Made by a program: the position numbers and the translations under genes. This document shows positions 1 to 26,147 of a stretch of 26,147 bases of DNA, piece by piece; the first letter of the stretch is position 1; each line of letters opens with the position of its first letter. The DNA comes from a virus: the IMG/VR virus record IMGVR_UViG_3300036884_000016, positions 1 to 26,147 of that record; one strand, 5' to 3'. Below the pieces are notes generated by a model, which saw nothing but the letters and a program-made list of their open reading frames with translations, had not been told where the DNA came from and made no database searches.

Positions 1-89
1 CCGCTGGCGATGTTATTGAAATTAACTTTGACGGTGGTAGTTCCAACGTAACACCTGCTTGTTTTTCAATAACAATCGCTCGTACATAA
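1..89 (+). CDS. 3' end of an upstream phage head gene (partial)
   Basis: An open frame enters from the window edge with codons starting at base 3 and ends at TAA 87-89. The visible 28 residues finish in SITIART. The next gene starts 12 bases later, so both lie in one operon. Its position just before a small post-capsid protein suggests a capsid or capsid-decoration protein, but the fragment is too short to identify by sequence. Only the reading frame and the stop are certain. Confidence 0.5.
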   Translation, partial: AGDVIEINFDGGSSNVTPACFSITIART

Positions 90-101
90 GAAAGGTCTAT
101 T

Positions 102-428
102 ATGAAAATTAAAATGCTCACAACAAGCGCAGGACCAGACATCAATTCAAATTGGTGCGAAGGTGACGTTCGGGAAGTTTGTGTTGACGAAGCTCGTCAT
201 TGGTACAAACACGGTGTTTGCAAGCTGATAGAACCGTTCCCCGAAGACGCAGAAAAGATGCTTGGCATTGTGACTGAAAAAGCTGTAGTCAAGCCGCCTG
301 AGACTGCTGTAGCGCCTCCTGCTATGGTTAATAAGGGTAAGGTTATGCCGCCTGCCGAAGTTGCCGCTACAGGCAACACAGTCACTTCCGCTAAAGCCGC
401 AACCTGGGGCACACCGGAGGTCAAATGA
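102..428 (+). CDS. Small post-capsid protein, function unknown
   Basis: 108 residues. The first 50 or so residues form a compact domain (MKIKMLTTSAGPD at the start, then GDVREV, then an acidic-aromatic segment ending KLIEPF). The rest is a low-complexity tail rich in Ala, Pro, Val and Lys. Small proteins that start with a similar 'MKVKLLTS.AGP...GDV.EV' pattern are common directly after phage major capsid genes. I recognise the pattern but know no firm function. A purine-rich AAAGG lies before the ATG. The stop overlaps the next start (ATGA), indicating translational coupling. A role in head assembly or decoration is inferred from position only. Confidence 0.7.
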   Translation: MKIKMLTTSAGPDINSNWCEGDVREVCVDEARHWYKHGVCKLIEPFPEDAEKMLGIVTEKAVVKPPETAVAPPAMVNKGKVMPPAEVAATGNTVTSAKAATWGTPEVK

Positions 429-844
429 AATATCTGAATATATGTATAATTGCGTTGACTTTATCACTGTTTTCGGCTATGGCTATGGCAGACACAACGC
501 AGAGCCGCGATGGTGACGGCCAGAAGATTCAGGGTGCTGCGTTCGGTTATATCCAGTCCAAAAGTCTCGGCACAAAAGGAAACACTTGGGCTTGTTTTTC
601 GACTGCGACACGAGTGTCGTGGGAAGTCAAAGTTGCCGCTACTACGTTAACAGATAATGCAGTTCTTCCTTATCTTATTTCGTTTAACGGTACTACGGGA
701 GCCACCTACCCTTTGACTAAAGAATTTTTTCAATGGCAGAATGCTCCAATTTCTAAGTCTCCGACCGTAACGAAGATTTGCTTGAAGGGTTATTCTACAG
801 CGACAACGCCTGTAGCAAAAACAGCTTATGGGTTGTTTCAGTAA
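425..844 (+). CDS. Secreted small protein with Sec signal peptide
   Basis: 139 residues. The N-terminus is a textbook Sec signal peptide: MKYLN, then a hydrophobic core (IIALTLSLFSA), then AMAMA before DTT, giving a type I cleavage site near residue 22. The mature part of about 117 residues looks beta-rich. It has two cysteines (in ACFS and KICLKG) that could form a disulphide in the periplasm. The ATG overlaps the previous stop and GGAGG lies just upstream. A signal peptide is unusual in a virion-gene operon. It may be a periplasmic or surface protein that changes the infected cell, or a virion protein that keeps a signal-like helix. I do not recognise the family. Confidence 0.75.
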   Translation: MKYLNICIIALTLSLFSAMAMADTTQSRDGDGQKIQGAAFGYIQSKSLGTKGNTWACFSTATRVSWEVKVAATTLTDNAVLPYLISFNGTTGATYPLTKEFFQWQNAPISKSPTVTKICLKGYSTATTPVAKTAYGLFQ

Positions 845-874
845 TTTGTTTTGTTGTGAAGAACGTTAAGAAAC

Positions 875-897
875 AAAACGTCGCTTCTTGACGTTTT
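875..897 (+). terminator. Hairpin terminator after the secreted-protein gene
   Basis: An 8-bp perfect stem, AAAACGTC (875-882) with GACGTTTT (890-897), has a 7-base loop. The right arm runs into TTTTT and ends at 898. It lies in the 76-base gap between two plus-strand genes and looks like an intrinsic terminator, although part of the U-tract is inside the stem. Confidence 0.55.
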
Positions 898-920
898 TAA
901 TAACAAAATGAGGCGATTTA

Positions 921-2306
921 ATGGCCGCTAACTCCATACTAGATAATGCAGCGGATCTACCCGTAGTTACCACAGACTTTGCCGATCCCACTATGGATAA
1001 TCTCCAGAAGGTCGCGGCGAAGCTTGATGGATTCTCCTTACTATCGCTTGGTATCTGGTTCGGCACCCAAACACAGTATGACGCACTGACCTCAGATCAG
1101 AAGATATCCTACCAGCTTTGGACAGTCGGTTGTGGCAAGTGGTTTGAATTTCATATCATCCCTGATGCAGTGACAATAGGTTTATTTGGCGAGACATCAT
1201 TCAACGCTGCACCGAATTTTTCTGTTCCTGCGCTGGTGGGGGTAGAGGCTGGTATATGCGCGTTCCAAAGTGTAGTTTTTATAGCAACTCCGACATTCGT
1301 TGTCCCCACACTGACAGGTTTATGTAACGGACTATTTGATTCTCTATCGAGTAATTCCGCTCCAGTGTTCTCGATACAGAACTTGGTGGGAATACAGGAC
1401 GGTGTTGGTACGTTTGGCTCTGTCATAACATTGGCAAATCCCTCGTTTGTAGTTCCTGCACTGGCTGGAAACTTGGTCGGATTATTTGAGTCTGTATCTT
1501 TCGTGGCAAGTCCCACCTTATCTGTACCTACATTAGAAGGAAATTTAGCGGGATTATTTGAGACAGTTACAACGGCGGCAAGTCCTTCATTTGCAGTACC
1601 TACATTAATTGGGCAGGAAGCAGGGCTGTTTGGAACGGTTGTAACCTCAGTGAACTCAACATTTGTGGTGCCGACGCTGGTTGGTCATAGGCTCGGCGTG
1701 TTTGGTTCGGTAGTTACCGCTGTTACGTCAACATTTGTGGTGCCGACGCTGGTTGGTGTGTCCGCTGACCCTACAACCGGCACAGTAACGATAGCTAATT
1801 ATGAGGGTGTTACGGACGCCAACAGCCTAGTAACAATAACATCCCCGTCAGGTTATGGCACCTATCACATCGTCTGCAAAACCGCAAAAACTTGGCAAAT
1901 CACAATATACGGGGCGTGTGGCGGAGATTCCGGGGTTGGCGGATACCGTGAGGTGGGCGCTACACACAGCGTCGCAGTGGGTGAATCTTTCGATGTTGTT
2001 CTTGGTGATAACGGAGGTGACTTCTCTTATGACGGCGATTCAAACCCAATTGGCGGTTTAGGTGGGTTCGGCGATGCTACTGGATCACCCGATGCTAATG
2101 ACACCGGCGGCGGGGGCGGCGGAGCATCAACGGCACGTCACACGGGATATACACTAGGTGCTGCCGGTGGGCAGGGCGGCGGCACTACTTCAGGTGCCGG
2201 AGGGATACCGACTGTTGCAAGTAACAATGGAACGTCAACAAGCGGATTTAATGATGTCGGTAAATTATTTGCCGGTGAGGGTTACATGGTGCTGACAATA
2301 ACATGA
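921..2306 (+). CDS. Fibre or decoration protein with 24-residue repeats and Gly-rich tip
   Basis: 461 residues. Residues 1-80 form an N-terminal domain with a tail-fibre-like segment (TQTQYDALTSDQKISYQLW). Residues about 87-280 hold eight units of a 24-26-residue repeat with the core VVPTLVG or SVPTLEG preceded by GLF. The key Pro falls at residues 103, 129, 179, 203, 227, 251 and 275, with Gln at 153. From residue about 285 a beta domain leads into a very glycine-rich segment (335-450), as in phage adhesin tips. Codon use is richer in G+C than in flanking genes. GAGG precedes the ATG. The next gene overlaps by four bases and carries the same repeat, so the two products may form one structure. 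Head fibre, neck whisker and tail fibre all remain possible. Confidence 0.75.
   Translation: MAANSILDNAADLPVVTTDFADPTMDNLQKVAAKLDGFSLLSLGIWFGTQTQYDALTSDQKISYQLWTVGCGKWFEFHIIPDAVTIGLFGETSFNAAPNFSVPALVGVEAGICAFQSVVFIATPTFVVPTLTGLCNGLFDSLSSNSAPVFSIQNLVGIQDGVGTFGSVITLANPSFVVPALAGNLVGLFESVSFVASPTLSVPTLEGNLAGLFETVTTAASPSFAVPTLIGQEAGLFGTVVTSVNSTFVVPTLVGHRLGVFGSVVTAVTSTFVVPTLVGVSADPTTGTVTIANYEGVTDANSLVTITSPSGYGTYHIVCKTAKTWQITIYGACGGDSGVGGYREVGATHSVAVGESFDVVLGDNGGDFSYDGDSNPIGGLGGFGDATGSPDANDTGGGGGGASTARHTGYTLGAAGGQGGGTTSGAGGIPTVASNNGTSTSGFNDVGKLFAGEGYMVLTIT
1179..1760 (+). repeat. Eight tandem 72-78-bp coding repeats
   Basis: The repeats encode the GLF...VP.L.G units of the fibre-like protein. Most units have diverged in DNA sequence. 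The last two share 30 identical bases at 1656-1685 and 1728-1757, exactly 72 bases apart, which points to a recent duplication or gene conversion at the 3' end of the array. Confidence 0.85.
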
Positions 2307-3817
2307 CAGTCCTAATTAACGCACCAAATAGAATAGAGTCTATCGGTGTACCGGGAATAACGCACACCGACACCACCTCATGCCACGACTCAGTTGTTGA
2401 TTTTCTCGTTGAGCATGGCATGGCGAACTGGCATGGCTACCGTTATTGGGAAGTAATGAGCAGTTATAGCTACGAGGATGGAACAGGTATACCAGAGGAT
2501 CAATACCTTTCGTGTAGCAACGATAAAATAACTTGGGTTCATGCTCCGATATTCAAACTTACGACAGGTTTCCCGGCAGTCAATACGTTATTCTGGACCG
2601 GCACAATAACATTAGGTTCTCACGAAATATTTGATGGCTCATCTTTGCCCGGTGCTGAATCGGGGATGATTGCTGAGCTTGTCGGAGAGATGGCTTACGG
2701 CGATGTTGGAACGATAGATTTTGAAGCAAGCAGTGCTGGGTGGACTGGCACAGCCAACCTTTACACAAGGACTCCGGGCCAGAATTTCTCCGATTCCAGC
2801 ATGGTTTATGACCCCGACCGTGACGCTTTGCTGCTGCATTACAATAGGGAAGGCACTGATCCGGCCACCGTTCAGGTTATTTTAAGTTTTTCAGGAAGTA
2901 CTTTTGTAAAAGGCGCAGAAGTCGGCCTTACTTTTGGTGGAGTGACCGAAGGTAATATAATGGCACCCGCGTTCATACGGCTCTCTGCAACCGATTACAG
3001 GATGTATGCCATTTCCGCTCTTACCGGCAATTCTTTCGTGTATGCGATCAGCAGCAACGGTTTGGATTTTTCAACTCCAGTCGATATTGGCGATCCGCTT
3101 TCAGCAAAATACGGTCAGCGTCCGTGGCACCAACACGCTAAAAAAAGTACAGTAATTGCTAACCAGATTGATTTTGTAGTCAGCGGGAAAACTGATGGTC
3201 ATAACATGGATTATATGTACTTGTACTATGCACATGCTTGGCTTGACAACCCAACCAACATTGTAGCACCCCTAGCGCAAGCCCTGCTTGGCCCGACAGG
3301 TGTTGGCAACGCCGCGACCCATCATTGGGATTCTGAAGGGATCTATGTAGCAGATCTAGTAATGGAGGCCGACGGCTCTAATTATAAAATGAACTGCTGG
3401 TACACCGGAACAAGCTACGGTCTGCCCTACTCCTCTGCGTGGGGAGCTAGGCATGCGAATTGTGGAAGCACTGGCTTTACATCGGGAGTTATTGGGACTA
3501 TTGCGGAGTTGACTCTGGCGGTTGGTTTTAGACAGGTTGTAACCAATGCAGCACCCTCAATGGTTGTTCCGTCTCTCACAGGTATTAGACAGGGATGCTT
3601 TGGGCAACTGGTGAGTAACGCCACGCCAACCATGTCTATCCCGGCACTTGCAGGCATTGAACAAGGATATTTTGAGCAGGTTATAACGCGGCCAGAACCT
3701 ATCTACTGTATCCCTGTATTGATAGGTGTACTCAACAACACCCTGATAAGGGCACCAAACGGGCCAGTAAAAATTCTCGATTCAGCCGGAAACAACATAA
3801 CCATCATATACGCATAA
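2303..3817 (+). CDS. Beta-propeller-like virion protein with shared 24-residue repeats
   Basis: 504 residues. Residues about 28-400 look like a glycosidase-type beta-propeller of the kind seen in phage fibre proteins. HDSVVDF is followed by a W.GYRYWEVM segment and then SNDKITW (the usual form is GYKYW...SNDG..W), and further Trp/Asp-rich blade-like segments follow (HQHAKKST, DYMYLYY, NCWYTG). Residues about 408-476 are three units of the same 24-residue repeat found in the previous protein (VVPSLTG, SIPALAG, CIPVLIG, spaced exactly 24). A short tail with two beta strands ends the protein. The start overlaps the previous stop (ATGA). The propeller could bind or cut a glycan, but I cannot assign catalytic residues. 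Likely a virion fibre or decoration subunit. Confidence 0.7.
   Translation: MTVLINAPNRIESIGVPGITHTDTTSCHDSVVDFLVEHGMANWHGYRYWEVMSSYSYEDGTGIPEDQYLSCSNDKITWVHAPIFKLTTGFPAVNTLFWTGTITLGSHEIFDGSSLPGAESGMIAELVGEMAYGDVGTIDFEASSAGWTGTANLYTRTPGQNFSDSSMVYDPDRDALLLHYNREGTDPATVQVILSFSGSTFVKGAEVGLTFGGVTEGNIMAPAFIRLSATDYRMYAISALTGNSFVYAISSNGLDFSTPVDIGDPLSAKYGQRPWHQHAKKSTVIANQIDFVVSGKTDGHNMDYMYLYYAHAWLDNPTNIVAPLAQALLGPTGVGNAATHHWDSEGIYVADLVMEADGSNYKMNCWYTGTSYGLPYSSAWGARHANCGSTGFTSGVIGTIAELTLAVGFRQVVTNAAPSMVVPSLTGIRQGCFGQLVSNATPTMSIPALAGIEQGYFEQVITRPEPIYCIPVLIGVLNNTLIRAPNGPVKILDSAGNNITIIYA
3524..3730 (+). repeat. Three 72-bp coding repeats, same family as 1179-1760
   Basis: Three units at the 3' end of the propeller gene encode F..VV.NA.P...VP.L.G with exact 24-residue spacing. 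The consensus matches the array in the gene before it, so the repeat was copied between neighbouring genes or both derive from one ancestor. Confidence 0.85.
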
Positions 3818-3829
3818 AGGAGTTACACA

Positions 3830-4246
3830 ATGGCAGATCAGACGAACGGACTTGGATTCAGGAAACTCGAAGCAACCACAATGGCGGCAATGTATTATTT
3901 TGCCACTCTTCACGGATCGGGAGGAAGCGCACTGGTTGCGTCCACTCTCGACGTATATGCAGCATCAGGCCTTGGTGAACTTACCACCGCAAACGGTTAC
4001 ACTGTCGGTGGTGCGGCACTTGGTCAGGGGACGGTAAATGCTAATACCAATGTTGACACCGCCGATGCTGTGTGGACAGCAGCCACAGCACCTCTGGTGG
4101 CCTCGTATTGTGCTCTATGGTGCAACACCACCAACACCATCACCGGAGCGAAGTTCATCCAGTGCAATGATCAATCGGCTACACCACAGACCGCTTCAGT
4201 TGGGCAAACAATGACATGGCCTCTGGTTAACCCGATTCAGTATTAA
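3830..4246 (+). CDS. Putative small virion structural protein
   Basis: 138 residues, with AAAGGAG at good distance from the ATG. The middle carries a pattern I recognise from many phage structural genes: GYTVGGAAL, a VN.NTNVDTADAVWTAAT block, then SYCALW. These proteins are usually found in fibre or decoration clusters near the capsid and have no proven role. No signal peptide or membrane segment is present. It is followed by a GC-rich hairpin, as expected after a well expressed gene. A decoration or fibre-accessory protein is the best inference. Confidence 0.6.
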   Translation: MADQTNGLGFRKLEATTMAAMYYFATLHGSGGSALVASTLDVYAASGLGELTTANGYTVGGAALGQGTVNANTNVDTADAVWTAATAPLVASYCALWCNTTNTITGAKFIQCNDQSATPQTASVGQTMTWPLVNPIQY

Positions 4247-4253
4247 GTTTGAC

Positions 4254-4276
4254 GGGGCGAGGTAAAATCTCGCCCT
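4254..4276 (+). terminator. GC-rich intergenic hairpin
   Basis: GGGCGAG (4255-4261) pairs perfectly with CTCGCCC (4269-4275) around the loop GTAAAAT, and a G-T pair extends it to 4254/4276. No U-tract follows, so it may be a weak terminator or a 3' mRNA stabiliser rather than a strong stop. Confidence 0.5.
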
Positions 4277-4307
4277 AGTTCAGCAATCATTTAAAACGAG
4301 GCCAACT

Positions 4308-4814
4308 ATGAACGGATATGCGGGAGAAGAAATTGAATACACTGTAACTTTCCCTGCTAGTAAAGCAGGACTATCCACAGTTGGCTTCGTTTTTAAGTCC
4401 AGTGGGGTCGCCATCGGCAGTAGATCAATTGTTGGAGTATTTGAAAACGGCTATGGAAGTTACGGAGTTAAGCATACGCACTCAGCTCCATTCTCAGGAA
4501 TCATTGAATGGGATACTGGAGATAGTGATGTTAAGAGAGCAAGGGAAGACGTGAACGTAACTTCGCCTTTAGGTTTGGCATCTGGCTCCGGTTCAATACC
4601 TGTAACAATTTCTGTGCTTTCCGACGAAAAACCTCTTGACAATGTATCTATATATGTTACAACCGATATATATGGATTAAATGTAGTCGCCGGAACGCTT
4701 TACACTGACAGTTTTGGTAACGCAACAATGCAGCTGGACCCTGGTGTTTACTACGTTTGGAAGCAATTAGCTGGAATTAATTTTACAAATCCTGAACAGA
4801 TTACGGTGGCTTAA
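4308..4814 (+). CDS. Two-domain Ig-like/beta-sandwich phage protein
   Basis: 168 residues. Residues 1-80 look like an all-beta domain (EIEYTVTFPA, GFVFKSSG, GSYGVKHTHS, GIIEWDTGD). Residues about 98-168 resemble a carboxypeptidase-regulatory or prealbumin-like Ig fold: PLDNVSIYVTTD, then GTLYTDSFGNATMQLDPGVYYVW. This is a common surface-domain pattern in phages. It sits directly before the connector gene and its stop overlaps that start (TAATG). Probably a virion surface or accessory protein; the exact role is unknown. Confidence 0.6.
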   Translation: MNGYAGEEIEYTVTFPASKAGLSTVGFVFKSSGVAIGSRSIVGVFENGYGSYGVKHTHSAPFSGIIEWDTGDSDVKRAREDVNVTSPLGLASGSGSIPVTISVLSDEKPLDNVSIYVTTDIYGLNVVAGTLYTDSFGNATMQLDPGVYYVWKQLAGINFTNPEQITVA

Positions 4815-5419
4815 TGAGCAATTTTGTTCAAACAGGAACAGTTGCAAGTCCTTTAATATCTGAGCCGATAACGCTCAACGATGTTGAAGGTCAATGCCGT
4901 ATTGTTGATTTATCTGCCGAAGCTAATACAATTGAGTTGATGATTTCTGCGGTGCGAGAACGAGCTGAACAGATCACGCGAAGGGCTTTAATTCGTAAAA
5001 CTGAAGTATTGACGCTTGATGCTTTTCCTTCAGGTAGAAACTTCTTAAACCTTCCCAAACCTCCTTTAAAAACTGTAGTTTCGATTAAATATATCGACGC
5101 TAATTGTGTTGAGCAAACTCTTGATGCAAACGGTTATCGCGTTATAACAACTAGCGAACCTGGATATGTTTTACCTTTGTACGGCTTGAATTGGCCGACA
5201 ACTCAAAATGATTCAGATGTAATTACAGTTGTCTATACTTGTGGGTATCTTTCCGATGAAGTGCCTAAAGCTATTAAGCAGTGGTCACTTTTGCAAGTCG
5301 CAAACTTATATGAAAACAGAGAATCCCAAGGCGTAGCAATGGGACGTAGTACGGTATTTAACTTGGACGCTACTTTGTGTGATGGTTTGATTGAGTCTTA
5401 TAGACTTATGCGACTTTAA
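4814..5419 (+). CDS. Head-tail connector protein (gp6/phiE125 gp8-like)
   Basis: 201 residues. The order of features fits the phage connector family: an N-terminal helical part with a SEPITLNDVEGQCRI start and a helix ending in AEQITRRALIRKT, a central beta segment (LDAFPSGRNFLNLPKPPLKTV and SIKYIDANCVEQTL), and VITVVYTCGY followed by a helical C-terminus (PKAIKQWSLLQVANLYENRE). The usual job is a ring under the portal that extends the DNA channel and receives the head-closure protein. The next gene, reached through a TAATG overlap, is that closure protein, which supports the call. Confidence 0.85.
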   Translation: MSNFVQTGTVASPLISEPITLNDVEGQCRIVDLSAEANTIELMISAVRERAEQITRRALIRKTEVLTLDAFPSGRNFLNLPKPPLKTVVSIKYIDANCVEQTLDANGYRVITTSEPGYVLPLYGLNWPTTQNDSDVITVVYTCGYLSDEVPKAIKQWSLLQVANLYENRESQGVAMGRSTVFNLDATLCDGLIESYRLMRL

Positions 5420-5745
5420 TGCGAAGCGGTACACTTCGTCATAAAGTTAGAATCGAAGTTCCTGTTAAAGTAAAACAGGCAAACAGTTCTGAAAAGATTA
5501 CTTGGGAACTTTACCGCGAAGTTTGGGCAAACGTTGAAACACTTAAAGGTTTTGAACGTCAAGTTGTAACAACTTCATGGCCTGCCGCCGATGTTAAAAT
5601 AACAATTCGTTACGTTGCCGGTTTGTTGCCCACAATGAGAGTAGTTTACAACGGACGGTCTTATTCAATACTTGGGATTAACGATATTGAGGAACAGCAC
5701 AGAAATGTAGAACTTACAACTCAAACTGGTGTGAACGCGATATGA
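5419..5745 (+). CDS. Head closure / head-tail joining protein
   Basis: 108 residues, the normal size for the SPP1 gp16-like (Phage_H_T_join) family. The family pattern is clear: RSGTLRHKVRIEVPV at the start, WELYREVWANVETLKGFE in the middle, then TIRYVAGL, RVVYNGRSYSILGINDIEEQ and a final beta strand RNVELTTQ. It plugs the connector after DNA packaging and provides the tail attachment surface. It overlaps both neighbours. Confidence 0.88.
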   Translation: MRSGTLRHKVRIEVPVKVKQANSSEKITWELYREVWANVETLKGFERQVVTTSWPAADVKITIRYVAGLLPTMRVVYNGRSYSILGINDIEEQHRNVELTTQTGVNAI

Positions 5746-6095
5746 ATCTTGAACAAACGCTTGAAATTGAACGCGCTAAAATTCCTGCTGGAACTCAGCG
5801 TTCAGGTCATTGGCCTACGGTTCGCGCTGTGTTTCTGAAAGATTATTCAACATGCGCCGTTTGTGGTGGAACTGAAAAATTAGAAGTTCACCACATTCAT
5901 CCGTTTCATTTACATCCTGAACGCGAACTTGATCCTGAAAATTTTATCACTCTTTGCGAAGCTAATAAGGATGGGTTTGACTGTCATCTCGGCTATGGGC
6001 ATCTTGGCAACTTCAAAAGTTGGAATGTTGACGTAGCAAAGGACGCTGCTTATTGGAATGACAAAATTAAAAATCGACCCTTGGCTGAAGTATGA
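5742..6095 (+). CDS. HNH endonuclease
   Basis: 117 residues. A zinc-ribbon type HNH domain is visible: CAVC (Cys38, Cys41), LEVHHIHPFH (His50, His51), NFITLC (Asn67, Cys72) and DCHLGYGHLGN (Cys81, His82, His87). A GNFKSWN segment follows, as in a known group of phage HNH proteins. HNH proteins near terminase genes help packaging-linked cleavage, but this one lies between head closure and tail terminator, so a homing-type or accessory nuclease is also possible. It overlaps both neighbours by four bases (ATGA), so it is fully integrated in the operon. The key HNH residues look intact. Confidence 0.85.
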   Translation: MNLEQTLEIERAKIPAGTQRSGHWPTVRAVFLKDYSTCAVCGGTEKLEVHHIHPFHLHPERELDPENFITLCEANKDGFDCHLGYGHLGNFKSWNVDVAKDAAYWNDKIKNRPLAEV

Positions 6096-6511
6096 TACCT
6101 CTCGAAGAACAATTAACAACGATTTTAACGCCGATTTGCGGCGATGAATTATATCCAATAGGACATCCCGACCCTGACGGTGAATATGCGAGTGTAGCAA
6201 CAAGCTTCACAATTTTTACAGTAGTTGGCGGTCAGTCTTATAACAATCTTGAAGGCGATGCGGGTATTTCCAGAGTACGTTTACAGATTTCAATTTATGC
6301 AATGGACTATACTGAGTTTAAAGTATTGCAACGCGCGATTAATGCGGCAATGCAAGCTGCCAATTTGTTAGCTACAAACTCAGGTGCTACTTATTACGAT
6401 GTAGTTGGTGCTATAAAGAATGTTTCAACTACAGTGCCGACTGAAGGTAAAGAGCCAGACACAAAACGTTTTTATGCGCATATGGATTATTACGTATGGA
6501 CGAATGAATAG
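6092..6511 (+). CDS. Tail terminator / tail completion protein (DUF3168-like)
   Basis: 139 residues. N-terminal helix (PLEEQLTTILTPI), a PDPDGEYASVATSFTIFT segment, and the diagnostic strand-helix ISRVRLQISIYAMDYTEFKVLQRAI match the DUF3168/gp17-like family that caps the head-proximal end of the tail tube. The last strand (KRFYAHMDYYVW) also fits. It starts inside the stop of the HNH gene (ATGA). Confidence 0.8.
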   Translation: MIPLEEQLTTILTPICGDELYPIGHPDPDGEYASVATSFTIFTVVGGQSYNNLEGDAGISRVRLQISIYAMDYTEFKVLQRAINAAMQAANLLATNSGATYYDVVGAIKNVSTTVPTEGKEPDTKRFYAHMDYYVWTNE

Positions 6512-6519
6512 GAGGGTAA

Positions 6520-6873
6520 ATGTCAACTGAAGAACTTGACGCAAGTTTGGAAATATTACTAGGCACCCTTCCCGAAGAACATGAAGGCCCGATGCGTAGA
6601 AAACATGCGTTGACGAAGTATGACGCTGAATTGATAGCTAACATGATTAAAGTTGCTGTTGCAAATCAAGGTTGTTCAATCGGTTTGACTTCAGGCCAAA
6701 TGGAAGCAATAAAAGAAATTACGCCAAATACCTTTAGGGAAATAAAAGGTATTGTTAAAGAACGTCGCAGAGTTTTAAACGCAATTGGGCTTATGACACT
6801 TGCTGTTTTAGGTTGGCTTGGTAAATGGATATTTGAAAAGATAGATTGGAGTGTCTTGTTTCATCATAAGTAG
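6520..6873 (+). CDS. Small C-terminally membrane-anchored protein, unknown
   Basis: 117 residues. The first 85 residues are soluble and mostly helical with acidic and basic stretches (EELDASLEILLGTLPEEHEG, KYDAELIANMIKVAVANQ). A basic stretch (KERRRVL) precedes one hydrophobic segment (NAIGLMTLAVLGWLGKWIF, about 87-105) and a short tail. GGAGGG lies three bases before the ATG. It sits between tail terminator and tail tube, where no conserved gene is expected. It could be a holin-like or membrane-docking factor, but one membrane segment and no lysis neighbours make this a guess. Confidence 0.65.
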   Translation: MSTEELDASLEILLGTLPEEHEGPMRRKHALTKYDAELIANMIKVAVANQGCSIGLTSGQMEAIKEITPNTFREIKGIVKERRRVLNAIGLMTLAVLGWLGKWIFEKIDWSVLFHHK

Positions 6874-6902
6874 CTGTAAATAACAAACAAAAGGAGTCAA
6901 CT

Positions 6903-7550
6903 ATGGCATCGGGAGCGATTAGCGCACAGGGAAGTAAGATTTATCAGGGTACAGGAAGCGGCGGTGCTATCACCATCACCGCAATCACCAAAGCAAAAGA
7001 AGCAAAAGTTACCGGAACACATTCACTCGCTAAGGGTGATAGAGTTACGTTTGCCTCAATTGTGGGCATGGTTGAGATGAACGGTCTTGTTGGAACCGTC
7101 ACGAAGGTTTATACAACCACAGCGTTTACGGTTGACATTGACTCCGACGATTTCACAGCATGGTCAAGCGCAGGCACAGCAACGCCGGTAACTTGGACTC
7201 AGCTCAAGGAACTTGATACGTTCGACCCTTCAGGTGCTTCAGTTTCGGAATTGGACAAAACCAACCTTGACAGTACCGCTAAAGAGTATTCGGCTGGTAT
7301 TGTTGACAACGGCACAATTTCTTGCGGCATGAAGTATGTTGCATCTGACCCAGGTCTGATTGCCGCGAAGGTTGCTTTCGTCGCAGGTGCTACCAAACAG
7401 TACAAACTCGTCGTTCCCAATGGCGACATTTACTCGTTTCAGGGCTTCTACAAAGAAGTTCCTACCATGCCTTCAGGTGGCGTTGATAAGCTGCTTGCAG
7501 GTAAGCTGTCCATTCGTATTGACGGCGCTGTAACTCTTACACCGGCTTAA
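6903..7550 (+). CDS. Major tail tube protein
   Basis: 215 residues. The start (ASGAISAQGSKIYQGTG) and the C-terminal half (LKELDTFDPSGASVSELDKTNLDS, then GIVDNGTISCG, YKLVVPNGDIYSFQGFYKEV) match lambda gpV-like tail tube proteins. Residues about 30-98 are an inserted beta module with THSLAKGDRVTF, VGMVEMNGL and a TAFTVDIDSDDFTAWSSAGT segment, close to the E1-FCCH-like domain seen in several phage structural proteins. AAAGGAG lies at the right distance from the ATG. A stable hairpin follows the gene, and the chaperone genes come next in the classical order. Confidence 0.85.
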   Translation: MASGAISAQGSKIYQGTGSGGAITITAITKAKEAKVTGTHSLAKGDRVTFASIVGMVEMNGLVGTVTKVYTTTAFTVDIDSDDFTAWSSAGTATPVTWTQLKELDTFDPSGASVSELDKTNLDSTAKEYSAGIVDNGTISCGMKYVASDPGLIAAKVAFVAGATKQYKLVVPNGDIYSFQGFYKEVPTMPSGGVDKLLAGKLSIRIDGAVTLTPA

Positions 7551-7561
7551 TTAATTCCTAA

Positions 7562-7579
7562 AGCGCCCTTCGGGGCGCT
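7562..7579 (+). terminator. UUCG-tetraloop hairpin after the tail tube gene
   Basis: AGCGCCC (7562-7568) pairs with GGGCGCT (7573-7579) around TTCG, the very stable C(UUCG)G tetraloop. No U-tract follows, so partial termination or protection of the upstream abundant mRNA is likelier than full termination. Confidence 0.6.
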
Positions 7580-7608
7580 ACACTAAACGTCAGAAAGGCG
7601 AAAGCAAA

Positions 7609-8010
7609 ATGAGTGTTTTAACCCGCGACCAGATGTTTGAAGAAGGTGCTTTAAAAACCGAAGTAGTCACACTGAAGAACGGTGAAGCAATTGTTTCACA
7701 GATTGGCGGTGCTGATTACATAGCACTTTGGTCTGATCCGAAGAACCAGAAGAATGTTGACGGCAAAGACGTAATTGACATGGCTCGGTTTACACCTGCC
7801 CTTATCTCTTACGCAGTTGTTGACGAAGCCGGTAACAGGTTGTTCACTGAGGCCGATATTGAAAAGCTGTCGCGTTTCAATTCAGATGTATTTCTGAAGC
7901 TGGCTGATCCGGCTCGACGGTTGAACGGTCTGTCTGGTGAAGAAGAAAAAAACTCCGACGGGAGCCAGAGCGACTTGCCCTTTTTAGACTCTGCCTCCAC
8001 CTCGGTGTAA
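7609..8010 (+). CDS. Tail assembly chaperone (gpG-like, unshifted product)
   Basis: 133 residues. The chaperone-type N-terminus is visible (LKTEVVTLKNGEAIVSQIGG, then YIALWSDPKN), followed by helices (ARFTPALISYAVVD, EADIEKLSRFNSDVFLKLADPAR) and an acidic disordered tail ending in the stop at 8008-8010. It sits between the tail tube and, apart from the inverted cassette, the tape measure, as lambda G does. A slippery A AAA AAC is in frame 18 codons before the stop codon, so a fraction of ribosomes make the longer GT-type protein. GAAAGGCG lies upstream of the ATG. Confidence 0.8.
   Translation: MSVLTRDQMFEEGALKTEVVTLKNGEAIVSQIGGADYIALWSDPKNQKNVDGKDVIDMARFTPALISYAVVDEAGNRLFTEADIEKLSRFNSDVFLKLADPARRLNGLSGEEEKNSDGSQSDLPFLDSASTSV
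7947..7998 (+). promoter_or_regulatory. Programmed -1 frameshift signal (slippery site plus hairpin)
   Basis: The heptamer A AAA AAC occupies 7947-7953 in the correct phase (GAA AAA AAC). Seven bases later a hairpin begins: 7961-7964 pairs with 7995-7998, a C/C mismatch follows, and 7966-7970 pairs with 7989-7993, leaving an 18-base loop. Spacer and stem are typical of stimulatory elements. The -1 frame is open from 7953 to 8369. Confidence 0.85.
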
Positions 8011-8372
8011 GACACCCTGACGAACTTGTTGCAGGAAGCCCTGTCACGTTGCTGAGAATCCCCCTTGGTACGTGGCGGGGTAAAGAACGCGAGTTCTGTA
8101 TTAGATTGCCTGGAAAGCGTGGCTTGACGGCAAAGCAGTTAAATGAATGGTTTGCCTACATGAACATCGAGCCGTTTGGTACGATTTGGGAAGATATACG
8201 TCATGGGCAAATACAGTCGATGACGGCTAATTTGAATCGTGATTCAAAAGCAAAGCCTGAACCTTATACTTGTAATGATTTCAGGAATTTCAAAGAACGT
8301 GAAGAAGTTGTAAAGGTGGAAGACCCTGATATTTTGTCAGCGCAGATAAGAAGTAAAATTTTTGGTATGTAA
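7953..8372 (+). CDS. GT-type frameshift extension of the tail chaperone (gpT-like)
   Basis: This frame is entered by the -1 shift at 7953 and adds 139 residues to the first 115 of the G-like protein (254 in total, 7609-8372). It contains LCLHLGVRHPDEL and then LTAKQLNEWFAYMNIEPFG and a QIQSMTANLNRD segment. The last two resemble the DUF4035/gpT-like family ('ELAEWRAFY.LEPFG...IA..NVNR'). It has no ATG before the conserved part; the only possible internal start there is a TTG at 8049 without a Shine-Dalgarno. This supports expression only as a fusion. The role expected from lambda is binding the tape measure through G while T recruits tail tube subunits. Confidence 0.8.
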   Translation, partial: LRREPERLALFRLCLHLGVRHPDELVAGSPVTLLRIPLGTWRGKEREFCIRLPGKRGLTAKQLNEWFAYMNIEPFGTIWEDIRHGQIQSMTANLNRDSKAKPEPYTCNDFRNFKEREEVVKVEDPDILSAQIRSKIFGM

Positions 8373-8375
8373 GGA

Positions 8376-8417
8376 GAAGCCTGCTTGATTGACATAACGT
8401 TAAATTAAGCAGGCTTC
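8376..8417 (+). terminator. Strong bidirectional terminator between convergent genes
   Basis: GAAGCCTGCTT (8376-8386) pairs perfectly with AAGCAGGCTTC (8407-8417). Four more pairs, one of them G-T, extend the stem to 15 bp with a 12-base loop. TTT follows on the plus strand. It lies between the GT stop (8372) and the stop of the minus-strand cassette (8428), so it probably ends transcription from both sides. Confidence 0.8.
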
Positions 8418-8427
8418 TTTGTGGGTA

Positions 8428-9063
8428 TTACCAGTACCGATACTGAGGTGTCTTAGCAACATAGTCGTTGGCATCGTTAACAAGCTCGAATAAATTTTTA
8501 AGATATTCTTCGTATTCAGGATTGTCTTTAGAAGATTGCAACACTTGAACGCATGAATGAGCCAACATTACAAAAGATGCAATTGTAGCGTGAAGTGAAA
8601 CGATGGCTTTTAAATCCATGTGGTAAATTTTATCTTCGTAAACTTCGGGATAAAGATGGTGCAAAGTTACAAGCAGAAATTTTTCAGGTATTCTAATAAA
8701 CTTGTCGTCTATCTGAAGACCTATATCGCGGTTGTCGTAAACGCAGTATTGAACAGGACTTAATTGTTCACCTAGCGGCAAGTCAGAAGGTTTTCTTGAT
8801 TCAGGATTTACTATTTTTCTAATATCGCGTAGTTTAACCCGCTCTTTAAAATTTGTTTTACTGCTCATAAGAAGTTCGTATTTTTCAAGCAGTTGCTTGT
8901 CAGAACATTTGTTAAGTAATCTATCATTCCATTGCCAAGTAGCATCTTTGCCGTTGAAGTCTCCGAACGGTTTGAGCAACAGGTGTTGGGTTACTTTATA
9001 AGAACGCGGGTCTATTTCGCAAATTAGAATTATGAGTTCTTGCCTGTTTATGTTAATTTTCAT
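8428..9063 (-). CDS. Unknown protein, last gene of the inverted cassette
   Basis: 211 residues from the ATG at 9063, which starts inside the end of the upstream gene (11-base overlap). A TTG start at 9084 would add seven residues but is less likely. The protein is soluble and mixed in charge, with a basic region (FKERVKLRDIRKIVNPESRK) and a C-terminal helical half (FLLVTLHHLYPEV, then SLHATIASFVMLAHSCVQVL, then an acidic helix and a YRYW end). I see no catalytic motif and do not recognise the family. Its stop faces the strong terminator, so it closes the operon. Confidence 0.65.
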   Translation of the reverse strand: MKININRQELIILICEIDPRSYKVTQHLLLKPFGDFNGKDATWQWNDRLLNKCSDKQLLEKYELLMSSKTNFKERVKLRDIRKIVNPESRKPSDLPLGEQLSPVQYCVYDNRDIGLQIDDKFIRIPEKFLLVTLHHLYPEVYEDKIYHMDLKAIVSLHATIASFVMLAHSCVQVLQSSKDNPEYEEYLKNLFELVNDANDYVAKTPQYRYW

Positions 9064-9403
9064 CGGTAAGCCTATTGAGTTCAAAAGTAAGTATTGTTTT
9101 ATGCTCCAAACGTTGTTCTTTAAAATTTGACAATCGGTCTTGTAACTGACGTTGAATCACTTCACTTATTGTGGTTTTATTACTCCCAATACAACCTGTA
9201 ATTGTGACTGTATTGTGTGTTTTAGGGATGTTTTCAAAGAAGTTAATTCCGTCAGAGTTGTGACGTTTTTGTAAAAATTTGGCATGTAAACGTTGCTCGT
9301 AGTCAGCAATTTCAACAGGGGTTAGATGCTGTTTTAAAATGTTAATTTCGTTAAGTAAGCACTTAATCTGTTGATCTTTTGATGCAATTTTGGTAGGTTT
9401 CAT
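9053..9403 (-). CDS. Small protein with degenerate P-loop
   Basis: 116 residues from the ATG at 9403, which has AAGGAG seven bases upstream; this start is far better than any codon further 5' in the same frame. Residues 1-50 look like a coiled coil (QQIKCLLNEINILKQHL). Near residue 70 a hydrophobic strand leads into TVTITGCIGSNKTT. This resembles the Walker A of small kinases ('GPIGSGKTT') with Asn in place of the Gly before Lys. No Walker B or lid follows and the protein ends after about 40 more residues, so it is probably a nucleotide-binding remnant or a minimal binding protein, not a full kinase. The start overlaps the upstream stop (ATGA). Confidence 0.65.
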   Translation of the reverse strand: MKPTKIASKDQQIKCLLNEINILKQHLTPVEIADYEQRLHAKFLQKRHNSDGINFFENIPKTHNTVTITGCIGSNKTTISEVIQRQLQDRLSNFKEQRLEHKTILTFELNRLTDEN

Positions 9404-9564
9404 TTTGAACTCCTTGTTGTTGTAAAGATGTAGATCATACCCATTGTGAATTGAAACGCACACAATAAAGCAACAGCCAACGTATGTATTTGTAGTAAGT
9501 ACATAACGGCAACGGAAGGTAGATTGAAAATGACAATCAGTAGCCAATGTTTGAGGAATTTCAT
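9400..9564 (-). CDS. 54-residue membrane protein
   Basis: The gene reads MKFLKHWLLIVIFNLPSVAV at the start and continues with two hydrophobic stretches (about residues 7-24 and 29-48), ending in TTTRSSK. It is most likely a two-pass small membrane protein. GGAG lies six bases before the ATG. The ATG overlaps the stop of the upstream gene (ATGA) and the TGA overlaps the next ATG in the same way, so it is coupled on both sides. This tight coupling makes it a real gene despite its size. No family is recognised; toxin, holin-like or exclusion roles are only possibilities. Confidence 0.7.
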   Translation of the reverse strand: MKFLKHWLLIVIFNLPSVAVMYLLQIHTLAVALLCAFQFTMGMIYIFTTTRSSK

Positions 9565-9770
9565 TTTAGTCTCCAAAGAGGTTCGAGTCTTTTTAAAGCG
9601 TGTTCTTTATGTTCAACTATAAATCTGAAGCAACGAGCGTAACCTTGTTTGTCGCCAAAATAAAGACCTAATATGTGACCGACCATAAAGCCGATTAGAA
9701 TTGACAATATTACGGTGAGATTTCGCAATTCAACGCGTTCTAAAAATTGAGTAATTAGTTCATTTAACAT
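9561..9770 (-). CDS. Small single-pass membrane protein
   Basis: 69 residues from the ATG at 9770, which overlaps the end of the upstream gene by 11 bases. A GTG at 9809 would give 82 residues and is possible. One strong transmembrane segment (TVILSILIGFMVGHILGLYFG) is followed by a basic C-terminus (GDKQGYARCFRFIVEHKEH), so the positive-inside rule places the C-terminus in the cytoplasm. The stop TGA overlaps the start of the 54-residue membrane protein, so the two membrane proteins are probably made together. Function unknown. Confidence 0.65.
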   Translation of the reverse strand: MLNELITQFLERVELRNLTVILSILIGFMVGHILGLYFGDKQGYARCFRFIVEHKEHALKRLEPLWRLK

Positions 9771-10380
9771 ACATTGTACCCAAACCAGGCTTGCAGGAAG
9801 CTTTTTCACTCTCAGACAAATCTTCCAGTCTAACGTATTGCTGAGGCGATTGTTTTAAAGGTTTACCCCAAGCTAAAATTAACTTTTCGTGGACACGACC
9901 TTGATTCAAGGTGCTTGAAAATACTCTACCGTTATAAGTTACAGGCACAAGTTCAATATCAACACGTTCGTCACTGCCGTCTACTAACAGTAAAATAGTT
10001 TCACCGATAGGCATTGTTGTAAGGTCTTCGATTTTAAAATTAGCGAATGTTTGATACGGGTTTGTATATCCTTTACAAAGAAGTTTGAATTGTGCGTTTC
10101 GTAAATTTTCAGCACAAGTGAAAGCAATTTCGTCAGCTAAAGTTTCAACAGGTACTTTGAAGTAACTAGCGAGTTCTTCTTTGCTCCATTTAAACGTGTT
10201 CACGTTTAAATGACAATTGAATAAACGAGCTTCGCAATTGATGTTGAATACGTTGCTAAAATTTTGAGCGTTTGCGTCAGCGAGGTCTTTGTTAGCAAAC
10301 AACAAAACTTCACCGTTTCTTGGGTCTGTGTACCAAGTTCCTTCGCTTTCGTTGTTCGTAACCCATATTGCGTAGAACAT
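9760..10380 (-). CDS. Unknown 206-residue cassette protein
   Basis: 206 residues with an excellent AAAGGAG seven bases before the ATG. The N-terminus (MFYAIWVTNNESEGTWYTDP then GEVLLFANKDLADANA) looks like a small alpha/beta module of a type common in phage accessory proteins. The middle has KWSKEELASYFKVPVETLAD, which could be a helix-turn-helix-like segment, and the C-terminus is mixed. Four cysteines are scattered (INCEARLFNC, FTCAEN, LLCKG). No catalytic motif or membrane segment is seen. I do not recognise the family. Confidence 0.65.
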   Translation of the reverse strand: MFYAIWVTNNESEGTWYTDPRNGEVLLFANKDLADANAQNFSNVFNINCEARLFNCHLNVNTFKWSKEELASYFKVPVETLADEIAFTCAENLRNAQFKLLCKGYTNPYQTFANFKIEDLTTMPIGETILLLVDGSDERVDIELVPVTYNGRVFSSTLNQGRVHEKLILAWGKPLKQSPQQYVRLEDLSESEKASCKPGLGTMYVK

Positions 10381-10414
10381 TTTGTAGCTCCTTTAATTTA
10401 GAATTGAAAGTTTG

Positions 10415-10663
10415 TTACACGATTTTACCGTTTATTGAAACAAGCGTACTATTTTCTTCACATTGATAACAAGATTCGGGTAGCCACGACAACACCGGTT
10501 TCCAATCGGTAGCTAATATGTATTCAGTGGGTGAAATGTAGTCTTTAACTGTAAAGTGATGTTTGCCGTCTAAGTCTATTCTGTGTTCAGCACCGGTTGA
10601 TTCGCTTCTTATTACTCTTGTTTGATTTAGGTTTAGCAACTTTATGGCTTGAATGTAGTTCAT
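10415..10663 (-). CDS. Possible DUF2829/Tad2-like protein, first gene of the inverted cassette
   Basis: 82 residues with GGAGG six bases before the ATG. The outline resembles short DUF2829 proteins, the family that includes the anti-Thoeris protein Tad2: an N-terminal helix (NYIQAIKLLNLN) followed by a TRVIR strand (the family has 'V.R'), then DLDGKHHF, and YILATDWKPV near the end (the family has 'DILATDWEVV'). The Trp usual after 'V.R' is missing and a 25-residue extension with CYQC follows. Tad2 binds the gcADPR signal made by Thoeris. The call rests on short motifs only. Being promoter-proximal in an accessory cassette fits an anti-defence role, but this is inference. Confidence 0.5.
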   Translation of the reverse strand: MNYIQAIKLLNLNQTRVIRSESTGAEHRIDLDGKHHFTVKDYISPTEYILATDWKPVLSWLPESCYQCEENSTLVSINGKIV

Positions 10664-10703
10664 TAGAGCCTCCGTTCAACTTTTAATTTGTAATCGTAGT
10701 TAT

Positions 10704-10732
10704 AACTTAACATTAACTTTTAAGTTTGTCAA
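10704..10732 (-). promoter_or_regulatory. Putative promoter and operator of the inverted cassette
   Basis: On the minus strand an exact TTGACA (10732-10727) is followed 17 bases later by the weak -10 TAAGTT (10709-10704). The spacer region is bounded by an inverted repeat, AACTTAA (10704-10710) and TTAAGTT (10720-10726), which could be an operator. It lies in the 81-base gap between the divergent genes at 10663 and 10745. Confidence 0.45.
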
Positions 10733-10744
10733 CAGGAAAATAAC

Positions 10745-11191
10745 ATGGCTGACGGCTTTGACATAACAATTCGAGGATTGAATGAAGTTGGTGCAAGACT
10801 ACTTGCATTTAGCGAAGCTGTATCTAAAAAAGTTACTCGCGATGCCGCTGTAGCTGCTGCTGAAGTTTTCCAAGAAGAAGCTATTTTTAATGTTCGCGCT
10901 TCTGACGGCCCTCATAATTTAAAAGTGCGCGGTAAATATATAAAAATTTATCCTGGAAACTTAAAACAAAACATTAAAATTAAAACTTTACGTAAAATGG
11001 TCAAAGGACAAATTGACGTTCAGGTATATGTTAAAAAAGATCACGCGTGGTATTCCCTCTTCGTGGAAAATGGTAGTTCCCGAATGTCAGGACAACACTT
11101 TATGGCGAGAGCTTTTGAAACAAAGCAAGCTGAAGTTCCGGCAATATTTAAAGAGCGAATTGAAGAAGCTATTCGCAAGGGTGGTTTATAA
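10745..11191 (+). CDS. HK97 gp10-like tail-completion protein
   Basis: 148 residues. DGFDITIRGLNEVGARL leads into a long helix ending in AAAEVFQEEAIFNVR, then LKQNIKIK, a QVYVKKDHAWYSLFVENGSSRM segment and HFMARAFETKQAEV. This is the standard HK97 gp10 arrangement (helix, then 'Y...VE.GT......PF.RPA'). In most phages this gene sits between head closure and tail terminator; here it lies after the inverted cassette and directly before the tape measure. Its TAA overlaps the tape-measure ATG (TAATG). Confidence 0.82.
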   Translation: MADGFDITIRGLNEVGARLLAFSEAVSKKVTRDAAVAAAEVFQEEAIFNVRASDGPHNLKVRGKYIKIYPGNLKQNIKIKTLRKMVKGQIDVQVYVKKDHAWYSLFVENGSSRMSGQHFMARAFETKQAEVPAIFKERIEEAIRKGGL

Positions 11192-14100
11192 TGGCAAATA
11201 ACGACGTACAAATTACAGTCGGCGCTAATACTGAACAATTCCAAGTTAGTATTGACAATGCCTACAAAAAGATAAATACCTTTGGCCTTAGAAATAAAGA
11301 TTTGGCAAAAGAAATAGACGCGGCTTTTAAAAGTATGCGAAATGTAGCTGATGATATGGCAGGTAGTGTTGAAACTGCTTTTAATTCAATGCAAATAAAA
11401 TCAGACTTAGCTTCTGCTGTGATGCGAGAAAATGCAGCAAAAACAAGTGCAAGTTGGCTTTCTGATTTTGGTAAAATAGCAAATAGTGCTGAAACTACAG
11501 CCAATGATGTAATGCGTTCTTGGCGCAAGTTAGGCGAGTTGAATGCAACAAGCGCCGCTTCTGTATTGAAATCTGAATTTCAAACATTAGGTATTCAGTC
11601 GGCAGAATCAATTGAATTGGCTAAAATTAAAATTGTAAACGCTTTTAAAGAAATTGAAATGACTGGAACAAAAGCACCTCAAGACATATTGCGAGCGCAT
11701 GAAGCCATGACGTCTGAAATTGAGCGTCTTGATAAAATGCTTATGACAAGTGCTGAACGAGCTGCCGCTGCTCGAACCGCCGCGTTTAAAGAATCTGCCG
11801 CCGCAGAACGCGCATCATACGCCGCTCAAGGCATGAGCGGTTCAGGTGCAGCCGCTCAGTTGATTGGTCAACCTCTTGCAGGTGCAGGCTTCGGTAATGA
11901 TCTCAAAGCGCAAATGGAAGCGTCTGCTGCTTCGGCTCAAACGCGCTCGCGGGAGATGGCTTCTTACGCCGCTTCAGCAATGCAAGGCGAAGCTGCTGCT
12001 GCGCGACTCGCTGGAAACGTTCACGCCGGTTCAGATTTTACCGCGCAACTCAAGTCACAGATGGAAGGTGTTAAAGAAAGCACTCAAAATGTTCACGAAG
12101 GTATTAGTGGTTGGTCGCTAGCTTCGGTTGTCGCTATTGCTAAAATTCAGGTTCTTTATTCGTTAATAAACTCAATTATGAGCGCAATAGCGTCAGTACC
12201 ACGAACGGCCATTGATGCTATCGAAGATTACAAAAGTTCTATAATTACCAACTCCGCTTTAATAACTTCAATGCAGGGCGGGACTAAAGACGTTGGCAAA
12301 GCGTATCAAGAAAATAAAGTGTATGCCGAAGCTTTAGAAAAAGTTTTGATTAAAATGGACTCTGAAACGGCAGGCTCTTATAAAAACCTACAAGATATGA
12401 ACAGAACATTTGTCGAACAAGGTGTGATACTTGACATAAATAACAAAAAGGCCGTTGCGGGTTATCAAAGCATTGCTGCCGCAATAGCTGTAATTGCAAG
12501 CACTTCTCAAAATGGAGACATTCAGTGGATTCAAGAAGTTAAAGGCTTAATGTCAGGTACAATGAAGCCAGGCAACGAACTTTTGGGTATGCTTGTAGGC
12601 ATTGACAAAGATATTGTTGCAAAAATTAAACGTTGGAAAGAAGCTGGTACAATACCTGAAAACATAGGGCCAATGTTAATTGGTTTTGCTGCCGCCAAAG
12701 GTGATATAGAGGCTCTTTACAAAACTGTGTCTACCACCATGAGCACCATTAAAAACGAAATTTTAAGAGGTGGTTTGAGTGAAGGTTTTACTGAAATAAT
12801 AGAGCAACTGAAAGAAGTAAACAAATGGGCTAGGGATAACAAAGAAGTTATGCAAGCAATGCTCAAGGAAGGTTTTGCTGAAGCTAAAACGGTAGCAAAG
12901 ATTATGTTTGAGCTAACATCAGCAATTGCTCCTTTTGGTAAAGAAATTTGGTGGGGCGCTGTTGCATTGGGGTTCGCTTCTATAACCAAAGCTATTGTGG
13001 GTATGAATTTAGCTCTTTTAGCAACCCCCGTTGGTCAGATCAGTGCGCTGGTTGGATTGATTACCGCAGTAGCTACTGAAAGAGTACTTGCAATTAAAAA
13101 TTTAAAAGTTGACCAATCTGAAGTTGACACAATTAGAGATTTAATTGGTAAAGATATGAGGTCTGGCAATAGACCTAAATGGCAAGTTGATGCTATGAAG
13201 TCTAATTTTGACATTCAGGCATTACACAATATTCAAGCTGATAAAGTCGGGGCTATGGCTACACCTGCTGAAATTGCAAGCTATGTCGCTGCTAGAGCTA
13301 TTGTAAATTACCCACATGAAGGAGCTGAACGGAATACAGCGCAGGGTATAATTCGTGACACAAAAACAACTTTTGACCGCGACTTAATAGCACAAATGAC
13401 AGCACCTACACCTGTCGTCATTCCAGTTGTAAAAAGAAAGGGAAATGAAAAAGGGTTTCGTGAAAATGAAACTTCTCTTGACAACGCTGAGTTTGCTTAT
13501 TGGAAAGCTGAAAGCGAGCGCATTGCCGAAGTTCAAATTTCAGCTAATAAAAGATTGTCTGAAATAAACGAACAAGGCTATTCAGAAGGCACTGTTTCTT
13601 TAGATAAATATTTGAAAACACGCGAAAGGTTAATTGAAGCAAATATACAATTTGAAATTGACGATAAGAAGCAAAACCTCATAGATGCTCAGTCTAAGTA
13701 TGACAAATCGCTCACTAACAAAATAGAAGTAACTAACGATAAAGGTGAAGTTAAAAGAAATATACAGGCCGAAACGGAAGCTAGAATTAAAGCCGCTGCT
13801 TTAGTAGAATCTTCTATTAAATCCGTCGCTCTGGCTCAAGATAAACTTACAGAAGCTCGAATGAAAGGTGCTAAGTTTGACGATAAAGCATATGAAGATG
13901 CTAGAAAGTCAGCAAACTCTGCAATTGGCATGGTTGGCGATCTTGAAACTAAAGCTGAAAAAACTCCTTTGGAAAGAGCGTTAGACGCAATTACTAAAAA
14001 GGTTGAAGACCTCAAAGTAAAATTCAGTGAGATGAAGCCTGACGTTCGCGCAATATTTACAGCGGAAAGTGGTATTACAGGCAACGCTGATATTAATTTC

Positions 14101-14949
14101 TTAGGCGACGACGCTAAAGACAGAATCAAAGCCGACGACATCGCCAAAAATCAAAAAGCTGCAAATTCGATGAATATGTCAATGGCCGGGTCAATAAAAT
14201 CTTCTGGTTCAACTTCTTTTTTCAACAAACACACTGAGGAACTGAACGCAGCACAGCAACTCGCTGACGACAAGCTGAAGATTAGAGAAGAAGAAATTTT
14301 TAACATGGCTAAACTCGATGAAGACGAGTTTAAGAGTGCTGAAAAAAAATGGAAGCTGATGGAAACGGCCCAAATTGAACACGACAAAGCAATTGCTAAA
14401 TCCAAAGAGCTAACCCTTCAAGTAGGTCTTGGTTCACTAGCCGACAGCCTTGGCAAAACCGGCGCGATGTTGATGAAAGGCAACCGTGAGCAATTTGAAG
14501 AAGGTAAAAAGATGGCGATAGCTTCAGCAGGTGTGTCGATGGCTCTTGGCGCAGTTGAAGCCTTTACCTCAATGGCAAAATTCGGCATTCCTGGTATGAT
14601 TTTAGGTGGCATTGCAGCAGCCGCTGTAGTTGGCGTCGGTATGCAGGGGATTGCTCAGATCAACGCGCAACAGTACGAAGGTCGTGAATTCGGTGGCCCT
14701 GTTGTCGCCGGTCAATCTTACGTAGTTGGTGAGAAACGCCCCGAACTTTTCACCCCTGGTGCGAGCGGTGTAATAACCCCTTACGTGCCTCAACAGGGTC
14801 GCTCAGACACACCTTCGATAACTCAGGTTAACAACTTCAGTGCCGATATGTCTGACGCAGTACGTGCTGAAATAGGTCGCTCGTTGCCACTGATTCGCGC
14901 TCACGCCCTTGCTGCTGTCATGCAAGCCAAAAGCGCGGGGCGTATGTAA
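11191..14949 (+). CDS. Tape measure protein
   Basis: 1252 residues, the second longest gene in the window. The N-terminus (VQITVGANTEQFQVSIDNAYKK) is typical of tape measures. The protein is mostly helical and Ala/Lys/Glu-rich, with hydrophobic stretches near residues 310-336, 582-632 and 1105-1160, and ends in the common EFGGPVVAGQSYVVGEKRPE signature. It sets tail length, fills the tube and is released on infection. At about 1.5 angstrom per residue, a family rule, it predicts a tail near 190 nm. A 49-residue tandem duplication lies near residues 208-305. No peptidase or muramidase motif was noticed. The chaperone pair is upstream as expected. Confidence 0.88.
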   Translation: MANNDVQITVGANTEQFQVSIDNAYKKINTFGLRNKDLAKEIDAAFKSMRNVADDMAGSVETAFNSMQIKSDLASAVMRENAAKTSASWLSDFGKIANSAETTANDVMRSWRKLGELNATSAASVLKSEFQTLGIQSAESIELAKIKIVNAFKEIEMTGTKAPQDILRAHEAMTSEIERLDKMLMTSAERAAAARTAAFKESAAAERASYAAQGMSGSGAAAQLIGQPLAGAGFGNDLKAQMEASAASAQTRSREMASYAASAMQGEAAAARLAGNVHAGSDFTAQLKSQMEGVKESTQNVHEGISGWSLASVVAIAKIQVLYSLINSIMSAIASVPRTAIDAIEDYKSSIITNSALITSMQGGTKDVGKAYQENKVYAEALEKVLIKMDSETAGSYKNLQDMNRTFVEQGVILDINNKKAVAGYQSIAAAIAVIASTSQNGDIQWIQEVKGLMSGTMKPGNELLGMLVGIDKDIVAKIKRWKEAGTIPENIGPMLIGFAAAKGDIEALYKTVSTTMSTIKNEILRGGLSEGFTEIIEQLKEVNKWARDNKEVMQAMLKEGFAEAKTVAKIMFELTSAIAPFGKEIWWGAVALGFASITKAIVGMNLALLATPVGQISALVGLITAVATERVLAIKNLKVDQSEVDTIRDLIGKDMRSGNRPKWQVDAMKSNFDIQALHNIQADKVGAMATPAEIASYVAARAIVNYPHEGAERNTAQGIIRDTKTTFDRDLIAQMTAPTPVVIPVVKRKGNEKGFRENETSLDNAEFAYWKAESERIAEVQISANKRLSEINEQGYSEGTVSLDKYLKTRERLIEANIQFEIDDKKQNLIDAQSKYDKSLTNKIEVTNDKGEVKRNIQAETEARIKAAALVESSIKSVALAQDKLTEARMKGAKFDDKAYEDARKSANSAIGMVGDLETKAEKTPLERALDAITKKVEDLKVKFSEMKPDVRAIFTAESGITGNADINFLGDDAKDRIKADDIAKNQKAANSMNMSMAGSIKSSGSTSFFNKHTEELNAAQQLADDKLKIREEEIFNMAKLDEDEFKSAEKKWKLMETAQIEHDKAIAKSKELTLQVGLGSLADSLGKTGAMLMKGNREQFEEGKKMAIASAGVSMALGAVEAFTSMAKFGIPGMILGGIAAAAVVGVGMQGIAQINAQQYEGREFGGPVVAGQSYVVGEKRPELFTPGASGVITPYVPQQGRSDTPSITQVNNFSADMSDAVRAEIGRSLPLIRAHALAAVMQAKSAGRM
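11812..12105 (+). repeat. Tandem 147-bp coding duplication in the tape measure gene
   Basis: Two copies (11812-11958 and 11959-12105) encode ASYAA..M.G..AAA.L.G...AG..F...LK.QME. The protein repeat is clear while the DNA has diverged, so it is an old 49-residue duplication that would lengthen the ruler. Confidence 0.75.
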
Positions 14950-14953
14950 TAGC

Positions 14954-14991
14954 TTGACAAAGTGTTTACATTGTAGTATCTGAATATTCAG
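14954..14991 (+). promoter_or_regulatory. Putative promoter with palindrome before the minor tail genes
   Basis: TTGACA (14954-14959) is followed 17 bases later by TATCTG (14977-14982), an acceptable but weak -10. A perfect 12-base palindrome CTGAATATTCAG (14980-14991) overlaps it and could be an operator. It lies in the 77-base gap between tape measure and the next gene, the widest plus-strand gap in this operon. Confidence 0.45.
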
Positions 14992-15026
14992 TTTATGTTA
15001 AACGAACTTGCGTTCGACGAGGCGTT

Positions 15027-15629
15027 ATGACCACACCGTTGACATTTCCAGCGATAATTCCAAACACTGCTGAATTTGGCCTCGACTCAAATACTCAGCA
15101 AATGAGTAGCGCCTTGAATGGCTCGGTGCAAACTTTGGCCCTTCCTGGCGACCGTTGGACGGCAAATCTCACCTTTAATAATCTCTTTGATCCCAAGGCT
15201 CGCATAATGAGGGCGTTCTTAGCTTCACTGCGCGGCCAAGCGGGGCGCTTTTATCTAACACCTCCTGCTTATAGACGCGCTGGAACCGGAACCGGAACCC
15301 CGCTTGTCAAAGGTGCTTCTCAAACAGGTTCGTCGTTGATAACTGACGGATGGGGCACAAGTCACGCAGGTGCCGTCTGCGCTGGTGATTACTTTCAAGT
15401 TGGCTCTGAACTGAAAATGGTGACGGCTGACGCCAATAGCAATTCTTCAGGGGACGTTACAATTTTGTTTGTACCGCCAATTCGAGTTTCCCCTGCCGAC
15501 AATGCAGCAATAATCATAACCGCACCAGTCTGTACGATGGCGCTAGCTGATCCTAAACAAGCGCGGTGGTCGGCGCAACCTACCCCAATATATAACATGA
15601 CGCTCGCTTGCATTGAACCGTTAACATGA
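15027..15629 (+). CDS. Minor tail protein (distal-tail-like)
   Basis: 200 residues. Features include a beta-rich start (TFPAIIPNTAEFGLDSNTQQ), LPGDRWTANLTF, then RIMRAFLASLRGQAGRFYL, which is a widely shared signature in the minor tail protein after the tape measure in HK97- and GTA-like tails. A small Gly/Thr-rich insertion (GTGTGTPL) precedes a second beta domain. It probably forms part of the ring between tube and tip. The stop overlaps the next start (ATGA). Confidence 0.7.
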   Translation: MTTPLTFPAIIPNTAEFGLDSNTQQMSSALNGSVQTLALPGDRWTANLTFNNLFDPKARIMRAFLASLRGQAGRFYLTPPAYRRAGTGTGTPLVKGASQTGSSLITDGWGTSHAGAVCAGDYFQVGSELKMVTADANSNSSGDVTILFVPPIRVSPADNAAIIITAPVCTMALADPKQARWSAQPTPIYNMTLACIEPLT

Positions 15630-16237
15630 GAGTGATTGATTCGGGTATACTCGCAGCTCTTACTGCTGAAACGGTGCGTTTTATTTACATGGTACGGATT
15701 GATTTTGATTCAGGTACGGTGGCGTGGAACTCAGGGTTTAGAGATATTACTTACGGAACAGACCCGTTAGGTGCGTCGGTAGTATATATGGGTTTGGGTG
15801 AAGTAAGTTCAATCTCAGGCGTATCTGAAGAATTAGGCGTTAAAGCAGCATCCCTTAATGTGGGCATGTTTGGTATTAAACCTGAAACAGTCGCTTTAAT
15901 TTTAGGTGAGCCTTATGTCAACCGTAAAGCGTTTGTTTACTTCACATTGCTTGACGAAAACGACGTTCAAATTGCAGGCGCGCCTGTTTTAATTTTTAGA
16001 GGTACAATCAACCAACCGTCCGGTGATATGGGCGCAAGTGCCAGTTTTACCATTGAACTGTCGTCAAGGTTGGCCGATTGGCAACGTCCTAGGGCAAGTC
16101 GCTATACCGACGCCGAACAACAAAAACTTCACCCCGGCGATAAGGGCATGGAGTTTGTCGCTGAACTTTCTAAACGTAAATTAATTTGGCCGCGAGCAGC
16201 GTTCTTGTTGGACTATAGAGATAAAAAACTTATATGA
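15626..16237 (+). CDS. Minor tail hub protein (DUF2163-like)
   Basis: 203 residues. It opens with a helix (LAALTAETVRFIYMVRIDF), continues as a beta-barrel-like domain (YMGLGEVSSISG, AASLNVGMFG, LIFRGTINQPSG) and ends with RLADWQRPRASRYTDAEQQK and HPGDKGMEFV. That end signature is shared by many GTA- and HK97-like hub or baseplate proteins placed just after the distal tail protein. It is likely part of the tail-tip hub beneath the gpJ-like protein. The stop overlaps the GNAT start (ATGA). Confidence 0.7.
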   Translation: MRVIDSGILAALTAETVRFIYMVRIDFDSGTVAWNSGFRDITYGTDPLGASVVYMGLGEVSSISGVSEELGVKAASLNVGMFGIKPETVALILGEPYVNRKAFVYFTLLDENDVQIAGAPVLIFRGTINQPSGDMGASASFTIELSSRLADWQRPRASRYTDAEQQKLHPGDKGMEFVAELSKRKLIWPRAAFLLDYRDKKLI

Positions 16238-16695
16238 TAATTACACTTTCCACATTGGGTATATTTGACGATATTGAACAACTTCGGCCTTTGTGTGAAG
16301 AGTGGAAAGCCTGTGCCAACTCTGAAGACTTTCCTTTGCATTTAAATGTGGACGCTGCGTTAAGTACGATGCGTAGATTGATTACGCAGCCTCTTTGCGA
16401 TGTTATTGTACTTCGCACCGAAACCGAAACAGTTGGTTTTATGGGTTTGTCGGTAGGGCAAAGTCACATAGCTTTGGATTTAATTGCTAACGAATGTTGC
16501 TTCTTTGTTTCGCAAAAAGCTCGCGGTGGTGGTGTGAAGATTATCAAATTCGCTGAGAAGTTGGCGAAAGGTAGAGGTTGTACTTTTTTGACAATCAATG
16601 CTTCAATGCTCGCGGGTGATGCAAAACGTAGCTCTAATTTGTATATGCGTTTAGGGTACAAACCCCTTGAATCTTCGCATATAAAGGCACTTTGA
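16234..16695 (+). CDS. GNAT-family acetyltransferase
   Basis: 153 residues, the usual length for one GNAT domain. A helix-rich N-terminus contacts the acceptor; the core shows TETVGFMGLSV (strand 4), CCFFVSQKARGGGVKIIKF (motif A; R97, G98-G100, with Lys where a second Gly/Ala is common), then LAKGRGCTFLTINAS and NLYMRLGYKPLE (motif B). The cofactor would be acetyl-CoA; the acceptor is unknown. It sits where GTA-like tails often carry an NlpC/P60 peptidase, between hub and tip proteins, and is coupled to the hub gene by an ATGA overlap. A virion-modifying or host-modifying role is inference. Confidence 0.82.
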   Translation: MIITLSTLGIFDDIEQLRPLCEEWKACANSEDFPLHLNVDAALSTMRRLITQPLCDVIVLRTETETVGFMGLSVGQSHIALDLIANECCFFVSQKARGGGVKIIKFAEKLAKGRGCTFLTINASMLAGDAKRSSNLYMRLGYKPLESSHIKAL

Positions 16696-16696
16696 T

Positions 16697-19600
16697 ATGG
16701 GTTGCGGCGATTTATCACCTAGAAACATTTTTAATCAAGGGTTAACTCTTGCGCTAGACCCTACTGGGTTGACGACTACTGCAAACGCAATAGGTGGTGC
16801 GCTAGGGTTGCATAGTCCCACTGATTACATGCTTAACCCAGGAAGTTTTAACAATTATGTTAATGATGATTGGCGTATTATTACACACGGTTTGTTACCA
16901 GATATGCGTGCCGACAGACAGGCAATGGTTTCCGGCGCAACTACAGCGCGAAGGCTCGCCTACGGTAGAAGCAAAGTAGGTTGTCAATTGGTTTACGCTG
17001 TAGTTAGCGGTTCTAAAAATGAATTGCTGCAAATAGTGGTGGTTTTCACAGGTCACGCCATAGACGGCTTTGAAGAAATTTGGTTTGACGATCTTTTAAT
17101 GGCAACTTCAGCAGGTGGTTGGACACCTCAAGGTACTTTTGCAGGAAAAGTAACGTTCAATTTGTACGACGGTACTCAGTCGGACGGCGGGTTGGACTTT
17201 GGCGGTTGGACTAAAGCCGATCATATTTTAGCAGGCTGTTCGTTTGGCATTTTTTCATTAACTTATGACGAAACGGTATTTGCGGCAGGAATTCCCACAA
17301 TTAATGCTGTGCTGCGCGGTAAGAAAGTTTATGACCCTCGTTCTGAAACTACAGCTTTCAGCAACAACAATGCTCTCTGCATTTACGACTACGCGTTAAT
17401 GCCTGAAGCTGAAGGCGGTATGGGTTGCGCTTCAGATGAGGTAAATGTTGACGTTGTGAAGGCAAGCGCGGATATTTGCGACCAACAAGTTTTAATCGTC
17501 AGCCCGTCAACTTATGAAAATCGCTATTCGTTGAACGGTTCGTTCACCCTTGACGGCACTCCTGCTTCGTTCCTAACACCAATGGTCGCGTCAATGGCTG
17601 GCGCCGCTGTGTATGCTGACGGTGCGTGGCGTTTTTATGCGGGTGCTCCTGCCGATTCCGTGGCAACGCTTGATGAATCGTGGTTGAACGGCGGTATTTC
17701 TTTTAAAGCAGGGGCTGCCAAAGGTGACAAGGTAAATATCGTCACAGGCAAGTTCACCGATAGTACAAACCTTTGGTCTGATACCGACTTTCCGGTAGTT
17801 CCTGTCGGTTTGACTTCGCCTCCTAATACATCTTATTGGAACGTTACAGCCACCCCTGCTGCATATAACAATGCTATTGTTTATACTACAGGCCAATACG
17901 TTAATTTTGCAACTAAGATTTATCTTGCGATAACTGACGTTTCACACAGCACACCGCCCGACACAGCATTCACACCCCCAAACTCAACGTATTGGAGTTT
18001 GGTCGAAGAGTACAGTTCTGCCGTTGATTACCTAACGGGTCATGTTGTTCAACGAGGTTCGGTTGTTTATACAGCCAATACTACTGTCGCGGCGGCTAAT
18101 CCTTATTTGAAAGAAGACCTTGAGGAATTAAAACTTGATATAAATTTACCTTACACAATAACTTCTTCTCAAGCTGTTCGTTTAGCCAACATCGCGCTTC
18201 GTCGCAGCAGATTAGGTGCTACTGTTCAATATCCTTGCAATTTGAAAGCTTTCGCCCTCGATGTTTGGGATGTTGTTAAAGTTAACAATACATTGTTGGG
18301 TTGGAGCGAAAAACTCTTCAGGGTTATCAACTGGTCATACACGCCAGGGGGCGGTGTTAGTTTAACCCTTGGTGCTGAAGACCCTGATGTGTGGTATTGG
18401 AATGAGACTTTGAATGCGCCGTTAGTTCCGCCTGCAATGACTAACTTGCCTGATCCTCGCACCGTGGCAGCGCCAACTTCCTTTACTGCTACCGAAGTTT
18501 TATATGCAGGAGTTGCTGTAGCAAATACCAAGTCTAAATTGCAATTAGCTTGGGTTTCCGCTCAAGTGTCGGGAACGTTATACGATATTGCTTTCGATGG
18601 CACAATAATTCAAACAATAGCAGAAACCTCTTTTGACATTAACGACCTTACTCCTGGAACTTACGACGTTTCAGTTCGCGCCAAGAATAGTTTAGGAGCT
18701 GTTTCATCTTGGGTTACTGTAACCAAAGTTGTTCACGGTCAAAACACAACTCCCACAAACGTTGCTGCCTTTGCAGCTTCATTTGTGGGCAACTTGGTTA
18801 AACTTTCATGGACTCCAAACAGCGAATACGATCTTGCTGGTTATGAAATAAGAACAGGCGCTTCTTGGACTGCCGGAACTGTGTTGCAAGCAGCTTTACT
18901 TGGCAACGGCTATACTTTTAGACCAACGGCTTCAGGTGCAATAACTTACTGGATTAAGGCTTTCGACACAGCTGGTAACGAATCGGCTACAGCACAAAGT
19001 TCATCAGCTACAGTTCCGACAGCAGATGTTCCGACATCAATAACTCCAATTTCGCAGTTCCTTGAGATTGATCTCGATATAACCTTTGACACAACTCGTC
19101 AAGATACACTTTATGTTGAAATTTGGGCCGCGTCTACAAATGATAGAAATACAGCTTCGCAAATAGGCGTTTCAAAAGAAAAACGTTGGAAACATAGAGG
19201 GTTGAACAACGGCGAGACGCGTTATTATTGGACTCGCATTGTTACTGTCTTTGGCGAAACAGGTTCTTGGTATCCTTCAGGCGCTACTTCAGGTGTTCAG
19301 GGTTCGGCCTTAAACGATCCTTCTCAAGCGATCAAGTTGCTTAATTCAGAAGCTACTCAGGGTGATATTGATGCAATGCTTGCGGGTCAAACTTCGTTGA
19401 TTAAAGTAATTGATACACGTAACATGCTTTTTGAATTAGGTGTTGTTGGGACTGGAATTGCCGCTACGTATACAGAAGCTTTAGCTCAAGCGTCTAGCGA
19501 AATAAATAAGAACAAGACTCTTTTGCAAACAATCGATGCTTTAATGGCGGGTTTGCTCGCACCAACAAATTACAATGCGGGAACAAGTTATGTTATTGGT

Positions 19601-21370
19601 AATTTAGTCTTAGGTTCAGATTTATTAACCTATCAATGTATTCTAGCGACTACAGGGCACGCTCCCCCTAATAATACCTATTGGAAATCGACAGGTGATA
19701 TTGTCACGTTGTTGAATGAAGTTCAAATCAACTTAGACGCAGCAACGGCAACCTGGACAAGTACGGCAACTTCACTTAGTACAAGACTTGATAGCTTGGT
19801 TGCCGCTGTTTATGATAATACCAAATCTTATGTTATAAACGATGTTGTTTTAGCTTCTGATCACCTAACCTACAAATGTATTTTGGCGACAACAGGCAAC
19901 GCACCTCCAAATGTTACCTATTGGGAAGAAACTACTTCAGATGCTGTTACACTACTTCAATCACAAATCGCGCAAAATGCTAATGAAATTGTTTTACAAG
20001 GAACTGCAATAACAGGGCCGTTGGCCTTGGTTGCGGGGGTTGTTGAAGATGGAGTAACTGTCAAAACTCCTGAAGATGTTCAAGGTCTTGATACAGCCAT
20101 AAGTTCAGAGCGAATTAAACTTGATTCGGCAAATGCCGCAATTTTACTCGAAGCGTCAAGAATCGACAACCTGACAGGTCGCACAACCGCCGCAGAGATA
20201 GCAATAGATGGTGCTAACGGGGCAATATCTCTGAAGGCTTCACAGACGGCGCTGGATGCCTTGACGGGTACAGTAGCGACTAAGGCTGCTCAGATTGACC
20301 TCGACTCAGCAAATGCTGCAATTCTACTTCGCGCCACGTCAACTGACTTGACCGGCGCAATAACAGTATTATCAAACTGGGTCGGCATCTCGCTCAGCTC
20401 GCCTGGAGCAACGTACACACCTGGGATGACACTTACTTGGTCGGACGCTTCGCATACAAAAAGCTTAGTACGTTTTGATACATCGTCATTTCAGATTGGA
20501 AATACAGTTTCGACTCCGTATAGTGGGACTCGCGCTTATTTGGTTGATGAACTTGTAACGTATTCGTCAAATACTTACCGCTGTATACTTGCTTCAACGG
20601 GCAATACGCCGACGAATACTACTTATTGGATGCTTGCTACAGGGCTTGCTTATAGACCTGTATTTAGTGTGGGTAATATAAATGGTAGTCCTGCTGTTGG
20701 GATTTCTGGCGATTTGTTTATTGACGGTTCGGTTAATTCCAGAACTGTAAATACAGATTTGCTTTCAGCTAAAACTTTTATTATGGGAACTGCTTCGACA
20801 ACAGGCGTAATTGAAACATATAATTACGACGCTGCGAGTGCTGGTATTAGGATTACAGGTGGTGCTACGCCGTCGATTGTTGTTAAAGGTGGGAGTATAA
20901 CAGGGACAACAATAACAGGTTCTACAGTACAAACAGCCCCCGCTGGCGCAACTACTAAAAGAATGGTTTTAAATGGAAGTACTAACGAAGCTGAATTTTA
21001 CGGGGATCGTGGTGACGGTACTGTTGAAAAAATAGCAACGATAGGGTTGAACAGCAACGGGTTCGATTATGTTGTAGGGGGTTTTGGGTCATCTTCATTT
21101 ACAGGTGTTGCGGTTGAGGCTAAGGGTTCGATTGGGGTTAATGCTTACGGAAGCCAATATGGAGTTATATGTGGAAGCATGGGGCGAAGAACACAATTCC
21201 CACGTAAATATTTTAACGGTACTATCTCACCATGTGTAGTATTACCGTCTACCAATTCTGCCGCACCAACTCACGCTGCGTTAATGGGTTCACTATGGGT
21301 AACGTCAGCAGGAATATTATATATTTGTATAGATGAATCAAACAATTGGCAAAAAGTCGGCGCTCAGTGA
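16697..21370 (+). CDS. gpJ-like tail tip / host-recognition protein with CBM-like modules
   Basis: 1557 residues. Residues 1-385 form the tip-hub start (DRQAMVSGATTARRLAYG, FDDLLMATSAGGWTPQGTF). The Phage-tail_3-like core shows EDLEELKLDINLPYT and VRLANIALRRSRLGA near 474-515. Two fibronectin III-like domains span about 591-775. Carbohydrate-binding-like modules with the pattern 'Y..G..Y...... Y.CI..TTG..PPN.TYW' lie near 957-996, 1037-1077 and 1274-1312, and more diverged ones near 388-465 interrupt the core. Helical spacers separate the modules. The end (LWVTSAGILYICIDESNNW) is typical of phage fibres. It should close the tail and carry receptor contact. The stop overlaps a convergent lipoprotein gene by seven bases. 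Confidence 0.85.
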   Translation: MGCGDLSPRNIFNQGLTLALDPTGLTTTANAIGGALGLHSPTDYMLNPGSFNNYVNDDWRIITHGLLPDMRADRQAMVSGATTARRLAYGRSKVGCQLVYAVVSGSKNELLQIVVVFTGHAIDGFEEIWFDDLLMATSAGGWTPQGTFAGKVTFNLYDGTQSDGGLDFGGWTKADHILAGCSFGIFSLTYDETVFAAGIPTINAVLRGKKVYDPRSETTAFSNNNALCIYDYALMPEAEGGMGCASDEVNVDVVKASADICDQQVLIVSPSTYENRYSLNGSFTLDGTPASFLTPMVASMAGAAVYADGAWRFYAGAPADSVATLDESWLNGGISFKAGAAKGDKVNIVTGKFTDSTNLWSDTDFPVVPVGLTSPPNTSYWNVTATPAAYNNAIVYTTGQYVNFATKIYLAITDVSHSTPPDTAFTPPNSTYWSLVEEYSSAVDYLTGHVVQRGSVVYTANTTVAAANPYLKEDLEELKLDINLPYTITSSQAVRLANIALRRSRLGATVQYPCNLKAFALDVWDVVKVNNTLLGWSEKLFRVINWSYTPGGGVSLTLGAEDPDVWYWNETLNAPLVPPAMTNLPDPRTVAAPTSFTATEVLYAGVAVANTKSKLQLAWVSAQVSGTLYDIAFDGTIIQTIAETSFDINDLTPGTYDVSVRAKNSLGAVSSWVTVTKVVHGQNTTPTNVAAFAASFVGNLVKLSWTPNSEYDLAGYEIRTGASWTAGTVLQAALLGNGYTFRPTASGAITYWIKAFDTAGNESATAQSSSATVPTADVPTSITPISQFLEIDLDITFDTTRQDTLYVEIWAASTNDRNTASQIGVSKEKRWKHRGLNNGETRYYWTRIVTVFGETGSWYPSGATSGVQGSALNDPSQAIKLLNSEATQGDIDAMLAGQTSLIKVIDTRNMLFELGVVGTGIAATYTEALAQASSEINKNKTLLQTIDALMAGLLAPTNYNAGTSYVIGNLVLGSDLLTYQCILATTGHAPPNNTYWKSTGDIVTLLNEVQINLDAATATWTSTATSLSTRLDSLVAAVYDNTKSYVINDVVLASDHLTYKCILATTGNAPPNVTYWEETTSDAVTLLQSQIAQNANEIVLQGTAITGPLALVAGVVEDGVTVKTPEDVQGLDTAISSERIKLDSANAAILLEASRIDNLTGRTTAAEIAIDGANGAISLKASQTALDALTGTVATKAAQIDLDSANAAILLRATSTDLTGAITVLSNWVGISLSSPGATYTPGMTLTWSDASHTKSLVRFDTSSFQIGNTVSTPYSGTRAYLVDELVTYSSNTYRCILASTGNTPTNTTYWMLATGLAYRPVFSVGNINGSPAVGISGDLFIDGSVNSRTVNTDLLSAKTFIMGTASTTGVIETYNYDAASAGIRITGGATPSIVVKGGSITGTTITGSTVQTAPAGATTKRMVLNGSTNEAEFYGDRGDGTVEKIATIGLNSNGFDYVVGGFGSSSFTGVAVEAKGSIGVNAYGSQYGVICGSMGRRTQFPRKYFNGTISPCVVLPSTNSAAPTHAALMGSLWVTSAGILYICIDESNNWQKVGAQ
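19567..20636 (+). repeat. Three dispersed carbohydrate-binding-like coding modules
   Basis: Segments 19567-19686, 19809-19928 and 20518-20636 encode about 40-residue modules with a Tyr-rich start, a CILA.TG turn and an N.TYW end. The first two are also alike in DNA. The pattern is that of small CBM5/12-type folds; the ligand is unknown. Confidence 0.7.
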
Positions 21371-21486
21371 GATGAAGTATAAACGGGAAACACAACGGTC
21401 TTGGTTTTAACAGGTTCTTCAACATAATTAGCGTCGCCACAACCAGCAAGCAAAGCACAAACAACAATTAATAATAAAGTTTTCAT
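21364..21486 (-). CDS. 40-residue lipoprotein, possible superinfection-exclusion factor
   Basis: The ATG at 21486 has a perfect AAAGGAG seven bases upstream. An in-frame ATG at 21561 would put 25 extra basic residues before the signal and is rejected. The protein reads MKTLLLIVVCALLAGCGD at the start: a short lipoprotein signal with the lipobox LAGC, so Cys16 would be lipidated. The residue after it is Gly, not Asp, which favours outer-membrane sorting in enterobacteria. The mature chain is only 25 residues. It has its own promoter, lies opposite the end of the tip gene and is convergent with it. Small phage lipoproteins beside receptor-binding genes (T5 Llp) block the phage's own receptor; this role is inferred from type and place. 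A spanin-type lipoprotein is less likely because no lysis genes are near. Confidence 0.75.
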   Translation of the reverse strand: MKTLLLIVVCALLAGCGDANYVEEPVKTKTVVFPVYTSSH

Positions 21487-21503
21487 AAAGAATCTCCTTT
21501 GAA

Positions 21504-21548
21504 GTTTAACTTTAAACAATTTGTAACACAACACTAAACGAAAGTCAA
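21504..21548 (-). promoter_or_regulatory. Promoter of the lipoprotein gene
   Basis: On the minus strand TTGACT (21548-21543), a 17-base spacer and TACAAA (21525-21520) make a good sigma-70-type promoter 34 bases before the start codon. The inverted repeat GTTTAA/TTAAAC (21504-21509 and 21512-21517) lies between promoter and Shine-Dalgarno and could be an operator. Confidence 0.65.
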
Positions 21549-21561
21549 GAGGAATTATCAA

Positions 21562-21717
21562 ATGGAACTCAAAAGTCTACAAATTGAAGTAGTGTTGACC
21601 GAAATGATTGCCGAACGTAACAAGATTATTATTGAACTAAACGAGCAATGCGTTGGCTTGAAGAAACAACTTGAAGAAGCAACTGCCGCAAAACCTGAAG
21701 CAGGACAGGAGGCTTAA
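21562..21717 (+). CDS. 51-residue coiled-coil protein
   Basis: The gene encodes MELKSLQIEVVLTEMIAERN and continues as one long amphipathic helix (KIIIELNEQCVGLKKQLEEA) with an Ala/Pro/Glu-rich tail; heptad leucine and isoleucine residues suggest a coiled coil. GAGG lies nine bases before the ATG. It ends one base before the fibre gene and contains that gene's GGAGG, so the two are co-translated. It may be a small fibre chaperone or accessory; no family is recognised. Confidence 0.7.
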   Translation: MELKSLQIEVVLTEMIAERNKIIIELNEQCVGLKKQLEEATAAKPEAGQEA

Positions 21718-23082
21718 ATGTCAACTAAAATAATTACCGTAGCAGCAACACCGCCTAGCGAATCTTCTGGTGCTGATTATAACAAAGGCGCTCCGTTGAA
21801 TGCAACTGAGTTCGATCAGAACTTGATTAATCTTCGCGCTGCTGTTGATCGTAGGGCTTTGGCATCGTCGTCAAATGCTTTTACTTGCGGTGCGCTGACG
21901 GCGGCAAGTGCAGAAATAAAAGGTGCATGTAAGATTTCAGCAATTGCTGGAGCAGATTTCAGAGGTATCGAATATGGGATTACGGATGTTTCTCAAGTTT
22001 ATGCTTCTGCTAAATTTAGGTCAGACACAGGTGAATTAAAACATGAAGCAGGGTTTACCTCTTGGGGAGGAATTCAAACCTTCTACACAAACGGACTAGA
22101 GCGTATGCGCGTACATAGTACAGGCAGCGTTCTTGTTGGCCTTTCCACAGCAGTTACAGGAGCGAAACTTGAGGTAGCGGGGAGTATAAGTGCAACATCC
22201 TCAATATCCTTAACTGGTTCAGGTATTGCCACTGGACTATCGAATGATGGGGCTGGCTTATACGTCTACGTTCCTACAGGCAAACAGTTCAATATGTTGG
22301 TGAATGCTTCGACCGTAGCATCAGTTTCCAGCACAGGGCTTGCTGTGACGGGGGGTGTGACGGCGAGTGGGGTTGTTGATTGCTCTTACGGTGGATATAC
22401 CGGGACAAATGCTCTGCATATCGGTGCAAATATCGGTGAATCATTTGGTAGAACAGACGCAGTTGCTAAATTCGGTGCTGTGTCGGCACCGCATTATAGC
22501 ACGGCGCAAGAGCCAACAATTATCCTGAGCGCATATAACACAGCAACAGAAAACAGAATTGAGTTAGGTGGGGGTTTGACAGCCTACAATGCCATTACAT
22601 CGTTTAATATTTATTGTGCAGCAAATAATACAACTGTCACAGGGGCAGAAGTTGCATCTTTTTCCTCAACAGGCTTGTCGGTCACTGGTGGGATAAGTGC
22701 AACAGGAGATATAGGTAACGCACCTACTACATGGGCTCCAACTCTAGGTGGTACGTCATCACTTAGTGTTGGCACAGCCACATACAAAAAAATAGGTAAG
22801 TTGGTATCTTTTGAGACTACGTTCACAGTCACATCACTAGGTACAGGTAGTGCTTACGTAATGACAGGTATACCATTTACACCAGTTAACACAACTGCCG
22901 TTAGTGTAGGGTACTTTTCTGGTATTGCGTCTAACGCGGTGAGCCTGTACGCGTACATAGACACTGCTGGTAATATAGTCGTTGGAGCATTATCAGCCGC
23001 AGGGGTAAGTGTTGGTGTTGGGGGCAACATCTATGCCAATGGAACAACAATGCGTATAGCTGGTACGTACTACACAGCTTAA
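21718..23082 (+). CDS. Side tail fibre protein
   Basis: 454 residues with GGAGG in an ideal place. The N-terminus (PLNATEFDQNLINLRAAVDR) is typical of phage fibre trunks that attach to the tail. The shaft has repeated beta elements (STGLAVTGGVTASG at about 206 and STGLSVTGGISATG at about 318) and short 'ERMRVHSTGSVLVG' type motifs as in trimeric fibres. From residue about 330 the protein changes to a tip domain (APTLGGTSSLSVGTATYKKI to the end, GTYYTA) of the kind seen at the C-terminus of many phage fibres. A 78-bp block that codes for the last shaft element (22618-22695) is repeated exactly 670 bases downstream, where a different fibre end follows. It should determine host range with the gpJ-like protein. 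Confidence 0.82.
   Translation: MSTKIITVAATPPSESSGADYNKGAPLNATEFDQNLINLRAAVDRRALASSSNAFTCGALTAASAEIKGACKISAIAGADFRGIEYGITDVSQVYASAKFRSDTGELKHEAGFTSWGGIQTFYTNGLERMRVHSTGSVLVGLSTAVTGAKLEVAGSISATSSISLTGSGIATGLSNDGAGLYVYVPTGKQFNMLVNASTVASVSSTGLAVTGGVTASGVVDCSYGGYTGTNALHIGANIGESFGRTDAVAKFGAVSAPHYSTAQEPTIILSAYNTATENRIELGGGLTAYNAITSFNIYCAANNTTVTGAEVASFSSTGLSVTGGISATGDIGNAPTTWAPTLGGTSSLSVGTATYKKIGKLVSFETTFTVTSLGTGSAYVMTGIPFTPVNTTAVSVGYFSGIASNAVSLYAYIDTAGNIVVGALSAAGVSVGVGGNIYANGTTMRIAGTYYTA
22618..22695 (+). repeat. 78-bp exact direct repeat, copy 1 (inside the fibre gene)
   Basis: This block is identical to 23288-23365, base for base. It codes for the end of the fibre shaft (TTVTGAEVASFSSTGLSVTG). 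Immediately after it the two copies differ in DNA but still both encode ISATG before diverging completely. Confidence 0.95.
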
Positions 23083-23093
23083 GTAAACCTACC

Positions 23094-23146
23094 TGCCACA
23101 GATAGGCTTATAACCGAACACCAGTACCTTGCTGGCTTCTGTGGCA
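23094..23146 (+). other. Long intergenic inverted repeat after the fibre gene
   Basis: TGCCACAGA (23094-23102) pairs perfectly with TCTGTGGCA (23138-23146). An inner stem CCAG (23121-23124)/CTGG (23132-23135) sits inside. No U-tract follows, so it is not a standard terminator. It lies 12 bases after the fibre stop and could end or protect the fibre mRNA. Confidence 0.6.
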
Positions 23147-23180
23147 TAACCTCAAGGACTTCTAAAGGAGAAGAAAAAGA

Positions 23181-23402
23181 ATGAAAGAATTTACACTCAC
23201 AGTAACAGAACAGGAACTCCAAGTAGTATCAGCAGGTTTGGCAGAGTTGCCGTTTAAGCACGTTGGCACGCTGATACAGAAGTTGCAGCAGCAAATAATA
23301 CAACTGTCACAGGGGCAGAAGTTGCATCTTTTTCCTCAACAGGCTTGTCGGTCACTGGTGGGATATCTGCTACCGGTGCGATTTCATGTGCAAACACAGT
23401 AG
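23181..23402 (+). CDS. Small phage protein with C-terminus overwritten by fibre DNA
   Basis: 73 residues, with AAAGGAG ten bases before the ATG. Residues 1-37 (MKEFTLTVTEQELQVVSAGL and on to KLQQQ) match a small helical protein found beside phage fibre and lysis genes. From base 23288 onward the DNA is the copied fibre segment read in another frame, giving an unrelated tail (IIQLSQGQKLHLFPQQ and on). So this is a real gene that lost its own stop by fusion at a short GCAGCAAATA homology. It may still make a working protein if the first 37 residues are enough. Function unknown. Confidence 0.6.
   Translation: MKEFTLTVTEQELQVVSAGLAELPFKHVGTLIQKLQQQIIQLSQGQKLHLFPQQACRSLVGYLLPVRFHVQTQ
23288..23365 (+). 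repeat. 78-bp exact direct repeat, copy 2
   Basis: Identical to 22618-22695. Here it forms the start of a spare fibre 3' end and the chimeric tail of the small gene. Confidence 0.95.
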
Positions 23403-23488
23403 CCGCAGGTATCGCAGTAGCCTCAACTCATAAAGTTACGATGGTTATAAATGGAACAACTTATTATCTGTTGGCGTCCAACGTGTAG
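23288..23488 (+). pseudogene. Orphan alternative C-terminus of the tail fibre
   Basis: In the fibre reading frame this segment encodes the shared shaft end, then ISATGAISCANTVAAG and a conserved fibre ending (THKVTMVINGTTYYLLASNV) up to TAG 23486-23488. It has no start codon or ribosome binding site, so it is not expressed alone. The final motif is a common phage fibre C-terminus, so this is a genuine fibre end that has been cut off from its gene. Recombination between the 78-bp repeats would delete 670 bases and join the present shaft to this ending in frame. Confidence 0.85.
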
Positions 23489-23495
23489 TAACAAC

Positions 23496-23561
23496 TTAAA
23501 AGAACTTCAATTGCTTTTCGGTTTTGAGATACGCTACTTCTCGCAAGATTTGTAGCGTATC
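23496..23561 (-). pseudogene. Relic 3' end of a second family B DNA polymerase gene
   Basis: Read on the minus strand, the codons from 23561 to the stop at 23498-23496 encode 21 residues ending in KTEKQLKFF, then TAA. The functional polymerase next door ends in the same KTEKQLKFF, then TGA. Upstream residues are also alike (IL.E...Y in both), while many codons use different third bases. So this is the end of a diverged homologue, cut off by a stop codon at 23564-23562, nine bases from the live gene. Confidence 0.8.
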
Positions 23562-23564
23562 TTA
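23525..23564 (-). terminator. Long hairpin in the convergent junction
   Basis: AGATACGCTAC (23527-23537) pairs perfectly with GTAGCGTATCT (23552-23562); two further pairs extend it. No strong U-tract is present in either direction. It lies between convergent genes and may stop both transcripts, though it overlaps the polymerase relic. Confidence 0.5.
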
Positions 23565-23570
23565 TTCACC

Positions 23571-24653
23571 TCAGAAAAACTTCAACTGTTTTTCAGTTTT
23601 AGTGTATCCTATCTCTACCAAAATTTTGTTTGCTTCTTCAATGTACTTTTCAAAATTAACGTCTGTTGGAAAACTACGTGGCAAGTCCTGGCATGGTCGT
23701 GCACCATCGGTGTTCGGCACCTTATTGCCGTTGACTACGCGATTAATACAACCTTGAATACCTTTAGCATAGTAGTGTCTGACGGTTTTTCCTAGGTATA
23801 CACCGTCCTTCTCGCCGCCGCCTGTAACTTTAATTACTGAGACAAACTTGGTAATATCTTTACAGTTACGTATTGTTTCTTCAATTGGGATTTGTTTTGT
23901 TAGTAGGGCTTGCACTGCTTCAGAGCAAATCAACGCTTCTGGGTTCTTTGACAGTCTGCTATTTAAAGCTGAACCTTTTTCTGAATAACAACCTTTTACT
24001 TTGCATGTATTATCTTCTTTAACTATTATGAAATTATTTACGTCCCTACTATAAACTGATTTGTAACATTCTTCTTCAGTTTCGTAGTTCGTTATTCGTT
24101 CCCATTCTTTTACAATATTAGCGTATGTTTCGCGCAATTCAGTATTGCACTTTACAATTATTCCGTCTGTATTTCCAGAAATAACAGGTATTCCGGCAAG
24201 TTCGATCAATTCAATCAACATTAACAAACAAAGTTGGCCTGAAATTGTAACTTGTAACAACAAGTCAGGAGAATACAACGCTGAATACTTACTCCCAAGT
24301 TTGCCGAACGATCCATTGATCGACACCTTAATTGAATCGCAAATTACATTTGCTTCTTTTAGTTCAATTTCAAGTTGTGCTATTTGCTTTTCAGTTTCAA
24401 TTGTTTTTTCCAACTTTTTTAAATCTTTCAAGTTCTGCTTAATATTTTTAGCTTCTGCTTTAGCTCGCAATCGCTTTTCTACTAAACTTTGATAAACGTT
24501 CAAAAAGTTGTTTGTTAAATGTTTTGGGAACAACCTTTGATTTAATATTGTTCTTGGATAGTAGCTTGCAACGTCAGGTGATATTAACAAAACTTTGTCA
24601 GTCGCAACATGGCTTATGCTTTCTTCTGTAGAATGCAGACCTCCTAGCCCCAT
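23571..24653 (-). CDS. Family B DNA polymerase, polymerase domain
   Basis: 360 residues. All three polymerase motifs are visible: motif A DVASYYP (27-33), motif B KVSINGSFGKLG (109-120) and motif C GNTDGI (160-165), with GNTDG in place of the usual DTDS; the catalytic Asp is D163. A charged, coiled-coil-like stretch lies between A and B (about 60-105). GLGGLHS at the start normally continues directly from an exonuclease domain in phage PolB. That domain is in the upstream gene in another frame, and the two overlap by ten bases. No good Shine-Dalgarno precedes this ATG, so it is probably made by frameshifting, coupling, or appears split because of an error. Confidence 0.85.
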   Translation of the reverse strand: MGLGGLHSTEESISHVATDKVLLISPDVASYYPRTILNQRLFPKHLTNNFLNVYQSLVEKRLRAKAEAKNIKQNLKDLKKLEKTIETEKQIAQLEIELKEANVICDSIKVSINGSFGKLGSKYSALYSPDLLLQVTISGQLCLLMLIELIELAGIPVISGNTDGIIVKCNTELRETYANIVKEWERITNYETEEECYKSVYSRDVNNFIIVKEDNTCKVKGCYSEKGSALNSRLSKNPEALICSEAVQALLTKQIPIEETIRNCKDITKFVSVIKVTGGGEKDGVYLGKTVRHYYAKGIQGCINRVVNGNKVPNTDGARPCQDLPRSFPTDVNFEKYIEEANKILVEIGYTKTEKQLKFF

Positions 24654-25570
24654 TTTGTACGTTGAAAAACTTGTCCGTTTTCTGCAATAACGAAGTCGGC
24701 GTTTCGTACAATTTCAAGCATCTTCTGAAGCAAAGGAGTTTTGTATTGAACAAAATCCGGTACTTGATATTTATAAACAGTTCCAGGATTAATTGTAGGA
24801 CGCTTTGCCCAATAGCCGTTCAGCTTTCTTATTTCCCCACAAAGAACCGCCTCTGCAACTTGGGCGTCAGATAAAGACCTGTAATCAGCTCCGTACTGTT
24901 TTGACATTTCAGCTCGAAGTTCCAATTGTGGGGATAACTCACGTAGCAACAAAAGTGTGTCTTCCAAATCCGTGAAGCAGTATTTTCTTACTATAGTTTG
25001 TTCTTCTGTAGAAAGTCTACTGTCTGGACTAAACGGTAGTTCCTGAAGCCTCGGAGCATGTAAACGCGCAGCATAAGCTTTTAGCGATGCTTGCAACGGA
25101 CTTACTTCTATGACATCAATAGAGTTGATCTTTCCGGCTTTGAATTTGAATGCCAATTCCACATCTCTAAGCCTCCAATTTTCTTTAATTATGAAGTCTG
25201 ACACATTTTTTAAAGTTGGATTATCAACATTTTGCATCGCAAGCCATATCATAGGCAAGTCATAACTATTTGAGTTGAAGCCGCACACAGTAAAGTTGTG
25301 AAGCACAAACAGCATCTTTGCAATGTCAAGTTTTTGATTTTCAGTTCTTTCAAAATAAACTATTTTATTAGTGAAGTAGCACTTGAACGCTATTAACCAG
25401 TATGTAGGGTAACACTCCGTATCGAAGACTAAAATGCCCCCTTTCGCGGCAATTAACTCGTCGTCTGTAAATAACTCAAACGGAACTTCTTCACGTTCTA
25501 AAGCAACTGTTGAAGTCTTAGTGCGTTGTTTGCGTTTGGCCGGTTCGTTTGGTAGGTCGAAGAATTTCAC
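24644..25570 (-). CDS. Family B DNA polymerase, 3'-5' exonuclease domain
   Basis: 308 residues from a GTG at 25570 that overlaps the upstream stop (GTGA); an ATG at 25609 would overlap that gene by 43 bases and is less likely. The exonuclease motifs are intact: Exo I FDTE (Asp50, Glu52), Exo II GFNSNSYDLPM (97-107) and Exo III YCFTD (Tyr197-Asp201). The end (ENGQVFQRTKWG) runs straight into the start of the polymerase half if the frame is shifted by -1 at ACAAAATGG. Together the halves give about 668 residues, normal for this phage PolB type. Confidence 0.85.
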   Translation of the reverse strand: MKFFDLPNEPAKRKQRTKTSTVALEREEVPFELFTDDELIAAKGGILVFDTECYPTYWLIAFKCYFTNKIVYFERTENQKLDIAKMLFVLHNFTVCGFNSNSYDLPMIWLAMQNVDNPTLKNVSDFIIKENWRLRDVELAFKFKAGKINSIDVIEVSPLQASLKAYAARLHAPRLQELPFSPDSRLSTEEQTIVRKYCFTDLEDTLLLLRELSPQLELRAEMSKQYGADYRSLSDAQVAEAVLCGEIRKLNGYWAKRPTINPGTVYKYQVPDFVQYKTPLLQKMLEIVRNADFVIAENGQVFQRTKWG

Positions 25571-26147
25571 GCAGAAACACCCATTAGGCAACCACGAATT
25601 TTCCCACATTTTGAGAAGAAAAACGCAGCAGAACTACTATAAAAATCAACTAGCTCAACACAATGCTCGATACGTTCCAAACGCTTGATATTAAACGCGG
25701 GGCCATGCCTAACCCCTGGAACTTCGCAAACAGCGCCGTCGCATTTATCTCTGTGCGACTGTAACGCGCCGTCAACAAAGTACACAGTCTTTTGCAAGTC
25801 CTTACCTTCACTGAAAGGTTTGATGTTGCGTAATGCGTCGTAAAATCCTACGGGTAAAGGTTCAGGTTTGGATGGTTTGTTGAGTATAACGTCAACATTC
25901 GGCCAAGGCTCGGCGTAAGTCTGAGTTTTGATCCAAGAATCATCCTCGTAATAAAAGGTGCAACTGTTTTCTGAATATCCGAACTGTTTTAGTTTTTTGT
26001 CTGTATTCAGGATTACTGTTACTAATGCCTTGGGAAGTATTAGTGTGGGTAATGAAATACCATGCCAGAACTCCAACATAACGGCTGTGTCAGTTGCGAC
26101 CATTGAGTTCTCACGCAGTAATATTGAGCATTCAACAATTCTGCGAT
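25567..26147 (-). CDS. Beta sliding clamp-like protein (partial, 5' end outside window)
   Basis: The frame is open to the window edge, so the gene starts beyond it; 192 residues are visible. SMVATDTAVMLEFWHG matches the 'ATDGHRL' signature of beta-clamp domain 1, and ISLPTLILPKALV is like the following helix start. TFYYEDDSWIKTQTY, a YFVDGALQSHRD segment and KIRGCLMGV near the end match clamp-like phage proteins. It would hold the polymerase on DNA. It ends in GTGA with the exonuclease gene, so clamp and polymerase are one operon. The clamp call is moderate; the gene itself is certain. Confidence 0.65.
   Translation of the reverse strand, partial: RRIVECSILLRENSMVATDTAVMLEFWHGISLPTLILPKALVTVILNTDKKLKQFGYSENSCTFYYEDDSWIKTQTYAEPWPNVDVILNKPSKPEPLPVGFYDALRNIKPFSEGKDLQKTVYFVDGALQSHRDKCDGAVCEVPGVRHGPAFNIKRLERIEHCVELVDFYSSSAAFFFSKCGKIRGCLMGVSA

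Follow-up and report, generated by a model that had tools for sequence, protein, structure and literature searches.

The fibre/polymerase interval

The window analysed here (the whole stretch of DNA, a 26,147-base IMG/VR record that is probably a fragment) carries an island of 274 bases between its fibre gene and its DNA-polymerase (PolB) gene. Within this island a second fibre ending and a second PolB ending, referred to below as spare, face each other next to the live genes. The features of the region are the following:

21718-23082, plus strand: fibre gene, an ORF of 454 aa with a tip ending in ...NGTTMRIAGTYYTA; its first 51 residues are 90 % identical to those of the L012 fibre
22618-22695, plus strand: repeat copy 1, exact over 78 bp, within the fibre shaft
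23181-23402, plus strand: small ORF with its ATG at 23181 and a Shine-Dalgarno-like AAAGGAG upstream
23288-23365, plus strand: repeat copy 2, whose left edge GCAGCAAAT adjoins the small ORF
23366-23488, plus strand: spare fibre ending SATGAISCANTVAAGIAVASTHKVTMVINGTTYYLLASNV and stop, in frame with the repeat; relatives are encoded at 37 IMG/VR loci
23489-23495: gap of 7 bp between the two spare stop codons
23496-23561, minus strand: spare PolB ending (DTLQ)ILREVAYLKTEKQLKFF and stop; homology clear over 17 codons and plausible over 21
23527-23562: perfect 11-bp inverted repeat with a 14-nt loop, AGATACGCTAC...GTAGCGTATCT, within the spare PolB coding end
23571-24653, minus strand: C-terminal ORF of the live PolB, ending in ILVEIGYTKTEKQLKFF and stop; matches phrog_1252, DNA polymerase (E 2.6e-115)
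24644-25609, minus strand: N-terminal ORF of PolB in a different frame, from the ORF list

The second fibre stop at 23488, the second polymerase stop at 23498 and the seven bases between them are where the original prediction had placed them. On the left, the island is flanked by the small ORF, which runs into the repeat, rather than by the fibre gene itself, and the spacer between these two genes holds a stem-loop of its own (23094-23146). The authentic part of the small ORF is MKEFTLTVTEQELQVVSAGLAELPFKHVGTLIQKLQQQ (about 23181-23294), after which the repeat is read through out of frame. This ORF gave no match in PHROGs, just a sub-threshold match to DnaG in Pfam and none in cultured phages. 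It was probably truncated by the join, which we infer because no complete homologue was found. The tail-tip protein, used as a search bait, retrieved no relatives. Elsewhere in the tail module, which is otherwise plus-strand, a block of minus-strand ORFs occupies window positions 8428-10663.

The repeat and the spare fibre ending

Comparison of the window with itself yields an exact direct repeat of 78 bp (22618-22695 and 23288-23365), with a longer version of 89 bp at 96 %, and thus confirms the earlier observation that the spare fibre end is preceded by the same 78 bp as in the live gene. Both copies stand in the fibre reading phase. Their identity breaks off abruptly, in the manner of a crossover joining homologous fibres: past the 78 bp, SATG is encoded in both copies by different codons (AGT GCA ACA GGA versus TCT GCT ACC GGT), so that this is the meeting point of two homologous fibres.

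The spare fibre frame closes with a TAG that ends at 23488. Its ending is a recurrent fibre terminus, and its presence at the 37 loci implies that tips of this type have spread among phages; among cultured phages no match was found. The live fibre has its shaft in common with the spare copy and differs from it in the tip and then in the small gene. The join of the fibre tip and small gene to the island coincides with the left end of the repeat and has at most a few bases of common sequence. The fibre contains two copies of the shaft motif SSTGL[AS]VTGG[VI]xA[TS]G, at 22327-22371 and 22663-22707 (residues 204 and 316), and the change of tip falls at the second copy; a similar motif is present in L051.

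The spare polymerase ending

The spare PolB frame ends with a minus-strand TAA at 23496-23498. As had been noticed earlier, it shares KTEKQLKFF with the live end while differing from it at synonymous sites: 5 of the 27 coding bases differ, all of them at third codon positions, and when the stop is included the differences at first, second and third positions number 0, 1 and 5. Whether the likeness extends past these nine residues was the critical point, and it does. Aligned over 17 residues, the spare ILREVAYLKTEKQLKFF and the live ILVEIGYTKTEKQLKFF reach a BLOSUM62 score of 65, while among 13,610 stop-ended 17-mers drawn from this window and from loci unrelated to it, used as a chance background, the next best reaches 18; in the same comparison the eight residues upstream of KTEKQLKFF alone rank in the top 0.03 %. 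When 18 codons are compared, the stop among them, the differences at the three codon positions are 3, 4 and 10, mostly at third positions. The PolB of the relative L051 ends in ILYDIGYLKTEKQLKFF and stop, and the pattern [IM]L-x-[DE]-x-x is seen at PolB ends throughout the family, where IL is preceded by E-A/T-x-x; the DTLQ of the spare end fits this pattern.

The junction in relatives

In PaMx42, FtMidnight, KL1, LPPA15, QH3 and KP1, as well as in RcMotherGoose, Lucius, Eidolon, Kharn and Langgrundblatt1, the tail gene and PolB converge with a 4-nt overlap of their stop codons, and this arrangement is also found at more than 10 IMG/VR loci. Because the genes of the relatives meet in this way, the spare pair with its 7-bp gap looks like an ordinary boundary of this PolB phage group. 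The window thus resembles the tail/PolB boundary of Septimatrevirus and Kilunavirus (PaMx42, KL1) in gene order and orientation; there, however, the stops normally overlap by 4 nt, whereas the live fibre and PolB genes of the window are about 490 bp apart, with the small ORF and the scar between them.

Two close relatives lack the island. In L012 the fibre gene is followed by 89 bp with a hairpin and then the polymerase, and in L051 by an 85-aa ORF on the plus strand, a 157-aa ORF on the minus strand and the polymerase. The two extra ORFs of L051, one per strand, fill the interval (L051:8352-9130), and the minus-strand one comes after the polymerase as if in the same operon. Since it is absent from both L012 and L051, the island is not a separately conserved gene, which would have spoken against its reading as a relic. 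The content of the interval thus varies among relatives (nothing, two genes, a scar) while the order of the flanks is constant. The recombination hinge that had been proposed is thus a fair term in the sense of this variable content, rather than of a preferred site of recombination. A genome in which a fibre with the spare-type end faces a polymerase ending in KTEKQLKFF, the arrangement expected of an intact ancestor, was sought in IMG/VR and none was found, although absence from this collection does not speak decisively against such a parent.

The live polymerase

The live PolB consists of two overlapping ORFs in different frames, with the overlap (24644-24653) beside a homopolymer run. About a dozen residues that are present in L051, L012 and L060 are absent near 24,650, and relatives carry intact copies of PolB. 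The split may be real damage, by frameshift or decay, or an assembly fault, and the integrity of the gene is uncertain. The closest cultured phages, at about 50 % identity, are Septimatrevirus, Kilunavirus and related siphoviruses. In the first full alignment block the live PolB matches L051 at 39 of 40 positions and L060 at 29 of 40, while in a late block it matches L060 at 37 of 40 and L051 at 19 of 34. On these alignments the gene is a mosaic with an L051-like start and an L060-like last third.

Origin of the island

The arrangement is likely to be a recombination scar that holds the remnant of a former convergent fibre/PolB junction, kept while new sequence was added to its left and right. 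The island contains truncated pieces with homology to the genes beside it (the 78-bp repeat with the spare fibre end, and the spare PolB end), the boundary occurs without the remnant in L012, L051 and cultured relatives, and a flanking gene is of mosaic ancestry (PolB blocks close to L051 early and to L060 late). As to the polarity of the change, comparison with the two close relatives is compatible with an island kept as well as with one inserted. Of the idea that an ancestral junction was retained as homologues replaced the gene on each side, the remnant junction therefore stands on the tight convergence that is the norm, the PolB homology and the two relatives without the island. Gene replacement fares less well: the fibre was not replaced as a whole, as the shaft is common and only the tip and small gene differ, and PolB is a mosaic that was not cleanly exchanged.

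In the older arrangement, a fibre gene with the tip ...THKVTMVINGTTYYLLASNV would have run head-on into a polymerase gene with the end ...VAYLKTEKQLKFF. On the left, the tip of a sister phage and the small gene behind it would have joined in, so that the shaft continues by way of the 78-bp repeat to the new tip. Behind it, the small gene's end would have met the older phage's repeat at its left edge, where GCAGCAAAT suits both, and this fusion would have duplicated the 78 bp; a single non-homologous join between two sister phages would yield both the gene order and the duplication. On the right, a PolB body and 3' end would have come from another lineage, leaving 17-21 terminal codons of the earlier polymerase past the new stop. 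This spare end may have been kept partly for its hairpin, which is placed where relatives have a terminator or hairpin. The repeat, the homology of both spare ends, the usual tight convergence in relatives and the mosaic polymerase are shown, whereas the sequence of steps, the donors, the part played by microhomology, the truncation of the small gene and why the scar was retained are what we infer.

Considerably less probable is the converse, in which the island was inserted, a piece of roughly 270 bp that spans the fibre/PolB junction of a related phage having come to separate the small gene from the resident polymerase. Two illegitimate joins, the same as above, account for this course of events, and the flanks of the island, a broken small ORF and a live stop, agree with it. 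The inserted shaft must however equal the resident one over 78 bp, which calls for a very close relative as donor, and the mosaic polymerase remains a separate event.

An artefact of assembly or amplification, in which two co-occurring strains were joined through the shared 78-bp segment, appears improbable. The 78 bp of the repeat would correspond to k+1 if the assembler had used k=77, the record is a fragment and its polymerase has a frame break. Yet the join of the small ORF to the repeat needs real sequence across GTTGCAGCAGCAAATAATAC, where the overlap amounts to only about nine bases, and that of the spare to the live PolB needs another real read; mixing of strains via the repeat gives neither.

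We think it just as improbable that the island stores an alternative tip. The two exact copies form a direct repeat, share one reading phase and lie 670 bp apart, so that homologous recombination between them would remove 670 bp and give the fibre the spare tip in frame, as a reserve receptor-binding end, with the fused frame open to the spare stop. Such a deletion would be one-way, neither a recombinase site nor a second state was seen, and a recent accident would look alike. Two other systems for varying a fibre were rejected: a fibre switched by an invertase of the Min/Cin type, as the 78-bp copies are direct repeats without inverted crossover sites, and a diversity-generating retroelement, as the copies show no difference within the 78 bp and beyond them differ at every kind of base rather than at template adenines.

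Finally, that the island is merely a regulatory intergenic region (a terminator) with coincidentally protein-like ends is hardly credible: a stable hairpin is present and the L012 hairpin has the same size and distance from the PolB stop, but on either strand the likeness of the proteins greatly exceeds what chance would give, and the spacing of the stops matches the usual junction.

A hairpin within the last PolB codons

The inverted repeat in the spare PolB coding end is a hairpin that begins 8 nt beyond the stop of the live PolB and about 39 nt beyond that of the spare fibre, with folding energies of -23.0 and -20.5 kcal/mol (z -6.0 on the plus strand and -5.1 on the minus strand), and none of 1000 synonymous shuffles folds as well (z -4.07). 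A scan of the island for terminator sites found no U-tract after the stem on either strand. By the usual definition it is thus not an intrinsic (Rho-independent) terminator, although a stable stem-loop is present. A hairpin of equal geometry (11-bp stem, 14-nt loop, 8 nt past the PolB stop) and unrelated sequence occurs at L012:7078-7113. A 9-bp stem in L051 (CAGAAAAAC...GTTTTTCTG, L051:9151-9175) is made up of the very codons for KTEKQLKFF.

Across loci, the last 66 nt of PolB had a mean z against synonymous shuffles of -1.26 where a convergent gene ends within 8 nt of the PolB end (tight loci, n=17), compared with -0.42 for convergent loci with a gap (n=17), +0.28 for co-directional loci (n=47) and +0.02 for others (n=17). 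The p-values for tight loci versus the rest (5.6e-4) and for the end versus internal windows of the same genes (0.002) are, like all those for hairpins and terminators given here, too small because the loci are related by descent. The signal is not fully confined to the end, as the internal offset 99 is also at -1.0. Eight cultured tight phages gave -1.20 at the PolB end versus -0.32 internally (p = 0.04), a weak replication in a set that includes the near-duplicates Lucius/Kharn and Langgrundblatt1/Pfeifenkraut and in which the end of RcMotherGoose matches L091. Antisense terminator-like sites were found at 10 of 34 convergent loci versus 6 of 64 others (nominal p = 0.013, with a home-made score and groupings picked after the data had been seen). 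In the gapped cultured phages phiAxp-1, AH03 and Halfdan a textbook terminator lies just past the PolB stop.

Hairpins recur around the EAxx[IM]L codons of PolB 3' ends (L090, L091, L124, L084, L081, L005, L057, L055), and several are followed on the antisense strand by a T-rich stretch that is the complement of the WYIxE codons. A hairpin conserved base by base was rejected, as the stem registers, compared by eye, vary between phages; what is seen is recurrence at one place and not covariation. Template switching was considered as the origin of the island hairpin, since one arm starts near the point where similarity to the live PolB fades, and was dropped because DTLQ fits the family pattern and similar coding hairpins occur in relatives.

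The modest enrichment of coding hairpins where the end of PolB overlaps a convergently oriented tail gene suggests a terminator role. A bolder proposal, which we regard as doubtful, is that in this phage group the last PolB codons are under synonymous selection for a hairpin that ends the tail transcript, and that the scar persists since the discarded end still supplies this hairpin to the new gene pair. A search of the literature on convergent phage genes with terminators embedded in coding sequence found nothing direct.

Comparison with known systems

Mosaic junctions in tailed phages arise when relatives recombine, by homologous or relaxed recombination (De Paepe et al. 2014, PMC3945230). 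The present locus resembles them in the abrupt change of ancestry within genes and in the exchange of small gene fragments and tail-fibre genes across phages. What sets it apart is that the two genes meeting at a single convergent boundary have each left a 3' end behind, the two ends lying back to back next to the copies in use today.

Alternative tips on a common shaft and direct repeats are also features of the duplication and exchange of phage fibre tips, which is known from adhesin duplications in T4-like phages and from invertase-switched fibres; here, by contrast, there are no inverted crossover sites and the second tip lies outside the gene. Bidirectional terminators occur between convergent bacterial genes, and in phage Loki terminators are annotated. 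The island hairpin likewise lies where two transcripts meet but, unlike them, in former coding sequence and without a U-tract.

Implications

The scar of phage mosaicism at this tail/replication boundary is genuine and well preserved, and of a kind already known; the new point is the suggestive one of a possible terminator hairpin written into the last PolB codons. The scar is a readable record of a phage joining tail and replication parts at a normally spacer-free boundary, in which the old ends have kept their register. Should the hairpin reading be correct, the last PolB codons may also end the tail transcript and the boundary would be hard to exchange cleanly, as a replacement polymerase would have to bring a hairpin or keep the old one.
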